A stretch of 64,000 nt of DNA, from positions 124,001-188,000 of the forward strand of contig CAKZLE010000006.1 of assembly GCA_937125225.1 (NCBI GenBank), written 5' to 3'. Below, piece by piece: positions 1 to 64,000 of the stretch; positions within the stretch are counted from its first letter, which is position 1, and every line of letters starts with the position of its first letter. Under the pieces are notes generated by a model. The model did not search any database and was not told the origin of the DNA. It saw only the letters and a program-made list of their open reading frames with translations. This DNA comes from an uncultured Spirochaetia bacterium (GTDB lineage Bacteria > Spirochaetota > Spirochaetia > CAKZLE01). The translations under genes were made by a program, and so were the position numbers.

Positions 1-1422
1 AGTCTCCTGTGTGAAGAAGGCAAGCTCCATCTCATCAAGTCTTTCTACAGCTCTTTTATAACAGGTAAGGAATTCAGAAGAGCCACTTTTAGCCTTCCCT
101 TTCAGGACAGAGTCGACAGCAGAGGACAGTCCCTCTATGCAGTCACCTCGAAAGTCCCCTGCCTCAGCGATGATCTTATCGAGAGAAGAGGTTCCGATCC
201 CTCGAGATGGTTTATTGATCACACGCCTGAAGGCGACCTCATCAAAGGGATTCAGGCATAAAGAGAGCAATGCCAATGCATCCTTGATCTCCTCTCTGTC
301 ATAGAATTTGAGAGCACCAATGATCTTATAGGGGATCTTACGCTTCATGAAGATTGTCTCAAAAGCTGCCGATTGGGCATTAGTCCTGTAAAGTATAGCG
401 GTATCATCATATCGATGGTCACGAGAGACCATATCAGCACAATATTGAGCCTCAGCATACTGATCCTCAAAGAAATTCAGAGAAGCCTTGCTTCCCTGCT
501 CTCTGTCGGTCCTCAGGACTTTCTTATGTCTTCCCTTGTTGTTCTTCACCACCTCACTCGCGATCGACAGGATCGTTGCAGTAGAGCGATAGTTCTGCTC
601 TAAGGTGATGATCCTCGTGTTTGGGAAGTGGTCAGGAAAAGTCAATATATTCTTCAATTCTGCTCCTCTGAATCGATAGATCGACTGATCGTCATCACCA
701 ACGACACATAAGAAGGTGTTTGGGGTGAACAATTGTTGTAAGAGCTTGAACTGTGCAGCATTAGAATCCTGATACTCATCGACGAGGATCACTCTAAATC
801 GCATACAGACCTGTTTTCTGATCTGAGGGTTTTTCTGTAGGAGCTCTACACTCTTCTTGATCAGGTCTCCAAAATCGGCGTTCCCGACTGACCGCATCTT
901 CTTCTCATAGCTCTCATACATCCGGGGAAATTTCGAATCGAAGGTAATGGGGCTCAAATCATCCGTGGGAGTAAGACAATAGTCTTTAGCTTTACTGATC
1001 CACTTCGCATAGGGTTTGAGTTCCTTTCTCTTGTAGTCAGGGCAGATACTGTGAAGAAGTGTCACCGCATCCTCATCATCATAGATGGTAAAATGGTCCG
1101 AAAGACCTGCCTCTTTTGAATAACGCCTGAGTAACCATGCCCCAAAGGCATGGAAGGTCCGAACAGAGGCAAGCTCTGCCCCGTCGACCATCTGCCGCAG
1201 ACGTTCCTTCATCTCCATAGCTGCCTTGTTGGTAAAGGTCACTGCAAGAACAGACCTAGGATCACATCCCAACTCATCGATGAAATAGGCGATCTTTGTG
1301 GTGATGACTCTCGTCTTACCCGATCCGGCCCCTGCTAAAACGAGCAGGGGATGTGTATGCTCGAGAACAGCCTCTTTCTGCTGCTCATTAAGCATCTGTA
1401 GATATTCTTCTGTTGTTGGCAT
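1..1422 (-). CDS. UvrD/PcrA-type superfamily 1 DNA helicase (partial, C-terminus beyond window)
   Basis: This is a DNA-dependent ATPase that unwinds duplex DNA 3'-5' in repair and replication restart. I translated it from the minus strand; 474 codons are visible and the frame is open to the window edge, where about a third of the usual ~720 residues is missing. The ATG lies at 1422, preceded by an AAGGATG-type ribosome site. Visible motifs are Walker A GAGSGKT (residues 31-37), TFTNKAA (motif Ia), DEYQD (215-219, Walker B), GDDDQSIYRFRGA (motif III) and LEQNYRS (motif IV). It starts 26 bases after the rimO stop on the same strand and is probably cotranscribed with it. UvrD, PcrA and Rep cannot be separated without the C-terminus. 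Confidence 0.93.
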   Translation of the reverse strand, partial: MPTTEEYLQMLNEQQKEAVLEHTHPLLVLAGAGSGKTRVITTKIAYFIDELGCDPRSVLAVTFTNKAAMEMKERLRQMVDGAELASVRTFHAFGAWLLRRYSKEAGLSDHFTIYDDEDAVTLLHSICPDYKRKELKPYAKWISKAKDYCLTPTDDLSPITFDSKFPRMYESYEKKMRSVGNADFGDLIKKSVELLQKNPQIRKQVCMRFRVILVDEYQDSNAAQFKLLQQLFTPNTFLCVVGDDDQSIYRFRGAELKNILTFPDHFPNTRIITLEQNYRSTATILSIASEVVKNNKGRHKKVLRTDREQGSKASLNFFEDQYAEAQYCADMVSRDHRYDDTAILYRTNAQSAAFETIFMKRKIPYKIIGALKFYDREEIKDALALLSLCLNPFDEVAFRRVINKPSRGIGTSSLDKIIAEAGDFRGDCIEGLSSAVDSVLKGKAKSGSSEFLTCYKRAVERLDEMELAFFTQET

Positions 1423-1448
1423 ACACCATCCTTATATATAGGTAGAGA

Positions 1449-2783
1449 TCAGCTTATCGGAACAGCTTCTAAGTCTACTCCGATCACTCGTGTTATTCTG
1501 CATCTTAAGATATCACCGGGCTTCCCATGATCCGAGAGGACTACCGTAAGGCCATCGACCTCTGGAGCCTGCAGAGGTATCCGTCCGATCAATAGATCCT
1601 CATGGGGAATGACCTCTTCGATCAATACATCGAACTCTCGTCCTACCCAGCGTTCGAGCTGTGCGGTAGTCACTGACTCCTGCAATGCCTCTAATCTTGG
1701 TTTGAATCGTTCTGCATCACTGATAACCGACTCATGGGTCTCATCATCTCTATCTTCGAAGGCGGGAGTCCCCTCCTCCAACGAGTAGATGAAACTTCCG
1801 ACCCAATCGAGTTTCGCAGCGGTGATGAATTCTAGGAGTTCTGTTCGTGCAGCCTCATCCTCATTCACAAAACCAAGAAGAAAGGTCGATCGTATCACAG
1901 CATCAGGGACTTTAGCTCTTATGGCCTCGACCATAGCAAGGTACGATCTTGCATCACCGGTCCTACCCATCTTCCTGAGAACGGGTACAGAGACATGCTG
2001 AAAGGGCACATCAAAGTAGGGGACGATCTTCTCTCGTTCTGCAACAAGAGCGGGGAGATCTACAGGGAAGTCGTCTGGGTGAATATAGAGCATTCGGATG
2101 ATGAATCTTCCAGGAAGCAGGGACATCTCATCCATGAGTCCCATGAACTCAGAAGGCCCCCTATCGGTCCCAAAGGCCGCGAGATCCTGAGCGATCAGGT
2201 TGATCTCATACACCCCATGGCTGATAAGATCTTTTACTTCAGCTAGCACATCCTCTTTCGTTCGACTACGCAGAGATCCTCTGATAAGAGGTATCGCACA
2301 ATACCGGCATCGGTGATTACACCCCTCTGATATCTTCACATAGGCAGATCCAGTATACGAGAGAAGTTTCTCTCTATGCATATATTCTCGTTCAGATATA
2401 TCGGGATAATCTGGAATGGTTACCACATGCTCACCCTTTTGGATTCTCTCTGCGACCTCTACGATTCTGGTAAGATCCTTATTCCCGAAGAAACCGTCGA
2501 CCTCACTGAACTCATCATTCATCTCATTTGCATAACGTTCTGCAAGGCAGCCTGTCATGACGATCTTCTTGTCTGGGTGGTCTTCACGCAGAGAGAAGAT
2601 GGTATCGATCGATTCCACTCGTGCAGGTTCGATGAACCCGCACGTATTGACGAGGATGAGATCTGCTTGATCGACATCCTCGGTATATGTCCATTCTCCA
2701 CTTTCAGTCAAAGCCTCTAGCATGACCTCAGCATCGACTTGATTCTTGGCACATCCAAGGTTTTCTATATAGAATTTTTTCAT
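1449..2783 (-). CDS. rimO: Ribosomal protein S12 methylthiotransferase RimO
   Basis: RimO is a radical-SAM enzyme that adds a methylthio group to an Asp of ribosomal protein S12. The 444-residue product has the full family layout. The N-terminal UPF0004 domain has three cluster cysteines (C11, C48, C79). The radical-SAM triad CNHRCRYC (C155, C159, C162) is followed by AIPLIRGSLRSR, a RimO hallmark that separates it from MiaB. A TRAM domain sits at the C-terminus (about 375-440). An AGGGGAAG ribosome site precedes the ATG. It is first of two genes with the downstream helicase. Length and motifs are normal. Confidence 0.95.
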   Translation of the reverse strand: MKKFYIENLGCAKNQVDAEVMLEALTESGEWTYTEDVDQADLILVNTCGFIEPARVESIDTIFSLREDHPDKKIVMTGCLAERYANEMNDEFSEVDGFFGNKDLTRIVEVAERIQKGEHVVTIPDYPDISEREYMHREKLLSYTGSAYVKISEGCNHRCRYCAIPLIRGSLRSRTKEDVLAEVKDLISHGVYEINLIAQDLAAFGTDRGPSEFMGLMDEMSLLPGRFIIRMLYIHPDDFPVDLPALVAEREKIVPYFDVPFQHVSVPVLRKMGRTGDARSYLAMVEAIRAKVPDAVIRSTFLLGFVNEDEAARTELLEFITAAKLDWVGSFIYSLEEGTPAFEDRDDETHESVISDAERFKPRLEALQESVTTAQLERWVGREFDVLIEEVIPHEDLLIGRIPLQAPEVDGLTVVLSDHGKPGDILRCRITRVIGVDLEAVPIS

Positions 2784-2974
2784 GCGCTATCTTCCCCTAT
2801 TGTCATCACTTGGTCAATATCACCAGTCCCCTTCCCTCTATGTTCCAGTAAAACTATTGGTGATATATACGTATGAACACCAGTCACTAGTCATCACTTC
2901 ATATATGGGAGTTTTTACCCTTTTTCCTTACCTTATTGGTACAACGGGTTTATAATATTGAAATAAATCACTAT

Positions 2975-3004
2975 TTGTTATACCATCGACAGGTTATCTA
3001 TATT
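2975..3004 (+). promoter_or_regulatory. Candidate sigma-70 promoter of oppBCDF
   Basis: TTGTTA (2975-2980) and TATATT (2999-3004) are separated by 18 bases, with transcription predicted near 3011 and a ~29-base leader to the oppB ATG. A perfect TATAAT also lies at 2951-2956 but has only a poor -35 (TTACCT at 2928-2933). Either could be used. Confidence 0.42.
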
Positions 3005-3039
3005 GCTATGCATGCAAAATCTTACAGCGAGGAAAGTCT

Positions 3040-3969
3040 ATGACAAAGTATATCATTAGACGTTTGCTCGGAATGATACCAACGCTTTTGATCATTATAA
3101 CCATTAGCTTTTTTATCATCCGAATAGCTCCCGGTGGTCCATTCGACTCCGAGAGATCTCTACCCGAGCAGGTTCTACAGAACATCGAGGCCAAATACCA
3201 CCTTGATGAACCAGTTATCGTTCAATATGGACGATATCTATTTGATGTACTCAGAGGAGATCTGGGACCATCATACCGATATCAGGACCACGACGTTAAT
3301 TTCTACATCTTCACCAGTCTCCCAAATTCAATAATATTAGGGATAATAGCCCTCACCATTGCCATTGTCTTCGGTATCAGTGCCGGAATGTTATCGGCGG
3401 TCCGGCAGAACACCTGGGTCGACTACACGACCATGTCGTTCGCCATCGTGGGGATATCTGTCCCCCTCTTTGTAATAGGACCCGTCCTGCAATGGATCTT
3501 CGCCATGAACCTCGGTTGGCTACCGACATCTGGATGGATTGATGGAGATTATGGTCTGAAGACCCTCATTCTTCCTTCCATCACATTATCACTTGGATAT
3601 TTCGCAAACATCGCAAGACTCATGAGATCGAGCATGTTAGAGACTTTACGATCAGACTATATCAGGACTGCAAAAGCAAAGGGGTTGAAGAACTCCGTGA
3701 TCCTTTTCAAGCACACCTTGAAAGGTGCTCTGCTCCCTGTCGTCAGTTACCTGGGACCTGCATTCGCAGGGATCATCACAGGATCAGTCGTAGTAGAGCA
3801 GATCTTCCGAGTCCCAGGACTGGGTAAATTCTTTGTTCAGTCATCATTCAACCGAGACTATACCCTGATCATGGGAGTTGTTATCGTCTACTCTGTTATC
3901 CTGATTATCATGAACTTCATTGTCGATATCATCTACTCATTCCTTGATCCCCGTATCTCATATAAATAG
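3040..3969 (+). CDS. oppB: Oligopeptide ABC transporter permease OppB
   Basis: OppB is one of the two membrane permeases of an oligopeptide importer and forms the translocation channel with OppC. The 309-residue product is normal length. It starts with a membrane helix (about 9-30) and has a long first periplasmic loop. Five further hydrophobic segments and the cytoplasmic EAA coupling loop (DYIRTAKAKGLKNS...) follow at about 206-225. A strong ribosome site (GAGGAAAG, 3029-3036) precedes the ATG. It is the first gene of oppBCDF. The substrate could also be dipeptides or nickel, since family members look alike, but the oppA gene downstream favours peptides. Confidence 0.93.
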   Translation: MTKYIIRRLLGMIPTLLIIITISFFIIRIAPGGPFDSERSLPEQVLQNIEAKYHLDEPVIVQYGRYLFDVLRGDLGPSYRYQDHDVNFYIFTSLPNSIILGIIALTIAIVFGISAGMLSAVRQNTWVDYTTMSFAIVGISVPLFVIGPVLQWIFAMNLGWLPTSGWIDGDYGLKTLILPSITLSLGYFANIARLMRSSMLETLRSDYIRTAKAKGLKNSVILFKHTLKGALLPVVSYLGPAFAGIITGSVVVEQIFRVPGLGKFFVQSSFNRDYTLIMGVVIVYSVILIIMNFIVDIIYSFLDPRISYK

Positions 3970-3978
3970 GAGTCAACA

Positions 3979-5556
3979 TTGGCAAAGGTTAAGTCTACAA
4001 AAGAAACTGCGGTCAATGAATTTGACCAAGAGATAAAAGGCAATAGTCTTGGTAGAGATGCTTGGAGAAGACTGAAGAAGAATAAGATGGCTGTGGCCAG
4101 TATCTTCGTTGTCGTCATCTATGCATTCCTATCGATATTCGCATCAGTACTACCGATCTATTCATACAAGGAGATCATTCTCGACCATCAGCATCTTAGA
4201 CCTTCTCTGACAAAGACAGCCGGAGAATTGATGCTTGAGAAGAAAAAGAAAGATCTCTATTTTATGGCCTATAAGGATGGTCGCGTCGAAATACCTGCTG
4301 AAGATAAAGAGGCTCTCAAAGAGATGTCACCGAATCAGATCTGGGCCTATTTCTATGAGATAGGTGAAGCAGGAGGGATTGAACTCAACACTTCTGAACA
4401 GAGAAAACTCGACAGGATGATCGAAGACATCGAGACAGAGTTGATGTTCGACATCAAGAAGATCAACTACCTCAGTGATGAGGGAAAGTTCGTGAATATT
4501 GAGAAACTCAGTGTAGGTCAACTCACTGAGATCTACTCAGGTCTCATTGGAGCATCAATAAGTGATATCATGGTTCAAAGTGAGAAAGAGGTAACACTCC
4601 AGATCACCAACCAGACGAAAGTCGAGAATGATGGAGTAAGTGATGAAGAGATGGCAAGGATCATTGCTAATGAACTCGAATCCATCACAACCAAAGCAAA
4701 AGATAAACTCCTTATCGCGACTCTCGTAAGCAAGATCGCAAATCAGGTCGAAGACTATGCAGAGGATGACCTTCAGGCCGTTGCCGAAGAGGGTTCGACC
4801 TCCTTCCCATTAACGAAGACCGTCTCCGTGAATGATCGACTTGAAGCAAAAGTCCAAGCAACCAAGATGCATGACAGAAAGTACTTTTTCGGGACTGACT
4901 ACTCTGGTCGAGATATGCTCTCTCGTATCATCTATGGCGGTCAGGTATCTATAGCCATCGGATTCATCGGAACGATCACATCGGTACTCATTGGTATCGT
5001 AGTAGGTGCTTTTGCCGGTTACCTCGGGGGTAAGGTCGATTACATCCTCATGAGGATCGTCGATGTCATATATGGTCTTCCCTATATGCTCCTCGTAATC
5101 ATCATGATGGCTATCTTTGGTAGAAACATCATGAACCTGTTCTTCGCATTGGCCATCGTAAGCTGGCTGACTGTAGCAAGAATGGTAAGAGGTCAGATCA
5201 TATCCTTGAAGAACTCAGAGTTCGTCGAGGCTGCAAGGTCCATGGGAGCTTCACCTGGAAGGATCATTTTCAAACACCTCGTTCCAAACTCATTGAGTAT
5301 CATTATCGTATTCTCAACACTGAGAATACCAGCCTTCATCATGATGGAATCGTTCCTATCTTTCCTCGGGCTTGGTGTATCAGCACCATATGCCTCTTGG
5401 GGTTCACTTGTCGGTGATGCCGTAGAGGGTATGACTCTCTATCCTTGGCGTCTTCTCTTCCCAGCTCTTGCTATGACGGTCTTCCTCTTTGCCATGAACT
5501 TCCTTGGTGATGGGCTCAGAGACGCGTTCGATCCGCAGAGCAAGAACCAACTTTAA
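3979..5556 (+). CDS. oppC: Oligopeptide ABC transporter permease OppC with large periplasmic insert
   Basis: OppC is the second channel permease. It starts with TTG; the AGGAG ribosome site overlaps the oppB stop codon. At 525 residues it is far longer than the usual ~300. TM1 (about 38-60) is followed by a charged, helix-rich segment of about 235 residues (62-298), then the canonical FGTDYSGRDMLSR motif (304-316). The normal five-helix permease core follows, with its EAA loop at 417-438 (EAARSMGASPGR). The insert lies on the periplasmic side by topology. It has no cysteine and no domain I recognise. The frame is uninterrupted and the core intact, so this is an elaborated OppC rather than a fusion error. 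Confidence 0.92.
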   Translation: MAKVKSTKETAVNEFDQEIKGNSLGRDAWRRLKKNKMAVASIFVVVIYAFLSIFASVLPIYSYKEIILDHQHLRPSLTKTAGELMLEKKKKDLYFMAYKDGRVEIPAEDKEALKEMSPNQIWAYFYEIGEAGGIELNTSEQRKLDRMIEDIETELMFDIKKINYLSDEGKFVNIEKLSVGQLTEIYSGLIGASISDIMVQSEKEVTLQITNQTKVENDGVSDEEMARIIANELESITTKAKDKLLIATLVSKIANQVEDYAEDDLQAVAEEGSTSFPLTKTVSVNDRLEAKVQATKMHDRKYFFGTDYSGRDMLSRIIYGGQVSIAIGFIGTITSVLIGIVVGAFAGYLGGKVDYILMRIVDVIYGLPYMLLVIIMMAIFGRNIMNLFFALAIVSWLTVARMVRGQIISLKNSEFVEAARSMGASPGRIIFKHLVPNSLSIIIVFSTLRIPAFIMMESFLSFLGLGVSAPYASWGSLVGDAVEGMTLYPWRLLFPALAMTVFLFAMNFLGDGLRDAFDPQSKNQL

Positions 5557-5568
5557 GGAGAGCCGAAA

Positions 5569-6567
5569 GTGGAAAATAACAAAGATAAAGTATTAGAGGT
5601 CAAAGGCCTCCAGACATATTTCAAAACTGACAGTGGTGTCGTCAAAGCTGTTGATGGGGTCTCCTTCGACCTCTACCGAGGTGAGACTCTCGGTATCGTA
5701 GGAGAATCAGGATGCGGTAAATCTGTGACGAACCTATCTATCATGAAGCTTATCCCTTCTCCTCCTGGGAAGATCGTAGGGGGAGAGGTCATCTTCAAAG
5801 GGGAAAATATTATCGCCCTCCCTGAAGAGAGACTGAGATCTATCAGAGGTAACAGTATCTCCATGATCTTCCAGGATCCTATGACGAGCCTCAACCCATT
5901 CCTCAAGATATCGACCCAGATGGTTGAGACGATTGTCCTCCATCAGGACATGAGCAAGTCAGAGGCAAAGAAAAAAGCTATTGAGATGCTCACACTAGTA
6001 GGTATCCCTGCTCCTGAGAAGAGGATCGACAGTTATCCTCACCAATTCTCAGGTGGTATGAGACAGAGAGTAATGATCGCCATGGCCCTCAGTTGTAATG
6101 CAGATGTTCTTATCGCTGATGAGCCCACGACTGCTCTCGATGTCACTATCCAGGCACAGATCCTGGAACTCATCGACGAACTATCAAAGAAGCTCAATAC
6201 CGCTGTTATCATGATCACCCATGACCTGGGTGTCGTTGCCGGTATGTGTGATAAGGTGTGTGTCATGTACGCAGGCCGGATCGTCGAGAAGGCACTCACT
6301 GAAGATCTCTTCGGTAAGCCCTTCCATCCCTATACCTCTGGACTCATCCAATCAGTACCAAGACTCGATCATGCGACTCAAGAGAAACTCTTCTCAATCG
6401 AAGGTCAGCCACCAAACCTCATAGACCTCCCTGATTGCTGTCCCTTCCATCCAAGATGTCACAAGGCTATGGATATCTGCAGAAGCAAATACCCAAAATT
6501 GACTGAGGTCGAACCAGGCAGAGAAGTTGCATGCTGGCTCTATATGGATAAGGGAGAAGATAAATGA
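5569..6567 (+). CDS. oppD: Oligopeptide ABC transporter ATP-binding protein OppD
   Basis: OppD is one of two cytoplasmic ATPases that power the Opp importer. It has a GTG start with an AAGGAG site 12 bases after the oppC stop. The 332-residue product has Walker A GESGCGKS (45-52), Q-loop [10 protein letters not shown] (101-110), signature SGGMRQR (161-167) and Walker B LIADEP (181-186). The C-terminal oligopeptide/dipeptide extension has the cysteine-rich stretch [15 protein letters not shown], which in this family is associated with an iron-sulfur site. Its stop overlaps the oppF start by four bases (ATGA), implying translational coupling. Confidence 0.94.
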
Positions 6568-7583
6568 GTAATAACACACCGATCCTTGAAGTAAAGGATC
6601 TGAAACAACACTTCCCTATTGAACAGGGAGCTATCATAAAAAGACAGGTAGGAGCTATTCGTGCGGTTGACGGTATCTCTTTCACCGTCAATGCAGGGGA
6701 GACGCTAGGTATCGTTGGAGAGTCCGGTTGTGGAAAATCAACTACAGCTCGTGCGATCGCTCAGCTCTATAAGCCGACTTCAGGTGAAGTACTTTATGAG
6801 GGACAAGACCTCGTGAAACTCTCAAACAAAGAGATGCTTTCAATCAGAAAGAACATACAGATGATCTTCCAGGACCCCTATGCATCTCTTGATTCAAGAA
6901 TGACCGTTCGTAAGATCATCGCTGAACCTCTCGAGATATATAACAGTCATGGACTGATGAAACTGACCACTGAAGATATCGAACATAAGGTCGAAGAGCT
7001 TATGGAACGTGTTGGCCTCTCGAGATTCTATAAGAATAGGTACCCTCATGAGTTCTCAGGTGGACAGAGACAGAGAATAGGGATCGCAAGGGCTCTAGCC
7101 TTGAATCCAAAGATCATTCTAGCAGATGAACCAGTCAGTGCATTAGATGTATCTATTCAGTCACAGATCCTGAACCTGTTGGTCGATCTCCAGAAAGAGC
7201 TCGGCCTTACCTATATATTCATCGCTCATGACCTTGCGGTCATCGAATATATCAGTACCCGTGTAGCGGTCATGTATTTAGGAAAGATCGTAGAGATCTC
7301 AGAATCAAAGGCTCTCTATAAGCAACCGCTTCACCCCTATACGCAGGCACTCCTCTCTGCGGCTCCTATCCCAGACCCCGTCATTGAGAAGAAGCGACAG
7401 AGGATTATCCTAACTGGAGATGTTCCATCTCCAGACCAGGAAAGGTTCGGTTGTTACTTCTATGACAGATGTCCCAAGAGGATGGATCATTGTAGGACCC
7501 ATATCCCACCAATGGAGAGTTTTGATGATAACCATCAGGTAGCCTGCTGGCTTCATATCGATAAGAGCAAGTGGCCAGAATAG
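6564..7583 (+). CDS. oppF: Oligopeptide ABC transporter ATP-binding protein OppF
   Basis: OppF is the partner ATPase of OppD. The 339-residue product carries Walker [10 protein letters not shown] (52-60), the Q-loop [14 protein letters not shown], signature FSGGQRQR and Walker [13 protein letters not shown]. It has the same cysteine-containing C-terminal extension ([14 protein letters not shown]). The N-terminal insert before AVDGISF, with [10 protein letters not shown], is typical of OppF rather than OppD. It is last in oppBCDF and is followed by a strong terminator. Confidence 0.94.
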
Positions 7584-7606
7584 GCCTTGAAACATAAAAA
7601 TGATAT

Positions 7607-7644
7607 AGGCTGTCTTTCTGCAATAACAGAGAGACAGCCTTTTC
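7607..7644 (+). terminator. Rho-independent terminator after oppF
   Basis: A 14-bp stem (7607-7620 with 7627-7640, one G-U pair) closes a six-base loop and is followed by TTTTCTGTT. It ends oppBCDF and lies between convergent genes. Confidence 0.88.
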
Positions 7645-7656
7645 TGTTATAGGATA

Positions 7657-8190
7657 TCATTCATCATCATCTGATATTTCCAAATCCTGATATAAAGAGA
7701 CACCACAGTAGTTCGCGATAGTCGTTGCTGCATACTCAGTCCTCCCGGCAGACTTTTTATGCCGCAGGATTTCGATATCATGTTTCTCTCCGGTAAGCAG
7801 AGTGATGGCAAAGGTCGTATAGAGCCTGTTCGCCCTTGATTTGATCTTAGAATCTATTGCTTTTTGTCCCTTCTTGAAGTGATTCAACTCAAAAGCCTCT
7901 ATCTGTGAGAAGGGAATCACCTTTTTCCTATTCAAAAAGAGCAGTCCTATCCGATAGGTCACTAACTGCCTTCGCTTATCAAAGCTCCATTTTTCCTGAT
8001 AGGCACCAGCTATTAGGAGAATCACAGCAATCGCTATGGGAGTCCTACCATTCACCGTGCTCTGGTCGTTCCAATAGGAGTAAGCCCCGATAAGAATCAC
8101 TATTGCAAATAATAGATAGAGAATCCGGAAGGTCCACCCTATACCGTAGTTAATGTTTCCGTTCTTTTCTCTGATCTGAAGTTTTAACAT
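7657..8190 (-). CDS. Small membrane protein, two TM segments and PH-like soluble domain
   Basis: The protein is not recognised by name. The ATG at 8190 gives 177 residues. An in-frame GTG at 8220 would add ten residues but has no ribosome site, and neither start has a good one. Two adjacent hydrophobic segments (about residues 18-38 and 51-65) precede a mostly beta-type domain. That domain's pattern (...FDKRRQLVTYRIGLLFLNRKKVIPFSQIEAFEL) resembles bacterial PH-like membrane proteins. The tail is acidic (SDDDE). It lies between the oppF terminator and oppA on the opposite strand, and no functional link to the transporter is visible. Confidence 0.75.
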   Translation of the reverse strand: MLKLQIREKNGNINYGIGWTFRILYLLFAIVILIGAYSYWNDQSTVNGRTPIAIAVILLIAGAYQEKWSFDKRRQLVTYRIGLLFLNRKKVIPFSQIEAFELNHFKKGQKAIDSKIKSRANRLYTTFAITLLTGEKHDIEILRHKKSAGRTEYAATTIANYCGVSLYQDLEISDDDE

Positions 8191-8443
8191 ATTAATTTTT
8201 CCATTTATTGATTTGCGCACTAGTTATAAACACTTGATTTTATTAAAAGATACAACAATTGAGAAAGTCCGTGTAGCTTTTAAGAGAAAAATTATCTTAC
8301 AAACTTAATAGTGATTATTCAAAGGAAAAACAGCCGGAATACGTCCTGAAAAAGTTAATTAAAGAAATTCTACTTGCTTATTTGCGTATTTTGTCTTAAC
8401 CTTATCTCTGAGGAAAAATTTATTTTATTAAGGAGACATGAGC

Positions 8444-10138
8444 ATGAAAAAGCTATTGACTGTTCTACTATGTCTTTCCCTTGTACTAGGAGTCTTTATC
8501 TCCTGTTCAGGCGAAAAAGAAACTACTGCACCTGTAGTAGAAGAAAAAGTTGTTGAAACACCTAAAGCGGAAACTCCTGCACCAAAAGCAGAAGAGAAGA
8601 AAGAAGAACCTAAGGCTGAGCCTGCACCAGAACCTGTTGCAGCTGAACCTGTAGTATTCACGATTGTGAATGGTGCTGAACCAGAATCTCTGGATCCACA
8701 CCTCATTCAGGGTGTACCTGAGCACAGAATCTATGAATCACTATTCGAAGGTCTTTATGCATATGACCCTGAGACAGCAGATGCCGTTCCAGGACTTGCA
8801 GAAAGTTATGAAGTAAGTGATGACGGTCTTGTATATACCTTCACCCTCCGAGACGCAGTCTGGAGTGATGGTGTAGCAATCACCGCCGATACCGTAGTAG
8901 CCTCATGGTTGAGAGAACTCAATCCTGAAACAGCTGCTCCATATGCTTGGTTCCCATCAATGTTCGTAGCTGGTGCTGGCGAATACAACTCAGGAGCTGC
9001 TGGCCCTGAAGCTGTGAAGATCGCTGCTCTTGATGAGAAGACATTCCAGATCGAACTTATCGGACCACTCCCCTACGTATTGGGAGCTCTCCCACACTAC
9101 TCATTCGCAGTTGTACCAATGCACGCTATTGAAAAATATGGTGACGCTTGGACATCTCCTGAGAATTTCGTAGGAAACGGACCTTACATTCTCAACGAAT
9201 GGAAACCACAGCAGCATATCTCAGTAACTCCTAACGAGTTATACTGGGACGCTGAAGCAGTTCAGCTTGATGAAGTTATCTACTATGCCATCGACAACAA
9301 CAACACCGGATACAATATGTTCCTCAATGGTGAAGTTGACTGGATGACAACTGTACCTAACGACCAGATCGAAGCTGCCAAGATGAGAGATGATTACAAA
9401 GATAACCCACAACTTGCTACATACTACTATGTATTCCAGGTTGAGAAAGCACCTTTCGATGACGTAAACGTTCGAAAAGCATTCTCACTTTCTGTAGATA
9501 GAGAAGCACTTGTTGACCAGGTACTCAGATCAGGTCAGATTCCTGCAGTAGGTATCGTACCAGAGATGACTGGTTATGAAGGTCTTGGTTACCCAGAACA
9601 GGATATTGATGCAGCAAGAGAACTTCTTGCAGATGCTGGATATCCTAATGGAGTTGGTTTCCCAGAGACTACTCTATTGTATAACACTTCAGAAGGTCAC
9701 AAGAAGATCGCTGAATTCCTACAGCAGGAATGGGAACAGAATCTTAATGTAACGATCAAACTTGAGAACCAGGAATGGAAGACATACCTTTCTAATAGAA
9801 ACCAGGGTAACTTCCAGTTTGCTAGAGCTGGATGGGTTGGAGACTATCAGGATCCTAATACATTCTTAGATATGTTCATTACCGGCGCTGGTATGAATGG
9901 TGGTCAGTATTCAAATGATGATTACGATCAGCTTATCAACAAAGCTGCTAGAATGACTCCAGGACCAGAACGATTTGCAACATTACTTGAAGCAGAAGAC
10001 CTCTTCATCAATGAAGACTGTGCATCAATGCCACTCTACTACTATGTAACTCTCAACATGATTGATACAGACAAGTGGGGCGGATGGCACACAAATACTA
10101 TGGATTACCACCCAACTAAAGACATCTACCTGAAATAA
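8444..10138 (+). CDS. oppA: Oligopeptide-binding lipoprotein OppA
   Basis: OppA captures peptides outside the membrane and delivers them to OppBCDF. The ATG at 8444 is chosen over 8438 because AGGAG (8431-8435) is eight bases away. A signal sequence (MKKLLTVLLCLSLVLG) ends in VFISC, a relaxed lipobox of the kind common in spirochaetes, with Cys as lipidation site. A Pro/Glu/Lys/Ala-rich linker of about 45 residues follows and probably spaces the domain from the membrane. The SBP_bac_5 domain is then complete (SLDPHLIQG..., YTFTLRDAVWSDG, NNTGYNMFLNGEVDWM). The total of 564 residues is normal. It is transcribed separately from oppBCDF, as expected for a protein needed in excess. I see no clear promoter in the ~250 bases upstream. 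Confidence 0.94.
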   Translation: MKKLLTVLLCLSLVLGVFISCSGEKETTAPVVEEKVVETPKAETPAPKAEEKKEEPKAEPAPEPVAAEPVVFTIVNGAEPESLDPHLIQGVPEHRIYESLFEGLYAYDPETADAVPGLAESYEVSDDGLVYTFTLRDAVWSDGVAITADTVVASWLRELNPETAAPYAWFPSMFVAGAGEYNSGAAGPEAVKIAALDEKTFQIELIGPLPYVLGALPHYSFAVVPMHAIEKYGDAWTSPENFVGNGPYILNEWKPQQHISVTPNELYWDAEAVQLDEVIYYAIDNNNTGYNMFLNGEVDWMTTVPNDQIEAAKMRDDYKDNPQLATYYYVFQVEKAPFDDVNVRKAFSLSVDREALVDQVLRSGQIPAVGIVPEMTGYEGLGYPEQDIDAARELLADAGYPNGVGFPETTLLYNTSEGHKKIAEFLQQEWEQNLNVTIKLENQEWKTYLSNRNQGNFQFARAGWVGDYQDPNTFLDMFITGAGMNGGQYSNDDYDQLINKAARMTPGPERFATLLEAEDLFINEDCASMPLYYYVTLNMIDTDKWGGWHTNTMDYHPTKDIYLK

Positions 10139-10163
10139 TCTCATAGTCATGTAAGCTATTACC

Positions 10164-10194
10164 AGACGGGTCACTTCGGTGACCCGTCTTTTTC
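10164..10194 (+). terminator. Rho-independent terminator after oppA
   Basis: A perfect 11-bp stem (10164-10174 with 10179-10189) is capped by TTCG, an extra-stable tetraloop, and followed by TTTTTC. It is about 25 bases after the oppA stop. Confidence 0.95.
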
Positions 10195-10366
10195 TTGGCT
10201 TAAAGAAAAGTCTTAAATACATTCATTCCAAGTACTAGAACACCCGACAAAACTACACACACACTCCATAAAGCTCCCATCTTCTGTACATATCACTCCG
10301 TTATATTCTAATCAGGCATTTAGAAACACAAAACTAAAATGAATAGAAGAAATATGGAGGCTTAAC

Positions 10367-11113
10367 TTGAAAAAGAAGAATGGACTGAACGGAGTGAGAA
10401 AGATAGGATTGATCCTATTGATCATGATAACTGCTATGAGTGGCACTTTCGCAACAAGTGCCTGGATTGAGGCGTCAAACATCGCAACAGACAATTTAGC
10501 CCTGGTGCCAACCTATACAACCGTTACCTATGCGGAGACAAATGGAGCGGGAGTACAACTATTAGAGTTCAAGGGCCTAATCATTCATGGTGAAGATGGC
10601 AACGCTAATCTGACAGTTAGAGAGATCGGTTCATCTGAAATGTATGATCTCTTAGGAACGTTCACAGATGGGATGGCCTTCTTCCCCTTCGCATCAGATG
10701 TTGAGATTGATAATTACCAGTTGATCGATGAATCTGTACTGATAGAGGGAGTACTAACTACCCAATACTACTTTGAAGCGTTTGTTGCTGATAATGCAAT
10801 AGCAAAGAGTCTCACCAGCTACGAAGAAGAGGGAGCAGAGGTAAGTATCATAGGATATATCTATATCTCTAACAGAGATGGATCTGTTGTCAAGCTAGAG
10901 CAGGAATACAGCCTCTATGACAACTATACTGGATCTTTCGAGATCGAGCAGGAGGTATACTTCGATTATGACGGACAGAGGTGGGTTGCGATAGTATCAG
11001 AAACTTCAGGAGAGCTCACACATACATTGAGTAATAAGAGTGTAGAACTAACGAGCTTCAATGTGACTGAAGAGTTCAGTGACTATTTTACTGCCGATAC
11101 CTATATGAGATAG
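10367..11113 (+). CDS. Putative exported protein of unknown function
   Basis: The function is not recognised. It starts with TTG, six bases after GGAGG (10356-10360). The 248-residue product has a basic N-terminus (KKKNGLNGVRK) and a hydrophobic core (about 13-30). A likely signal-peptidase I site follows at TFA-TSA, so it is probably periplasmic or extracellular. The mature part is acidic, beta-rich and cysteine-free, with no motif I know. It is a single gene between the oppA terminator and the hairpin that separates it from the convergent ilvB. Confidence 0.72.
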   Translation: MKKKNGLNGVRKIGLILLIMITAMSGTFATSAWIEASNIATDNLALVPTYTTVTYAETNGAGVQLLEFKGLIIHGEDGNANLTVREIGSSEMYDLLGTFTDGMAFFPFASDVEIDNYQLIDESVLIEGVLTTQYYFEAFVADNAIAKSLTSYEEEGAEVSIIGYIYISNRDGSVVKLEQEYSLYDNYTGSFEIEQEVYFDYDGQRWVAIVSETSGELTHTLSNKSVELTSFNVTEEFSDYFTADTYMR

Positions 11114-11194
11114 AGCCTTAGGGCAGAAGATTCTATGATGAATAATTAGTATTCAGGGGTAACTTCATGCTGAGGGTGCATGTGAAGACTCTTG

Positions 11195-11234
11195 ACGCAA
11201 ATGAACCGCCCAGTTACAGGCGGTTCATTTGCGT
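11195..11234. terminator. Long perfect hairpin between convergent genes
   Basis: A perfect 16-bp stem (11195-11210 with 11219-11234) has an eight-base loop. It sits 82 bases after the exported-protein gene and 33 bases before the ilvB stop. It could end both transcripts, but neither side has a real T-run, so it may act as a 3'-end stabiliser instead. Confidence 0.55.
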
Positions 11235-11266
11235 TAAAGCTTCCAGAGTTCTATCAGATCAATGAT

Positions 11267-12949
11267 CTAATTGGTTATAGGATCCACAGAAAGGATCACA
11301 TCTTCAATAGGAGCTCCTGGAGCTACCATAGGAAGGACTTTATCATCAATTGGAATCTCACAGTCAATCAGGACAGGTCCGTTGGCTGCGAACGCTTCTC
11401 GTAAGACTGATTCGATATCATCTGTAGCACTCAGGGAAAGTCCCTTGACCCCAAAGGCATCAGCAAGCTGTACCCACTTGATGGGATGATCAAGATTTGT
11501 CTCAGAATATCTCTTATCATAGAAGAGTGTCTGCCACTGTCGTACCATTCCCAGAGTATGGTTATTCATCAAGACGATGACAACCGGTATATTATATTTA
11601 GCCAATGTCCCAAGTTCATTACAGTTCATCTGGAAAGAGCCATCACCAGCTATACTGACAATCTGTTTATCTGGTTTCCCGAGTTGTGCACCCATTGCGG
11701 CACCAGTTCCAAAGCCCATGGTACCCAGTCCACCTGATGTGATGAAGGTGTCGGGTTTAGAGAACTTGAAGAATTGTGCTGCCCACATCTGGTGCTGCCC
11801 TACCTCAGTGACGATCACAGCCTCTTCACCAAGTATTTCATGGATCTTCACAAGAATATCTCTTGGACGCTGGTTCTCGGTAGTCACTCTAATTGGATAT
11901 TTCACTTTCCATTGTGCGATCTGTTCCATCCATTCTTCGTGCTTATAGGAGTCTTTCATCAGACCTTTCATCTTGATGAGGACCTCTCTCACATCTCCGA
12001 TGACATGATGATAGGTTCTGATATTCTTATTGATCTCAGCAGGATCGATATCTATATGGAGGATCTTCGCTTTTCTTGCGAATCGGTCAGCCTTACTTAC
12101 CACACGATCACTGAATCTAGCACCGATAACGATAAGAAGGTCAGATCTCGATACAGACATGTTCGCTACTTTTGAACCATGCATACCGATCATTCCCATA
12201 TACTGCTTATGGGCTGCAGGGAAGGAGCCCTTTGCCATAAGAGATACTCCGACTGGCGCCTGTATGGTCTCTGCGAATTCCAAAAACTCTTTCGAAGCTT
12301 TTGATCTGATGATACCACCACCTGCATAGATTACCGGATTCTTCGCTGCTTTGATCAGTTCCAAAGCTTTGATGAGATCATCCTCTTTGATGAGTTCCCC
12401 ATGACGAGAGATCGTTTTGGGCTCTGCATATTCATATTCAGTCTCAAATGCTGTCACATCTTTGGGAATATCGATCAAAACCGGACCAGGTCTTCCTTCT
12501 TGAGCAATATAGAAGGCCTCTCGAATCGTCTCTGCAAGTTTTTTCACATCTTTGACGATGTAATTATGCTTGGTGATCGGCATGGTCACCCCTGCGATAT
12601 CGACCTCCTGGAAACTATCCTTTCCTAAAAGAGATACAGGTACATTACCTGTGATAGCTACCATCGGAGATGAGTCCATATAGGCAGTTGCTATACCGGT
12701 TACGAGGTTCGTCGCTCCGGGACCTGATGTTGCGATACAAACTCCGACCTTTCCTGTCGCTCTAGCATATCCATCAGCAGCATGGGCTGCTCCCTGCTCA
12801 TGAGCAGTAAGAATATGCTTGATACTGTCACTATTTTTATAGAGTTCGTCATAGATGTTCAGAACTGCTCCACCTGGAAAACCGAATACGGTATCTACGC
12901 CTTGTTCCTTCAAACATTCTATTAGGATCTTTGCTCCTCTCATTTTCAT
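11267..12949 (-). CDS. ilvB: Acetolactate synthase large (catalytic) subunit
   Basis: The enzyme condenses pyruvate with pyruvate or 2-oxobutyrate, the first common step to Val, Leu and Ile, using thiamine diphosphate. The 560-residue product has the TPP glutamate in HEQGAAHAADGYAR (E51), the central FAD-fold domain, and the C-terminal TPP motif GDGSFQMN...NNHTLGMVRQW. An AGGAG site precedes the ATG. It is the last gene of the operon, whereas the small subunit is encoded first, about 8 kb upstream. This split arrangement is unusual but leaves both subunits in one transcript. Its length and biosynthetic context favour the anabolic, regulated enzyme over a catabolic AlsS. Confidence 0.95.
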   Translation of the reverse strand: MKMRGAKILIECLKEQGVDTVFGFPGGAVLNIYDELYKNSDSIKHILTAHEQGAAHAADGYARATGKVGVCIATSGPGATNLVTGIATAYMDSSPMVAITGNVPVSLLGKDSFQEVDIAGVTMPITKHNYIVKDVKKLAETIREAFYIAQEGRPGPVLIDIPKDVTAFETEYEYAEPKTISRHGELIKEDDLIKALELIKAAKNPVIYAGGGIIRSKASKEFLEFAETIQAPVGVSLMAKGSFPAAHKQYMGMIGMHGSKVANMSVSRSDLLIVIGARFSDRVVSKADRFARKAKILHIDIDPAEINKNIRTYHHVIGDVREVLIKMKGLMKDSYKHEEWMEQIAQWKVKYPIRVTTENQRPRDILVKIHEILGEEAVIVTEVGQHQMWAAQFFKFSKPDTFITSGGLGTMGFGTGAAMGAQLGKPDKQIVSIAGDGSFQMNCNELGTLAKYNIPVVIVLMNNHTLGMVRQWQTLFYDKRYSETNLDHPIKWVQLADAFGVKGLSLSATDDIESVLREAFAANGPVLIDCEIPIDDKVLPMVAPGAPIEDVILSVDPITN

Positions 12950-12985
12950 AAATCACTCCTGTTTTGTCATAGAGCGATGCCAGTC

Positions 12986-14653
12986 TTAATAGTTCTTCAA
13001 GACTGCCCCTGTACTTGCAGATGTTACCATCGCAGCATATCGTGCAAGGTATCCCGTCACCTTTCTAGGTTCTGGTTTAACCCATGCAGCTTTTCTCTCT
13101 TTCATCTCTTCTTCACTAATAGCGAGCTCGATTAGTCCCTTGGGAATGTCGATATTTATCATATCACCCTCTTGGACCAATCCTATAGGACCACCTTCAG
13201 CAGCCTCTGGTGAGATATGGCCGATCGATGCACCTCTTGTCGCACCACTGAATCGTCCATCGGTGATCAGAGCGACATCCTTATCGAGTCCCATACCGGC
13301 GATTGCTGATGTAGGAGAGAGCATCTCCCTCATACCAGGCCCGCCCTTTGGTCCCTCATAACGAATGACTATCACATCACCTTTATTGATCTCTCCACCG
13401 AGGATAGCCTCATTCACAGCCTCTTCAGACTCGTAGACACGAGCAGGTCCACTATGGGAGAGCATCTCTTTTGCAACAGCAGATTGTTTTACCACACATC
13501 CATCTGGTGCAATATTCCCCTTCAGTACAGCAATACCTCCAGTAACACTCCAGGGAGCATCTATCGGTTTGATGACTTCAAGGTTGAGGTTCACTGCCTT
13601 CTTGATATTCTCAGCGACAGTAGCACCAGTTACGGTGATACAATCGAGATTCAGCAGGTCCTTCTTGGCTAACTCTTTCATCACTGCCTGTACACCACCG
13701 GCTGCATGAAGATCTTCTATATGATCATCACCTGCAGGTGACAGATGGCAGAGATTCGGAGTCTTGGCCGATACATCATTGGCAATATCAATATTGAGTT
13801 CTACTCCAGCCTCATGTGCTATAGCAGGGAGGTGAAGCATACTGTTAGTACTACAACCTAGAGCCATATCGACAGCAAGAGCATTCATGAAGGCTTTCTC
13901 TGTCATGATATCTTTTGGTCTGATATCTGCTTTAAGAACCTCCATGATCTGATGACCAGCCTCTTTGGCAAGTCTATCTCTTTCTGAGAATACAGCTGGG
14001 ATCGTACCATTTCCAGGTAGTCCCAATCCCAACACTTCGGTAAGGCAGTTCATACTGTTCGCGGTAAACATACCAGAACAGGATCCACAGGTAGGACATA
14101 CACTGTCCTCATACTCTTTGAGTTCTTCTTCACTCATCTTTCCTGCAGAGTAGGATCCTACCGCTTCGAAGATCGTTGAGAGACTTGAAGCTCCTCGTGT
14201 CTTTACTTTACCAGCAAGCATCGCACCACCACTGACCACGATCGTAGGGATATTAAGTCTTGCAGCGGCCATGAGCATACCAGGAACGATCTTATCACAA
14301 TTCGGGACCATGACCAGTGCATCGAAAGCATGTGCCATCGCTACTGCTTCGATCGAATCTGCGATCAGTTCTCTCGTACAAAGGGAATAACGCATTCCAG
14401 CATGTCCCATCGCGATACCATCGCAGACACCGATTGCGGGAAACTCCATAGGAGTACCACCATTGGATCGTACTCCGGCTTTCACACCATCTACGATTCT
14501 CTGCAGATGAATATGGCCAGGGATTATCTCGTTCTTGGAGTTTACGATACCGATGAAAGGTCTTTCGATCTCTCGATCTGTCAGACCAAGGGCCTTCATG
14601 AGAGATCTATGGGGTGCTCGTGTTACCCCTTTCTTCGCTCTATCACTTCTCAT
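12986..14653 (-). CDS. ilvD: Dihydroxy-acid dehydratase
   Basis: IlvD dehydrates 2,3-dihydroxy-isovalerate and 2,3-dihydroxy-3-methylvalerate to 2-oxoacids, the third common step of branched-chain synthesis. The 555-residue protein has the family cysteines in PNCDK (C119) and CPTCGSC (C186, C189, C192). Its first motif reads [14 protein letters not shown], with P-G-H as in the E. coli oxygen-sensitive [4Fe-4S] enzyme rather than the P-C-N of [2Fe-2S] types, which suits an anaerobe. A GAGAGGAAG ribosome site precedes the ATG. It lies 17 bases after leuB and 36 bases before ilvB. Confidence 0.96.
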
Positions 14654-14670
14654 ATCTTCTTCCTCTCGTA

Positions 14671-15741
14671 TTATAGTGATTCCAGGATCAGTTTTCCCAT
14701 CTCGGATGTACCAATCAGTTTCATTCCTTCACTCATGATATCACCGGTTCGGTAATCATTAGCAAGTGCATTGTCGACCGCTTTCTCTATATCATCTGCC
14801 TCTGCTGTGAGACCGAATGTATATCTGAGCATCATCGCTACAGATAGGATCGTTGCGATAGGATTCGCTTTATCCATTCCTGCGATATCAGGTGCAGAGC
14901 CATGAACTGGTTCATATAATCCGAAGCTTCCTTCACCAAGGCTTGCCGAGGGGAGCATCCCGATAGAACCGGTGATCATACTAGCCTCATCGGAGAGGAT
15001 ATCTCCGAACATGTTCGAGGTCACGATGACATCGAACTGATGAGGGTCTCGAACTAGCTGCATAGCAGCATTATCAACATACATATGATTTAAGGTCACC
15101 TCAGGATAGTCTTTAGCGACCTCTTCTACGGTTGCTCTCCAAAGTCGTGAACTATCAAGGATGTTGGCTTTATCGACACTCATCACCTTCTTGTCTCGTT
15201 TCATTGCGATCTCGAATGCCAACACGGCAATTCTTTTCACCTCTGGATAGGTATACATCATGGTATCATAGGCTTTAGCTCCTGAAGGAAGTTCTTCAGT
15301 CCCTCGTTCACCAAAATAGATTCCACCTGTGAGTTCTCGAACAACACAGATATCAAGTCCGTCACCGATGATGTCGGCTCGAAGAGGGCATGCATCGATC
15401 AGCTGTTTATAGAGGATTGCCGGTCTGAGGTTCGCATAAAGGCCTAGACCTGCTCGGAGTCCGAGGAGTGCCTGTTCAGGCCTCATACTGCCCTCGAGAT
15501 CATCCCATTTCGGTCCACCAACAGCTCCTAGAAGAACTGCATCACTTCCTTTACAGACTTCAAGAGTCTTGGCAGGTAAAGGTTCTCCAACCGCATCGAG
15601 AGCTGCACCACCGGCTAGTACTTCAGTATAGGCAAATGAGTGTCCATACTTCTCACCGATCTTATCTAAAACTAGTTTTGCTTCTGTCACAATATCTGGG
15701 CCAATACCATCTCCTGGTACGACTGCAATCTTTATATCCAT
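14671..15741 (-). CDS. leuB: 3-isopropylmalate dehydrogenase
   Basis: LeuB oxidatively decarboxylates 3-isopropylmalate to 2-oxoisocaproate in leucine synthesis. In the citramalate route the same enzyme usually also handles 3-methylmalate. I start it at the ATG at 15741 ([16 protein letters not shown]), because an earlier in-frame ATG at 15750 sits directly on the AAGGAG site. It has 356 residues. The NAD-binding and metal motifs are present ([43 protein letters not shown] and HGSAPDIAG). It lies between cimA and ilvD. leuC and leuD are not in the window. Confidence 0.95.
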
Positions 15742-15778
15742 TATTCTCATTCTCCTTATACGTTTTTTAGCTCTATTA

Positions 15779-17347
15779 TTATGCCTGCATCAGGCGATAT
15801 TCTATCGAATCAACTAGGGCCAACCAACTGGCCTGAATGATGTCTGTCGAGACTCCGACAGTCGTCCAAGTCCTCATACCATCAGTGGATTCGATCAATA
15901 CTCGAACCCTTGCAGCAGAGGCCTGTTTAGAATCAAGAACTCGAACCTTATAGTCGGTGAGACTCACATGTTTGAGGACAGGATAGAAGACTTCAAGAGC
16001 CTTTCTCAAGGCCTTATCCAAAGCATTGACTGGACCATCGCCCTCTGCAGCGGTGATCTCCTCAGTCCCATCGACCCTGATCTTCACGATCGCGGAACTA
16101 CTAGTCGCTCTCTCTTCACTTGGTTGCTCACCGATAGTCTTGAAATGAACGAGTTCGAAGAACGGACGATACTTTCCAAGATGTTTTCTGATAACCAATT
16201 CAAAAGAACTCTCAGCTGCTTCGAACTGATAGCCCTCCATCTCGAGCTCCTTGAGTCGTTTGATGATTGCCTTAGTCTCAGGGGAGTCTTTCGCTAGATC
16301 CGGAGAGACTTTCTGGATCTTCTTTAGGATCATAGACCTACCGGCAACCTCCGACATCAGCAGACGTCTCTCATTACCTACGCTCTGTGGCTGAATATGT
16401 TCGAAGGAGAGCGGGTTCTTCCCTATCCCGTCTATATGCATCCCACCCTTATGGGCGAAGGAGCTCTTTCCTACATAAGGCATCCCATGAGGGATCCTGA
16501 TATTCGCGATCTCTGCTATGAGAGTCGCAGTACTCGTGAGCATGGTCAAAGACCCCTCGGGCAATGAAGGGATTCCCATCTTTACTTCGAAAGCAGGAAT
16601 GAGCGTAGAGAGGTTCGCATTACCGCATCTCTCACCGAAGCCTACGAAAGTCCCTTGGACATGAGAAGCCCCAGCCTCGACCGCTTGAACTGAATTTGCC
16701 ACAGCCATACCTGAATCGTTGTGTGTATGAATACCGATCTTGCTGTCAGGACAATGTTTCACCACTGCTGTTGTTGCTTCGAAGACTTGAGAAGGAAGCG
16801 CTCCCCCATTGGTCTCACAGAGAACGAGGGTCGTTGCTCCCCCTTCAATAGCTGCATCAAGTGTCTTTAGAGCATATTCAGGATTACTCTTGTATCCATC
16901 AAAGAAGTGCTCAGCATCGAAGATGACCTCTTTACCCTTCTCCTTGAAGAAGGCGATCGTATCACGGATCATTGCCAGGTTCTCTTCATGAGTAGTCCTG
17001 ATTATCTCAGTCACATGAAAGTCCCAGCTCTTTCCGAAGATCACAGCTACCGGTGTATTTGCCTGAAGCATGGACTGTACATTCACATCATCCTCTACTC
17101 TTATATCACGCCTTCTTGTACTACCAAAAGCACAGAGTCTTGCATGTTTGAGATCAAGGGACTCTGCAGCTTTGAAGAACTCAAGATCCTTCGGGTTCGA
17201 ACCCGGATTACCAGCCTCTACATAAGCGACACCAATAGTATCAAGAGCTTTAAGGATCTGAACCTTATCATGCACGGAGAAGGATATCCCTTCACCTTGA
17301 GCACCATCTCTCAGTGTTGAATCGAATATCTCTATAGTTCTATGCAT
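15779..17347 (-). CDS. cimA: (R)-citramalate synthase
   Basis: CimA condenses acetyl-CoA with pyruvate to citramalate, giving 2-oxobutyrate for isoleucine without threonine dehydratase. The 522-residue enzyme has the HMGL-like barrel opening ([19 protein letters not shown]), metal ligands in the HTHND motif, and a C-terminal LeuA-type allosteric domain ([16 protein letters not shown]). The GAQGEG form of the N-terminal motif, against GEQAPG in the neighbouring LeuA, marks the long citramalate synthase group. The ATG at 17347 has GAGG upstream and overlaps the leuA stop by eight bases. Confidence 0.92.
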
Positions 17348-18860
17348 GGTTGGCCTCACTCGCTAATCGATTCACAGCATACAGACAAGCCTTGATACTT
17401 GCACCTACGACATCGGTACTTACTCCACGACCGTTATACACTTTCCCATCAGCTCGTATCCTGACGGATACCTCACCAAGAGCATCCTTACCCCCGGTTA
17501 CCGCATGGATATGATATTCTTCCAACGTAAAGGTGATACCGGTGATTCTTTCGACAGCCTTGAAAGAGGCATCGACCGGACCATCTCCTGTAGCAACATC
17601 CTGAAGTACCTCATCATCTTTCGTGAGTGTCATACAGGCTGTAGCGGTCATATTGTTACCAGAATTGATAACGAAATTCTCTAATTTGAAGATCTCCTTG
17701 ATATCTGAAGATCTATTTTCGATGAGTGCTTCGATATCACGATCTGATACACTCTTCTTCTTATCAGCAAGAATCTTGAACTGAGCGAACAGTTCAGTCA
17801 TCTCCTCTTTGTTCTCTGATGAGAAGCCAAGAGATTCGACTCGATCGATGAAGGCATGATGGCCGGAATGTTTTCCAAGGACCATCTTGTTCTCTTGGAG
17901 TCCGATTGATTCAGGAGTCATGATCTCATAGGTCTCGGAGTTGGCAAGGATCCCATGCTGGTGAATCCCTGATTCGTGTGCGAACGCGTTGGCTCCGACG
18001 ATTGCCTTATTGGGCTGAACGGAAACTCCGGTGATCGTTGAGATCAGTCTACTAGTACGGTGGATCTCTGTCGTCTTGATATTCGTCTCAAGACCATAGA
18101 CATCCTTACGAGTATCGAGGATCATCGCCAGTTCTTCGAGAGCAGCATTACCTGCCCTCTCTCCTATACCGTTCATAGTACATTCCAACTGAGTCGCTCC
18201 TGCTCTTGCAGCAGCCAATGTATTAGCTACACCCAATCCAAGGTCGTTATGACAATGAACTGAGATGATCGCCTTATCGATATTGGGGACATTCTCTTTG
18301 ATTCCCCTGATCAATGCACCATACTCATCGGGAGTCGTGTATCCCACAGTATCCGGAACGTTGATGACTGAAGCTCCGGCATCGATGACTGCTTCGAATA
18401 CCCGATATAAGAACTCCCATTCACTACGGGAGGCATCTTCAGCTGAGAACTCGATTTCTGGACAGAGGTTCCTTGCATAGGCGACCATAGTCTTTGCCTG
18501 CTCGAGTACTGCAGCCTCGTCCATCTTCAGTTTGTATTTCATATGGATCGGTGAGGTTGCGATGAAGGTATGGATCCTTGGACTCACGGCCTTCTTGACA
18601 GCACCCCAGGATGCATCGATGTCCTTCTTCAGTGAGCGAGAAAGACTTGCAACGGTACAGTTCTTCACTGTCGCTGCTACAGCTTCGATAGCTGCAAAAT
18701 CACCAGGAGATGCAATAGCGAAACCAGCTTCCATGACATCGACCTGTAGGGCTTCCAGCTGTTTTGCTAGTCGTACTTTCTCTTCAAGATTCATACTGTA
18801 TCCCGGTGCCTGTTCTCCATCTCGTAATGTCGTATCAAATATATAAACTCGTTCTGCCAT
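17340..18860 (-). CDS. leuA: 2-isopropylmalate synthase
   Basis: LeuA condenses acetyl-CoA and 2-oxoisovalerate, the committed step to leucine. The start is the ATG at 18860 (MAERVYIFDTTLRDGEQAPG), with GGAG upstream; the frame stays open further upstream without a ribosome site. The 506-residue protein has the catalytic barrel with SVHCHNDLG and ECTMNGIGERAGN, then HESGIHQHGIL. A C-terminal regulatory domain (GDGPVDASFKAVERITG) is where leucine feedback normally binds. It is followed with overlap by its paralogue cimA. Confidence 0.95.
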   Translation of the reverse strand: MAERVYIFDTTLRDGEQAPGYSMNLEEKVRLAKQLEALQVDVMEAGFAIASPGDFAAIEAVAATVKNCTVASLSRSLKKDIDASWGAVKKAVSPRIHTFIATSPIHMKYKLKMDEAAVLEQAKTMVAYARNLCPEIEFSAEDASRSEWEFLYRVFEAVIDAGASVINVPDTVGYTTPDEYGALIRGIKENVPNIDKAIISVHCHNDLGLGVANTLAAARAGATQLECTMNGIGERAGNAALEELAMILDTRKDVYGLETNIKTTEIHRTSRLISTITGVSVQPNKAIVGANAFAHESGIHQHGILANSETYEIMTPESIGLQENKMVLGKHSGHHAFIDRVESLGFSSENKEEMTELFAQFKILADKKKSVSDRDIEALIENRSSDIKEIFKLENFVINSGNNMTATACMTLTKDDEVLQDVATGDGPVDASFKAVERITGITFTLEEYHIHAVTGGKDALGEVSVRIRADGKVYNGRGVSTDVVGASIKACLYAVNRLASEANHA

Positions 18861-18933
18861 TTCTCTCCTGCTCCTATGTAAATCATCTACATGACTGACA
18901 GGTGGGAACCTGCCAGCCATTCCATTGTATGTG

Positions 18934-19929
18934 CTATTTCTTTAACCAGCTCATCAATGATCGGAGTTTCTTACCAACAATCTCAATCGGATGGTTAGCG
19001 TCGATTCTCTTTCTTGCATTGAAGTTAGGTCTTCCAACCTGGTTTTCCATGATCCAGTTTCGTGCAAATACACCTTCCTGAATCTCAGAGAGGACTTTCT
19101 TCATCTCTTTTCTTGTATCATCAGTGATGATTCTTCGTCCGATCATATAATCACCATATTCAGCGGTATCACTGATAGAGTATCTCATATACTCGAGTCC
19201 ACCCTGGTTGATCAGGTCTACGATGAGTTTCATCTCATGACAACATTCGAAGTATGCCATCGTTGGGCTGTATCCAGCCTCTACAAGGGTATCGAATCCA
19301 GCTTTGATCAATTCTGATACACCACCACAAAGAACAGCCTGTTCTCCAAAGAGGTCAGTCTCTGTCTCTTCTGTGAAAGAGGTCTCAAAGATTCCTGCTC
19401 GTCCACCACCGACTCCTGCAGCGTATGCTAGAGCTACCTCTTTCGAGTCCCCTGATGGATCCTGATGAGTAGCGATCAAACAAGGAACACCCTTTCCTTC
19501 CTGGAACTGAGTTCTTACTGTATGACCAGGTCCCTTAGGAGCGATCATGATGACATTGATATCCGCTGAAGGTTTGATCTGACCGAAATGGATATTGAAT
19601 CCATGAGCGAAAGCAAGGTAATCTCCTGGTTTCAGGTTGTCTTTGATGCTCTCTTGATATAGCTTAGCCTGTAGCTCGTCATTGACGAGAAGCATAATAA
19701 CATCTGCAGCTGCAGCTGCCTCAGCAGCGACCATGACCTTCAGTCCAGCCTCTTCTGCGATTGCCCATGACTTTGAACCTTCATAAAGACCAACGACTAC
19801 GTTGACTCCTGACTCATGGAGGTTGAGTGCATGTGCATGTCCCTGGCTACCATATCCAATAATAGCTACTGTCTTTCCTTCCAACAGACCCATATTGGCA
19901 TCTGATTCGTAATAAATCTTGTCTTCCAT
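18934..19929 (-). CDS. ilvC: Ketol-acid reductoisomerase (class I)
   Basis: IlvC isomerises and reduces acetolactate or acetohydroxybutyrate, the second common step. The 331-residue, short-form enzyme has the Rossmann motif GYGSQGHA (25-32) and catalytic residues in [10 protein letters not shown]. Metal ligands lie in [12 protein letters not shown] and YFECCHE. The cofactor-specificity loop reads [10 protein letters not shown]. Where NADP-dependent relatives such as the Azotobacter enzyme have Arg then Ser, this one has Y49 and E50, so NADH use is possible (inference). It starts three bases after ilvN. Confidence 0.96.
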
Positions 19930-19932
19930 TAG

Positions 19933-20448
19933 TTACATCTCCTTCCTATTCATATCATCACTGATTGTCTCATCGCCTCGACCGATTGCGGACATACCGG
20001 TTCTTACAATTTCCTTTATACCAAAGGGTTCGATTAATCTGATAAAAGCTGAAAGCTTATCTTGATCCCCTGTGATTTCCATCGATACTGATGCTGCATC
20101 CACATCTATGATCTTCGCTTTGAAGATATCTGTGATCTGAACAACCTCAGAACGGTTCTGCTGTGTAGCACATACCTTGATCAGAAGTAACTCTCTATAC
20201 ACAGAGTCTTTCCTCTTTAATTCCTTGATATGCAGTACATCTATCAATTTTGCCAACTGCTTGGTGATCTGTTCGAGAACGGTATGATCTCCATAGACTA
20301 CGATCGTCATACGAGATACCTCAGGATCCTCAGTCGTTCCCACAGAGAGACTGTCAATATTGTATCCTCGACGACTGAATAATCCTGCAATCCGACTTAA
20401 TACACCAGAGTGGTTGTTCACTAATACTGATAAAATATATCGATCCAT
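19933..20448 (-). CDS. ilvN: Acetolactate synthase small (regulatory) subunit
   Basis: The small subunit activates the catalytic subunit and carries valine feedback control. The ATG at 20448 (MDRYILSVLVNNHSGVLSRI) is correct because the earlier in-frame ATG at 20466 is part of the AAAGGAG region. The 171-residue protein has an N-terminal ACT domain (about 3-75; SGVLSRIAGLFSRRGYNIDSL is the classic effector-site segment, 21 residues shown in part by its ends SGVL and IDSL) and a second ACT-like half (about 80-160). It is the first structural gene of the operon, about 155 bases after the leader peptide stop. Confidence 0.94.
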   Translation of the reverse strand: MDRYILSVLVNNHSGVLSRIAGLFSRRGYNIDSLSVGTTEDPEVSRMTIVVYGDHTVLEQITKQLAKLIDVLHIKELKRKDSVYRELLLIKVCATQQNRSEVVQITDIFKAKIIDVDAASVSMEITGDQDKLSAFIRLIEPFGIKEIVRTGMSAIGRGDETISDDMNRKEM

Positions 20449-20531
20449 ACTCAACTCCTTTTGCATCCTTGTTCATGCTATTTGTTCATGGTTAGTTCAA
20501 GCCCTGCTCTTACCACTCATGATATACGATT

Positions 20532-20610
20532 CCTAGGAGAGATGCATCTATAGACACCACCCCCCTAGGCCTTTTATCTATGACCTTTTGGCTATCGGTA
20601 AGCTCTATAG
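20532..20610 (-). promoter_or_regulatory. Candidate attenuator structures of the ilv leader
   Basis: After the leader-peptide stop the transcript can form a 10-bp stem (20569-20560 with 20541-20532, CCTAGGGGGG against CTCTCCTAGG, with G-U pairs) around an 18-base loop. In competition, CTATAGA at the end of the leader ORF (20610-20604) can pair with TCTATAG in that loop (20554-20548). No U-run follows, so this is not a textbook intrinsic terminator; control could act through Rho or translation. The pairing scheme is inference. Confidence 0.4.
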
Positions 20611-20853
20611 GCTAATAATGACGACGTTAATTAGGTTTATTAGTACTAGTACGATTGGTAGTAGGACAATTACAGGTGTAATTGCAGATGGTAGAAGAGA
20701 GACAATAATGACAGATAGGAGGAGAAGAAGTGTTACTAAGGAAATAGTCTTAAAGAAATCTGATTGTTTTTCTGTTTGCTCACTACACTTCGTCATCCAA
20801 TTACTAAAGGAGGGACGACAGGTGTGGGAGCAGTTCTCCATACACATTGTCAT
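20605..20853 (-). CDS. Branched-chain amino acid leader peptide (82 codons)
   Basis: This is a regulatory leader ORF, not an enzyme. It begins about 25 bases after the predicted transcription start, with AGAGG before the ATG. The first ~36 residues are polar with four cysteines. The last 46 contain about 33 Leu, Ile or Val residues, including LLLLL, SVIIVSLL and IVLVLINLI, and the ORF ends about 155 bases before ilvN. Eight of the 14 Leu codons there are CTA. Ribosome stalling when Leu-, Ile- or Val-tRNA is short would couple supply to operon expression, as known for ilvL, ivbL and leuL. Those leaders are only about 28-32 codons, so this one is very long. A small membrane protein is the alternative. 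Confidence 0.75.
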   Translation of the reverse strand: MTMCMENCSHTCRPSFSNWMTKCSEQTEKQSDFFKTISLVTLLLLLSVIIVSLLPSAITPVIVLLPIVLVLINLINVVIISL

Positions 20854-20885
20854 GATATACCTCTGTATAAAACATAGTTTGTATT

Positions 20886-20914
20886 ACTATAAAATCCTGA
20901 GGGGTCTTAGTCAA
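20886..20914 (-). promoter_or_regulatory. Promoter of the ilv-leu-cim operon
   Basis: On the minus strand TTGACT (20914-20909) and TATAGT (20891-20886) are separated by exactly 17 bases, giving a start near 20879. AT-rich DNA lies upstream. The mRNA leader before ilvN is about 430 bases and contains the leader peptide. Confidence 0.85.
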
Positions 20915-20977
20915 GAAGATGTTTTATTTTATTAGTATATTTTATGTATAAATATTACTTTTTTTGTATATTTCATA

Positions 20978-21006
20978 TTGATAATCTCATTTTACTGATT
21001 TATGCT
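20978..21006 (+). promoter_or_regulatory. Promoter of aroA (predicted leaderless start)
   Basis: TTGATA (20978-20983), a 17-base spacer and TATGCT (21001-21006) predict a start at about 21013, one base before the aroA ATG at 21014. No ribosome site exists near that ATG. The promoter is back to back with the ilv promoter. Confidence 0.62.
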
Positions 21007-21013
21007 CCTTTCT

Positions 21014-22318
21014 ATGAATAGAACGATACATCACCATAAGGTCTCAGGGACCATCAATGTGCCATCATCAAAATCACAAACGATCAGAGCCTTATTGATC
21101 GCAACCATGGCAGAGGGCACGAGTAGAATAACGAACCCTCTACGATCTCAGGATACCCTATCATGCCTCAGTGCCTGCAGATCCTTTGGTGCTAAGATCG
21201 AGGAGACTGAGAGCGGGTGGCTACTCACTGGGATTGGCAACTCCTTGAAAGATCGTGATGTATCAGAACCTCTCATCATCGATACCGGAAACTCAGGGAC
21301 CACCTTATATCTCGGAGCAGGGCTTGCTGCCTCCTTGGGAGTACCGGTGATCTTCACCGGAGATGAACAGATCCGAAATAGACCCGTAGCACCTCTTTTA
21401 AGAGCTTTTGAGGATCTTGGTGCTAAAGTCTCCTATGATATCGCAGAGACTTATGGACTAGCACCTTCACTTCAACCGGGTTGCCCACCATTCATGATAG
21501 AGGGGCCCCTCAAGGGAGGAAAGACTTCGATCGAGTGTCCTACAAGTCAATATCTCTCAAGTCTACTCCTAGCTACCCCGCTTGCTGAGTCAGAGTCTGT
21601 TATCGAAGTACCCCTTCTCAATGAGAGACCCTATGTTGAGATGACCCAAGCCTGGCTTGTAGAACAGGACATCAGCTTTTCCTCTGATAGTGAAGATACC
21701 TTCACTATCAGTCCGAATCAGTCTTATCATCCCTATGAGAGAGCCGTATCCGGAGATTTTTCCTCAGCTTCGTTCTTCTTCTGTGCGGCAGCGATCACGG
21801 GAAGTGAACTAACACTGACAGGACTTGATCCTCATGATACCCAGGGCGATAAAGATATCCTCCACTGCCTAGAGGAGATGGGATGCATCATCAGATGGAA
21901 GAAGGATTCAGTTACGATCTCCGGCCCTCCAGCTGGACTGAAAGGTGATATATCCCTAGACCTGAATCCTATTCCCGATACTCTTCCGATCCTTGCAGTT
22001 ACCGCATGTTTCACTGATGGAGAAGTCAGATTGGAGAATGTCCCCCAAGCAAGAATCAAAGAGACGGATAGGATAGCTGTCATGTGTAGCGAACTGAAAA
22101 AAGTGGGAGCCCTCATCGAAGAGCTCCCTGATGGACTGATCATTCATGGACAGAAAAGCCTCTCCGGAGGGACCGTCACAGGACATGGCGACCATAGAGT
22201 CATCATGGCCTGTGCCATAGCAGCACTCGCATGTGAGGATTCTATAACCATTGAAGGTACAGATGCTGTCGATATTACTTGTCCCGGGTTCTTCACCCTG
22301 TTAGAATCAATACTATAG
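21014..22318 (+). CDS. aroA: 3-phosphoshikimate 1-carboxyvinyltransferase (EPSP synthase)
   Basis: AroA joins shikimate-3-phosphate and phosphoenolpyruvate in the route to chorismate and aromatic amino acids. I start it at 21014 (434 residues) rather than 21002. The family N-terminus (NVPSSKSQTIRALLIA) follows directly, and the promoter would place the mRNA 5' end at this ATG. Visible motifs are SSKSQTIRA, DTGNSGTTLYLGAGLA (PEP-loop region), QIRNRPVAPL, the QYLSSLL loop and IKETDRIAVM. GDHRVIMACAIAAL follows near the C-terminus. It is followed 24 bases later by the threonine aldolase gene. Confidence 0.95.
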   Translation: MNRTIHHHKVSGTINVPSSKSQTIRALLIATMAEGTSRITNPLRSQDTLSCLSACRSFGAKIEETESGWLLTGIGNSLKDRDVSEPLIIDTGNSGTTLYLGAGLAASLGVPVIFTGDEQIRNRPVAPLLRAFEDLGAKVSYDIAETYGLAPSLQPGCPPFMIEGPLKGGKTSIECPTSQYLSSLLLATPLAESESVIEVPLLNERPYVEMTQAWLVEQDISFSSDSEDTFTISPNQSYHPYERAVSGDFSSASFFFCAAAITGSELTLTGLDPHDTQGDKDILHCLEEMGCIIRWKKDSVTISGPPAGLKGDISLDLNPIPDTLPILAVTACFTDGEVRLENVPQARIKETDRIAVMCSELKKVGALIEELPDGLIIHGQKSLSGGTVTGHGDHRVIMACAIAALACEDSITIEGTDAVDITCPGFFTLLESIL

Positions 22319-22342
22319 ATACAAAACTCACAGGAGTCTCAC

Positions 22343-23350
22343 ATGATAGATTTGCGAAGTGATACCACGACTAGACCCTCTCAGGCCATGAGAGAAGCGA
22401 TGATGTCGGCAGAGGTTGGTGATGATGTTTACCGGGAAGACCCCACAGTGAACAGACTAGAAGAGACCGCAGCACAGGTGACCGGAAAAGAAGCTGCTCT
22501 TTTCGTCAGTTCAGGGTCCATGGGAAATCTCCTCTCTCTCTATATAAATGGGGGACGAGGAAATGAGATTCTTACCTACCGAAATAGTCATATCATGCTC
22601 CATGAAGTGGCATCACCAACAGTCATAGCAGGAGTACTTCCTATCGGATTGGATGCCCCAAGAGGGATCCTAGAGCCTGATACTCTTGCAAGTCACCTAC
22701 ATCCTAGTGATTATACGACCTCATCAGTCTCACTCATAGAGGTAGAGAATACCATGGATGGAACCTGTTACCCCCATAAGATATTGAAAGATATCAGAGC
22801 CCTAGCAGATGAGAATGATTTGAAAGTCCATATGGATGGAGCAAGACTCTTCAATGCGGTTGTGGCACAGAAGGTTGCTCCCTCTGAGATCTGTCAGTAT
22901 GCAGATACCGTGAGTTTCTGCCTTTCGAAAGGTCTAGGAGCTCCAGCAGGAAGCATGCTGTGTGGCTCGAACGAGTTCATCAAGAAGGCACTGAAGATCA
23001 GGAAGATGCTTGGTGGAGGTATGAGACAGATCGGTATTCTTGCAGCTGCTGGAGTCTATGCCCTTGAACACAATATCGATCGGTTAACTGAAGATCATCT
23101 GCATGCAGGTGAGATCGCTCAGGCTCTTGATCAATGTAGCTGGGCAGTAGTGGATCCTTCACAGATCGAGACGAACATCATCTTCTTCTCTACGGTTGGA
23201 ATAACCGCAGCAAAGGCGGTAGCTAAACTCGGAGAACAGGGTATCCTCTGCTTTGCCACGGGAAAACATGAGATCAGAATGGTCACCCACCTCGATATTT
23301 CTGCTGCTGATGTTCTTCAGTGCAGTAGAGTCATTAAAGACCTGATCTAG
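22343..23350 (+). CDS. ltaE: Low-specificity L-threonine aldolase
   Basis: This is a PLP enzyme that cleaves threonine or allo-threonine to glycine and acetaldehyde. The 335-residue protein opens with the family signature MIDLRSDTTTRPS. It has the substrate loop (GDDVYREDPTVNRLE), the HEV tripeptide (H87) and the PLP lysine in SFCLSKGLGAP (K196). An AGGAG site precedes the ATG. It is probably cotranscribed with aroA. Related beta-eliminating lyases are an alternative, but these motifs favour the aldolase. Confidence 0.92.
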   Translation: MIDLRSDTTTRPSQAMREAMMSAEVGDDVYREDPTVNRLEETAAQVTGKEAALFVSSGSMGNLLSLYINGGRGNEILTYRNSHIMLHEVASPTVIAGVLPIGLDAPRGILEPDTLASHLHPSDYTTSSVSLIEVENTMDGTCYPHKILKDIRALADENDLKVHMDGARLFNAVVAQKVAPSEICQYADTVSFCLSKGLGAPAGSMLCGSNEFIKKALKIRKMLGGGMRQIGILAAAGVYALEHNIDRLTEDHLHAGEIAQALDQCSWAVVDPSQIETNIIFFSTVGITAAKAVAKLGEQGILCFATGKHEIRMVTHLDISAADVLQCSRVIKDLI

Positions 23351-23430
23351 TGTAATACCTAGCTGAACAACCTATTTCATCTCATCATTGTATCTATATT
23401 CTGTTTTTATACACAAAACTGTATATGGTG

Positions 23431-23459
23431 TGGACAAAAACAGACTTCTAACGTATAGT
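23431..23459 (+). promoter_or_regulatory. Promoter of the ABC importer operon
   Basis: TGGACA (23431-23436) and TATAGT (23454-23459) are 17 bases apart, with a start near 23466. The leader to the ATG at 23491 is only about 25 bases, too short for a riboswitch. It shows that the in-frame GTG at 23458 cannot be the start. Confidence 0.8.
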
Positions 23460-23490
23460 GAAATTTAAGATTCATGGAGGTACTAAACGT

Positions 23491-24477
23491 ATGAAAAAAA
23501 TCGTATCATTACTAATCATTTCACTATTGCTCATGACTCCTATCTTTGCACAGGGAGTTCAAGAGGACACCAGCAAAGTCAAAATAGGATTCTCTAAGAT
23601 CATTCAACACCCAGCACTCGATGCTGTTGAACAAGGTGTTATGGACGTTCTGACTGAAGAGGGTGTAGATGCATCTTTCGATCTTCAGAATGCGAATGGC
23701 GATATCGCTACTGCGGCATCTATTGCGCAGAAATTCAAATCAGATAAGGTAAACTTCGCTGTAGGTATCGCTACTCCAACAGCTCAGGCTCTTGCAAATG
23801 TCATCACTGAAGGTACAGTGATCTATTCTGCAGTGACTGACCCAGTAGCAGCAGGGCTTGTTGATTCATTTGATGTTGGTTATAAGAACATCACCGGTGT
23901 ATCAGATATGACCCCTGTAGAGGCTCAGATACAGATGCTCAAAGAGATTGCAGGAGTAACTAGACTCGGACACGTATACAACAGTGGAGAGGCTAATGCA
24001 GTACTCCTTGCTGAAATGACTGAAGCAGCTTGTGACAAACTCGGAATGGAATTTATTCCTTCAGCGGTCACCAATACTTCGGAAGTAAAACAGGCTACTC
24101 AGGCACTCGTTGGAAAAGTCAATGGACTATATGTTTCAACTGACAACACAGTCGTATCCGCAATGCCATCACTCGTTGATGTAGCGAATAACGCAGGTGT
24201 TCCAGTACTGACAGCAGACCCAACCTCTTCAGAAGGATTAGACGTCCTTATCGCTTGGGGATTCGACTACTACAAGATGGGTCGAGCAACAGGTTACCTC
24301 ATCAAAGATATCATCGATGGTGCTGACCCTTCAGAGATCGGAACGGTATTCATGACTAAACCTTCAGATATCGAACTGTGGGTTAACCTTGATGTAGCTG
24401 CAGATTTGGGAATCACGATCCCTGCAGAGTTCATCGAAGGTGCTACGGTAGTCATCGAGAACGGAGTTAAAAAATAG
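23491..24477 (+). CDS. ABC transporter substrate-binding protein, TrpX-like (ABC_sub_bind family)
   Basis: This is the extracytoplasmic binding protein of a three-gene importer. The ATG at 23491 has GGAGG (23476-23480) upstream. The 328-residue product has a signal peptide (MKKIVSLLIISLLLMTPIFA) with cleavage before QGVQ. The mature part shows the family pattern GFSKIIQHPALDAVEQGV, then VGIATPTAQAL and AVTDPVAAGLV. It also has TGVSDMTPVEAQ and ends in ELWVNLDVAADLGITIP. The family (PF04392) includes tryptophan and tyrosine importers and others of unknown substrate, so I do not name one. Confidence 0.88.
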   Translation: MKKIVSLLIISLLLMTPIFAQGVQEDTSKVKIGFSKIIQHPALDAVEQGVMDVLTEEGVDASFDLQNANGDIATAASIAQKFKSDKVNFAVGIATPTAQALANVITEGTVIYSAVTDPVAAGLVDSFDVGYKNITGVSDMTPVEAQIQMLKEIAGVTRLGHVYNSGEANAVLLAEMTEAACDKLGMEFIPSAVTNTSEVKQATQALVGKVNGLYVSTDNTVVSAMPSLVDVANNAGVPVLTADPTSSEGLDVLIAWGFDYYKMGRATGYLIKDIIDGADPSEIGTVFMTKPSDIELWVNLDVAADLGITIPAEFIEGATVVIENGVKK

Positions 24478-24481
24478 TCGT

Positions 24482-25378
24482 ATGATTGAAGGAATAATTG
24501 TCGATGGCCTGATCTTCTCTATACTAGCGCTGGGAGTCTTTATCAGCTTCAGGATCCTGGATTTTCCAGACTTGACAGTTGATGGCTCCTTTGCCACTGG
24601 TGCAGCGATCGTGGCTATATGTATCATCAATGGTCTCGGCATATTCATCGGCATTGTCCTCGCCTTCATCGGCGGGGCTATTGCCGGAGTCGTTACCGCA
24701 ACAATACATAACAAACTCAAGGTCCCGAACTTGTTATCGGGAATCCTTGTTATGACTATGCTCTACTCGATCAATATAAGGATCCTTGGTGGCAGAGCGA
24801 ATATCGCTCTTCTTCGAGTAGATACCATTTTCACCAAGGTGATCACTCTTGGAGGTTCCATACCTCGAGAGTATGCTCTGTTATTGTTCATGATCATTTT
24901 CGTCATGGTCATCAAGGTACTCATAGACCTGTTCTTCAGAACCGATCTCGGTATTACGATGGGGGCTCTCGGTAACAACGAGCAGATGATCACAACCAAC
25001 GGAGTAAATCCGGAAACTATGAAAGTCATAGGTCTTGGTCTCTCAAACGGCCTGGTCGCTCTTTCAGGAGCACTACTTGGTCAGTATCAGGGTTTTGCAG
25101 ATGCGAAACTCGGACAGGGAATGATCGTAGAGGGTCTCGCAGCAGTCATGCTCGGTGAGTTCCTCCTCAGATCTAACAAGATCTTCTACATAACCTTACG
25201 AGTCGTCCTAGGAGCTATTCTCTATAAGGGTCTCATGTTCTTCGGGCGATACTACGGCTACTATATCAACATGACTCCAAGTGACTTGAAGATGATCACC
25301 AGTATTCTCGTGATTGTCTCTCTTGTGATCGCAAAGAGTCAGGATAGTGCAGGCCAGAGGAGGAAAGAACAAAAATGA
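24482..25378 (+). CDS. ABC transporter permease, TrpY/LivH-like
   Basis: This is the membrane channel subunit partnering the binding protein 4 bases upstream and the ATPase downstream. The 298-residue protein is almost entirely hydrophobic, with about eight or nine helices. It carries the BPD_transp_2 landmarks FPDLTVDGSFATGAAIVA near the N-terminus and LGNNEQMITTNGVNPETMKVIGL in the cytoplasmic loop (about 160-182). Only one permease gene is present, so it probably forms a homodimer. Its stop overlaps the ATPase start by four bases. Confidence 0.9.
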   Translation: MIEGIIVDGLIFSILALGVFISFRILDFPDLTVDGSFATGAAIVAICIINGLGIFIGIVLAFIGGAIAGVVTATIHNKLKVPNLLSGILVMTMLYSINIRILGGRANIALLRVDTIFTKVITLGGSIPREYALLLFMIIFVMVIKVLIDLFFRTDLGITMGALGNNEQMITTNGVNPETMKVIGLGLSNGLVALSGALLGQYQGFADAKLGQGMIVEGLAAVMLGEFLLRSNKIFYITLRVVLGAILYKGLMFFGRYYGYYINMTPSDLKMITSILVIVSLVIAKSQDSAGQRRKEQK

Positions 25379-26169
25379 TCACATTAGAATCAATCTCAAA
25401 AGTCTTTCATCCTGGTACGGTGAATGAGAATCTTGCTATGGATAATGTCTCACTCAAGGTGAATCCTGGTGATTTCATCACTATCGTAGGGAGTAACGGT
25501 GCAGGAAAGACTACACTGTTCAATCTGATCTCAGGTTCACTCTTCCCTAGTACGGGAAAAGTGTCTATCCATGATAAGGATATGACCAGGATCCCGGAAT
25601 ACAGACGGGCAAAGTTCATCGGTCGTATCTTTCAGGATCCAACTCTTGGAACAGCTGCAAATATGTCTTTAGAAGACAATATGGTCATTTGTAGCAAGAA
25701 AGGGTTCAAAGGAATCAAGATGAGCCTCAATGCAAGTAAACGAAAGTTCTTCCAAGAAGAGCTGAAACCACTTGAGATGGGGCTGGAGAACCGACTCAAA
25801 GATAACGTAGGACTCCTCTCAGGAGGACAGCGTCAGGCTCTTACTCTTCTCATGACCGTCTTATCACGACCGGATCTTCTCCTACTTGATGAACATACTG
25901 CTGCATTAGACCCAAGAAACGCTCAGATCGTCTTAGACCTTACCCAGCAGTTCATCACAGATTATAATCTGACAGCGATGATGATCACCCACAATATGAA
26001 ACATGCAATCGATTATGGTAATAGACTGCTTATGATGGATAAAGGACATATCATCCTTGATGTCTCAGGGGAAGAGAAGAAACGTCTAACCGTAGATGCT
26101 CTTGTCAAGAAATTCCATGAGATCAAGAAAGAAGAATATGCAACAGACGAGGATCTTCTCGTGACTTAG
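25375..26169 (+). CDS. ABC transporter ATP-binding protein, TrpZ-like
   Basis: This is the cytoplasmic ATPase of the same importer. The 264-residue product has Walker A GSNGAGKT (about 38-45), the Q-loop RIFQDPTLGTAANM, signature LSGGQRQALTLLM, Walker B LLLLDEHTAALDPRNA and switch His in MMITHNM. The DEHTAALD form of Walker B, with His in place of Pro, is typical of this TrpXYZ-like family. It is the last gene, followed by a terminator. Confidence 0.92.
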   Translation: MITLESISKVFHPGTVNENLAMDNVSLKVNPGDFITIVGSNGAGKTTLFNLISGSLFPSTGKVSIHDKDMTRIPEYRRAKFIGRIFQDPTLGTAANMSLEDNMVICSKKGFKGIKMSLNASKRKFFQEELKPLEMGLENRLKDNVGLLSGGQRQALTLLMTVLSRPDLLLLDEHTAALDPRNAQIVLDLTQQFITDYNLTAMMITHNMKHAIDYGNRLLMMDKGHIILDVSGEEKKRLTVDALVKKFHEIKKEEYATDEDLLVT

Positions 26170-26193
26170 GTAGAATCTTTATCAGAACTTTTT

Positions 26194-26228
26194 AAAAACA
26201 GCAGGTATCATACTTGCTGTTTTTTTTA
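26194..26228 (+). terminator. Rho-independent terminator after the ABC importer operon
   Basis: A 14-bp stem (26194-26207 with 26211-26224, one G-U pair) has a three-base loop and an overlapping T-run. psuG starts 36 bases later, with a TATACT (26229-26234) just after the T-run that may be its -10 box, although no matching -35 is seen. Confidence 0.88.
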
Positions 26229-26263
26229 TATACTTTCCTGTAGACACATAAGGAGTCGTAAAG

Positions 26264-27172
26264 ATGAACATTCTGAAGATAACTGATGAGATTCAGGAAG
26301 CGTTACAGGAGGGAAGACCTGTTGTCGCCCTAGAAACCACTATCGTCTCTCATGGGATGCCCTACCCTGAGAATATAGAGACCGCAAGACTTCTTGAAGA
26401 TACTATCAGAGCAAACGGAGCAGTCCCTGCAACGATCGCGATCCTCGATGGAATAATCAATGTCGGCATCAGTGATGACCAACTCGAGTTCCTCGGAACG
26501 AGTAAAGATATCGTGAAGGCTAGCAGAAGGGATCTCCCTGCAGTATATGCTAAGAGACTCCATGCAGCGACGACCGTAGCGACGACGATGATCTGTGCAG
26601 ACCTTGCAGGTATCAGGATCTTTGCTACCGGAGGAGTCGGGGGAGTCCATAGAGGAGCCCAGCAGACTTTTGATATCTCTGCAGATCTTCAAGAACTCGC
26701 ACGGACCGATGTTGCTGTAGTGTCGGCAGGGTCCAAATCGATTCTGGATCTTCCCTTGACCTTGGAGTACCTTGAGACTCTAGGAGTCCCGATCCTAGGC
26801 TATAAGACCGATGAGCTTCCTGCCTTCTATACAAGAGAGAGTGGTCTTAAAGTAGATTATCGAGTAGATACCCCGAAAGAGGCCGCACAAATACTCCACG
26901 CTAAATGGGACACAGGTCTCACCGGAGGGGTGATGATCACCAACCCTATACCAAAAGAGTTCGCCCTAGAGAAAGCTTATATAGATTCGGCTATCGATCA
27001 GGCATTAGCCGATGCAAAAAATCAACATATAGAGGGTAAACGTGTTACCCCATTTCTTCTAGGAAGAGTCAAGGAACTCACCGGAGGAAAGAGCCTTGCG
27101 GCCAATATCGAACTTGTTCGTCATAATGCCGAGGTAGCAGCACAGATAGCAAAAGAGTATTGGAGCAATTAA
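26264..27172 (+). CDS. psuG: Pseudouridine-5'-phosphate glycosidase
   Basis: PsuG reversibly splits the C-C bond of pseudouridine 5'-phosphate into uracil and ribose 5-phosphate during RNA-derived nucleoside salvage. The 302-residue protein is normal length. It shows the family motifs LETTIVSHGMPYP, FATGGVGGVHRGA, the SAGSKSILDLPLTLEYLETLG segment (about 160-181) and YKTDELPAFYTRESG. ITNPIP occurs towards the C-terminus. AAGGAG lies eight bases before the ATG. No pseudouridine kinase (psuK) gene is adjacent; the next gene is an aminotransferase. Confidence 0.95.
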   Translation: MNILKITDEIQEALQEGRPVVALETTIVSHGMPYPENIETARLLEDTIRANGAVPATIAILDGIINVGISDDQLEFLGTSKDIVKASRRDLPAVYAKRLHAATTVATTMICADLAGIRIFATGGVGGVHRGAQQTFDISADLQELARTDVAVVSAGSKSILDLPLTLEYLETLGVPILGYKTDELPAFYTRESGLKVDYRVDTPKEAAQILHAKWDTGLTGGVMITNPIPKEFALEKAYIDSAIDQALADAKNQHIEGKRVTPFLLGRVKELTGGKSLAANIELVRHNAEVAAQIAKEYWSN

Positions 27173-27177
27173 AACAG

Positions 27178-28371
27178 ATGAGAGCATACGACTTTGATAC
27201 CGAGATCCAGAGAATCTCGACAGATTCTGTCAAATGGGACGCACAGGTTATAAAGAACCTCGTAGGAACTACCACAGATCTTCCTATGTGGGTTGCAGAT
27301 ATGGATTTCACAGCACCTCCTGAAGTCATCGAAGCTTTTAAGAAACGTGCTGAACACGGGGTATTTGGTTATCCAGGACCTCATGCCATAGAAAAGACAA
27401 TGGACTCATTCTATGGGTGGACTGAGAATAGACACCATTGGGTCCCCCAAGAGGGGTCGGTGACCTACTCCCCAGGTATGCTCACATCAATATCTCTCTT
27501 TCTCGATCAACTCTCATCACCGGGAGACAAGGTAGTGATACAGACGCCTGCCTACCAACCCTTCTTCAATCTCATCGAAATGAATAAGAGAATCGTAGTA
27601 GAGAATCCTCTGAATTATGATCCAGTACTTCATAGGTATTCCTTGGACCTTATCGACCTTGAAGAGCATCTGAAAGATCCTCTGACTACCATGATGATCT
27701 TCTGTAGTCCCCATAATCCTGCAGGAAGAGTATGGACCGAAGCGGAGTTACAACAGGTATTAGTACTCTGTGACAGATACCATGTTCAGATCATCTCAGA
27801 TGAGATCCATGCGGATCTTGTCTATGAACCCTTCTCCCATTCACCCCTATCTAAACTCGGCAAAGATTTACTTTTACCTCCTATCACCTGTATGGCCCCA
27901 TCAAAGACCTTCAATATCGCAGGAGAGCACTTCTCACTTACGGTCATCCCTGACCAGAAGAGCAGAGAGGTATATAGAAAGGCATTAAGACGATTGTCCC
28001 TCTCTCACCCTGGAGTTCTTATTCTACAGGCTGTACGGGCAGCATATGATCATGGTGGACCATGGCTTGATGAGCTTCTCATCTATCTTCAGGGGAATCT
28101 CGAACTCATGGAGGAACGGATGAGCAGGTTAGAGTCAATCTCACTCATCAAACCAGAAGCAAGTTTTATCTCCTTCCTTGATGCTACGAGACTAGAGGCT
28201 AGAACTGAAGAAAAGAGTATCTCTGCATATATTGCGGAGAAGACGGGTGTAGCACTTCATGATGGTACCTGGTTCGGGGAACGAGGAAAGGGTTTCTTGA
28301 GGATGAACTTCGGCACTCAACGATCTAGACTGATCAGAGCCCTAGACCGGTTCGAGCATGCAGGACTATGA
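27178..28371 (+). CDS. PatB/MalY-type PLP-dependent aminotransferase / cystathionine beta-lyase
   Basis: This is a fold-type I PLP enzyme of the PatB/MalY group, usually a C-S beta-lyase acting on cystathionine or cysteine. It starts at 27178 (MRAYDFDTEIQR), five bases after psuG, with GGAG inside the psuG end. The 397-residue protein has the family's PMWVADMDFTAPPEV, VTYSPGM, CSPHNPAGRVW and SDEIHADLVY, plus the PLP-lysine motif APSKTFNIAGEHFS. The C-terminal Arg lies in GFLRMNFGTQRS. The genuine substrate cannot be read from sequence. Its 3' end overlaps the convergent DUF2007 gene by six bases. Confidence 0.9.
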   Translation: MRAYDFDTEIQRISTDSVKWDAQVIKNLVGTTTDLPMWVADMDFTAPPEVIEAFKKRAEHGVFGYPGPHAIEKTMDSFYGWTENRHHWVPQEGSVTYSPGMLTSISLFLDQLSSPGDKVVIQTPAYQPFFNLIEMNKRIVVENPLNYDPVLHRYSLDLIDLEEHLKDPLTTMMIFCSPHNPAGRVWTEAELQQVLVLCDRYHVQIISDEIHADLVYEPFSHSPLSKLGKDLLLPPITCMAPSKTFNIAGEHFSLTVIPDQKSREVYRKALRRLSLSHPGVLILQAVRAAYDHGGPWLDELLIYLQGNLELMEERMSRLESISLIKPEASFISFLDATRLEARTEEKSISAYIAEKTGVALHDGTWFGERGKGFLRMNFGTQRSRLIRALDRFEHAGL

Positions 28372-28614
28372 TCTGAAGAGCCCCATCCCTTTGGGTGGGA
28401 TATATTCACCAAGTACCGATAAGACCTCTTCAGCCTTCTCTCTATCTTCTTCTCTGATGAGAATACGATACCCTGTAGTAAAGGTGATTTGAGGAAATGC
28501 CCCTCCGGCATCATCACCGGAGAGAATACATTCGATACCTGCCTCTTCCAAGAGACCTTTAGCCGTAGAGGCTTTGAAAGTCTGCTTATATTCTCTGATG
28601 ACTATTGATCCCAT
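28366..28614 (-). CDS. DUF2007-type small protein
   Basis: This is a short protein of the DUF2007 (putative signal-transducing) family; its function is unknown. The ATG at 28614 (MGSIVIREYKQTFKAS) has AAGGAGAG eight bases upstream, so the longer frame is rejected. The 82-residue product shows the family pattern: an early beta-alpha unit ending LLEEAGIEC, then GDDAGGAFPQI and a C-terminal VRxEDREKAEEVL-like helix (LIREEDREKAEEVL). It overlaps the addA 3' end by 13 bases and ends the nuclease operon. Confidence 0.78.
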   Translation of the reverse strand: MGSIVIREYKQTFKASTAKGLLEEAGIECILSGDDAGGAFPQITFTTGYRILIREEDREKAEEVLSVLGEYIPPKGMGLFRS

Positions 28615-31600
28615 GATGACTTCTCTCCTTCTCTGAGATACCATATCTTACCACGAACCGGTTTACCGGTATAGAGTCTCATCGCCTTGATGTAGCTTTG
28701 AAGCTGGAATCTATGATTATCTGTATATTTCACTGAATCTGTCTTAAAATCTATGACTAACACCTCTTCTGGGGTCTCTATGAGAAGATCGATGATTCCT
28801 CTGAGTAATATACCATCAGCTCTCATCATAAAAGGAACCTCTGACTCAATTCGACTAGAGGAGTCCTCGGAGTATCTCCTATAGGTCTCTGATGAGATGA
28901 ATTTGTCATGAAGAACCTTCGCATCAGAGAGGAGCTCCCTCTTCTGCTCATCATTGAGATCAGAGAAGACCTGGGGAAGATCATCATCTACTTGAAGACC
29001 ACAGATCGTAGATTCTATCAGATGATGGCAATAGGTACCGAATTCAGGGATCTGAGACTTGGATAAGAAAGAGTCTACCGCTAATGCAGGTAGTCTGATC
29101 CCATCTTTGACGGTAGGCATCAACTCATGTGCCCTCTCAGTTATCCCGATACTTCTTACCTCTTCCTCATATTCGATCAGCGATGCACGCTCATACTCAA
29201 GGAGAGTGATCTCGGGGAGATATGATGAGGCTGCCTGTTCTCTAAGACGATAGGTATCACCTTCGGTATAGTCTGGTATCTCTTGAAGCTCTATCTTGAC
29301 TCGAGAGTTACTTTGAGGCTGTTCTAAGGAGACCTCACCGGCTAATGGGGCAATGGGATCTAATGAGAAGCCCTTGAGAATGAGGTCTAGAAGGTTCCTG
29401 ATATTTTCAGGATCAGCATCCTTACCGGGTGCCTTATGACAACCGGAGAGAAACAGATGAGCCTCTGCACGGGTAACAGCGACATAGAGAAGTCTCTTCA
29501 TCTCGGCAATATGAGTCCTCTTCCTCAACTCCTTATCCTTGAAATAGAAGTAGTTCGCTGAATTTGCCTTATTGAAAGGCACCTTCTCAGTACAGCTAAG
29601 TACTAGCCCGGGAACATCCTCACTGAAAGAATAGAGGGGTTCGGTATCACCGCGACCTTTATTACCCATATTGGTCACGAAGACGATGGGGAACTCAAGC
29701 CCTTTGGACTTATGGACTGTCATCAATTTAACACCGGAACTATCGGTCTTGAGGAGCTCTACCTCCGGGACCTTCTCATTGGTTCCGAGTCGTTGTCTGA
29801 TACCGTCAAGGAACTCTGCTAGAGACTCACCCTTCTCATCCGATAGCATCGCCAGTTCTCTAGCATATTCAACATATTCCAGATAGCGATGATTCTCTGG
29901 TCTCTTCATGATGAAGAACCTATAGCCCCCCTCATACCAGATATATTCAATTAGTTCAGCCTTGGAACTTGAACCTGCTATACCAATGAGCTCATCATAT
30001 AATCTCTTGATACTCATATAACGATCATAGGAGGGAGCATCTTCATCTATGCAAGCATCACAGGCCTCGTCAAAGGCTCGCAACTTCGGGTTCCCATGCA
30101 TCATCTCGAACAGGATGTCATCATCAAGATTGACGAAGGGGGACCTCAATAATGCAGCAAAGGCATGTCTATCACCAGGATAGACGATGAGCTGTAGGAT
30201 CTGATAGATATCATTGAGCGGAGCCTCCAAGAAGAGCGCACGAACACTCTGAGCATTGAAGGGAATACCCAATCCTCTCAACGCTCGTTCATACCTCATC
30301 TGATTGGAAAGATGTTGCATCAGAATCGCAATATCATCATAGACAGCAGCTCTGTTGCAACCCAATTCGGCATCATAGATCAAAGTCTTCTTCTCTTTGA
30401 CTATTTGCTTGATTCTTTGTGCGATATACCAGGCTTCTGCATCGCTGTCATGGATCAATTCTTCGGAATCAATCAGGGAGTCATCGATCAGAGTATCAGC
30501 AACGGCAGTCTCTTCTTCTTCATTCTCAGCGTTATCTTTGATCAATACATGGATCTGAGGGGTTACCCCCTCTCTCGGTGATCTGAAGCCTAGGGGAAGG
30601 AACTCAGCCTCATAAGCCTCTTGGGGATCTTTCATGATCTGAGGGAAGATCCGATTGAATGTATCGATCAGTCCTGGCTCGCTTCTATAGTTCGTAGCGA
30701 GAGTGAGAGATGTGCCACCGATCTGAGAGATCTCCTGAGAGAGTGCCTTGAACACGCTCACATCCGCTCCTCTGAAACGGTAGATAGACTGTTTTTCATC
30801 ACCTACGAAGAAGAGTTTTCCCTCTTCAAGTCCATTAGAGGCAGGTATACCAGGAGCATGCTCCTCTTTTTTCTCTGAAAGAAGATAGAGTAGTTGCCGC
30901 TGTGCATCATTGTTATCCTGAAACTCATCGATCATGATATGAGAGAATCTTCTCTTATAGTATTCCCTCAGGGATTCATTCGCTATGAGGATATCTATCG
31001 CCATCTGTGCGATATCTGAGAAGGAGAGAAGGCCAGCTGCTCGCTTCTTCGCTATGAACTGTTCCTGATAGAGTCCGATAAGATGATAGCAGGAGGCTAT
31101 CTGCTCACGGTGGGCCAAAACGTTCAATAGGAGAAGATAGGGGTGCCATATCTGTTTTATCAGATCTAGCGCCTCTCTCAATATGATGAGTTGTCCATCT
31201 TTTACATTTTTGCTCGGCAACTTTGGGAACTTCATAGTACCGAGCGAGTCGAATAATATCTTAGGATCATCTGTACTTTCTATCTTTTCAGTAATCTTAG
31301 AGAAGAAGAGCTGAGCATCTATAAGAGTCTTCTTATTTCCATCCAACTCAAGGATCAGCCTGCTCTGTACTCCTAGTGAACTCTCAAATTCCTTGAACCT
31401 CTGCGAAGAGATCTCGATCTGTTCTTTTGCTATGCTATCATAGTCCAGTATCCTAGAAGGGCACATATGATAGGCCCCAAGAGGTATCAACAGCTTATCA
31501 CAAACCCCCTCGAAAGAATGCAGAGCAAGGAGATACTCCATGGCAGGATCGCTTAGCCGTTCATGAATGAATGATAACGCAGTACTTGATGCGATCTGAC

Positions 31601-31994
31601 GGATAGCCTCCTCATCCTGAGTAAAGGATGCTGCATAGCCATATCTTCTACAGTCACTTCGGACGATCTGGGTACAGAAACTATCGAGTGTAGAGATCTG
31701 AGCTCGTTCTAATCGATCAAGGTTCTTTGAGACCTGAGGATCCCTCTTATGCTCCAATAGCATCGCATGGATCCTCTCATGCATCTCTGCTGCAGCCTTT
31801 TTTGTGAAGGTCAGAGTGAGAATAGAGTCGACAGTAGCCTTCCCCTCCATGATCAATCTGAGAAATCTGTAGGAGAGAACCGTAGTCTTCCCGGATCCCG
31901 CCCCTGCAGATACAACAGTATTGCAATCACTGAAGACAGCTTCTCTCTGGTGAGTATCTAATCCTTTAGCATCAAGTATCTGATCTATTGTCAT
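28602..31994 (-). CDS. addA: AddA-like helicase-nuclease (ATP-dependent exonuclease subunit A)
   Basis: This is the motor and nuclease subunit of a RecBCD-class enzyme that processes double-strand ends for recombination. The 1130-residue product has SF1 helicase motifs: Walker A GAGSGKT (31-37), TFTKKAA, DEFQD (356-360), GDEKQSIYRFRGAD and ATNYRSEPG. MTVHKSKGLEFPIVF (motif V) and RLLYVAVTRAE (motif VI) follow. The C-terminus carries a RecB-family nuclease with HHLIE, GIIDLL and VIDFKTDS (about 1076-1083), then QLQSYI. It overlaps the AddB-like gene by four bases (ATGA). Length and order B then A fit AddAB rather than RecBCD. Confidence 0.88.
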   Translation of the reverse strand: MTIDQILDAKGLDTHQREAVFSDCNTVVSAGAGSGKTTVLSYRFLRLIMEGKATVDSILTLTFTKKAAAEMHERIHAMLLEHKRDPQVSKNLDRLERAQISTLDSFCTQIVRSDCRRYGYAASFTQDEEAIRQIASSTALSFIHERLSDPAMEYLLALHSFEGVCDKLLIPLGAYHMCPSRILDYDSIAKEQIEISSQRFKEFESSLGVQSRLILELDGNKKTLIDAQLFFSKITEKIESTDDPKILFDSLGTMKFPKLPSKNVKDGQLIILREALDLIKQIWHPYLLLLNVLAHREQIASCYHLIGLYQEQFIAKKRAAGLLSFSDIAQMAIDILIANESLREYYKRRFSHIMIDEFQDNNDAQRQLLYLLSEKKEEHAPGIPASNGLEEGKLFFVGDEKQSIYRFRGADVSVFKALSQEISQIGGTSLTLATNYRSEPGLIDTFNRIFPQIMKDPQEAYEAEFLPLGFRSPREGVTPQIHVLIKDNAENEEEETAVADTLIDDSLIDSEELIHDSDAEAWYIAQRIKQIVKEKKTLIYDAELGCNRAAVYDDIAILMQHLSNQMRYERALRGLGIPFNAQSVRALFLEAPLNDIYQILQLIVYPGDRHAFAALLRSPFVNLDDDILFEMMHGNPKLRAFDEACDACIDEDAPSYDRYMSIKRLYDELIGIAGSSSKAELIEYIWYEGGYRFFIMKRPENHRYLEYVEYARELAMLSDEKGESLAEFLDGIRQRLGTNEKVPEVELLKTDSSGVKLMTVHKSKGLEFPIVFVTNMGNKGRGDTEPLYSFSEDVPGLVLSCTEKVPFNKANSANYFYFKDKELRKRTHIAEMKRLLYVAVTRAEAHLFLSGCHKAPGKDADPENIRNLLDLILKGFSLDPIAPLAGEVSLEQPQSNSRVKIELQEIPDYTEGDTYRLREQAASSYLPEITLLEYERASLIEYEEEVRSIGITERAHELMPTVKDGIRLPALAVDSFLSKSQIPEFGTYCHHLIESTICGLQVDDDLPQVFSDLNDEQKRELLSDAKVLHDKFISSETYRRYSEDSSSRIESEVPFMMRADGILLRGIIDLLIETPEEVLVIDFKTDSVKYTDNHRFQLQSYIKAMRLYTGKPVRGKIWYLREGEKSSWDQ

Positions 31995-34702
31995 TGTATT
32001 GAGAACCTTCCTCTACAGATATTCCTATATCTGCATGCCTTACAATGTCCTGCAGGAACTCCTGCGATTGAGAGGTCTACACCTTCAATCTGCTCTGCCA
32101 TCCTCTCAATCTCCCGTAGCATATCTGCTATCACCTGATCGAATCGTGCTCGGTCTACTACTATTTTCTTGCGAGAGAGCCCCGGTAGCATAGAGACATA
32201 TTTCCCCTCGGTAATATCATAATAGAGTGCATGAGCGACCTCGACCGTCCCTGAACCCTCTTTTTCCAGAAGGTAGGTGTATAGAGGTAGCTGATAGGAA
32301 TCGGGATAGTCAACATTCTCAGTAAAACTTGTGACCCGTACTCGATTCTTCTTCTTGTAATCTATGATCGCCCGGTTGCGGCCTGGAGATTGTCTACTGA
32401 CTCTATCAACACGCCCCTCTAAGCGATAGGAGACCCCCTCAGGCTCATAGGAGACCTTCCCTTCGATACTGTCCACTATCCAACCGGAGAGCAACTCTCC
32501 TTCAGCTTTAATGAGAAGTGGTAAATGGTCATAGAGGAATCTCGCTATACGAGGTATTACTGCAGGAGAGAGGGCTATCGCCTTTCTACTATAGCTCTCC
32601 AACTCATCAGCAATGATCTCTTTGAGGGAGGAGATATACTTCTCAGAATGCTCCACAAGGAATAGACCATCCTCCTGTAATGAGATTTGGTCGAAGAATC
32701 GTTCAAAACAGGTATGGATTAGTGTCCCAAGAGATCTTGCATCGGTATATTCGATCACATAAGAGACTTCCTGAATATTTAGGCCATATCCGATGAACCA
32801 AGAAAAGGGACATGTTATGAACCTGTCAAGAGAGGTCGGGGAGATCGTAAGCCTCCCTTCCTCATGAGCAAGGGCAGAGAACATCTTCTCATTGAATCGA
32901 GTATCGGTCGATCTCTTCTTGACCAAGTTCACGGATCTATTGGCGAAAACGGTCTCTTCTGCCCGTAGGAGACTCTTCAATTGAAGAGGATATAATCGTG
33001 TATCACCAAGATGATTCATACTACCACCCCAATAGGATAGTTCTTTATGGTAAGGATCATCTTCGTAGGCGGCCTCTCCGAAAGTCTCGACAGAGGAACT
33101 CTCCATATAGAGGTGTGGAGCAAGTTGCTCCCCTGCTCTGGTTCTTCTACTATAAGAACAATGGGTCTGAGTACCTGACTCATCATAGATTCGTAACATG
33201 GTGCTTGAAAGATCCACCTGCACCGGACCGAGAATATCACGGTCACGTTCAGGAAGCATCGAAAAGGGATCTACCAACACAGAAGTATGCCCCTGATCAG
33301 CTCCTATGATGAAGTGATGAGAGACCGACACACCTGCTGCTACCTGATAGGGGTAAATGGAGATCCCGCTAGCAGGCTCCTGAGGCACATAACTAGTCCT
33401 TTCTAGTAAAGAGAGCCATGCATTATAGACTGGGAACCCCTCCGGGAGCTCGATACGTTCACAGATTCTTGTGAACTCTCCTAGTTCTTTGATACAATAG
33501 GAGAATACCGCTGCCTGTTCATCAGAGCGTTCCCGCAAAAACTCCTTCTGAAATCCCAATAGTCGCTGTTGCAACTCTTCTGGGTTCTCAGCAGAGGAGA
33601 GGGATTCCAGCCAATTCTTCAAAGTCAGATAATACCCCTGTAACCCTTTATCATAGGAGAGTCTCTGCTTCCAAACATCCACAGGTTTCCTACCATGTTC
33701 TTTATAGTTCTTGATACAGGACCCAAGGACTCCAGCAGCTATAAGCTTCTCATTACGCTTTCGGTCCCGCCACAAATAACTCCTATCGAGGAGAAGACGT
33801 TTCAGAGAGTCATGAGAGAAGGAATCATTGATGACATGTGCTATATCTTTGAACAAGCGAGTGACAGGATAATCACTCAAGGGTCTTCCACCTCTGAAAT
33901 GGGCAGGGAGTGATCTCTTATGCATATGAGATCTCAGATCCTGCACCATCGTTGAGTAGTCGGCTATCGTAATAGCGATCTCTTGTGCCGGAACTCCCTG
34001 ATGCAACAACTTTTCGACCCTACTGACGACATGAGTCAATTCGATCTGTGCATTCTCATAGCATCTAAGAGAGCCTATCGTCCTACCGTCATCGACTGTT
34101 TCTAAAGAGATCTCAGGAGCTGCTTCCAACTGTTCTCTCACTCGATACATATCACTCATGATCTCAGGATAGATCAGTATGAATCTACTATGCGACTCTT
34201 CAAGATACTTTTTATCTAGGAGTTGTGGTTCAAAGAGAGGTTCGAAGAGTTCATACCTTTGAAGAAACTCATTATATCTGTTCAACAGAAGTGAGATATC
34301 TTTCTGAAACTCAGGGGCCAAAGAGTCCATACATTCATGGATAGTCTTGAGATTCGGGCAGAGATCGGTAATATCCTTTGCAAACAGGTTTGAATCTGCA
34401 TGGTATATATCAGGAACGATATAGTGGAGAAATGGTGTCTTTGAATTCTCTATGAGTACGTTCTGAGCGAAGATCATACGATACATCGTATTAGAAGGGA
34501 TCCACTCATCATTTCTTGGAAAGAACTTACCTCTACACCGGTCCCAGGAGATAAAACGGTCTTCTCGCATGACCTTATAGGGAGAGTTCGGGTCTCCTAC
34601 GATCTGCTCTAGCCATGACCGTGCAGTGATCTCGGTAGGAAACACACAGATGGTATTCGGATCTTTCAGGTATTGTATCAGTCGGTCAAATAACGCTTCC
34701 AT
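31991..34702 (-). CDS. addB: AddB-like nuclease subunit (PD-(D/E)XK with Fe-S cysteines)
   Basis: This is the partner subunit of the AddAB-type end-processing complex. The 903-residue protein is highly diverged in its N-terminal two thirds. The start (TICVFPTEITARSWLEQ) has no Walker A, unlike Bacillus AddB. Near the C-terminus lie GRVDRVSR and IIDYKKK, a nuclease core, and four candidate cluster cysteines: one in FITCPFSWF (about 630) and three in CKACRYRNIC (C887, C890, C896). This is the split iron-sulfur arrangement known from AddB and Cas4-like nucleases. Its 5' end overlaps the TPR gene by 25 bases. The name rests mainly on context and the C-terminal domain. Confidence 0.78.
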   Translation of the reverse strand: MEALFDRLIQYLKDPNTICVFPTEITARSWLEQIVGDPNSPYKVMREDRFISWDRCRGKFFPRNDEWIPSNTMYRMIFAQNVLIENSKTPFLHYIVPDIYHADSNLFAKDITDLCPNLKTIHECMDSLAPEFQKDISLLLNRYNEFLQRYELFEPLFEPQLLDKKYLEESHSRFILIYPEIMSDMYRVREQLEAAPEISLETVDDGRTIGSLRCYENAQIELTHVVSRVEKLLHQGVPAQEIAITIADYSTMVQDLRSHMHKRSLPAHFRGGRPLSDYPVTRLFKDIAHVINDSFSHDSLKRLLLDRSYLWRDRKRNEKLIAAGVLGSCIKNYKEHGRKPVDVWKQRLSYDKGLQGYYLTLKNWLESLSSAENPEELQQRLLGFQKEFLRERSDEQAAVFSYCIKELGEFTRICERIELPEGFPVYNAWLSLLERTSYVPQEPASGISIYPYQVAAGVSVSHHFIIGADQGHTSVLVDPFSMLPERDRDILGPVQVDLSSTMLRIYDESGTQTHCSYSRRTRAGEQLAPHLYMESSSVETFGEAAYEDDPYHKELSYWGGSMNHLGDTRLYPLQLKSLLRAEETVFANRSVNLVKKRSTDTRFNEKMFSALAHEEGRLTISPTSLDRFITCPFSWFIGYGLNIQEVSYVIEYTDARSLGTLIHTCFERFFDQISLQEDGLFLVEHSEKYISSLKEIIADELESYSRKAIALSPAVIPRIARFLYDHLPLLIKAEGELLSGWIVDSIEGKVSYEPEGVSYRLEGRVDRVSRQSPGRNRAIIDYKKKNRVRVTSFTENVDYPDSYQLPLYTYLLEKEGSGTVEVAHALYYDITEGKYVSMLPGLSRKKIVVDRARFDQVIADMLREIERMAEQIEGVDLSIAGVPAGHCKACRYRNICRGRFSIQ

Positions 34703-35673
34703 ACACCTTTCGTCAAGTTGAGATACAACTTATAATATCTATTGGCAGAATCAATATCCTGTAGACTGAACCTACAGAAATCTCCTAGAAGCTTGAAGAT
34801 CAAATAGCTCTGTGGTGAATATTTCTTTGGATCTTTTCGAACGTTCCTCACCTGATTCTTCAAGAGGGTGAAAGCTGCAGTCCGGTTGCCAGTCCTGAAC
34901 CAGAGTTTTACCAGTTCGATCGAACAGAGAACCTCATTGTTCTTTAATCCATGTTTCTGATCATATTGGAGAAGGGCCTTCATCAATTTCTCTGCCTGAG
35001 GGAGCTTGTTCATCTTGATCTCCAAGGTGGCAAGTGTCAGGGAGGCGGTCGCATACATGAGATGGTTGTTCTCTTTCTCAGCATACCTGATCGCCTCGAT
35101 ACAGCTCGATCTTGATTTCACTATATCTTTTTGTTCTTCGTAGAGTTTGGCCGCTATATGATAAATCCTACTCTTGGGATCCTCAATATTCCATCTCTCT
35201 GCAACGGTGATTGCCTGTTTGATATAGTTCAATGCCGTATCATGGCTTCCATTTGCATTATAGATCAATGCAAGATTGACTAGAGGTTTATAAACAGAGG
35301 GTATATTCTTTGAAGCCTTAGCTGCTTTCAAGGCTGAGAAATAGTACTTGATCGCACCATTCACATCTTTTCTCGTTTGAGCTACAGCACCAAGGGCATT
35401 CAAGACGACTGCTATCTGTTCCTGATTCTCTCTGATCTTGAAGATCTCTAGAGCCTGTTTGAATATCATTTCAGCCTGTGGAAGATTCTTCATTACAAGA
35501 TAGGATTTACCCATATAGATCAATGCTTCACCATAGAGTCCTTTATCATTGTTCTGCTGAGCTAAAGCTAGTAATTCCTTACTGCTTGAAAGAGCTCTAG
35601 TAGGTTGTTCAGTCAAAGCGCGTTCGATATGGAATCGAAGTAAACGCTCCTGTGGCATCTCATAGTCTTGCAT
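34678..35673 (-). CDS. Tetratricopeptide-repeat protein
   Basis: This is a 331-residue, nearly all-helical protein with about seven TPR-like repeats (for example YGEALIYMGKSYLVMKNLPQ, and later repeats with NALGAVAQTRKDVNGAIKYY and NLALIYNANGSHDTALNYI). It has no signal peptide, membrane segment or catalytic domain, so it probably acts as a cytoplasmic scaffold. Its 3' end overlaps addB by 25 bases, so it heads the addBA operon. No ribosome site precedes the ATG. A strong promoter puts the mRNA start one base before that ATG, which suggests leaderless translation. The next in-frame ATG (35658) also lacks a good ribosome site. Confidence 0.82.
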   Translation of the reverse strand: MQDYEMPQERLLRFHIERALTEQPTRALSSSKELLALAQQNNDKGLYGEALIYMGKSYLVMKNLPQAEMIFKQALEIFKIRENQEQIAVVLNALGAVAQTRKDVNGAIKYYFSALKAAKASKNIPSVYKPLVNLALIYNANGSHDTALNYIKQAITVAERWNIEDPKSRIYHIAAKLYEEQKDIVKSRSSCIEAIRYAEKENNHLMYATASLTLATLEIKMNKLPQAEKLMKALLQYDQKHGLKNNEVLCSIELVKLWFRTGNRTAAFTLLKNQVRNVRKDPKKYSPQSYLIFKLLGDFCRFSLQDIDSANRYYKLYLNLTKGVWKRYLTD

Positions 35674-35680
35674 ACTTAAC

Positions 35681-35709
35681 AGTATACAAGCTATATCCTA
35701 TTAACTCAA
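35681..35709 (-). promoter_or_regulatory. Promoter of the TPR-addB-addA operon (predicted leaderless start)
   Basis: On the minus strand TTGAGT (35709-35704), a 17-base spacer and TATACT (35686-35681) predict transcription from about 35674, directly before the ATG at 35673. Confidence 0.66.
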
Positions 35710-35739
35710 CCATAAGGATTTTTATCCAATTATATTATA

Positions 35740-35768
35740 TAGACAGAACTCAGGTAACATCCCATAAT
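35740..35768 (+). promoter_or_regulatory. Promoter of the CPBP protease gene (predicted leaderless start)
   Basis: TAGACA (35740-35745), a 17-base spacer and CATAAT (35763-35768) predict transcription from about 35775, the A of the ATG. AGGGG at 35769-35773 is too close to the ATG to serve as a ribosome site. Confidence 0.6.
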
Positions 35769-35774
35769 AGGGGC

Positions 35775-36578
35775 ATGAAGCAGGAAAAATCCCCTTACAT
35801 CAAGGGACTACTCATAATCATAGCAAGTTGGTGGATCATCGGATCTATCATAGCTACATTCTGTGCAAACCTCTTCTCAGAGATAGCAGTCGGGAATTAC
35901 CTCATGCTGAACAGCTCCTTCATTCCCTTCTTTCTCTCTATCCTCCTGACTTTCAAATATCTTCTTAAGATCGATCCTAGTGAACTCTTCACGACTTCAG
36001 AGCGTTCACACCTGAATTCCTTTTTCATTGGATCATCCTGGTTGTTATTACTTAGTATCTCAGCAGGTCTTGAGTATCTCATTGAACCTGAGAGATTCAC
36101 TTTCAGCGCAAACCTGTCGGCTACGATAGCCTTCATCCCTATCGCAATACTCGTAACACCTCTTCAGACAGCTAGTGAAGAGCTCTTCTTTCGTGCCTAT
36201 CTTGCCAAGTGGATGGAGTATCTTTCCGCTAAACGATATATGATCATCCTATTCTCTGGAATCCTTTTCCTGGCGGTACACCTGTTGAACCCCGAGATCC
36301 AGATCCTCGGCAATGATCCTTTCATCTATATCTATTACTTTCTCTTTGGCGCCTTTATGATGGCTATAGCATTGCTTGATAACAGTTTTATCCTACCGAT
36401 CATCATACATACCGTGAATAATCTCTTCTCAGTTATTCTTGTTAACTATAGAGGTACCGTCTTAGACTCTCCTGCTCTCTTCATAGATTCTCATCTAAAC
36501 CCTCTTGTATCGACTATCACCTTGACTATAGGATCGCTACTTACCATCGCCTATCTCAGATCACAGAAGGTTCACTGA
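35775..36578 (+). CDS. CPBP-family intramembrane metalloprotease
   Basis: This is a membrane protein of the CPBP (Abi/CAAX-like) family, whose members are putative zinc proteases in the membrane. The start is the ATG at 35775 (MKQEKSPYIKG); the upstream frame extension has no support. The 267-residue product has about seven hydrophobic segments. All three family motifs are present: EELFFRAYLAKW (EExxxR), LAVHLLN (FxxxH-like) and HTVNNLFS (HxxxN). The substrate is unknown. It is a single gene, divergent from the TPR-addBA operon. Confidence 0.86.
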   Translation: MKQEKSPYIKGLLIIIASWWIIGSIIATFCANLFSEIAVGNYLMLNSSFIPFFLSILLTFKYLLKIDPSELFTTSERSHLNSFFIGSSWLLLLSISAGLEYLIEPERFTFSANLSATIAFIPIAILVTPLQTASEELFFRAYLAKWMEYLSAKRYMIILFSGILFLAVHLLNPEIQILGNDPFIYIYYFLFGAFMMAIALLDNSFILPIIIHTVNNLFSVILVNYRGTVLDSPALFIDSHLNPLVSTITLTIGSLLTIAYLRSQKVH

Positions 36579-36731
36579 CCAAAGTACTCAGACCCTATAT
36601 ATTATTGCTACCCCTCCTCTTCTCATGATAGAATACCTCATCGAAGAGACACATCAAGATCCTCTTGTTGTGTGTTACTCGTTATCATATTGGGAGGTTG
36701 GGGATTCTTTACTAAAGATCCTTGAGGTATT

Positions 36732-37262
36732 ATGAATTATTCCATACGATTTGCCACGAGAGATGATGCGAGACAACTAGCCGATCTCTATAACTACTAT
36801 ATCAAGAACTCGATAGCTACTTTCGACCTTAATCTCATGACTACCGAAGACAGAGAGGTATGGATTGAAGATCATCAACCTTCTAGCCGCTATAAGATCC
36901 TTGTTGCTGAAGAACATGAGACGGGGAAGCTCCTCGGGTATAGCTCTAGCAGTCCATTCCGTATGAAGGCAGCATATGACACATCAGTCGAGACGAGTAT
37001 CTATATCGATCTAGACCACTACGGAAAGGGAGTAGGTAATAGATTGTATGGTGAACTCTTCACACTACTCTCAAAAGAGGATATCCACAGGGCCTATGCC
37101 TGCATCACTGTCCCCAATGAATCTTCAGTCCTCTTACATGAGAAGTTCGGTTTCATTGAGGTTGGCTATTTCACTGAGTCGGGACTAAAACATGGAGCCT
37201 ATCGGGATATTAGATGGATGGAGAAACGATTCTCTAACAAGGACCTCAACCTATCCTCTTAA
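36732..37262 (+). CDS. GNAT-family N-acetyltransferase (Pat/MnaT-like)
   Basis: This is an acetyl-CoA-dependent acetyltransferase of the group that includes phosphinothricin and methionine-sulfoximine acetyltransferases. The 176-residue protein opens with IRFATRDDARQLADLYNYYI. It continues with ATFDLNLMT and ETSIYIDLDHYGKGVGNRLY, the last holding the acetyl-CoA loop, and then NESSVLLHEKFGFIEVGYF. GAGG lies four bases before the ATG. The natural substrate is likely a small amino-acid analogue but cannot be read from sequence. It is a single gene. Confidence 0.88.
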   Translation: MNYSIRFATRDDARQLADLYNYYIKNSIATFDLNLMTTEDREVWIEDHQPSSRYKILVAEEHETGKLLGYSSSSPFRMKAAYDTSVETSIYIDLDHYGKGVGNRLYGELFTLLSKEDIHRAYACITVPNESSVLLHEKFGFIEVGYFTESGLKHGAYRDIRWMEKRFSNKDLNLSS

Positions 37263-37293
37263 TGAGTCCCATGATATGACTAGAAACAATAAA

Positions 37294-37331
37294 GGGATCA
37301 GTACTTGATCTAAGCTGATCCCTCTTCATTC
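37294..37331. terminator. Bidirectional terminator between the GNAT and SPOR genes
   Basis: An eight-bp GGGATCAG stem (37294-37301 with 37315-37322) has a 13-base loop. On the plus strand TCTTCATTC follows, and on the minus strand TTTATTGTTT. It lies between convergent genes. Confidence 0.68.
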
Positions 37332-37346
37332 ATTACTAGTTAGGTG

Positions 37347-37949
37347 CTATCGGTTAAGTTCTATCTTCACAGCGATCTCATCAGTGATGATCGAGACTTG
37401 GCTCATACTATCAGCGATTGACTGACCCTCTTCAAAACTCAAATAGGGGCCCATACGAACCTCATATAGCCCATTATCTTCAACTACCGTAGTGATAAAT
37501 CCTGCATCTTGTAACTCTGGGACCAATTTATTGGCCTCATCAACTGATTCATCTGATGCTAGTACGACCCAATAGAAGCTATCAATCTCAGAATCAGTCT
37601 GGACTGGGGGCTCTTCTTGAGTAATCTCTGGTGTTTCAGGGGACTCTGGTTCAACTGCTACGGGTTCAGATACCTGGTTTAATGCGGGTTCTGGCTCTGT
37701 TGCTACCGGTACTGATTCAGGTTCTTCTACCGGTTCTGATCTATCATCTACCACAACTGGAGTCTCCTCTGGCTCAGCTACTGGTGGTACCACCGTCTCT
37801 GCTTTTGGTTCCTCAGACTGAGTAGCCACCACTTCGGTAGATCCTTGTACGGATTCAGCCGTTGAGAGGTATGCCAAAGCTCCACCTGTTAATGCCGCAA
37901 GTATAAATGTGATAATCAGTAGAAATATGTTAAACTTCTTATTTGCCAT
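37347..37949 (-). CDS. SPOR-domain membrane-anchored protein
   Basis: This is an envelope protein likely to bind denuded peptidoglycan at the septum through its SPOR domain. The 200-residue product has one N-terminal membrane helix (about 8-28) and a Glu/Pro/Val-rich spacer of about 90 residues. The C-terminal SPOR repeat (about 125-198) includes FYWVVLASDESVDEANKLVP, then VVEDNGLYEVRMGPY. Its AGGAG site overlaps the coaE stop. It is the last gene of the long operon that starts with the zinc-ribbon gene, and is followed by a terminator. Confidence 0.86.
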   Translation of the reverse strand: MANKKFNIFLLIITFILAALTGGALAYLSTAESVQGSTEVVATQSEEPKAETVVPPVAEPEETPVVVDDRSEPVEEPESVPVATEPEPALNQVSEPVAVEPESPETPEITQEEPPVQTDSEIDSFYWVVLASDESVDEANKLVPELQDAGFITTVVEDNGLYEVRMGPYLSFEEGQSIADSMSQVSIITDEIAVKIELNR

Positions 37950-37958
37950 ACTATTCTC

Positions 37959-38561
37959 CTAGAGGTCTTCCCCGATACTTTTATAGAATGATTCAAGTTG
38001 GAGTTTCAAGGCTCTGTCTCCCCGATTGTTGATTATAACATAAAAGGGAATCTTATCAAAAAAATATTTAGGTGATATATTATGTTGTACCCTCTCTCGA
38101 CGTAAGAAATCAAGTGTTGTCATGGATCTTGTACTCTTTGCACGGAAAAACCGTAAGATCTTAGCGGTTTTTACATATAAAATAGCATCACAGACCCTAT
38201 TTAACTCCATCTTATGGAGAATCGCTGCATTCAAGACCGTTCCATGAGGATATTGATCCTTATCCCGATTCTTGATGAGTTCAATACACATCGTGGTCAT
38301 TGCAGGATGCAGGATGGACTCGAGGAAGGCAAGTTTTGCAGGGGAACCGAATACTTGATCACCAAGTTTCTTTCTACTGATCTTTCCCTCCTCTGTAAGG
38401 ATCGAATCTCCAAAAAAGGAGATCAGCGCCTCTCGTGAACTCTTGAGTGCCCCATGTCCTAGATGATCAACATCTATCACATCCCACCCATCTCTCTCCA
38501 TGAGGCCACCAATCCTATTCTTCCCTGTACAGAATCTTCCTGTCAATCCTACAACCATCAA
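37959..38561 (-). CDS. coaE: Dephospho-CoA kinase
   Basis: CoaE phosphorylates dephospho-CoA, the last step of coenzyme A synthesis. The 200-residue protein has VVGLTGRFCTGKN at the P-loop, DVIDVDHLGHGAL (substrate and Mg region) and SILHPAMTTMC, as in the family. The P-loop ends in Asn (N15) where Ser or Thr normally coordinates Mg-ATP. This is an odd substitution, but the rest of the protein is intact. The start overlaps the polA stop by four bases. Confidence 0.82.
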   Translation of the reverse strand: MMVVGLTGRFCTGKNRIGGLMERDGWDVIDVDHLGHGALKSSREALISFFGDSILTEEGKISRKKLGDQVFGSPAKLAFLESILHPAMTTMCIELIKNRDKDQYPHGTVLNAAILHKMELNRVCDAILYVKTAKILRFFRAKSTRSMTTLDFLRRERVQHNISPKYFFDKIPFYVIINNRGDRALKLQLESFYKSIGEDL

Positions 38562-41272
38562 TGCATCTCTCCCCAGCTTGCCCCAGTCTCGATACTTACT
38601 CGAAGTGGCACATGAAGCTTGACGACCTGTTCCATCTGTTCCCGCAATAGATCTTCCATTATAGCGATCTCAGCTTCTGGGACTTCAAAGATCAACTCAT
38701 CATGAACTTGTAATAGCATTCTTGATTGGAGTCCTCTTATCTTCATCTCTCTATCGACTGCGATCATGGCATTCTTCATGATATCGGCTGCCGTCCCCTG
38801 GATCGGAGTATTTACAGCTATCCTCTCAGCCCCTGCCTTCTCTGTCTTGTTCTTACTTCTGATAGCAAGGATTGTCCGTTCATGACCAAATAGGGTCTTT
38901 ACCTTCCCATCTCTTTCTGCATCCTGAACGATAGTGTCTATGAATCTCTTGATTCCTGAATACCGTGAAAAATAGGCCTCTATGAACTCTGCAGCAGCTT
39001 TCCTCGGAATATCGAGTTCTCTCGACAATCTGAAGGCTGACATGCCATACATCACACCGAAATTGATCGTCTTAGCTATCCTTCGCTGCTCATCCGAGAC
39101 CTCTTCCATCGGAATATCGAAGATGAGTGAGCCGGTATATCTATGGACATCACTTCCAGATTCAAATGCCGCTTTCAACCCGGGATCATCAGCGAAATGG
39201 GCAAGAACAACCAGTTCGATCTGAGAATAGTCTGCAGACATGAAGGTATACCCCTTTTCTGGGATGAACGCCCTACGGATCCTTCTCCCATCGTCACTTC
39301 GGATAGGGATGTTCTGAAGATTGGGATTCTTACTCGACAATCGTCCTGTCGCTGTTCCAGTCTGGAGGAGACTGGTATGGATCCTATTCGTCTGAGGGTT
39401 GATCAGAGTAGGAAGCGAATCAATATAGGTATTCTTGAGTTTCACAAGACCACGATGTTCCAATATCCATTGAGGGATCACATCGACTTTGGCAAGCTCC
39501 TCAAGTACTGATGTGTCAGTAGAATAGCCTGTCTTGGTCTTCTTGAGAGGAGTCAATCCTCTTTCTTCGAAGAGGACTACCTGAAGCTGTTTTGGAGACT
39601 TCATGTTGAAGACCTTCCCACACTCCGCATAGACCTTTTCCTCAAGGATTTGGATTCTCTCTCCCAACTCCTCACCATATGAGTTCAGATACTCCGGTAG
39701 TAGATACATCCCGGTGAACTCCATATTAGCGATGATGCGAAGAACCGGCATCTCCATCTCGAAGAACAGCTTATCAAGACCTCTTTTCTGCAGAGCCTCA
39801 TGGAAGACCACATAGAGCCTGTAGGTTATATCTGCATCCTCTGCAGCATATTCAGAGGCTGTAGAGAGATCGATCTCAGGAAACAAGGACCCCTTTGGTA
39901 CTATATCTTTGAACTTGGTCGTCTTATACTTCAGATAGGAATCGGCAAGACGATCCATGTTGTAGGTATTCTCTGTCGAATCAAGCAACCAAGCGGCGAT
40001 CATCGTATCAAAATAGAGGTTGGCAATAGTGATGCCCCACCTTCTCAACACGGTGAAATCATACTTAATGTTCTGCCCGATCACTGAGACTTCGGGATCT
40101 TCGAATAACGGACGCAGGATCTCTCTGACACTCTCGGCATCAAGTACCACTGCATTCCCGGCTACGAGTGGAATATAATAGGCCTCTTTCTCCTTGAAAC
40201 TGATTGAGAAACCTACGGGAACCGCGATCATCGAATCTATATCATCAGTCTCTATATCGAAGGCGATATATCTACTCTTATGAGCTTTTGCAACCAATTT
40301 CTTCAAAGACTCAAGATCCGTGACCGTATGAAGCTTTCCCGGTCCAGAGATCGCTTTGACCTCAAAGGACTCCTTGGTCCTGTTGATTTCAGTGACATCA
40401 CTCTTATCCCCTCCGGCAAGAGTCACAAGGTTCTTCGAACCTATCTTCTGAAAGTATGGAACCATCTGGGTATAATCAAAATGAGATAGAGAGAAACTCT
40501 CAATATCACAATCTATCTGGGCTGCATCATCTAATACGACAAGGCGTTTACTCAAAAATGCAGTCTCTTTATTCTCTAGAAGTTTCTTCTTCACAGATGG
40601 GGTCAACTCTTCGACATGCTCATAGACACCCTCAAGGGTCTGATAGGCAGTCAGCAGTTTCACCGCGCCCTTTGGCCCTATCCCTCGCACCCCTGGGACA
40701 TTATCGGCTGAATCCCCTATGAGAGAGAGGTAGTCTACGATCTGTTCCGGCCAGACACCAAAGTTCTCTAGAACGGTTTCTCTGCCATAATGGAGAAGTT
40801 CTCCCTTAGCAGGTCTTATAGCCGAAATCGAATCACCTACAAGCTGCAGGAGGTCTTTATCACCAGAGACTATGACGCTCTTGAGGCCCTTCTTCTCTGA
40901 ATCTTTCGCTAATGTGGCGATGAGATCATCTGCCTCAAGACCATTCTTCCTGATCACAGGGATCGATGCAGCTTTGAGGATCTCCTCGATGAGGGGGATC
41001 TGTGATCTGAGATCATCAGGGGTCTTCTCTCTATTGGCTTTATACTCTGAGTACATCTCATGCCTGAAAGTTGGCCCGATCGAATCCATAGTGACCACAA
41101 GATGTGAAGGGTTCTCTTTAGAGATGATCGAGTAGAACATCCTGAAGAAGCCGAACACTGCTGAAATATTATTACCGTCTTTATCGGTCATGGGTCTATT
41201 GATAAATGCAAAATAGGATCTATATATCAATCCATATCCATCTAAGATCATAAGTCTTTTATCTGATTCCAT
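38558..41272 (-). CDS. polA: DNA polymerase I
   Basis: PolA fills gaps and removes primers in replication and repair. I start it at 41272 (MESDKRLMILDGYG) with AGGAGG four bases upstream, giving 904 residues. All three domains are visible. The 5' nuclease spans about 1-290 (LVSGDKDLLQ-type IVSGDKDLLQLV, GDSADNVPGVRGIGPKGA). The 3'-5' exonuclease has its acidic residues present (FDIETDD, GQNIKYDF, YAAEDAD), so proofreading is probably active. The polymerase domain has SADYSQIELVVLAH, INFGVMYGMSAFRLS and QVHDELIFEVP. It overlaps coaE by four bases. Its place in a fermentation operon is unusual. Confidence 0.96.
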   Translation of the reverse strand: MESDKRLMILDGYGLIYRSYFAFINRPMTDKDGNNISAVFGFFRMFYSIISKENPSHLVVTMDSIGPTFRHEMYSEYKANREKTPDDLRSQIPLIEEILKAASIPVIRKNGLEADDLIATLAKDSEKKGLKSVIVSGDKDLLQLVGDSISAIRPAKGELLHYGRETVLENFGVWPEQIVDYLSLIGDSADNVPGVRGIGPKGAVKLLTAYQTLEGVYEHVEELTPSVKKKLLENKETAFLSKRLVVLDDAAQIDCDIESFSLSHFDYTQMVPYFQKIGSKNLVTLAGGDKSDVTEINRTKESFEVKAISGPGKLHTVTDLESLKKLVAKAHKSRYIAFDIETDDIDSMIAVPVGFSISFKEKEAYYIPLVAGNAVVLDAESVREILRPLFEDPEVSVIGQNIKYDFTVLRRWGITIANLYFDTMIAAWLLDSTENTYNMDRLADSYLKYKTTKFKDIVPKGSLFPEIDLSTASEYAAEDADITYRLYVVFHEALQKRGLDKLFFEMEMPVLRIIANMEFTGMYLLPEYLNSYGEELGERIQILEEKVYAECGKVFNMKSPKQLQVVLFEERGLTPLKKTKTGYSTDTSVLEELAKVDVIPQWILEHRGLVKLKNTYIDSLPTLINPQTNRIHTSLLQTGTATGRLSSKNPNLQNIPIRSDDGRRIRRAFIPEKGYTFMSADYSQIELVVLAHFADDPGLKAAFESGSDVHRYTGSLIFDIPMEEVSDEQRRIAKTINFGVMYGMSAFRLSRELDIPRKAAAEFIEAYFSRYSGIKRFIDTIVQDAERDGKVKTLFGHERTILAIRSKNKTEKAGAERIAVNTPIQGTAADIMKNAMIAVDREMKIRGLQSRMLLQVHDELIFEVPEAEIAIMEDLLREQMEQVVKLHVPLRVSIETGASWGEMH

Positions 41273-41280
41273 CATCCCTC

Positions 41281-42039
41281 CTAAGAACACCTGATCTGTA
41301 ATCCATCAAATGCAGGTTCGATCGATTCAGGTAGGTCTGCCAATAATCGATCATGTTCTAGATTATGACACATATGAGTCAAATATGCTCGTCTTGGAGC
41401 AACTTTTTTTATGACATCCACCGCTTCAGAGACAGAAAAATGGGTTGGATGGGAAGTATAGCGAAGAGCACCTATGATGAGAGTGTCCAGCCCCTGCAAC
41501 AGCGAAAGGCTCGTCTTTGGAATACCACTGCAATCGGTAAGATACGCGGTATCACCAATGCGATAACCATTGATCAGCTTCTCTCCATGCCAGATAGGGA
41601 TCGGCCTGATCGACAGGCCGTCAAGAGATATCCCCTTCGATGTGATCATTCTCAGATCAAGTGAGGCAACGCCGCCTCCAGGCATATCGGTTCTGAACAT
41701 ATAGGAGAACCTCTGACGTATCTGATTCAGGATCACAGGAGAACCATATACAGGCATCGATACTTCTTTGGTAAATACTCTCAGGTCATCGATTCCCAGA
41801 AGATGATCTGCATGATCATGGGTATAGAAGACCGCATCAAGGGATTTAAGCCCTACAGCTAACGCTTGCGTACGAAAATCCTGTCCGGTATCTATGATAT
41901 AGTTCTTCCCCTCATGGGTTATCATCAATGAGGATCGAGTTCTTTTGTTCTTTTGATTTTGAGATCTGCAGACGTCACAGTCACAACTGATCACCGGTAT
42001 ACCATGTGATGTCCCTGTTCCAAGAAAGGTGATTATCAT
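41281..42039 (-). CDS. Metallo-beta-lactamase-fold hydrolase, PhnP-like
   Basis: This is a metal-dependent phosphodiesterase of the PhnP-like group. The 252-residue protein has THDHADHLLG (H74, H76, D78, H79) for the binuclear metal site, GTGTSHGIPVISCDCDVC with three cysteines (C19, C21, C24) and a C-terminal THMCHNLEH. The cysteines form the extra zinc site seen in PhnP. PhnP opens cyclic ribose phosphates in phosphonate breakdown, but no phn genes are here, so the substrate is unknown. It lies eight bases before the polA start. Confidence 0.85.
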   Translation of the reverse strand: MIITFLGTGTSHGIPVISCDCDVCRSQNQKNKRTRSSLMITHEGKNYIIDTGQDFRTQALAVGLKSLDAVFYTHDHADHLLGIDDLRVFTKEVSMPVYGSPVILNQIRQRFSYMFRTDMPGGGVASLDLRMITSKGISLDGLSIRPIPIWHGEKLINGYRIGDTAYLTDCSGIPKTSLSLLQGLDTLIIGALRYTSHPTHFSVSEAVDVIKKVAPRRAYLTHMCHNLEHDRLLADLPESIEPAFDGLQIRCS

Positions 42040-42044
42040 GTGAT

Positions 42045-42548
42045 TTATTCGACCAGATCCTTCACCACGACCTCAAGACCATCAAAGCCACCCTGTACAT
42101 ATTCCTTTAAGATGTTCATCACATCTGAAAAGTCCACATCATTCATGAGACTATCTAACTGGTTCTTCAAGATATTGGTATCCAAGTCTCCGAAGTCGAT
42201 TGTATCCTCTAGAGAATCTACAAAGGTATCTACGGCATTGGCTCCAGATTTAATAGCTTCATTAGAGGCCTTGATAAGGTCGTCTTTCTCAATCTGATTG
42301 AGTACCTTATCTATCTCACTTGCCGTGGCTCCTGATTTCTCATAACTACTCTTGATATTATAGATCAGTTCATTGATCCGTTCTTCCTGCTCCGCCCTAC
42401 TCAAGGTGTAGTTGGTCGTATTCCAACTGATAGAGAAGAGGTCTTCTGACAGATCAGGCATGAAGAAATAGATAAATGCAAAGATCACGACTATGATAGT
42501 GAGTAGTGTTATAAACCGAGCGAACAACGGTGTTCTCTTCTTTGCCAT
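42045..42548 (-). CDS. Unknown membrane-anchored protein
   Basis: This protein is not recognised. The 167-residue product has a basic N-terminus (MAKKRTPLFAR), one membrane helix (about 12-30) and a charged, mostly helical extracytoplasmic tail. The tail contains repeated acidic stretches (FVDSLEDTIDFGDLD, DVDFSDVMNILKEYV), and there are no cysteines or catalytic motifs. It sits between ptb and the PhnP-like gene in the operon. Confidence 0.72.
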   Translation of the reverse strand: MAKKRTPLFARFITLLTIIVVIFAFIYFFMPDLSEDLFSISWNTTNYTLSRAEQEERINELIYNIKSSYEKSGATASEIDKVLNQIEKDDLIKASNEAIKSGANAVDTFVDSLEDTIDFGDLDTNILKNQLDSLMNDVDFSDVMNILKEYVQGGFDGLEVVVKDLVE

Positions 42549-42597
42549 AGATCTTTTTCTCCTCTTTTCTCTAAGGTACTTCTAATCAGCACAGAAT

Positions 42598-43506
42598 TCA
42601 ACTGTAAGCAGCACGGATTGCCATACAGACTGAATTGAATCGAGTCTGTTCAAGATCGGAGCGGGAGGTTAATACGATGGGAGCCTTCAGTCCTGTCATG
42701 ATCCCAGCAGATCGACTTCCCGGGGTGAAGCTCAGGAGTTTCAATACAGCATTCGCCGTATCCAGATTAGGGCAGACTAGGAGGTCCACATCACCGGATA
42801 CGAGAGAGTCCATACCCTTTATCCTTCCTGCTTCAGCACTCAGGGCGATATCGATTGCCATCGGCCCTTCTATTATCGCATCACCATAGATATCTGAAGA
42901 CTTACTCAGCCTGACAATCTCTGCCGCATCTACGGTAGACTGTATCTTCGGATTGACCTCCTCTACAGGGGCTATCACAGCCACCCTTGGTCGTTCTACC
43001 CCAAGCTTTCTCATCACATTCAGAGCATTTCCGATCATGATACTCTTCTTCTCTAGATTCGGTGCAATATTGACCGCTGCATCTGTGATGAACAGAGGTT
43101 TCTTCAGATAGGGTACATCAAAAAGACCTAGATGAGTCACGAGTCTTCCTGGTCTCCTCAGACCAGCCTCTTTACTCAGTACGGCTCTAGCGAACTCTGA
43201 GGTATGCACGAGTCCTTTCATGAGGACCTGTGCTTCACCTATGGTGACTGCATCGACTGCAAGTTCACAAGCTCTTTGATGATCCTTCACATCAATGATC
43301 TTGATCGATTGAAGGGAAAAATAGATCTGCTTTGCTATAGACCGGATCTTCTGTTCATCCCCGAACAGAAGTGGTTTGATATTACTGATCGCAGAGACTT
43401 GCTGTAGAGATCTCAAGGTCGCTGTATGGTCAGCACCAGCAACCGCTAAGGTATAATCAGTCTCAGACAATCGGGACAGATCGATAAAAGAATCAAACAA
43501 GTTCAT
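42598..43506 (-). CDS. ptb: Phosphate butyryltransferase
   Basis: Ptb converts butyryl-CoA or branched acyl-CoA plus phosphate to acyl-phosphate. The 302-residue protein fits the phosphotransacylase family of Ptb length. It shows LVHTSEFARAVL, FITDAAVNIAPNLEKK and ALNVMRKLGVERPRVAV. PMAIDIALSAEAGRIKG and GSRSAGIMTGLKAPIVLTSR complete the pattern. Its start overlaps the buk end by 14 bases. With Buk it would yield ATP from acyl-CoA. The adjacent 2-oxoacid oxidoreductase suggests branched-chain acyl-CoAs as natural substrates (inference). Confidence 0.92.
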   Translation of the reverse strand: MNLFDSFIDLSRLSETDYTLAVAGADHTATLRSLQQVSAISNIKPLLFGDEQKIRSIAKQIYFSLQSIKIIDVKDHQRACELAVDAVTIGEAQVLMKGLVHTSEFARAVLSKEAGLRRPGRLVTHLGLFDVPYLKKPLFITDAAVNIAPNLEKKSIMIGNALNVMRKLGVERPRVAVIAPVEEVNPKIQSTVDAAEIVRLSKSSDIYGDAIIEGPMAIDIALSAEAGRIKGMDSLVSGDVDLLVCPNLDTANAVLKLLSFTPGSRSAGIMTGLKAPIVLTSRSDLEQTRFNSVCMAIRAAYS

Positions 43507-44575
43507 ACGTATTCACCTCTCGCACACCCTGTCTTACTGCTATGGCGTTCTCTGCTAATGAGAGCATTTCCCGTTCTCCGGGTATAACATGGACAGGTGC
43601 TAAGTATGATACTCTATTTTTTATCTGTTGTACAATGAGATCACTCTTTGTCATTCCTCCGGTAAGTACGATCGCATCGATATCCCCATGAAGTACGGTG
43701 GATAGGGCTCCTATCTCCTTCGAGACCTGATAGAGCATAGCTCGAAGATAGAAAGCTGAATCCTCATCCCCGATAAGAGCCTTTTCGATGATCTCTCGAA
43801 CATCACTTGTCCCAAGGTAGGCAGCGATCCCTCCATTTCCACAGATCAGTTTCTGTAACTCCGCAGGAGTAAACCTACCAGATAATGACAATCTCACCAG
43901 ATCGCCGGCAGGTAGTCCACCTGAGCGTTCCGGAGAGAAGGGACCATCCCCATCAAGGGCATTGTTAACATCTATGACCTTCCCTTTATAATGCACCCCG
44001 ATCGAGATTCCCCCTCCGAGATGGGCAACGATCAAACGTGCCTTATCATAAGGCTTTCCGATCTCCTCACAGACCTCTCGAGCTGCTATCTTTTGATTGA
44101 GCGCATGGAATATGCTCTTTCTCGGTAACTCAGGAAGGCCTGAGACTCTTGCTTCAGGTATCAACTCATCAACTACTACAGGATCTGCGATATACCCCCT
44201 CCCTGCTCCTAGACTCACAGCCTTCAAAGCGAGTGGAGCTCCAAGATTGCAGGGGTGCTCCCCATAACGGGCATTCTTGAGGTCCTGTATCATATCCGGT
44301 GTGATCTCATATACTCCACCAGCAAGAGGATGGAGTAGACCACCCCGACCCATGACGATCGAGAAATCCGAGAACGCATAGCCCTCTTTGATCATTATCT
44401 CTTTGATAAAGGTGAAGCGATAGTCGAGTTGTTCATAAACGCTTGCATACCTCTGCAACGCTGCCCTTTCATGGTCAATCGTCTGAAGAACCTTCTCTTC
44501 TAATCCCTGATAGATCGCGATTTTGGTCGTGGTTGACCCTGGATTCAATACCAGGGTCAGTGTTTCTTGTTGCAT
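43493..44575 (-). CDS. buk: Butyrate kinase (or branched-chain fatty acid kinase)
   Basis: Buk transfers phosphate from acyl-phosphate to ADP, making ATP and the free acid. The 360-residue protein has the acetate-kinase-superfamily opening LVLNPGSTTTKIAIY. It continues with MGRGGLLHPLAGGVYE, LPRKSIFHALNQKIAAR, VAHLGGGISIGVHYKGK and a C-terminal IVLTGGMTKSD. The length and GRGG motif separate it from AckA. Stop and start are shared with the upstream oxidoreductase gene as TAATG, so translation is coupled. Confidence 0.94.
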   Translation of the reverse strand: MQQETLTLVLNPGSTTTKIAIYQGLEEKVLQTIDHERAALQRYASVYEQLDYRFTFIKEIMIKEGYAFSDFSIVMGRGGLLHPLAGGVYEITPDMIQDLKNARYGEHPCNLGAPLALKAVSLGAGRGYIADPVVVDELIPEARVSGLPELPRKSIFHALNQKIAAREVCEEIGKPYDKARLIVAHLGGGISIGVHYKGKVIDVNNALDGDGPFSPERSGGLPAGDLVRLSLSGRFTPAELQKLICGNGGIAAYLGTSDVREIIEKALIGDEDSAFYLRAMLYQVSKEIGALSTVLHGDIDAIVLTGGMTKSDLIVQQIKNRVSYLAPVHVIPGEREMLSLAENAIAVRQGVREVNTYELV

Positions 44576-46020
44576 TATCCCTCCGCAGGAGTGTGGGAGT
44601 TCTCTTCACAATAGGCAACAGTCTTCTCTATCAACCTGAGATTCACATCGGTGAACTCTTTCTTCTTCACACTGATAGGAATGATCTGTTTGAGGGTCTC
44701 AACGGCAATGACACCAGTCTTAAACAGATATGCAGTAAGAAGGACTACATTAGCTGCTGCCAATAATCTCTCACCCTTTGCGATATCAGTAGCAGGTATC
44801 CTAAATACATTCACATCCTTTCGTTCGACTTCACCCGATACGATAGATGAATTGATGAATATCCAACCACCAGGAGTCACCTCCTGTGCAAAAGACATCA
44901 ATGATGGTCCATTCATGGCAAGAAGGACATTCGGTGCATCTACTACCGGAGATCCAATAGTCTCCTTTGAGAGAATCACGGAGGCATTTGCATGCCCTCC
45001 TCGCATTTCTGGTCCATATGAGGGAAGCCAAGTAGCCTCCAACCCTTCAGAGATTCCACACTTGGCTAATAGGATACCAGCAGAGAGAACCCCCTGTCCA
45101 CCAAAACCTGCTATCTTAACTCGCTGCTTAGCAGAAAGGCTCATCTGATCTTTACGATCTGGAAGGCTCGATTTCCCCCTAAGATAATCTACAAGGGCAT
45201 CTCCTTCCAATAGGGGAAGGCGATCATGAAGTGGCGCTGGAGGTGTCTGATCGAGTACATCCCTGAAGGATCGCACCGGATAGAGTTTTTCCAATGAGCT
45301 TTTCATCCATTTTCTCGCAGAAATGGGATCCATCTTCCAGTTGATAGGACAAGGAGAGAGGATCTCGATAAAGGAGAATCCTTTACGATCCATCTGAGAC
45401 TGAAGCCCCTTCTTTATGGCCTTTCTCGTTCTCATGACTCCAGCAGGTGTTGAAAGGGAGACCCGTTCAATAAAGACCGGGGTTGTCAGGGAATTCATCA
45501 CCTCACACATCCCGATCGGCTGACCATCACGCTGGCCACTTCTTCCAAAAGGAGTCGTTGCTGTCTTCTGTCCTACGAGAGTGGTGGGAGCCATTTGGCC
45601 ACCAGTCATCCCATAGATCGCATTATTGATAAAGAATACGGTGATGTTCTCACCGCGATTCGCAGCATGCATAATCTCTGCCATACCGATCCCTGCAAGG
45701 TCACCATCGCCCTGATAGGAGATGATGATCGCATCATCAAGGACTCTTCGTTCTGCTGTAGCCACGGCAGGAGCTCTACCATGAGCACATTGGATATTAC
45801 CGGTATCAAAATAATAGTAGGAGAACACAGAACAGCCTACCGGGGAGTTAAAGACTACCCGATCCTGGATTCCTAGGGTATCTATAGCCTCAGCAATGAG
45901 TTTTTGAGTCGTCCCATGTCCACATCCAGGACAGTAATGGGTTACCTTCTGGCCGACCCCTTTTCTCTCATAAGTATCATAGAAGGTGTTCGGTTTTTGA
46001 TGTTTAATCATGTTCGACAC
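44575..46020 (-). CDS. 2-oxoacid:ferredoxin oxidoreductase, fused beta (TPP) and gamma subunits
   Basis: This is the catalytic part of a ferredoxin-dependent enzyme that decarboxylates 2-oxoacids to acyl-CoA, probably 2-oxoisovalerate and related branched acids. Residues about 1-270 are the beta subunit: HYCPGCGHGTTQK, the TPP motif GDGDLAGIGMAEIMHAANR, NNAIYGMTGGQMAPTT and SPCPINW. About 305-475 is the gamma subunit, with KIAGFGGQGVLSAGILLAK and LPSYGPEMRGGHANASVILS. In many organisms these are separate genes. A connecting segment (about 270-300) is polar. It follows the alpha gene and precedes buk with a TAATG junction. Confidence 0.9.
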   Translation of the reverse strand: MSNMIKHQKPNTFYDTYERKGVGQKVTHYCPGCGHGTTQKLIAEAIDTLGIQDRVVFNSPVGCSVFSYYYFDTGNIQCAHGRAPAVATAERRVLDDAIIISYQGDGDLAGIGMAEIMHAANRGENITVFFINNAIYGMTGGQMAPTTLVGQKTATTPFGRSGQRDGQPIGMCEVMNSLTTPVFIERVSLSTPAGVMRTRKAIKKGLQSQMDRKGFSFIEILSPCPINWKMDPISARKWMKSSLEKLYPVRSFRDVLDQTPPAPLHDRLPLLEGDALVDYLRGKSSLPDRKDQMSLSAKQRVKIAGFGGQGVLSAGILLAKCGISEGLEATWLPSYGPEMRGGHANASVILSKETIGSPVVDAPNVLLAMNGPSLMSFAQEVTPGGWIFINSSIVSGEVERKDVNVFRIPATDIAKGERLLAAANVVLLTAYLFKTGVIAVETLKQIIPISVKKKEFTDVNLRLIEKTVAYCEENSHTPAEG

Positions 46021-47071
46021 CTCCTCTCACATCAGCTAGAGTCTTAGAGACGATCTCTTCGACAGTGGGAATGACTCCTCCGAGCCATTGATAACTCAAA
46101 ACCTGAGAGGGAAAATCGACTGAAAGTCGTATATCATCGGTCATCATCCCCTCATTGAGTTCTACAGCTATGAACTTTCGTTTACCACCCTCAGAGAGCT
46201 CTTGAAGCCTCTTTTTTGGGAATGGGTAAAGGGTCTGAGGGCGTAACATACCTATTGCGACCCCCTCTTTTCGAAGTTGATTGACCGCACTCATACAGAT
46301 TCGGGAACAGATACCGAAGGAAACGAAGATGACCTCTGCGTCTTCTGTGAGGAGCTCCTCATATTCGACGCATTCCTCTTTGATCCTACGATACTTACGT
46401 TGCAGCATCTCATTATGTTCCTGTTGGAGTTTCGGATTCATGAGTATGGATGTGATCAGATTCTCTCTACTGTCGGCATCTCCATAGACAGCCCAATCCT
46501 TCCTATCTCCCGAAGAGACCTCTCCAGAGATATCTATAGCTTCCATCATCTGTCCGATATAGGCATCACTGAGTATGAATACCGTGATTCGGTATCTATC
46601 TGCAAGTTCGAAGGCTCTTCTCGTGAACTCGAACATCTCCAAAGCAGAGTTCGGGGCCAATACGATATTATGATAGTTACCATGCCCTCCCCCTTTGATC
46701 ACCATATTGTAATCACTCTGTTCAGGCCATATGTTCCCGAGACCGGGTCCAGCACGTTGAACATCGACTACCACACAGGGGAGTTCTGCCCCCGCAATAT
46801 AGGATAACCCCTCACCCATGAGAGCTACTCCAGGTCCTGAGGAGGCTGTCATGACTCTTGCCCCAACTCCTGCGGCACCATAGAGCATATTGATCGCACT
46901 CACTTCAGATTCTGCCTGTAGGAAGACCCTACCTGAACCGGTGAAGAATTGTGCAGCTGCATGTGCTATCTCACTTGCCGGAGTTATGGGATATCCGAAG
47001 AAATGGGTAGCGCCTCCCATGAGGGCCCCATGAATGACCGCTTCATTTCCTTTCATCAACTGTTTACTCAT
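46004..47071 (-). CDS. 2-oxoacid:ferredoxin oxidoreductase alpha subunit (VorB/KorA type)
   Basis: The alpha subunit binds pyrophosphate of TPP and, with the fused beta-gamma protein and the ferredoxin, forms the oxidoreductase. The ATG at 47071 (MSKQLMKGNEAVIHGAL) has GGAGG six bases upstream. The 355-residue protein shows FFGYPITPASEIAHA, QAESEVSAINMLYGAAG, MTASSGPGVALMGEGLSYI and VVDVQRAGPGLGNIWPEQSD. The GPGLGN and EQSDYN forms fit the 2-ketoisovalerate and 2-oxoglutarate branch rather than pyruvate. It overlaps the ferredoxin gene by eight bases and the downstream gene by 17. Confidence 0.9.
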   Translation of the reverse strand: MSKQLMKGNEAVIHGALMGGATHFFGYPITPASEIAHAAAQFFTGSGRVFLQAESEVSAINMLYGAAGVGARVMTASSGPGVALMGEGLSYIAGAELPCVVVDVQRAGPGLGNIWPEQSDYNMVIKGGGHGNYHNIVLAPNSALEMFEFTRRAFELADRYRITVFILSDAYIGQMMEAIDISGEVSSGDRKDWAVYGDADSRENLITSILMNPKLQQEHNEMLQRKYRRIKEECVEYEELLTEDAEVIFVSFGICSRICMSAVNQLRKEGVAIGMLRPQTLYPFPKKRLQELSEGGKRKFIAVELNEGMMTDDIRLSVDFPSQVLSYQWLGGVIPTVEEIVSKTLADVRGGVEHD

Positions 47072-47297
47072 CTCTAACCTCCGGACTCTCATCCTTATAG
47101 ACGGTTATAGCCCCTGGCTCAGGGCAGGAAAAGTAACAGAGACCGCAAGCCGTACAGGTATCGAAGCCATGAAATACAGCGTGCTGGTAACCAAGTCTAT
47201 TTATTCGAGTTCCAATCATCAGACAATGATTCGGACACGTGTTCACACACACGCGGCAGCCTTTACATTCATCAGCTGCAATCTTGATATAATTCAT
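47064..47297 (-). CDS. 2[4Fe-4S] ferredoxin (delta subunit of the oxidoreductase)
   Basis: This is the electron-transfer subunit. The 77-residue protein has two full cluster motifs, CKGCRVCVNTCP (C11, C14, C17, C21) and CTACGLCYFSCP (C48, C51, C54, C58), separated by a spacer as in KorD/VorD. Its position immediately before the alpha subunit gene, with overlap, supports the assignment. Confidence 0.92.
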   Translation of the reverse strand: MNYIKIAADECKGCRVCVNTCPNHCLMIGTRINRLGYQHAVFHGFDTCTACGLCYFSCPEPGAITVYKDESPEVRDE

Positions 47298-47299
47298 AG

Positions 47300-47833
47300 T
47301 TAATCTCCAAAGATTTCAAAAGCACCAATCCCAAAATAGTTTATGGCGCTAATCGTATCGACTACCTCTTCAGGTACATCGACAATATCCAAATGGTGAC
47401 CTGGACAATCTAAACGAGCACAGACATGGACCTTGTTCTCACTACCTGGAAGATAGAGAATGATCCCTCTGTCGGAATCACAATCAGGTTGTTGACACTG
47501 GTAACTCTCCATAAGAGACTCACCACATACCGGACAGAATGCCTCTACCACTGTAGTATCAGCAAAGTGTGCCGGTAAGAAACTGTAGAGCTTTGCATGA
47601 GAGCCCCAAAAGGCATCTACAAAGACAGTACCAGTCTGTTCACCGATCGTGATGTGTAATTTAATAGATGGTTCGCCATGGATCTTGACACTATCTACTA
47701 AGAGATTATGTCCATGTTTACAAAAGATGGATTCAACTATGAGGTATTCAAATTCACCACGTTGCTCAAGCCGGAATCCTGGCGGTACCGTCTGTTTTAG
47801 CTCGTGGGGAATATGTGTGGTCTTCAACTCCAT
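47300..47833 (-). CDS. Unknown protein with three cysteine/histidine clusters (zinc-ribbon-like)
   Basis: The function is not recognised. The 177-residue protein has paired metal-ligand motifs: FCKHGH (about 37-42), FCPVCGES with CQQPDC (about 99-119), and CARLDCPGHH (about 138-147). A beta-rich segment lies between them. It has no signal peptide. It is the first gene of the operon, two bases before the ferredoxin gene, with GAGGAG five bases before its ATG. It could be an accessory or metal-handling protein for the oxidoreductase, or a regulator of it (inference only). Confidence 0.78.
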   Translation of the reverse strand: MELKTTHIPHELKQTVPPGFRLEQRGEFEYLIVESIFCKHGHNLLVDSVKIHGEPSIKLHITIGEQTGTVFVDAFWGSHAKLYSFLPAHFADTTVVEAFCPVCGESLMESYQCQQPDCDSDRGIILYLPGSENKVHVCARLDCPGHHLDIVDVPEEVVDTISAINYFGIGAFEIFGD

Positions 47834-47862
47834 ACGTACTCCTCAGACCATAGATTGGAGAG

Positions 47863-47876
47863 AAAGAACGTTCTTT
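47863..47876. promoter_or_regulatory. Perfect 14-bp palindrome, candidate operator of the oxidoreductase operon
   Basis: AAAGAACGTTCTTT is fully self-complementary and lies at about +7 to +20 of the predicted transcript, between its start and the ribosome site. A repressor bound there would block elongation. The cognate protein is unknown. Confidence 0.5.
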
Positions 47877-47889
47877 ACTACCTGACTCC

Positions 47890-47918
47890 ATAGTATCCTT
47901 CAGTTCTGATTCTGTCAA
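47890..47918 (-). promoter_or_regulatory. Promoter of the eleven-gene oxidoreductase-ptb-buk-polA operon
   Basis: On the minus strand a consensus TTGACA (47918-47913), a 17-base spacer and TACTAT (47895-47890) predict a start near 47883, about 50 bases before the zinc-ribbon gene ATG. Confidence 0.85.
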
Positions 47919-48080
47919 ACAAACTTATGAGAAACTTCAAGTTATTCTTCATATACTTCATAGTTACTACCTCAGATCATTCAGGAGTTCTCAGGATCAA
48001 AAAACAATGACGATTTTTTCAAAAACTCCTTTTTTAACACCCTTGCTTATAGTACACTTGAAGATAGCAGGAGTGCGAAT

Positions 48081-48539
48081 ATGAATAAAACTTTATGCCT
48101 GGTTTCAGGGATCTCACCCGATAAGATCATGAAGGGATTAGAGAGTGCTAAGAAACACATTCAAAATGATTCTGCAGACCTTTCAGTATTTGTGGAGTTC
48201 ATTACTGAGACGATGCTCGAACAATCCGTTCATGAGATAACAGAGGATTTCTGGAAGGACCCTAAGACCATTGAACAATCTCTAGACCAAGACCTTGATG
48301 GATTATTACATCGAAAAGGAAGAGTCGTAATAATCCAATCCTATATTAAAGAACATGTCTTTGCCATCATGCGTGGTATCAAGAGTGTATCATCCCGTCC
48401 TGGAGATATCATCTTCGCTATGCTGACCGAAACAGCATCGAAGTGGACGATCCAAGAATATCTAGACCATCTGAAGGAGGAGCATGATTATATGAAGACC
48501 CATTCTCCTGAGAATGATCCAGATATGAAGAGGATGTGA
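48081..48539 (+). CDS. Unknown cytoplasmic protein
   Basis: This protein is not recognised. The 152-residue product is mostly helical and charged, without signal peptide, membrane segment or cysteine cluster (one Cys at residue 6). An AGGAG site lies nine bases before the ATG. A TATAGT (48048-48053) may be the -10 box, without a clear -35. It diverges from the oxidoreductase operon. Confidence 0.7.
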   Translation: MNKTLCLVSGISPDKIMKGLESAKKHIQNDSADLSVFVEFITETMLEQSVHEITEDFWKDPKTIEQSLDQDLDGLLHRKGRVVIIQSYIKEHVFAIMRGIKSVSSRPGDIIFAMLTETASKWTIQEYLDHLKEEHDYMKTHSPENDPDMKRM

Positions 48540-48570
48540 TAGATTTTTTCTCTTTCTTTCTCATTAAACC

Positions 48571-48599
48571 TAAACAGATACCGACTCAGCTTGTATAGT
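48571..48599 (+). promoter_or_regulatory. Candidate promoter of the gene at 48619
   Basis: TAAACA (48571-48576) and TATAGT (48594-48599) are 17 bases apart; the -35 is weak. It lies just upstream of the AGGAG site of the next gene. Confidence 0.45.
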
Positions 48600-48618
48600 T
48601 ATCTGTAGGAGAGTATAG

Positions 48619-49017
48619 ATGTATAAATCGATTCAACGATTACGCCTGACTAAAAGTGATCGTATCCTCGTGCTTCATGCACCAAAATCATTCGCTGAAT
48701 TCGAACAGTATTTTACTGCTGGAATCGATAGGGAGATCAAGGGAAGAGCCTACCCCTCAGTCTTCTACTTCACCGCTGAGATCACAAATCGTACAGAGGA
48801 GATATCCCATCTACTGCGTTCGATCGCACATGACGCCCTGTTCTGGTTCTGTTTCCCTAAGCAGGGAGACTCGGAGAATCTCAAACTTTCGAAGGAAGAT
48901 ATTCGCGAGTTCTTCGCTCTCTTTGAGATGGAGCCCGTCGCTCAGCGGACTATTGATGAACATTGGACGGCGCTCAGGATTCGTCCTTCAGACCTGGTAA
49001 CACATAGGAGAAAATAA
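48619..49017 (+). CDS. Unknown protein, possibly DUF3052-like
   Basis: The 132-residue protein has no known catalytic motif. The segment LRLTKSDRILVLHAPKSFAEF and the later LFWFCFPKQGDSE with WTALRIRPSD give a pattern reminiscent of DUF3052-type small proteins. I cannot confirm this by eye. An AGGAG site precedes the ATG. Its last bases overlap the next gene start (TAATGA region), so it is cotranscribed with the DsrE-like gene. Confidence 0.68.
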   Translation: MYKSIQRLRLTKSDRILVLHAPKSFAEFEQYFTAGIDREIKGRAYPSVFYFTAEITNRTEEISHLLRSIAHDALFWFCFPKQGDSENLKLSKEDIREFFALFEMEPVAQRTIDEHWTALRIRPSDLVTHRRK

Positions 49018-49367
49018 TGAACAAGAAAGTCGCTATCTTTGCATTCAACGGAGAGATGATGTGTTTTGCCCATGCCCTTCTGAATACTCTAGATCTCTTT
49101 GAGAAGGGTTATGATACGATGCTGATCATTGAGGGGTCAGCAACAAAGCTCCTTCCCGAATTCGAATCAGGGACATCACCGTTCTCAGGGAAGTTCCATG
49201 CCTGCATCGAACATGGACTGATCGCAGGAGTATGTGCTGCATGCTCATCTACGATGGGTACCATGGATACTGCTAAACGAATGAAACTGACACTACTAGG
49301 AGATATGCTTGGCCATCCGAGTATGGAAGAGTATATTGTTGCCGGATACGATATCATCACTGTTTAA
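49017..49367 (+). CDS. DsrE-family-like cytoplasmic protein
   Basis: This is a small protein of the DsrE-like superfamily, whose known members carry or relay sulfur. The 116-residue product shows AIFAFNGEMMCFAHALLN at the N-terminus, LIIEGSATKLLPE, GVCAACSSTMGT with two close cysteines, and a C-terminal LGHPSMEEYIVAGYDIITV. This is a pattern I know from uncharacterised anaerobe proteins. It may handle persulfide or another thiol chemistry, which is inference. It lies 120 bases upstream of hcp. Confidence 0.78.
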   Translation: MNKKVAIFAFNGEMMCFAHALLNTLDLFEKGYDTMLIIEGSATKLLPEFESGTSPFSGKFHACIEHGLIAGVCAACSSTMGTMDTAKRMKLTLLGDMLGHPSMEEYIVAGYDIITV

Positions 49368-49392
49368 AAATAATTATTTTTTTATCGATACC

Positions 49393-49406
49393 GTAACCTG
49401 TGTTAC
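49393..49406. promoter_or_regulatory. CRP/FNR-type dyad upstream of hcp
   Basis: GTAAC-CTGT-GTTAC is an inverted repeat with five-base arms. Its centre is 41.5 bases before the start predicted from TATGAT (49429-49434), the classical class II activator position. There is no -35 match, as expected for an activator-dependent promoter. HcpR, a CRP/FNR-family regulator, controls hcp in many anaerobes. Confidence 0.52.
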
Positions 49407-49428
49407 CGAATAATAAAAGCCTCCTGAT

Positions 49429-49444
49429 TATGATTAGGTATAAT
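49429..49444 (+). promoter_or_regulatory. Possible -10 boxes of hcp
   Basis: TATGAT (49429-49434) and TATAAT (49439-49444) both precede hcp without a recognisable -35. The first fits the upstream dyad by spacing. Confidence 0.45.
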
Positions 49445-49486
49445 TTATTTAGATCATGTTGATTCATGATCATGGAGGATTTATTT

Positions 49487-51118
49487 ATGTTTTGTTACCA
49501 ATGTCAGGAAGCGGCTAAAGGAACCGGATGTACCATCAAAGGTGTATGCGGAAAATCAGATACAACTTCAAATATGCAGGACCTACTCCTGTTCGTACTC
49601 AAGGGAATCTCTTGGTACAAAGAGAACTCAGCACATGAGATCGAACTAGAGGGATTAGATCGATTCTTCTCACAGGGCCTGTTCGCGACAATTACGAATG
49701 CGAACTTCGATCAGGATTATTTTGAAAGACAGATCACTCAGGCTCTAGAGTATAGAAGAGCTGCTGCATCTATCGCAGGCGATTCTATCTCTTCAGACAA
49801 ACCTGATGCCGCAGTATGGCAGCCAGCAAGTAGTGCAGAATACGAGATCAAGGCAGCGACTGTCGGAGTTCTTGCAACTGAGAATGAGGATGTGAGATCA
49901 TTAAGAGAACTCACAGTCTATGGTCTTAAAGGTATGGCAGCATATAACGAACATGCTGATAACCTCGGTTATGAAGACAAAGAAGTCACTACTTTCATGT
50001 ACAAAGCATTAGCAGCGACCCTTGATGATACCTTATCTGCAGATGAACTCGTAGCACTCGTATTAGAGACAGGTAAGTTCGGGGTCTCAGTGATGGCACT
50101 CCTCGATAAGGCAAATACAGAATCATATGGTAACCCAGAGATCTCTGAAGTGTCTATCGAAGCAGATACTAATCCTGGAATCCTCATCTCAGGTCATGAC
50201 CTCAAAGATCTGGAAGAATTACTAGAACAGACTCAAGGAACTGGAGTAGATGTATATACACATGGAGAGATGCTCCCAGCACACTACTATCCTAAGTTCA
50301 AGAAATATGAGAACCTCAAAGCAAACTATGGTAACGCATGGTGGAAACAGAATACTGAATTCGAATCATTCAATGGTCCCGTTCTATTCACCACCAACTG
50401 TATCGTCCCTCCAAAAGATTCATACAAGGAGAGGATCTACACTACCGGTGCTTCAGGATTCCCAGGATGTACTCATATTCCTGAGAGAGTCGGAGGAAAC
50501 CCAAAAGACTTCTCACAGATCATCGAACATGCTAAGAGATGTGCAGCACCTGTAACAATCGAGAAGGGATCTATCGTCGGTGGATTCGCTCATGATCAGG
50601 TGTTCAAGCTTGCAGGACCAGTCGTAGAGGCTGTCAAATCAGGAGCTATCAAGCAGTTCTTCGTGATGGCAGGATGTGACGGACGAATGAAGAGTAGATC
50701 ATACTACGAAGATTTCGCTAACGAGATTCCAAAGGATACCGTGATCCTCACAGCAGGTTGTGCAAAATACCGATACAACAAACTTCCTTTAGGTGATATT
50801 GGTGGGATTCCACGGGTATTAGATGCAGGACAGTGTAATGATTCATACTCATTGGCACTCATCGCGATGAAACTCAAAGAGGTCTTTGAGCTCGAAGATA
50901 TCAATGAACTCCCTATCTCCTATAACATCGCATGGTACGAACAGAAAGCTGTCATCGTATTGCTTGCACTACTCTACCTTGGAGTGAAGAACATTCACCT
51001 AGGACCAACACTTCCAGCATTCCTCTCACCAAATGTAGCTAATGTATTGATCGATACATTCGGTATTGCCGGAATCGGAAATGTTGAAGATGACATCAAA
51101 CTCTTCATGGGAGCATAA
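49487..51118 (+). CDS. hcp: Hybrid-cluster protein (hydroxylamine reductase)
   Basis: Hcp reduces hydroxylamine in vitro and is thought to reduce nitric oxide or form nitrosothiols in vivo, protecting anaerobes from nitrosative stress. The ATG at 49487 ([15 protein letters not shown]) has GGAGG nine bases upstream. The 543-residue protein has the N-terminal cubane cysteines C3, C6, C15 and C21 in the anaerobe-type spacing. Hybrid-cluster ligands are visible in [39 protein letters not shown] and AGCAKYRYN. It is complete. No ferredoxin-like Hcr gene is adjacent. Confidence 0.96.
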
Positions 51119-51125
51119 ATAGATC

Positions 51126-51329
51126 CTAATAGTGGGGAGGACGTTCATGAGGCATGGAGTCCTCTCCCGCTATCTCTATAAGATCTTCTATTTTCCTAGT
51201 CAATTTCTTGATAAGCTTTTCTAGCTCTTCGATCTTCTTTCCTTGATCTATGATCACCCCATTGAGTGATTTTACCGTATCTTCCTGATACGCGAATGAT
51301 ATTTCCAGATTCTGAAGTCTCTCTTCCAT
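51126..51329 (-). CDS. slyX: SlyX-family protein
   Basis: This is a 67-residue coiled-coil protein of the SlyX family, whose role is unknown. The pattern ERLQNLEISFAYQEDTVKSLN at the N-terminus (21 residues, ends ERLQ and KSLN), a heptad-like KKIEELEKLIKKL and the terminal RPPHY are family signatures. GAGG lies before the ATG. It is convergent with hcp, seven bases from its stop. Confidence 0.85.
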   Translation of the reverse strand: MEERLQNLEISFAYQEDTVKSLNGVIIDQGKKIEELEKLIKKLTRKIEDLIEIAGEDSMPHERPPHY

Positions 51330-51421
51330 CTCTTAACCTCACAGTTCATGATATGACTATCATATTGTCCCAATATACTTGATGTTTTATTTTTATTCCA
51401 CTATGGTTCGAGAACTAATAC

Positions 51422-51448
51422 TTTGATTTCAAACAATTTTATATCAAA
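51422..51448. promoter_or_regulatory. Candidate MarR operator
   Basis: TTTGAT (51422-51427) and ATCAAA (51443-51448) form an inverted repeat just before the marR ribosome site, with an inner TTTGA-TT-TCAAA dyad (51422-51433). Such sites commonly serve autorepression by MarR proteins. This is inference from position and symmetry. Confidence 0.38.
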
Positions 51449-51461
51449 CAAAGGAACTGGA

Positions 51462-51914
51462 ATGGAACAGACAGCATTTCAACAGTTAGCGGAACTGTTT
51501 CCAAGAACCGTACACACCCTCATGAAGGATTTTAGATCCAAGACTAGCGAAGAGCTTGGTCTGAACCAGACACAGATCCATACCATGGTGAAACTACAGA
51601 AATATAAGAGTTGTTTCATGGGAGATCTCTGTCGTCATATTGGATTGACAAAAGGTTCTATGACGACGGTCATAGATAATCTCCTAGAACAGGGCTATGT
51701 CATCAGAGAACGCTCTGATACTGATCGACGTAAAGTGTTAGTCCGGCTGTCTGAGAAAGGTTCTATCGTAGCTTCAGCCTGCAAGACAGAGGCTGAACAG
51801 ATCTTTCAAGAGAGGTTATCCCGATTGACAGAGGTAGAACAGGAGTCCTTCAGGACTTCACTAGCTACGATCAGGAATGTTATCGATAAGATGGAGATGT
51901 TAGAGAATGAATAA
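51462..51914 (+). CDS. MarR-family transcriptional regulator
   Basis: This is a winged-helix repressor, probably ligand-responsive. I start it at the ATG at 51462 (MEQTAFQQLAELFPRT), with AAGGAA seven bases upstream. The 150-residue protein has the MarR core: recognition helix region LCRHIGLTKGSMTTVIDNLLEQGYV, shown here by its ends LCRHIGL and LLEQGYV, and the wing RERSDTDRRKVLVRLSEKG. It overlaps the MATE gene by eight bases, so it probably controls that exporter. Confidence 0.92.
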   Translation: MEQTAFQQLAELFPRTVHTLMKDFRSKTSEELGLNQTQIHTMVKLQKYKSCFMGDLCRHIGLTKGSMTTVIDNLLEQGYVIRERSDTDRRKVLVRLSEKGSIVASACKTEAEQIFQERLSRLTEVEQESFRTSLATIRNVIDKMEMLENE

Positions 51915-53304
51915 GAATAGACCAGCAACCCAATCAAAAGACTTTATGGGTACAGAACCGATGGGGAGACTTTTGGCAAAGTTATCAATCCCAGCCATGA
52001 TCGGAATGATCGTGAATGCCCTGTACAACCTCGTCGACACGATCTTCGTTGGTCAGGGAGTCGGTCCATTGGCGATCGCAGCCTTGAGTATAGGGTTCCC
52101 GATCCAGATGCTCATCGGGGCATTCGCCCAGATGTATGGGGTCGGTGCTGCCTCGATCGTCTCAAGGAGACTCGGTGAACAAGAGCCAGAAGCTGCGGCA
52201 GCGGCTGCAGGAACTGCGATATCTGCGACGGTCTTGACTGCTATCATCATCTCCATCACAGGTCTTATTTTCCTGGAACCGGTACTCACCCTTTTCGGGG
52301 CTACCACCGATATTCTTCCTTTTGCAGTCGAATACATGGGAATGATCCTCTTTGGAACAACGTTCCTATCAATCTCAATGTGTGTGAACAACCTAGCAAG
52401 AGCAGAGGGCCAGGCAAAGGTAGCAATGATGATCATGATCGTTGGAACAGGTTTGAATCTTGTACTAGACCCGATCTTCATCTTCGTGTTTAACCTTGGG
52501 ATCAGAGGTGCCGCGATTGCAACGGTGATCAGTCAGATTGCCAGTGCACTGCTTGCGCTCTCCTTTCTAGTAAGGAAGAAGAGTATCCTCCCCCTCAAAC
52601 TCAGATCTTTCAAGATATCATTATCCAACCTACGAGAGACTGCTCTACTCGGTATGCCTACCTTCGTACGGCAGACGGGAACGAGTGTTATGGCGATGTC
52701 CGTCAATAATATGCTCGGTCTCTATGGAAGTGGGATGTCGATCGCAGCCTACGGGATGATCAGTAAACTCATGATATTCTTCCTGATGCCGATCTTCGGT
52801 ATCGTTCAGGGTTTCCAACCGATCGCTGGTTACAACTATGGGGCAAAGCAGTTTGACCGAGTAAAGAAGGTCCTCTATCTTGGGATCGGGGTCGCGACCA
52901 TCATGGGAACATTCTCTATGATCGTCATCGAGGGCTTCCCTAGACTACTCCTTTCGATGTTCACCTCTGATCAGAGTCTTATCGATATTGCAGCCCCAGC
53001 ATTGAGGATCGTGATGATCACCATGCCCTTCATCGGGGTCCAGGCAATCGGATCGACACTTTTCCAGAGTATCGGGAAGTCCATACCTGCCCTATTCCTT
53101 GGACTTAGTAGACAGTTCATATTTCTGATACCTCTAGTATTACTGCTCCCTGGTTTCATCGGGATATCTGGTGTATGGTTCGCCTTCCCCATAGCAGATA
53201 CCCTTGCGACCCTAGTCACTGGCATCTGGCTCTTCTATGAGGTACGTCATCTCAACAAGATCCATTTTGAGACATTGAACCCCGTCGAGAGATATCCTCT
53301 CTAG
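51907..53304 (+). CDS. MATE-family multidrug efflux transporter
   Basis: This is a cation-coupled exporter of drugs or metabolites in the inner membrane. The 465-residue protein has about twelve hydrophobic helices in two similar halves. It has MATE markers such as LSIPAMIGMIVNALYNLVD, then FVGQGVGPLAIAAL and NLARAEGQAKVAM. GFQPIAGYNYGAKQFDRVKK comes from the second half. Translation is coupled to the upstream MarR gene by an eight-base overlap. The substrate is unknown. Confidence 0.93.
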   Translation: MNKNRPATQSKDFMGTEPMGRLLAKLSIPAMIGMIVNALYNLVDTIFVGQGVGPLAIAALSIGFPIQMLIGAFAQMYGVGAASIVSRRLGEQEPEAAAAAAGTAISATVLTAIIISITGLIFLEPVLTLFGATTDILPFAVEYMGMILFGTTFLSISMCVNNLARAEGQAKVAMMIMIVGTGLNLVLDPIFIFVFNLGIRGAAIATVISQIASALLALSFLVRKKSILPLKLRSFKISLSNLRETALLGMPTFVRQTGTSVMAMSVNNMLGLYGSGMSIAAYGMISKLMIFFLMPIFGIVQGFQPIAGYNYGAKQFDRVKKVLYLGIGVATIMGTFSMIVIEGFPRLLLSMFTSDQSLIDIAAPALRIVMITMPFIGVQAIGSTLFQSIGKSIPALFLGLSRQFIFLIPLVLLLPGFIGISGVWFAFPIADTLATLVTGIWLFYEVRHLNKIHFETLNPVERYPL

Positions 53305-53343
53305 GGCGAACTCCTGAGAAGTATCTGTTCTGGTAGATATTGA

Positions 53344-53374
53344 AAAAGACCGCCTTTTGAATGGGCGGTCTTTT
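53344..53374. terminator. Bidirectional terminator between MATE and fabV genes
   Basis: A perfect 11-bp stem (53344-53354 with 53364-53374, AAAAGACCGCC) has a nine-base loop. T-runs lie on both strands, because the stem itself ends in A/T runs. It separates convergent genes. Confidence 0.88.
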
Positions 53375-53432
53375 AGGTAGTAGTCTTTGTTTTGAAGATC
53401 ACACAATACCCACGAGCATTGCGTCACCATTC

Positions 53433-54644
53433 CTAATCGATAACTCTAGGATCACACTCCTGTGAGTAATCGATATCTGTACATCCAAATCCGTGTATCT
53501 GTTCGTACTCCTTACGGAACCCCTCGAGATCTGCTAGTTGCTGAAGATTTTCCTGTTCAATCGTATCCCAGGCTGCTTTGACCTGCGTCTGCACATCCTC
53601 TCGCATCTCCCAGTCATCAAGGCGAATCCTTCCTGCGTCATCAACAGGCACACCATCGGCCTGGTAAAGACGCTCTGTCATTAATCGATACATCTGTTCG
53701 ATGCATCCCTCATGCAGGTCTTTGTCTTTCATGATCCGATAAAGGATCGAAATATATAGAGGTACCACAGGTATGACTGAACTCGCACGTGTTACCAGTG
53801 CTTTATTGACTGAGACAAATGCCGTACCTTCGATATCATTAAGTGACTCTTCTATTTCTGAAGCAGTTGCTTCTAGATGTTCTTTTGCCTGTCCGATTGA
53901 TCCCTCTCGATAGATCGGGAAGGTCACTTCCGGTCCGATATAGGAATAGGCAACGGTCTTACAACCTTTGGCGAGGAGATCTCTCTCTTTCAGAACTTTC
54001 ATCCACAGAGTCCAGTCCTCTCCACCCATGACTTTCACCGTATGAGTTATCTGCTCTTCAGTAGCAGGTCCTACCTTAGCTACAGAGATCTGCTCTTTGA
54101 AAGGATCGATAGTCTTTGCTGAGTAGGTCGCTCCTGTCGTCTTCAGTACTGATCTGTAGGATTCTCCTGTATCAGGGTCAATCCTCAGAGGTGAAGCCAA
54201 AGAATAGACGACGAGATCGATCTTCCCATACTCTTTTTCGATGAGATCAAGAGTCTTTGCTTTGATCTCATGTGAAAAGGCATCACCCAGAATAGAGTCT
54301 GCCTTCAATCCCATCTTCCGGGCCTCCTGTTCGAAGGCCAAATTGTTATACCAACCGGGAGTGGCTGTCTTCTTTTCACTAGGTTCTCGCTCAAAAGAGA
54401 CATTGATCGTATCGGCCTTACCTAGGATACTTGCAGAGATACGTGTTGCAAGACCATAACCGGTAGAACCACCAATGATCAAAACTTTCTTAGGATAGGA
54501 AAGATTCTCTCCTGTAGAGTAGGAGGCATGCATTCCTGTTGCGGCCTCTTTGACCCATTGGATCTGCTGTTTCGTATACTCCGCACATCCTTTTGGATGA
54601 GCAGTCAGACTCACCCCACGCATAATCTTCTGTCTAATAATCAT
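53433..54644 (-). CDS. fabV: Trans-2-enoyl-ACP/CoA reductase FabV (TER family)
   Basis: The enzyme reduces trans-2-enoyl thioesters with NADH, the last step of each fatty acid elongation round. The 403-residue protein matches the Treponema denticola TER/FabV pattern from LTAHPKGCAEYTKQQI onward. It has the NADH motif IIGGSTGYGLATRI, TPGWYNNLAFE, SLASPLR, VKVMGGEDW and the catalytic Y-x8-K in YREGSIGQAK. The fab operon location points to ACP substrates and a role as the enoyl reductase in place of FabI or FabK. It is last in the operon, two bases after fabZ. Confidence 0.95.
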   Translation of the reverse strand: MIIRQKIMRGVSLTAHPKGCAEYTKQQIQWVKEAATGMHASYSTGENLSYPKKVLIIGGSTGYGLATRISASILGKADTINVSFEREPSEKKTATPGWYNNLAFEQEARKMGLKADSILGDAFSHEIKAKTLDLIEKEYGKIDLVVYSLASPLRIDPDTGESYRSVLKTTGATYSAKTIDPFKEQISVAKVGPATEEQITHTVKVMGGEDWTLWMKVLKERDLLAKGCKTVAYSYIGPEVTFPIYREGSIGQAKEHLEATASEIEESLNDIEGTAFVSVNKALVTRASSVIPVVPLYISILYRIMKDKDLHEGCIEQMYRLMTERLYQADGVPVDDAGRIRLDDWEMREDVQTQVKAAWDTIEQENLQQLADLEGFRKEYEQIHGFGCTDIDYSQECDPRVID

Positions 54645-54646
54645 AG

Positions 54647-55066
54647 CTATTCTCCCTCACTCACTAAGCACATCCAAGTTGCTTCAGCAGCTACTTCATC
54701 ATCTACTTTGACTATACCACTCTGCTTGATCATACGAGAAGAGGTTCTCAGGTTCGTTATTTCGATTATTGCCGTCTCTCCAGGTCTTACCTGTCGTCGG
54801 AATTTCGCTTTTTCGATAGTAGCTAAGAAGAACAGCCCACCCTTGACGATGCCGGCCTCTTTCAATCCTGCGCCGCCGCACTGAGCCATCATCTCGACAA
54901 GAAGGACTCCGGGTACTACCGGATATTCAGGAAAGTGTCCCTTGAAGAAGACATCTGTCTCCTTGAAGGTATGAGTACCTATGATCGACTCTTTGCTCAC
55001 CTCTATAAAATCATCCACGAAAAGAAACGGGTCTCTGTGGGGTATAAGACTCTTTATATCTGCCAT
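54647..55066 (-). CDS. fabZ: 3-hydroxyacyl-ACP dehydratase FabZ
   Basis: FabZ dehydrates 3-hydroxyacyl-ACP in elongation. The 139-residue hotdog-fold protein has LIPHRDPFLFVD and the catalytic His-Glu motif GHFPEYPVVPGVLLVEMMAQ. The segment KAKFRRQVRPGE is also conserved. It lies 15 bases after fabF and is the only dehydratase in the operon. Confidence 0.93.
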   Translation of the reverse strand: MADIKSLIPHRDPFLFVDDFIEVSKESIIGTHTFKETDVFFKGHFPEYPVVPGVLLVEMMAQCGGAGLKEAGIVKGGLFFLATIEKAKFRRQVRPGETAIIEITNLRTSSRMIKQSGIVKVDDEVAAEATWMCLVSEGE

Positions 55067-55081
55067 CTTTCTGTACTCCTG

Positions 55082-56338
55082 CTAGTCTTTATATTTTCCT
55101 AATACGATTGCCCCATTATGTCCCCCGAATCCTAAAGATTCAGAAAGAGCATAATCGATATTACCTGAAACACCCTGATTAGGGGTATAATCCAGATCAC
55201 ATTCAGGATCCGGTGTCTCCAGATTGATAGTTGCGGGAAAGAAGCTGTCTCTGATCGCCATGATCGAGATGATTGCTTCAACGGCGCCAGCTGCCCCTAC
55301 CATATGGGAGGTCATCGACTTCGTCGATGATACTTTCAATTTATAGGCATGAGCTCCAAAGGCTCTCTTGATCGCCTTGGTCTCCATCGGATCATTTACC
55401 GGTGTCGATGTCCCATGAGCATTGATATAATCGATCTGATCTGGGGTGATCCCTGCCTCTTCAATCGCTGCGAGCATCGCTCTAGCGGCTCCATCCCCTG
55501 TCGGATCAGGTGCTGTAAGATGGTAGGCGTCACAGGTCATCCCATAACCACAGACCTCACCATAGATGTGAGCACCACGTGATTTCGCATGTTCAAGCTC
55601 TTCAAGGACTAAGATACCCGCCCCCTCTCCTATGATGAAACCATCACGGTCTTTATCAAAGGGTCTACAGGCTTTCTGTGGGGTATCATTATATTTAGTG
55701 GAGAGTGCCTGGATCTTACAGAAGCCAGCGATCCCCAATCGAGTGATCGCACCCTCTGTACCACCAGTGATTGCTGTGTCTACAGTACCATATCTTATAG
55801 CATGTAGAGCAGCACCGATCGCATCAGTCGCTGATGAACAAGCTGTCACGATCGTAGAACAGGGTCCCTTCACACCGAATCTGATGGCAACATTACCTGC
55901 TCCCTCATTCGCAATGAGTTTTGGTATGGTCATTGGCTGAACCCCTCGAGGTCCTTTTGTCAGCAGTTTCTCAATACCCTGCTCCACAATCTCAAAGCCC
56001 CCGATACCATTTCCGAGATATACCCCGGTCTTATAGGGATCAAACTCTCTGTTCTCAAGATCATCGAGTTTAGCATCTTCCATAGCCTTAACTGCTGCAT
56101 ATACAGCATAGACGGAGAAATCAGCCATTCCTCTCATCTCTTTTCTATCCAGGACTGAGGAGGGATCAAAGTCCCTGACCTCTCCTGAGATCTTTGAAGG
56201 ATAATCTGTGGTATCGAATTTGGTCATAATACCAATCCCAGACTTCCCTGCTTTGATATTGCTCCATAACTCATCTACGGTATGGCCTAATGGTGAGACA
56301 ACACCCATGCCAGTTACCACTACTCTTCTTTGTTTCAT
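55082..56338 (-). CDS. fabF: Beta-ketoacyl-ACP synthase II
   Basis: FabF condenses malonyl-ACP with growing acyl chains. I start it at the ATG at 56338 (MKQRRVVVTGMGVVSPLG), eight bases after GGAGAG, giving 418 residues. The Cys-His-His active site is visible in TACSSATDAIGAALH, NAHGTSTPVNDPMETK and KSMTSHMVGAAGAVE. A small hairpin (56381-56398) lies in the 62-base gap after fabG, where many operons have acpP; no carrier-protein gene is present here. Confidence 0.95.
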   Translation of the reverse strand: MKQRRVVVTGMGVVSPLGHTVDELWSNIKAGKSGIGIMTKFDTTDYPSKISGEVRDFDPSSVLDRKEMRGMADFSVYAVYAAVKAMEDAKLDDLENREFDPYKTGVYLGNGIGGFEIVEQGIEKLLTKGPRGVQPMTIPKLIANEGAGNVAIRFGVKGPCSTIVTACSSATDAIGAALHAIRYGTVDTAITGGTEGAITRLGIAGFCKIQALSTKYNDTPQKACRPFDKDRDGFIIGEGAGILVLEELEHAKSRGAHIYGEVCGYGMTCDAYHLTAPDPTGDGAARAMLAAIEEAGITPDQIDYINAHGTSTPVNDPMETKAIKRAFGAHAYKLKVSSTKSMTSHMVGAAGAVEAIISIMAIRDSFFPATINLETPDPECDLDYTPNQGVSGNIDYALSESLGFGGHNGAIVLGKYKD

Positions 56339-56400
56339 TTTTCTCACTCTCCAACGTCATACGTCTTTAATGATTCTATCTCAGCATATACATGCTGATA

Positions 56401-57135
56401 TCACATGGTCATCCCACCATCTACAGCTAGGACCTGTCCGGTAATATATGATGCACGGTCTGAGGCTAGGAACACGACAGTCTCTGCCACCTCTCTTGCC
56501 TCTCCGATCCTACTTAGTGGAATCGTCTGTGCAAGGTTCTCTTTGAGCTCGTCAGAGAGAACATCCGTCATATCTGTCTTAATGAATCCAGGAGCAATCA
56601 CATTCACCCGAACTGACCGTGAAGAAAGTTCACGTGCCAGACTCTTAGAGAATCCGATGAGCCCTGCCTTTGAAGCTGCATAGTTCGTCTGCCCACCATT
56701 CCCGGTCAGCCCTACGACAGAAGAGATATTGATGATTGCCCCACCCCGAGCCTTTGCCATAGCACGAGAGATACTCCTGCAGGCAATAAAGGCACCGGTA
56801 AGATTCACCTTCAGAACATCCTCGAAGTCAGAGGTCTTCATTCTCATGATCAGTCCATCTCGAGTGATACCCGCATTGTTGACTAGGACATCCACTCTAC
56901 CCGCTTCCGCCAATATCGTCTTGAAGGCGTCACTGATAGAATCCTCATCACCCATATCGGTCTTGATCCAGGTGACCTTTCCCCTATTTTTGAGTTCCAT
57001 ATGATCTGCAGCTTCAGATCTACTCAGATAGTAGACCTCAGCACTCTCTTGCAATGCTCGTAGAACGATCTCATGACCGATCCCTCGAGAACCTCCGGTC
57101 ACTACAACTATCTTTTCGGCAAGTTCCATAGCCAT
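56401..57135 (-). CDS. fabG: 3-oxoacyl-ACP reductase
   Basis: FabG is an NADPH-dependent short-chain reductase. The 244-residue protein has VVTGGSRGIGHEI for the nucleotide, NNAGITRDGLIMRM, the catalytic Ser in ISSVVGLTGNGGQTNYAASK with the Tyr-x3-Lys at its end, and the C-terminal ITGQVLAVDGGM. The start shares TAATG with the fabD stop, so translation is coupled. Confidence 0.94.
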   Translation of the reverse strand: MAMELAEKIVVVTGGSRGIGHEIVLRALQESAEVYYLSRSEAADHMELKNRGKVTWIKTDMGDEDSISDAFKTILAEAGRVDVLVNNAGITRDGLIMRMKTSDFEDVLKVNLTGAFIACRSISRAMAKARGGAIINISSVVGLTGNGGQTNYAASKAGLIGFSKSLARELSSRSVRVNVIAPGFIKTDMTDVLSDELKENLAQTIPLSRIGEAREVAETVVFLASDRASYITGQVLAVDGGMTM

Positions 57136-58091
57136 TATCTTCCCCCTGCGTCTAATACTTCAGTCAATGAGTCCCAAGTTCCTACAGGTCTACAGGAGCT
57201 TTTTGAAGCTCCTGCCTTCCAAAAACCTGAGAGGACCTTTCCTGGACCGATCTCATAGCATCCATCTATCTCATCATGAGTCATCTTCACGATATCATCC
57301 ATGATCTTCGTCCATCTCACTGGTGAAGTCAACTGTTCTGAAAGAGAACGCTTAGCCTCCTCAGCAGTCAGGATCAATCCTCCATGAACATTCGTATAGA
57401 CGGCTCTCTTCGGATCCGTGAACGTGTAGCTTTCCAAGAATTCACTGAATCTATTGGCTGCTCCCTGCATAAGAGGAGTATGAAAAGGTCCTGAGACCTT
57501 CAATGGGATGACCCTTCTTGCCCCTGCGGTCTTAATTGCTTCTGAGACAGCTGAGATCGATTCTTTCACACCAGCGATCACGACCTGCTTCACGCTGTTA
57601 TCATTCGCTATATAAAGGTTAGCCAGACCTTGCTCTTTCAATACATCACAGACCGTATCATATCCGATACCGATGACTGCTGCCATTCCAAGTTCTCCGA
57701 CCTCAGAGGAGGCTCTCTCACCCTCTTCTGCCATGATCTTTCCTCGCATACTCGTGATCTCAAAGAGACTTTTCATATCGAAGATCCCTGCAGCATGGTA
57801 GGCTGAGAGCTCCCCGAGACTGAATCCTGCAAAGATATCACAGTCGATCCCAGCCTCCTGCAACAGGGTATAGGCTGCGATGTTTACGAGTGTTATAGAG
57901 ATCTGTGTATATTCTGTCTTTTTCAGAAGCTCTTCATTACCTGAGAATAGAACTTCTCTCATATCATGTCCACTCGCTTGAGATGCAAGATCAAAGAGGT
58001 TCTCTATTGCTGTTGAGTTCTCAAAGAGATCCTTTCCCATTCCAGGATATTGAGCTCCCTGTCCAGGGAACAGACCGACTTTTGTTACCAT
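57135..58091 (-). CDS. fabD: Malonyl-CoA:ACP transacylase
   Basis: FabD loads malonyl groups onto ACP. The 318-residue protein has the LFPGQGAQYPGMGKDL opening, the catalytic serine in AGFSLGELSAYHAAG, and the catalytic His in VSGPFHTPLMQGA. EIGPGKVLSGF is near the end. It overlaps the fabH 3' end by seven bases. Confidence 0.94.
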   Translation of the reverse strand: MVTKVGLFPGQGAQYPGMGKDLFENSTAIENLFDLASQASGHDMREVLFSGNEELLKKTEYTQISITLVNIAAYTLLQEAGIDCDIFAGFSLGELSAYHAAGIFDMKSLFEITSMRGKIMAEEGERASSEVGELGMAAVIGIGYDTVCDVLKEQGLANLYIANDNSVKQVVIAGVKESISAVSEAIKTAGARRVIPLKVSGPFHTPLMQGAANRFSEFLESYTFTDPKRAVYTNVHGGLILTAEEAKRSLSEQLTSPVRWTKIMDDIVKMTHDEIDGCYEIGPGKVLSGFWKAGASKSSCRPVGTWDSLTEVLDAGGR

Positions 58092-59092
58092 ACTATCAGA
58101 CTCCCTCCCGAAGTGAGGCCTGCGCCGAACCCTACGATAATGATCCGGTCCCCTCTTTTCAGGCGACCTTGATCCTCTAGCGTCTTCAGTGCTATCGGTA
58201 TCGAAGCTGCTGAGGTGTTAGCATAGTCTTCGATATTCACGAATACCTTCTCCGGTGATATCTTTAGACGTTTTGCAGCAGCCTGAATGATCCTGTTATT
58301 CGCCTGATGGGGAATGATCATATCGACATCATCAATAGTCAATCCATTCCTCTCCATGAGGTTCTTCGTCATCTCACTTAGCTGCTTCACGGCAAAATTA
58401 TATACCTTTCGTCCATCCATGGTAAGGGTCACATCTTCGACTGTCACATCTCGGTCTCTTAGAGGCTCCTTTGATCCACCACCTGGGACCATAAGACAAT
58501 CAGCCCCAGATCCATCAGCATAGAGGATCGTATCCTCTATTCCTCGATCAGGCGCCTGTTCATCCTCTATAGAAACGATGGCACATCCTGCGCCATCTCC
58601 AAAAAGTACACAAGTATTTCGATCATTCCAATTGACGATACTTGAAAGTTTCTCTGCACCGATCATCAATACGTTCTTCATCGTTCCAGCAAGGATCATT
58701 CCTCGAGCGACCTCTATCCCATAGATGAATCCTGTACAACCAGCGACGACATCGAAGGCAGGTACGCCAATGAGGCCGAGCTTCTGTTGTACGATACAGG
58801 CAGTAGAAGGGAACCCGACATGGTCAGGGGTAGCAGTAGCTATGATGATGCCGTCTATATCCTCTACAGTGAGGTCGCTTCGTTCGATTGCATCAAGAGC
58901 CGCATTGACGGCAAGGTCTGAAGTAGCGACATCATTCTCTGCAAGATGTCTTGCACCTATTCCAGTATGGGATCTGATCCATTCATCACTGGTATCAACG
59001 GTCTTAGCAAGTTCGTCGTTCGTTACTCTTCTAGCCGGTACGAAGGAACCTACCGATTCGATCGTTATATGTCGTATGGTCTTTTGCTCCAT
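58085..59092 (-). CDS. fabH: Beta-ketoacyl-ACP synthase III
   Basis: FabH starts fatty acid synthesis by condensing an acyl-CoA primer with malonyl-ACP. The 335-residue protein has the Cys-His-Asn triad in DVVAGCTGFIYGIEVARG, IIPHQANNRIIQAAAKRL and INIEDYANTSAASIP-type VNIEDYANTSAASIP. GFGAGLTSGGSL is at the C-terminus. AGGAGAG precedes the ATG. It is the first gene of fabHDGFZV. Whether it prefers acetyl-CoA or branched primers cannot be read, but the oxidoreductase module nearby could supply branched acyl-CoA. Confidence 0.94.
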   Translation of the reverse strand: MEQKTIRHITIESVGSFVPARRVTNDELAKTVDTSDEWIRSHTGIGARHLAENDVATSDLAVNAALDAIERSDLTVEDIDGIIIATATPDHVGFPSTACIVQQKLGLIGVPAFDVVAGCTGFIYGIEVARGMILAGTMKNVLMIGAEKLSSIVNWNDRNTCVLFGDGAGCAIVSIEDEQAPDRGIEDTILYADGSGADCLMVPGGGSKEPLRDRDVTVEDVTLTMDGRKVYNFAVKQLSEMTKNLMERNGLTIDDVDMIIPHQANNRIIQAAAKRLKISPEKVFVNIEDYANTSAASIPIALKTLEDQGRLKRGDRIIIVGFGAGLTSGGSLIVW

Positions 59093-59175
59093 CTTCTCTC
59101 CTGTTTCTTCTCAGATTTCAGGACTTACCCTGAAATAATAGTAATCTAGTTTATTTTTTACAAATATTCGGATTT

Positions 59176-59212
59176 TGTCAATATTGACAGCACAATATAA
59201 TATTGTTAATAT
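59176..59212. promoter_or_regulatory. Divergent fab/acc control region with two perfect palindromes and the acc promoter
   Basis: The acc promoter is TTGACA (59184-59189), a 17-base spacer and TAATAT (59207-59212). The -35 lies in a perfect 14-bp palindrome, TGTCAATATTGACA (59176-59189), which also gives TTGACA on the minus strand towards fabH, though a good minus-strand -10 is not evident. A second palindrome, ACAATAT-A-ATATTGT (59192-59206), fills the spacer. Both are candidate operators for a shared regulator. Confidence 0.62.
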
Positions 59213-59265
59213 CAGAGAGATGGATGGTAGGATCTACCGACCATGAGATTATCAGGAGGAATACT

Positions 59266-59718
59266 ATGGAAATTGAATATATATCTTCTCTTATTGAACT
59301 ATTCGAGAAATCATCCCTTACAGAACTTCAGATATCTGAAGATAACAAAGAGATCACATTAAAACGAGAGAAGGAGATCCAGGTACAGACCGTTACAACC
59401 GCTCCAATTCAAACTCAGTCACAGAATCCACTAGCTGCTCAACAGACAGAAGAGCCACTCCTACCTCAGGAGAAAGATACCATAATAATACCCTCTCCGA
59501 TTGTCGGGACATTCTATAGGACACCGGCTCCTGATGCTCCACCTTTTATTGAGGTCGGTGATATAGTACAGTCTGGCGATGCACTATGTATCATCGAAGC
59601 GATGAAGATGATGAATCGGCTTGAAGCTGAATTCCCCTGTGAGATCGTAGCTATTCATGCCCAACATGGTGATCTCGTAGAATATGGTGCCGCACTATTA
59701 GAGGTAAAACGTATATGA
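59266..59718 (+). CDS. accB: Biotin carboxyl carrier protein of acetyl-CoA carboxylase
   Basis: AccB carries the carboxylated biotin between AccC and AccDA. The ATG at 59266 (MEIEYISSLIELFEKS) has AGGAGG (59254-59259) upstream. The 150-residue protein has an N-terminal helical part, a Gln/Thr/Pro-rich linker (about 38-70) and the biotinyl domain with EAMKMMN (biotin on K114) and the thumb segment PAPDAPPFIEVGD. Its last four bases overlap accC (ATGA). Confidence 0.94.
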   Translation: MEIEYISSLIELFEKSSLTELQISEDNKEITLKREKEIQVQTVTTAPIQTQSQNPLAAQQTEEPLLPQEKDTIIIPSPIVGTFYRTPAPDAPPFIEVGDIVQSGDALCIIEAMKMMNRLEAEFPCEIVAIHAQHGDLVEYGAALLEVKRI

Positions 59719-61031
59719 TCTCATCCATACTCATCGCGAACAGAGGAGAGATCGCTGTCAGAATCATCCGTTGTTGTCGTGATCTCGGGATAAGATCGGT
59801 AGCTATCTATTCTGAGCCTGATGCCGATTCCCTTCATGTGAAGATGGCTGATATCGCAGTCTGTATCGGACCGGCAGCATCAACTGATAGTTATCTCCAT
59901 ACTCAGAACATCATCGCAGCAGCTTGTGGTAAGGGATGTGATGCGATCCATCCCGGAGTAGGTTTCCTCTCAGAGAATGCTGAGTTCGCAAAAGAGGTCC
60001 AGCAAGCTGGACTGATCTTTATTGGACCAGAACCTAAGACGATCGATCAGGTTGGAAACAAAGTACAGGCAAGAAAGACTGCACAGGATGCGGGCCTCCC
60101 CCTCACCCCAGGCTCCCCGGGGCCGATCACCTCCGTAGAAGAGGCATTAGCCATAGCAGAGAAGATCGAATACCCGATCATCATCAAAGCCGCTGCAGGT
60201 GGTGGTGGACGTGGCATGAGAATAGTCGAAGAGCCTTCAGAGATGAGCGAAGCTTTTGCTATCGCATCTCATGAGGCCCTCTCATTCTTCTCAAACGGGA
60301 CAATCTATATTGAGAAGTATCTACGAAACCCGAGACATGTCGAAGTCCAGCTTATCGCTGATTCTCAAGGGACTGTGGTACACCTCGGTGAACGAGACTG
60401 CTCAGTACAGAAGAACCATCAGAAGTTGATCGAAGAGAGTCCCTCTACTGTACTCTCCTCATCACATAGAGATAAGATGTGCAAAGATGCGGTTCGACTG
60501 TTCAAGAAACTCCACTATCTTGGAGCGGGTACAGTAGAGTTCCTCGTCTATGAGAATAAACACTACTTCATGGAGGTCAATGCTCGAGTCCAGGTCGAAC
60601 ATCCGGTCTCAGAGACCATCTCTGGTGTCGATATCATAAAGGATCAGATTCGAGTCGCGGCAGGAGAACCCCTAGGCTATTCACAGAAACAGATCCGTCT
60701 ATCGGGTTATGCTATGGAGTGCAGGATCAATGCAAAGACTCCAGGACCGATCGGGACATTCAACCCTCCTCTCGGGCCGGGAGTACGTGTTGATACACAT
60801 ATGTATGCAGGGGGTTCTATAAGCCCCTACTACGACCCATTGGCTGCCAAGATCATCATCCATGCTGAGACAAGAGCGGCAGGGATCAAGATGATGCTTC
60901 GAGCCCTACGTGAATTGGAAATATCAGGGATTACGACGAATATGGATGAACAGATGACCATCTTGAACTCCACATTATTCAAATCCGGTACCTTTGGTAC
61001 TGATATCTATTCTCGAATCTTTCAGGAGTAA
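59715..61031 (+). CDS. accC: Biotin carboxylase subunit of acetyl-CoA carboxylase
   Basis: AccC carboxylates biotin on AccB with ATP and bicarbonate. The 438-residue ATP-grasp protein shows ILIANRGEIAVRIIR, IHPGVGFLSENAEFA, IIKAAAGGGGRGMRIV and VHLGERDCSVQ. The bicarbonate-site segment reads MEVNARVQVEHPVSE. It differs from the common RRHQKL by KNHQKL after CSVQ, but the catalytic Lys, Glu and Arg positions look intact. It follows accB with a four-base overlap. Confidence 0.94.
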   Translation: MISSILIANRGEIAVRIIRCCRDLGIRSVAIYSEPDADSLHVKMADIAVCIGPAASTDSYLHTQNIIAAACGKGCDAIHPGVGFLSENAEFAKEVQQAGLIFIGPEPKTIDQVGNKVQARKTAQDAGLPLTPGSPGPITSVEEALAIAEKIEYPIIIKAAAGGGGRGMRIVEEPSEMSEAFAIASHEALSFFSNGTIYIEKYLRNPRHVEVQLIADSQGTVVHLGERDCSVQKNHQKLIEESPSTVLSSSHRDKMCKDAVRLFKKLHYLGAGTVEFLVYENKHYFMEVNARVQVEHPVSETISGVDIIKDQIRVAAGEPLGYSQKQIRLSGYAMECRINAKTPGPIGTFNPPLGPGVRVDTHMYAGGSISPYYDPLAAKIIIHAETRAAGIKMMLRALRELEISGITTNMDEQMTILNSTLFKSGTFGTDIYSRIFQE

Positions 61032-61036
61032 TTTAT

Positions 61037-61831
61037 ATGGTTGATTTTGATATGAAACACATTGTTGATTGCCCGTCATGTAAGGTCTCCATACAGAGAC
61101 AGAGATTAGAAGAATCTCTGTATGTTTGTCCAGAATGCGGGTATCATTTCAGACTGACTCCTGCTGAACGTATTCAGCAGATTGCCGATACTGACAGCTT
61201 CTTGGAGTTTGCTGCAGAACTTACTTCCCAGAACCCGATCGAATTGATCGGATATGAGTCGAAGCTCTCCCAGAATCAGAGAAAATCTGATCTCAAGGAT
61301 GCCGTGGTAGTAGGGAATTGTCTCATTGATGAGCAGGCTGCCGTACTCGGAATCATGTCCTTCCAGTTCATGGGAGGTTCTATGGGCTCTGTAGTAGGGG
61401 AGAAGATCACTCAGGCTATGCTTCAAGGGGCTGATACCAACACCCCGGTGATCCTGTTCACCGCATCAGGAGGAGCTAGAATGCAAGAGGGGATTTTCTC
61501 CCTCATGCAGATGGCTAAGACCTCAAGCGCTGCGGCCCTTCTTGAGGAGACCGGAACCCCTCTATTCATTGTGATAACCCATCCGACAACAGGAGGTGTC
61601 ACTGCATCATTTGCCATGCTTGGAGATATTATCATGGCAGAACCTGGTGCACTCATTGGATTCGCAGGTCCAAGAGTCATCGAAGGGACCATCGGTGAGA
61701 AGCTCCCAAAGGGCTTTCAGACCGCTGAGTTCCAGTTGGAAAAAGGTTTCGTAGATTCCATAGTACACCGAAAGGATATGAGAGCGACCCTCGCGTACCT
61801 CTTACGTATCCATGCGAACAGGGGTAATTGA
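61037..61831 (+). CDS. accD: Acetyl-CoA carboxylase carboxyltransferase beta subunit
   Basis: AccD with AccA transfers CO2 from biotin to acetyl-CoA. The 264-residue protein has the N-terminal zinc ribbon (C12, C15, C31, C34), the crotonase-fold motif FMGGSMGSVVGEKI, ASGGARMQEG and HPTTGGVTASFAMLGD. It ends in GPRVIEGTIGEKLPKGFQ. It is five bases after accC and one base before the accA start. Confidence 0.95.
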   Translation: MVDFDMKHIVDCPSCKVSIQRQRLEESLYVCPECGYHFRLTPAERIQQIADTDSFLEFAAELTSQNPIELIGYESKLSQNQRKSDLKDAVVVGNCLIDEQAAVLGIMSFQFMGGSMGSVVGEKITQAMLQGADTNTPVILFTASGGARMQEGIFSLMQMAKTSSAAALLEETGTPLFIVITHPTTGGVTASFAMLGDIIMAEPGALIGFAGPRVIEGTIGEKLPKGFQTAEFQLEKGFVDSIVHRKDMRATLAYLLRIHANRGN

Positions 61832-61832
61832 T

Positions 61833-62831
61833 ATGAGTGAGAAACAAGAAGATATAAGTGAACTGTTAGGAAGACTAGAGAAGCTAGCAAAAGATGAACA
61901 ACTCGACCTTGAAAGAGAGATCACCGACCTCAAGGCCCGTCTGGTCCCTGTTCAAAAGAACAGGGAGGTGCAGCCATCGTCAGCATGGGACAGAGTCTGT
62001 CTAGCAAGGCATGTAGACCGCCCGGGAACCCTAGAATACATCAGTATGATCTGTGATGATTTCATGCAGTTGCATGGAGATCGTTGTTATGGAGATGACC
62101 CAGCTCTCATCGGGGGAATAGGTTCTATCAACGGTAGAGCGATCACCTTCATAGGAAACCAAAAGGGTTCGAACCTGAAGGAGAATATAAGACGCAACCA
62201 TGGGATGGGGCATCCAGAAGGATATAGAAAAGCACTCCGTCTTGCAAAGCAGGCAGAGAAGTTCTCTAGACCGATCGTCACATTCATCGACACCTCAGGT
62301 GCCTATCCTGGTCTTGAGGCTGAACAGCGAGGAATTGGAGAGGCCATAGCTAGAAATCTAAAAGAGTTCTCCGTCCTCAAAGTCCCTGTGATCTGTTTCA
62401 TCATCGGTGAGGGTGGTTCTGGAGGTGCATTGGGAATCGGAGTCGGAGATAAACTCTACATGCTCGAAAATGCCGTCTACTCTGTCATCTCCCCAGAGGG
62501 CTTCGCATCGATCCTGCTGAGAGATTCATCAAAGGCCGAACAGGCTGCCAACACGATGAAGATCACAGCGACAGACTTGAAGGAGTTCGGGATCATCCAT
62601 GATATCGTATCAGAACCCTCAGGTGGGGCTCATAAGGATCCTCAGTTCGTTGCCTCACAGATCAAAGATATCATCAGCCGAGATTTTGACATACTCTGTA
62701 CCAAACAGCCTAGCAGGCTCGTCAGATACAGGATCAAGAAGATCAGGGGAATCGGACATTTCAATGGACCGGCAGGTAGCTGGTGGGACCAACTCTTAAA
62801 CATATACCCTCTCACAAGGGCATTACGCTAA
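61833..62831 (+). CDS. accA: Acetyl-CoA carboxylase carboxyltransferase alpha subunit
   Basis: This is the partner of AccD. I start it at 61833 (MSEKQEDISELLGRL), with AGGGG in the accD end; the ATG at 61812 lacks support. The 332-residue protein has an N-terminal coiled coil (about 5-40) and ARHVDRPGTLEYI. It continues with FMQLHGDRCYGDDPALIGG, HPEGYRKALRLAKQAEKF and FIDTSGAYPGLEAEQRGIGE. The oxyanion-hole region is IGEGGSGGALGIGVGD. It is last in accBCDA and ends at a terminator. Confidence 0.95.
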   Translation: MSEKQEDISELLGRLEKLAKDEQLDLEREITDLKARLVPVQKNREVQPSSAWDRVCLARHVDRPGTLEYISMICDDFMQLHGDRCYGDDPALIGGIGSINGRAITFIGNQKGSNLKENIRRNHGMGHPEGYRKALRLAKQAEKFSRPIVTFIDTSGAYPGLEAEQRGIGEAIARNLKEFSVLKVPVICFIIGEGGSGGALGIGVGDKLYMLENAVYSVISPEGFASILLRDSSKAEQAANTMKITATDLKEFGIIHDIVSEPSGGAHKDPQFVASQIKDIISRDFDILCTKQPSRLVRYRIKKIRGIGHFNGPAGSWWDQLLNIYPLTRALR

Positions 62832-62840
62832 TCTATATAG

Positions 62841-62876
62841 GGTAGACTTCTCAAATGAGGTCTACCTCTTTTTCTC
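62841..62876 (+). terminator. Rho-independent terminator after accA
   Basis: A 10-bp stem (62841-62850 with 62857-62866, one G-U pair) has a six-base loop followed by TCTTTTTCTC. The 190 bases from here to the next ATG hold a TATGAT (62923-62928) without a clear -35; I see nothing else there. Confidence 0.87.
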
Positions 62877-63069
62877 ATTTCTCTCAACAAAAATTTAAGT
62901 ATACGCTCTTTTTCTTCTATGGTATGATGACCGAGTGTTTAGATGTCATGAGACGGGTAGTTTCATAAACTTCTATAAAGGCTTGCTAGTAGTATTACCA
63001 GCAAACTGAACTCCAATCTGTGATTGAGAGCTCTGATACGTCGATACTGGTATTATGGAGAATTGAATC

Positions 63070-64000
63070 ATGGGACTGGACAACATATTTTCCTTGAGAC
63101 ATGGCAAACCTCAGTCTCTGCCAATCGATGACTTTTAGGGGAAGATCCTTCAAGCTGCCTCCATAGGGACACTCATCTGTGACCCTTCAGGAAAGATCCT
63201 GAAGGCTAATGAGGTCTTTAGTCACATGTCAGGCTATACCCTCCATGATATTCAGGACCCTGATTGGGAGAATTATGCTACTCCTGGAAATGGAGTGATG
63301 CTGACACAGTCAGAATTCAAGCAGGCAGTCGAACAGAAAGAATCAATCAAATATAAGAGAGAGTTCTCCTGTAAAGGGGGGAAGATCCTTCCTGTGATGA
63401 TCATCATCCACCCGAAACTCGATAAACGACAGAAGGTCGAAGCAGTCTATATATTCTTCTTCGATTATTCAGATCAGTATGAGAATGAGAAAGATCTCCT
63501 TGAAGCTAAAGAACTTGCAGAGCATTATCTCGATATTGCAAAAAGCATCATAGTCTCAATAGACTTGGAGGGTAAGGTAGTACTGATCAACCAGATGGGA
63601 CTTGATGTACTTGGATATACGTATGAGGAGATCATAGGGAAAGAGTGGTTCGCCCTCTGTATTCCACCTGAGATCTGTGACCATATGAGAGCTATCTTTC
63701 ATGAGATCAAAGGATCTCTCAAATCCTATGACACCTATGATAACGAGGTGATCACAAAATCGGGAGAACGCAGACTCATCTCCTGGAAGAACACCTTTAT
63801 CACGAATAGGGATAACAAGATCTCAGAGATACTCAGTTCAGGTTCAGATGTGACAGACCTCCGTGAAGCCTATACCCAACTTCAGCACAGTAGAGATCAA
63901 TTTCAAGAGGCCATGGATGCTTCCCACGACGGAATCTGGGATTGGGATATGCTCACAAATGATACCTACTATTCTCCTGGCTGGAAACGTATGCTTGGAT
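63070..64000 (+). CDS. PAS-domain sensor protein, interrupted by an in-frame TAG (partial, runs off window)
   Basis: The ATG at 63070 has GGAG nine bases upstream. The frame reads MGLDNIFSLRHGKPQSLPID, then DF and a TAG at 63136-63138. It continues open in the same frame to the window edge. After the TAG come a PAS domain (KILQAASIGTLICDPSGKIL, KANEVFSHMSGY), a second PAS with a PAC-like end (SIIVSIDLEGKVVLINQMG, LGYTYEEIIGKEW, then SGSDVTDLREA) and the start of a third (FQEAMDASHDGIWDWDM). No ATG, GTG or TTG follows the TAG until 63226, which would cut the first PAS fold. It is therefore a nonsense-mutated gene, a sequence error or a readthrough gene. The output domain lies beyond the window. 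Confidence 0.72.

Follow-up and report, generated by a model that had tools for sequence, protein, structure and literature searches.

An 82-codon leader ending in Leu, Ile and Val codons upstream of ilvN in an uncultured spirochaete: apparently the long form of a widespread attenuation switch

The branched-chain amino acid (BCAA) genes of an uncultured Spirochaetia bacterium are preceded by an open reading frame of 82 codons that ends in a long run of Leu, Ile and Val codons, and the question is what this reading frame does for the genes behind it. The window, i.e. the whole stretch of 64,000 nucleotides that was analysed, is part of a host genome of 3.43 Mb (G000), and the leader, its signals and the operon are all on the minus strand. 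NCBIfam names the genes 3' of the leader, in order, as ilvN, ilvC, leuA, cimA, leuB, ilvD and ilvB, which bears out the initial annotation in placing BCAA genes directly behind it, and aroA (NCBIfam) lies upstream in divergent orientation. The first enzyme gene of the operon, ilvN, codes for the acetolactate synthase small subunit (19933-20448), and ilvC to ilvB occupy 11267-19929. The start of ilvN is most likely at 20448 (MDRYILSV), since a Shine-Dalgarno sequence AAGGAG is present at 20460-20455 and the MD/ERY start is conserved; it replaces a start at 20466.

The leader ORF (20853-20605) begins with ATG behind a Shine-Dalgarno sequence GAGGT (20859-20863) and a sigma-70-type promoter, TTGACT-17-TATAGT (20886-20914), which with 10/12 matches is one of the two top-scoring promoter matches within 20 kb. 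The peptide has two distinct parts. Codons 1-36 (20746-20853) are polar, rich in Ser, Thr, Cys and Met, and do not contain a single Leu, Ile or Val (0/36, binomial p = 4e-5 compared to 24.5 % in the window genes). Codons 37-82 (20608-20745) form the branched-chain run, in which 33 of the 46 residues are Leu, Ile or Val, followed by the stop codon TAG (20605-20607). CTA accounts for 8 of the 14 leader Leu codons compared to 11 % in 11 window genes (p = 3e-5), and ATT for 8 of the 10 Ile codons compared to 19 % (p = 5e-5). The initial annotation, which had described the promoter and separate ribosome site, about 33 branched-chain residues among the last 46 and a preference for CTA, was thus accurate on the locus. 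The 82-aa leader has no NCBIfam family match, and the Rfam covariance models for leaders, T-boxes and riboswitches gave no match at the window locus or at the loci of its relatives. A weak second leader match elsewhere in the genome (C3; E = 1.8, with a stop inside) was taken as chance.

Upstream of the promoter there is a palindrome, TATTTATACATAAAATA (20938-20954, minus strand), which is similar to an ArgR box, and AT-rich TATTTATGCATAAATA / TGCATAAAyATAC sites occur at the same position in most relatives. These palindromes adjoin the 5' side of the -35 box in the window and in L120, L123-L125, L127, L136, L143, L144 and L163. From their resemblance to ArgR boxes we infer an assignment to ArgR, and an argR gene was found in G000. 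The sites suggest that a second, transcriptional layer of control may exist at the operon.

When the leader peptide alone was used as a query, G001 was the sole convincing match. The region upstream of ilvN was therefore scanned in whole-genome and named collections, and eight loci without a credible leader were dropped. In total, 78 loci have a leader ORF ending in a Leu/Ile/Val run upstream of ilvN. One cluster of Spirochaetia families (f1, which includes the window, f3, f8 and f17) accounts for 76 of these loci, and the remaining two, which are less certain, belong to f26. Family f8 is Sphaerochaetaceae-like, because two of its genomes have an ilvN identical to that of Sphaerochaetaceae MAGs with names (L060, L071); a further member bears the label Candidatus Ornithospirochaeta (L115). 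The leader-to-ilvN distance is mostly 76-140 bp, with a maximum of 206 bp, and a promoter with TTGACA/T, 17-18 nt spacing and a TATAAN or TACAAN box is at the same position in most relatives. No leader was present before ilvN in the three f24 loci examined or in the Clostridia loci, and in genomes with the order ilvB-ilvN, ilvB lies directly upstream of ilvN, in the place of the leader. Over the set, leader lengths range from 17 to 84 aa; the starts were picked by Shine-Dalgarno match and some are approximate, the lengths for L136 and L144 being probably underestimates.

Some further reading frames were observed in the scan. In f36, a conserved 54-aa ORF (MAGE...LDRRGRLASAA.VRAAFA.QNPTLS.LYIL.IIVLLLILG) lies 230-430 bp upstream of ilvN (L202, 304-468; L203, 111-275) and may represent either another kind of leader or a small membrane protein. 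In f26, ORFs of 36 and 55 aa (L208, L209; MTGKSW.R.GF...VLLVVIS) with a strong Shine-Dalgarno sequence precede a second ilvN type, and these are possibly an independent BCAA leader.

The short-leader relatives have the clearest anatomy. Behind leaders of 17-30 aa the RNA contains three segments, CCACGG at the stop codon, CCCGTGG, and a complement followed by 6-8 U. In 37 of 38 short-leader loci, the first 14 nt contain a better complement to the terminator arm than shuffled sequences do (p < 0.05), and in these 37 the complement begins at a distance of 1-4 nt, counted from the stop codon's first base. More broadly, 61 of the 78 members have CYRCGG at most 10 nt from the stop, and in 60 of these CCGYGG follows 20-75 nt further on. 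The outer helix of the CCACGG hairpin is invariant, and the inner helix has four double-change pairs, which is not clearly above shuffled sequences. Read from sequence, the arrangement is a complete antiterminator/U-tract terminator switch, i.e. a textbook attenuator. Judging from this anatomy, the first segment would be hidden under a ribosome that has reached the stop codon, which allows the terminator to form, and would be exposed when the ribosome stalls upstream, which allows the antiterminator to form instead.

The longer leaders depart from this arrangement in steps. In several f8 genera with leaders of 40-71 aa CCACGG/CCGTGG is kept and the U-tract is gone, and antiterminator/terminator pairing is also supported in several of the loci with leaders of this length. 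In the version found in f1, f3 and f17, the window included (66-84 aa), the leader and a hairpin are kept, and neither CCACGG/CCGTGG nor the U-tract was found in the window or its five nearest relatives; the earlier doubt about an enteric-type mechanism was in this respect justified. U-tract terminators accompany nearly every leader of at most 38 aa and almost none above that length (46 compared to 32 loci, p = 4e-13), a link that on the ilvN tree comes down to 2-3 independent pairs, which all agree in direction but are too few to be significant. Judged by eye, L183 is a likely missed positive in this count and L131 a false positive. The clearest case within a clade is the f8 genus g91, in which the 35- and 38-aa leaders (L146 and L143, respectively) have U-rich tails and the 50-71 aa relatives are without.

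In the window, a hairpin CCTAGGGGGG...CTCTCCTAGG without a U-tract is predicted behind the leader stop (20532-20569, minus strand), in both the free and the ribosome-masked folds, and it is a candidate termination or pause hairpin. The absence of a U-run behind this CCTAGG stem, already claimed in the initial annotation, was found to be correct. As the window has U-run terminators at other sites, e.g. 10164-10189, the missing U-tract is not simply a habit of the organism. Conservation of the CCTAGG stem, which had been proposed as a check, holds in part: the hairpin has a positional equivalent in the sister genus, where it aligns with the CCCG...CGGG hairpin of G001 with two compensatory pairs (U-A to C-G and A-U to G-C, a hand count on the alignment), but the stem is common to no other relatives. 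A three-segment switch with uninterrupted stems was not significant in the window (p = 0.87). Two further helices, a hand-found one between the stop region CTATAGAGCTTACC and GGTGGTGTCTATAG (12/14) and an outer one, CTTACC/GGTAAG, are possible only, and were not relied on.

Just behind the hairpin lies GTATAT (20522-20527, minus strand), the window copy of a TATAT/TATACC motif. TATACC is present in 12 of 24 U-less members compared to 0.8 expected, and TATACC/TATAT in the U-less members is located about 64-78 nt past the leader stop, 6-8 nt beyond the hairpin, and may be a pause site, a release site or a helix partner. On the minus strand, GTATATCATGA is present as a direct repeat of 11 nt, once at the leader start (20850-20860) and again behind the hairpin (20517-20527), where the second copy opens a 7-codon ORF (MSGKSRA).

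We consider it likely that the ORF is a BCAA-sensing attenuation leader which sets readthrough into ilvN-ilvC-leuA-cimA-leuB-ilvD-ilvB, because the sensor codons are conserved in position and the switch is complete in the short-leader relatives. The translating ribosome would gauge charged Leu-, Ile- and Val-tRNA on the leader. With BCAA plentiful, it would pass the rare-codon run, reach the stop codon and mask the RNA immediately 3' of it, and transcription would end before ilvN; with BCAA scarce, it would stall in the run, the RNA behind the stop would be free and the polymerase would continue. The switch would thus probably turn the pathway down when Leu, Ile and Val are plentiful, and we infer the same sign and logic for the leader in the window as for those of the short-leader relatives. 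For the output step in the window, termination or pausing at the hairpin 20569-20532, possibly with Rho, is the reading that we favour.

The strongest competitor keeps the same sensor and couples it to Rho. In this version the run, which is long, rich in C and poor in G, would itself be the rut site, shielded by a stalled ribosome or by a queue of stalled ribosomes, and once the ribosome finishes, Rho would load and terminate transcription before ilvN. The strongest C>G stretch of the locus does lie in the run, with 26 C and 5 G per 78 nt, above all 968 gene windows, a rho gene is present, and the sign fits, with starvation switching the operon on. The U-less leaders also have longer runs (median 32 codons compared to 16) and a larger C-G difference (24 compared to 12 per 78 nt). 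Taken together, the long C>G run, the larger C excess in the U-less leaders and the rho gene make a Rho-dependent version plausible. However, the C excess is as expected from the amino acids under the codon use of the genome (z = 1.0), so there is no support for selection towards C>G over and above what the amino acids impose, a hairpin conserved in position is not required by Rho, and the link between length and U-tract is backed by the 2-3 independent changes only. We therefore hold this version to be possible, though it is not the one we would expect.

Control of ilvN translation, or of mRNA stability, in place of transcription is improbable. The structure behind the stop would in that case alter access to the ilvN start, and the lack of the usual kind of terminator in the window version would be accommodated. 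However, about 70 nt separate the end of the hairpin from the Shine-Dalgarno sequence of ilvN, no conserved pairing between the hairpin and the ribosome site of ilvN was found, and the short-leader relatives clearly use terminators.

The way in which the leader is conserved bears on whether its peptide has a function of its own. In 25 long leaders, Leu, Ile and Val make up 3.5 % of the N-terminal part compared to 24.5 % in the window genes, while the last 20 residues of 73 unique leaders are 61 % Ile, Leu or Val and about 7.5 % Phe, Met, Ala and Gly together. CTA makes up 23-27 % of the leader Leu codons compared to 0-2 % in the neighbouring ilvN and ilvC, and ATT 51-65 % of the Ile codons compared to 20-22 %. 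GTA makes up 61 % of the Val codons in the leaders of the U-less members compared to 14 % in ilvN and ilvC, and CTG is depleted in the leaders. The N-terminal half drifts, and its indels are in multiples of three. Between the window and G001, codon positions 1, 2 and 3 differ in 13, 5 and 26 of 37 Ile/Leu/Val columns, and in 12, 16 and 23 of the 44 other columns, respectively, a comparison which is supporting evidence only since protein alignment favours agreement at the second position. The leader is thus conserved as codon composition and not as protein sequence, and the check set out in the initial annotation came out in favour of the leader: the ORF, its position, the branched-chain run and the rare codons are kept across many genera upstream of ilvN, while the rest drifts. 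In the longest leaders, whose N-terminal half is Cys-rich and drifts elsewhere, a weak (R)TCxPS motif was observed at residues 8-15 (window, L120, L122 and L124).

Such a pattern of composition and codons is expected for a codon sensor but not for a membrane protein. The hydrophobic C-terminal 46 residues would suit a small, independent membrane protein encoded on the same transcript as the BCAA genes, but the lengths vary from 17 to 84 aa, Ile, Leu and Val are specifically enriched over Phe, Met, Ala and Gly, rare codons are preferred, the N-terminal half drifts, RNA structures are located at the stop codon and no family match was obtained, which makes this explanation very improbable. A chance ORF, for which nothing more than the missing database match speaks, is refuted by the conservation of its position in 78 loci and can practically be dismissed.

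The enterobacterial leaders of ilvL, ivbL and leuL are about 28-32 aa long, compared to the 82 aa of the window leader. Like the latter, they are rich in the regulated amino acids and precede ilv or leu genes, and leuL has rare CUA codons, as does the window leader. They share an antiterminator and a U-tract terminator with the short-leader relatives, although with four RNA segments instead of three, and in this they are unlike the window, where the U-tract is absent and no antiterminator was found. In Mycobacterium tuberculosis ilvB1NC and Staphylococcus aureus ilvD, the latter with a leader of 26 aa, it has been proposed that the antiterminator is masked when the ribosome is at the stop codon and freed when the ribosome stalls (PMC13236596, PMC5794164). 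This is the same logic as in the short-leader relatives; these systems, however, have U-tract or Rho-independent terminators, unlike the window, and belong to other phyla with another first gene, with no sequence relation shown.

BCAA-rich uORFs before ilvB are known from the Leptospira ilvB motif, ilvB-OMG and ilvB-II, and some of the ilvB-OMG uORFs are reported to be much longer than the rest (PMC8632094, PMC10272879). The Leptospira motif, with 7 members in that genus only (PMC8632094, PMC10272879), is also from a spirochaete, yet it precedes ilvB, whereas the leader in the window precedes ilvN. In Streptomyces coelicolor, an Ile/Leu/Val leader can exist before ilvB without its codons mattering (PMC1262725), and this counts against the attenuation reading, because such codons can be without effect. 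The Rho-dependent Escherichia coli tnaC and the mycobacterial cys leaders without terminators resemble the window in having no visible intrinsic terminator (PMC1262725). As in tnaC, a stalled ribosome could shield Rho sites in the window leader as well, but the window differs in having a conserved hairpin behind the leader and in that no arrest peptide motif was found.

The open-access literature searched contained no account of BCAA attenuation in Sphaerochaetales-like spirochaetes, an absence which is not proof of novelty; the BCAA leaders described there are from other phyla and from the Leptospira ilvB motif (PMC8632094, PMC10272879). The window thus apparently contains the long form of a widespread and so far undescribed spirochaete switch, in which the long, U-less form is new and the kind of attenuation leader is already known. 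Tentatively, these spirochaetes may have two interchangeable designs of BCAA attenuator. One would be a short leader with a U-tract terminator. The other would be a long leader with a BCAA-free loading stretch and a sensing run of 28-46 codons, which has dropped the U-tract and ends transcription either by a U-less hairpin or by the run itself, which could e.g. be a Rho site that stalled ribosomes shield. With dozens of members and leaders of 17-84 codons, the family amounts to a natural experiment in the matching of leader length, ribosome loading and terminator type, and makes it testable why some attenuators manage without a U-tract.

Follow-up and report, generated by a model that had tools for sequence, protein, structure and literature searches.

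A conserved palindrome at the divergent fab and acc promoters of a spirochaete, the probable operator of a TetR-family regulator of fatty-acid synthesis

In the window, which is the whole 64,000-nucleotide stretch of spirochaete DNA analysed here, the operons fabH-fabD-fabG-fabF-fabZ-fabV (- strand) and accB-accC-accD-accA (+ strand) diverge, and two palindromes lie between fabH and accB; the locus raises the question of whether either palindrome is the operator of a regulator shared by both operons, and which protein would bind it. The nearest named relatives of the FabH encoded in the window are from a Spirochaetales bacterium (57% identity) and Spirochaetaceae bacterium BB7 (53%). The features of the locus are as follows.

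53433-54644, - strand: fabV; in relatives tetR follows next after fabV
54647-55066, - strand: fabZ
55082-56347, - strand: fabF
56401-57135, - strand: fabG
57135-58091, - strand: fabD (255.7 bits, cut-off 260.9)
58085-59092, - strand: fabH, first gene of the fab operon
59153-59162, - strand: weak -10 region of the fabH promoter (TGT, then A-rich; AAAAAT at 59153-59158)
59176-59181, - strand: -35 box TTGACA of the fabH promoter (sequence reading)
59176-59189, no strand: palindrome TGTCAATATTGACA, proposed TetR-family operator; two back-to-back -35 boxes with TA between
59184-59189, + strand: -35 box TTGACA of the acc promoter (sequence reading)
59192-59206, no strand: second palindrome ACAATATAATATTGT, AT-rich spacer, confined to the window's genome
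59204-59212, + strand: extended -10 of the acc promoter, TGT-TAATAT, spacer 17
59266-59718, + strand: accB, first gene of the acc operon
59715-61031, + strand: accC
61037-61831, + strand: accD
61812-62831, + strand: accA

Direct reading of the sequence bears out an earlier note on this DNA, which had described two adjacent perfect palindromes (a 14-mer and the 15-mer ACAATAT-A-ATATTGT) and overlapping TTGACA boxes for both directions. The acc promoter (59184-59212) is near-perfect on the + strand, with TTGACA, 17 nt and TAATAT with an extended TG; the fabH-side promoter has the TTGACA box and a poor -10 (AAAAAT). A short perfect hairpin, GGTAG-GAT-CTACC, is seen by eye at 59226-59238 in the accB leader, 5' of the ribosome-binding site. 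The window contains 21 perfect palindromes with arms of at least 7, where 20 first-order Markov sequences average 8.75; two adjacent palindromes in a 173-bp stretch of like composition arose in 0.0004 of 5000 simulations, a figure that is optimistic given the general palindrome excess of the window. Since palindromes of such size are common in the window, their shape says little, and the decision rests on conservation.

By that measure the first palindrome is real: relatives of the window's genome conserve it far beyond chance. Of 394 genomes in the class, 49 contain exact TGTCAATATTGACA, whereas its reversed sequence, the control, turns up in 2. There are 58 exact sites, of which 35 adjoin fab or acc genes (two of these are contig ends in G240 and may be one site), 4 precede an iron-type alcohol dehydrogenase and 19 lie elsewhere, many of the last apparently within reading frames; the fab/acc palindromes fall in families f1, f8, f17 and f26. 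That the palindromes are chance products of AT-rich DNA would agree with their frequency in the window, but for the first palindrome this explanation is refuted by exact conservation across families and by the reversed control, and it is considered to have next to no probability. Because the consensus holds two -35 boxes, part of this conservation is promoter function.

The second palindrome does fill 15 of the 17 spacer bases of the acc promoter, as had been claimed; the expectation that it would be conserved in close relatives fails, as the equivalent position is palindromic in 1 of 41 comparable sites, the window's own, and is already broken in the nearest relative (G001). Among 348 loci it recurs only in two overlapping copies of the window's own locus. 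The second palindrome is therefore rejected as an operator on the figure of 1/41; it is probably not one, and chance is its likely status. The proposal that occupancy of either palindrome would shut off acc and fab together consequently survives for the first, which is conserved and spans both -35 boxes, and is dropped for the second.

The conserved site and a TetR-family gene are distributed together across the class, as shown by the 300 bp preceding fabH. A site with at most two mismatches lies within 150 bp of fabH in 43 of 52 TetR-positive loci (25 of the 52 having entered through the exact-site search) versus 0 of 61 TetR-negative or weak-TetR loci, the latter set of 31 + 30 loci being a sample drawn among the fabH matches listed; counted by genus, the figures are 13/17 versus 0/43 (Fisher 4.6e-10, uncorrected for kinship), and the co-distribution may reflect few ancestral events. 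The 52 positive loci divide into 33 exact sites, 5 with one mismatch, 5 with two and 9 with four or five; these last nine fabH regions, which are without the site and count against the TetR reading, belong to G003 (both copies), G049, G026, G089, G120, G129, G040 and G210. A single TetR-negative or weak locus (L270) carries a two-mismatch sequence, at -294 and so outside the 150 bp. Positives are all genomes with a TetR match of at least 140 bits and a FabH, among the matches listed, apart from G100 (TetR-positive and FabH-bearing, absent from the 52-locus set), together with G228 (weak TetR match) and G017 (truncated TetR), which were kept; G168 (weak TetR) was excluded from the positives, G042 (no upstream sequence) from the negatives, and G146 has no FabH match. 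Genus g74 is represented in both sets: its 8 TetR-positive members all carry the site, 7 of them exactly and 1 with a single mismatch, and it is absent from the member in which TetR was undetected (G156, 77% complete). In 18 TetR-positive genomes AccC gave no match at E <=1e-100, in a search run without a positive control.

The candidate regulator is encoded outside the window, at G000:C3:102812-103411 on the minus strand, G000 being the window's genome. It matches the N-terminal helix-turn-helix model TetR_N (PF00440) with 48.4 bits against a cut-off of 24. Among its 19 NCBIfam matches, which include no FabR model, the nearest is the Bacillus-type FadR model NF053878 (48.5 bits, below the cut-off of 200), and the mycobacterial FasR model NF053731 gives 37.5 bits, below its cut-off of 330; among solved chains the closest are TetR proteins of weak similarity, including the Bacillus fatty-acid regulator. 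FabT is a MarR-type protein, and the TetR_N domain of the candidate places it outside that type. FapR (NF003359) is ruled out as the regulator, with a best match in the window's genome of 20.4 bits against a cut-off of 183. The suspicion that a different fatty-acid regulator acts here is thereby strongly supported, and the protein indicated is this fab-linked member of the TetR family.

TetR matches at E <=1e-12 occur in 201 of 394 class genomes, with strong ones in f1, f3, f8, f17 and f26. The linkage of tetR to fab operons is likewise established: tetR lies in the fab operon in families f17 and f26, and in the three loci checked (L006, L232, L233) it stands directly 3' of fabV in the order fabH-(fabD)-fabG-fabF-fabZ-fabV-tetR, with no fabD matched in L006 and its tetR cut off at the locus end. 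By coordinate comparison, at least 16 genomes have tetR less than 8 kb from fabH, both genes being on one contig and one strand (G026, G040, G046, G057, G072, G078, G089, G111, G120, G129, G137, G150, G174, G198, G222 and G234). A gene linked to fab, with a site before fab genes, is what would be looked for in a TetR-type regulator of fatty-acid synthesis, and the candidate shows both. The helix-turn-helix segment ISRPTxYQYF is common to palindrome-bearing genomes, and ITRTxLYxYF is found in most distant homologues from genomes without the palindrome.

It is possible in principle that the palindrome is the operator of some protein other than this TetR candidate, as tetR in f8 lies away from fab and has no site in its own promoter; 26 of 30 tetR upstream regions have no match within 3 mismatches, including all 23 from f8. 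Against this, tetR is part of the fab operon in f17 and f26, a site precedes tetR itself in f1 and part of f3 (degenerate in G066 and G003, with 2 mismatches each, and in G001, with 3), gene and site are co-distributed, and FapR does not exceed its cut-off in the genome; a different binding protein is thus considered very unlikely.

The main rival explanation dispenses with a regulator altogether: the palindrome would be two back-to-back consensus -35 boxes, with RNA polymerase as the sole ligand and the two promoters in competition. Both halves are indeed TTGACA, the + strand promoter is near-perfect, and elements resembling extended -10s lie at fixed distances, with TGT exactly 13 nt past the palindrome in 43/43 related fabH-side sites and ACA 14 nt past it in 28/41 related acc-side sites; these outer TGT and ACA elements can be read as the TG of extended -10 elements. 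Promoter function as the whole account, however, fits poorly with the absence of the palindrome from divergent fabH/accB pairs that lack a strong TetR match (G025, G045, G062; loci L096, L097, L184), and with its persistence where no acc gene, or no divergent gene at all, lies opposite. The genomes G072 and G057 have the exact palindrome, and there fabH faces a sugar kinase-like gene (PfkB by Pfam in G072), not accB.

Sites before an alcohol dehydrogenase bear on the same point. Genus g32 of family f8 has the TetR too, with no FabH match at E <=1e-60 among the matches listed, and 31 of the 48 g32 genomes gave a match to an iron-type alcohol dehydrogenase. All 29 usable regions of the alcohol-dehydrogenase loci (L298-L327; 1 of 30 was dropped as too short) carry a site with 0-4 mismatches at -43 to -77, and the nearest upstream frame runs in the same direction as the alcohol dehydrogenase in 20 of 28 (by a mechanical rule that counts frames of 110 codons or more). 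In these sites the left half has shifted towards TGTTTT, which makes a poor -35, yet TGT (27, 29 and 29 of 29 by position) and ACA (29, 29 and 27 of 29) are kept, which speaks against a mere pair of -35 boxes; the polymerase-only explanation is accordingly regarded as unlikely. Judged from the sequence, the proposed fab-type operator is re-used before the alcohol dehydrogenase in g32. Outer elements are also seen at these loci, with TGT 14 nt past the site on the gene side in 25/29 and ACA 13 or 14 nt past the other side in 26/29; the other-side ACA occurs in 17 of 20 cases in which the nearest upstream frame is not divergent, and these elements reflect either an unannotated divergent transcript or part of the operator.

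The reading preferred here, and held to be quite probable, is that TGTCAATATTGACA is the operator of a spirochaete TetR-family regulator of fatty-acid synthesis, which would repress fabHDGFZV and accBCDA together through both -35 boxes. The TetR protein would bind TGTCAATATTGACA, and binding would repress; since the two divergent promoters both have their -35 box within 59176-59189, a dimer bound there would cover the pair at once, and joint repression of the fab and acc operons is the simplest reading, with action as an activator being possible. The signal would be a fatty acyl thioester or a precursor, the former being the likely ligand by analogy to FasR and MabR. The regulator probably also controls itself and the NADPH-supplying pathway encoded by pgl and zwf, as suggested by a one-mismatch site between tetR and these genes. 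This site, TGTTAATATTGACA, lies ~110 bp 5' of the tetR gene and is divergent from pgl (6-phosphogluconolactonase) and zwf (glucose-6-phosphate dehydrogenase), both of which are opposite tetR in G000 (contig C3). Inspection by eye shows a GC-rich inverted repeat and then a T run in the stretch from the proposed operator to pgl (L002:1592-1618, G000:C3); these resemble an attenuator or terminator of the pgl-zwf leader. In G057, zwf-like and pgl-like genes (names by eye) are found ~2 kb past tetR on the opposite strand (L232:8564-10673).

The window's genome contains 26 places within two mismatches of the 14-mer, of which 4, and 20 of the remaining 22, were examined with flanking sequence. Sites with at most one mismatch comprise only three in promoter regions, a small number that counts against the TetR reading, and two more inside reading frames; the four with exactly one mismatch are those before tetR, before a FabK/NMO-like gene and two within reading frames. 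Reading frames of 150 codons or more enclose 15 of the 20, leaving 5 outside such frames. None of these 5 places was counted as a target: L248 and L253 are within shorter frames, L247 is unclassified, the L249 site is terminator-like and lies between two converging genes, and the two-mismatch site L251:1249-1262 (G000:C20) lies between pyruvate-dehydrogenase E1-like and kinase-like genes (names by eye). On the same contig, a Cas1-like reading frame followed by a CRISPR-like repeat array was seen by eye (L331:1409-2902). The FabK/NMO-like gene is a possible target; its site has 1 mismatch in G000 (L003:1501-1514) and 2 in G001 (L337), with TGTCA 13 nt past it in both, and the corresponding gene of G003 has no such site.

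The additional sites anticipated before acpP and plsX did not materialise. No site within 2 mismatches was found at any of 10 ACP loci from 9 genomes, the nearest having 3 mismatches (L342 and L347), and acpP is rejected as a target; plsX (TIGR00182) is rejected likewise, being undetected in 9/9 genomes (G000, G001, G008, G276, G236, G335, G057, G174, G299) by a search that was positive in 8 of 14 known genomes used as a control. Phospholipid acyl transfer may proceed in these genomes without plsX via another route.

A broader and more tentative idea, thought somewhat less likely to be right than wrong, is that the arrangement TnACA - 13/14 nt - TGTCAATATTGACA - 13/14 nt - TGTnA is a portable unit, a spirochaete bidirectional promoter-operator through which a single TetR would keep fab, acc and pgl-zwf in step; it would be re-used at the g32 alcohol dehydrogenase with the outward element kept though no divergent gene is seen. 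Under such a scheme fab would provide chain synthesis, acc malonyl-CoA supply and pgl-zwf NADPH supply.

In the open-licence literature searched there is no report of a TetR/14-mer regulator or of a spirochaete regulator of fatty-acid synthesis, and the 14-mer itself appears there in just two papers, both on unrelated subjects. If the proposed operator is correct, it would provide a specific gene, an exact operator and a testable predicted regulon for fatty-acid synthesis in spirochaetes; one dimer on a shared -35 pair would be a clear case of setting the balance between malonyl-CoA supply and chain elongation, and lipid regulation would become predictable from sequence across several families of the class.

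FabR of Escherichia coli is a TetR-family repressor of fatty-acid synthesis genes. According to an excerpt of PMC5052256, FabR adjusts unsaturated fatty acids, and FapR is a global fab regulator whose 17-bp inverted repeat lies within promoters or immediately after them, and also before its own gene; FapR is a different protein from the spirochaete candidate and is not over the cut-off in the window's genome. The TetR-family FadR of Bacillus and Thermus resembles the candidate in family, in supplying its nearest NCBIfam model and in the presence of the Bacillus protein among the nearest solved chains. The Thermus FadR has a short palindromic operator, the 15-mer TTRNACYNRGTNYAA (PMC5597230, in part); FadR, however, controls degradation genes through another operator sequence, whereas the spirochaete targets are fab and acc. 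The actinobacterial proteins FasR and MabR regulate synthesis operons and have inverted-repeat sites, and their binding is modulated by long-chain acyl-CoA (PMC5541348 and PMC7382501, both in part). FasR is alike in being a TetR-like regulator of synthesis operons; both actinobacterial proteins, however, activate, and their sites lie upstream of the promoter, where the spirochaete site covers both -35 boxes. The spirochaete TetR would therefore join the known TetR-type regulators of fatty-acid synthesis, its special feature being a shared operator at back-to-back -35 boxes.
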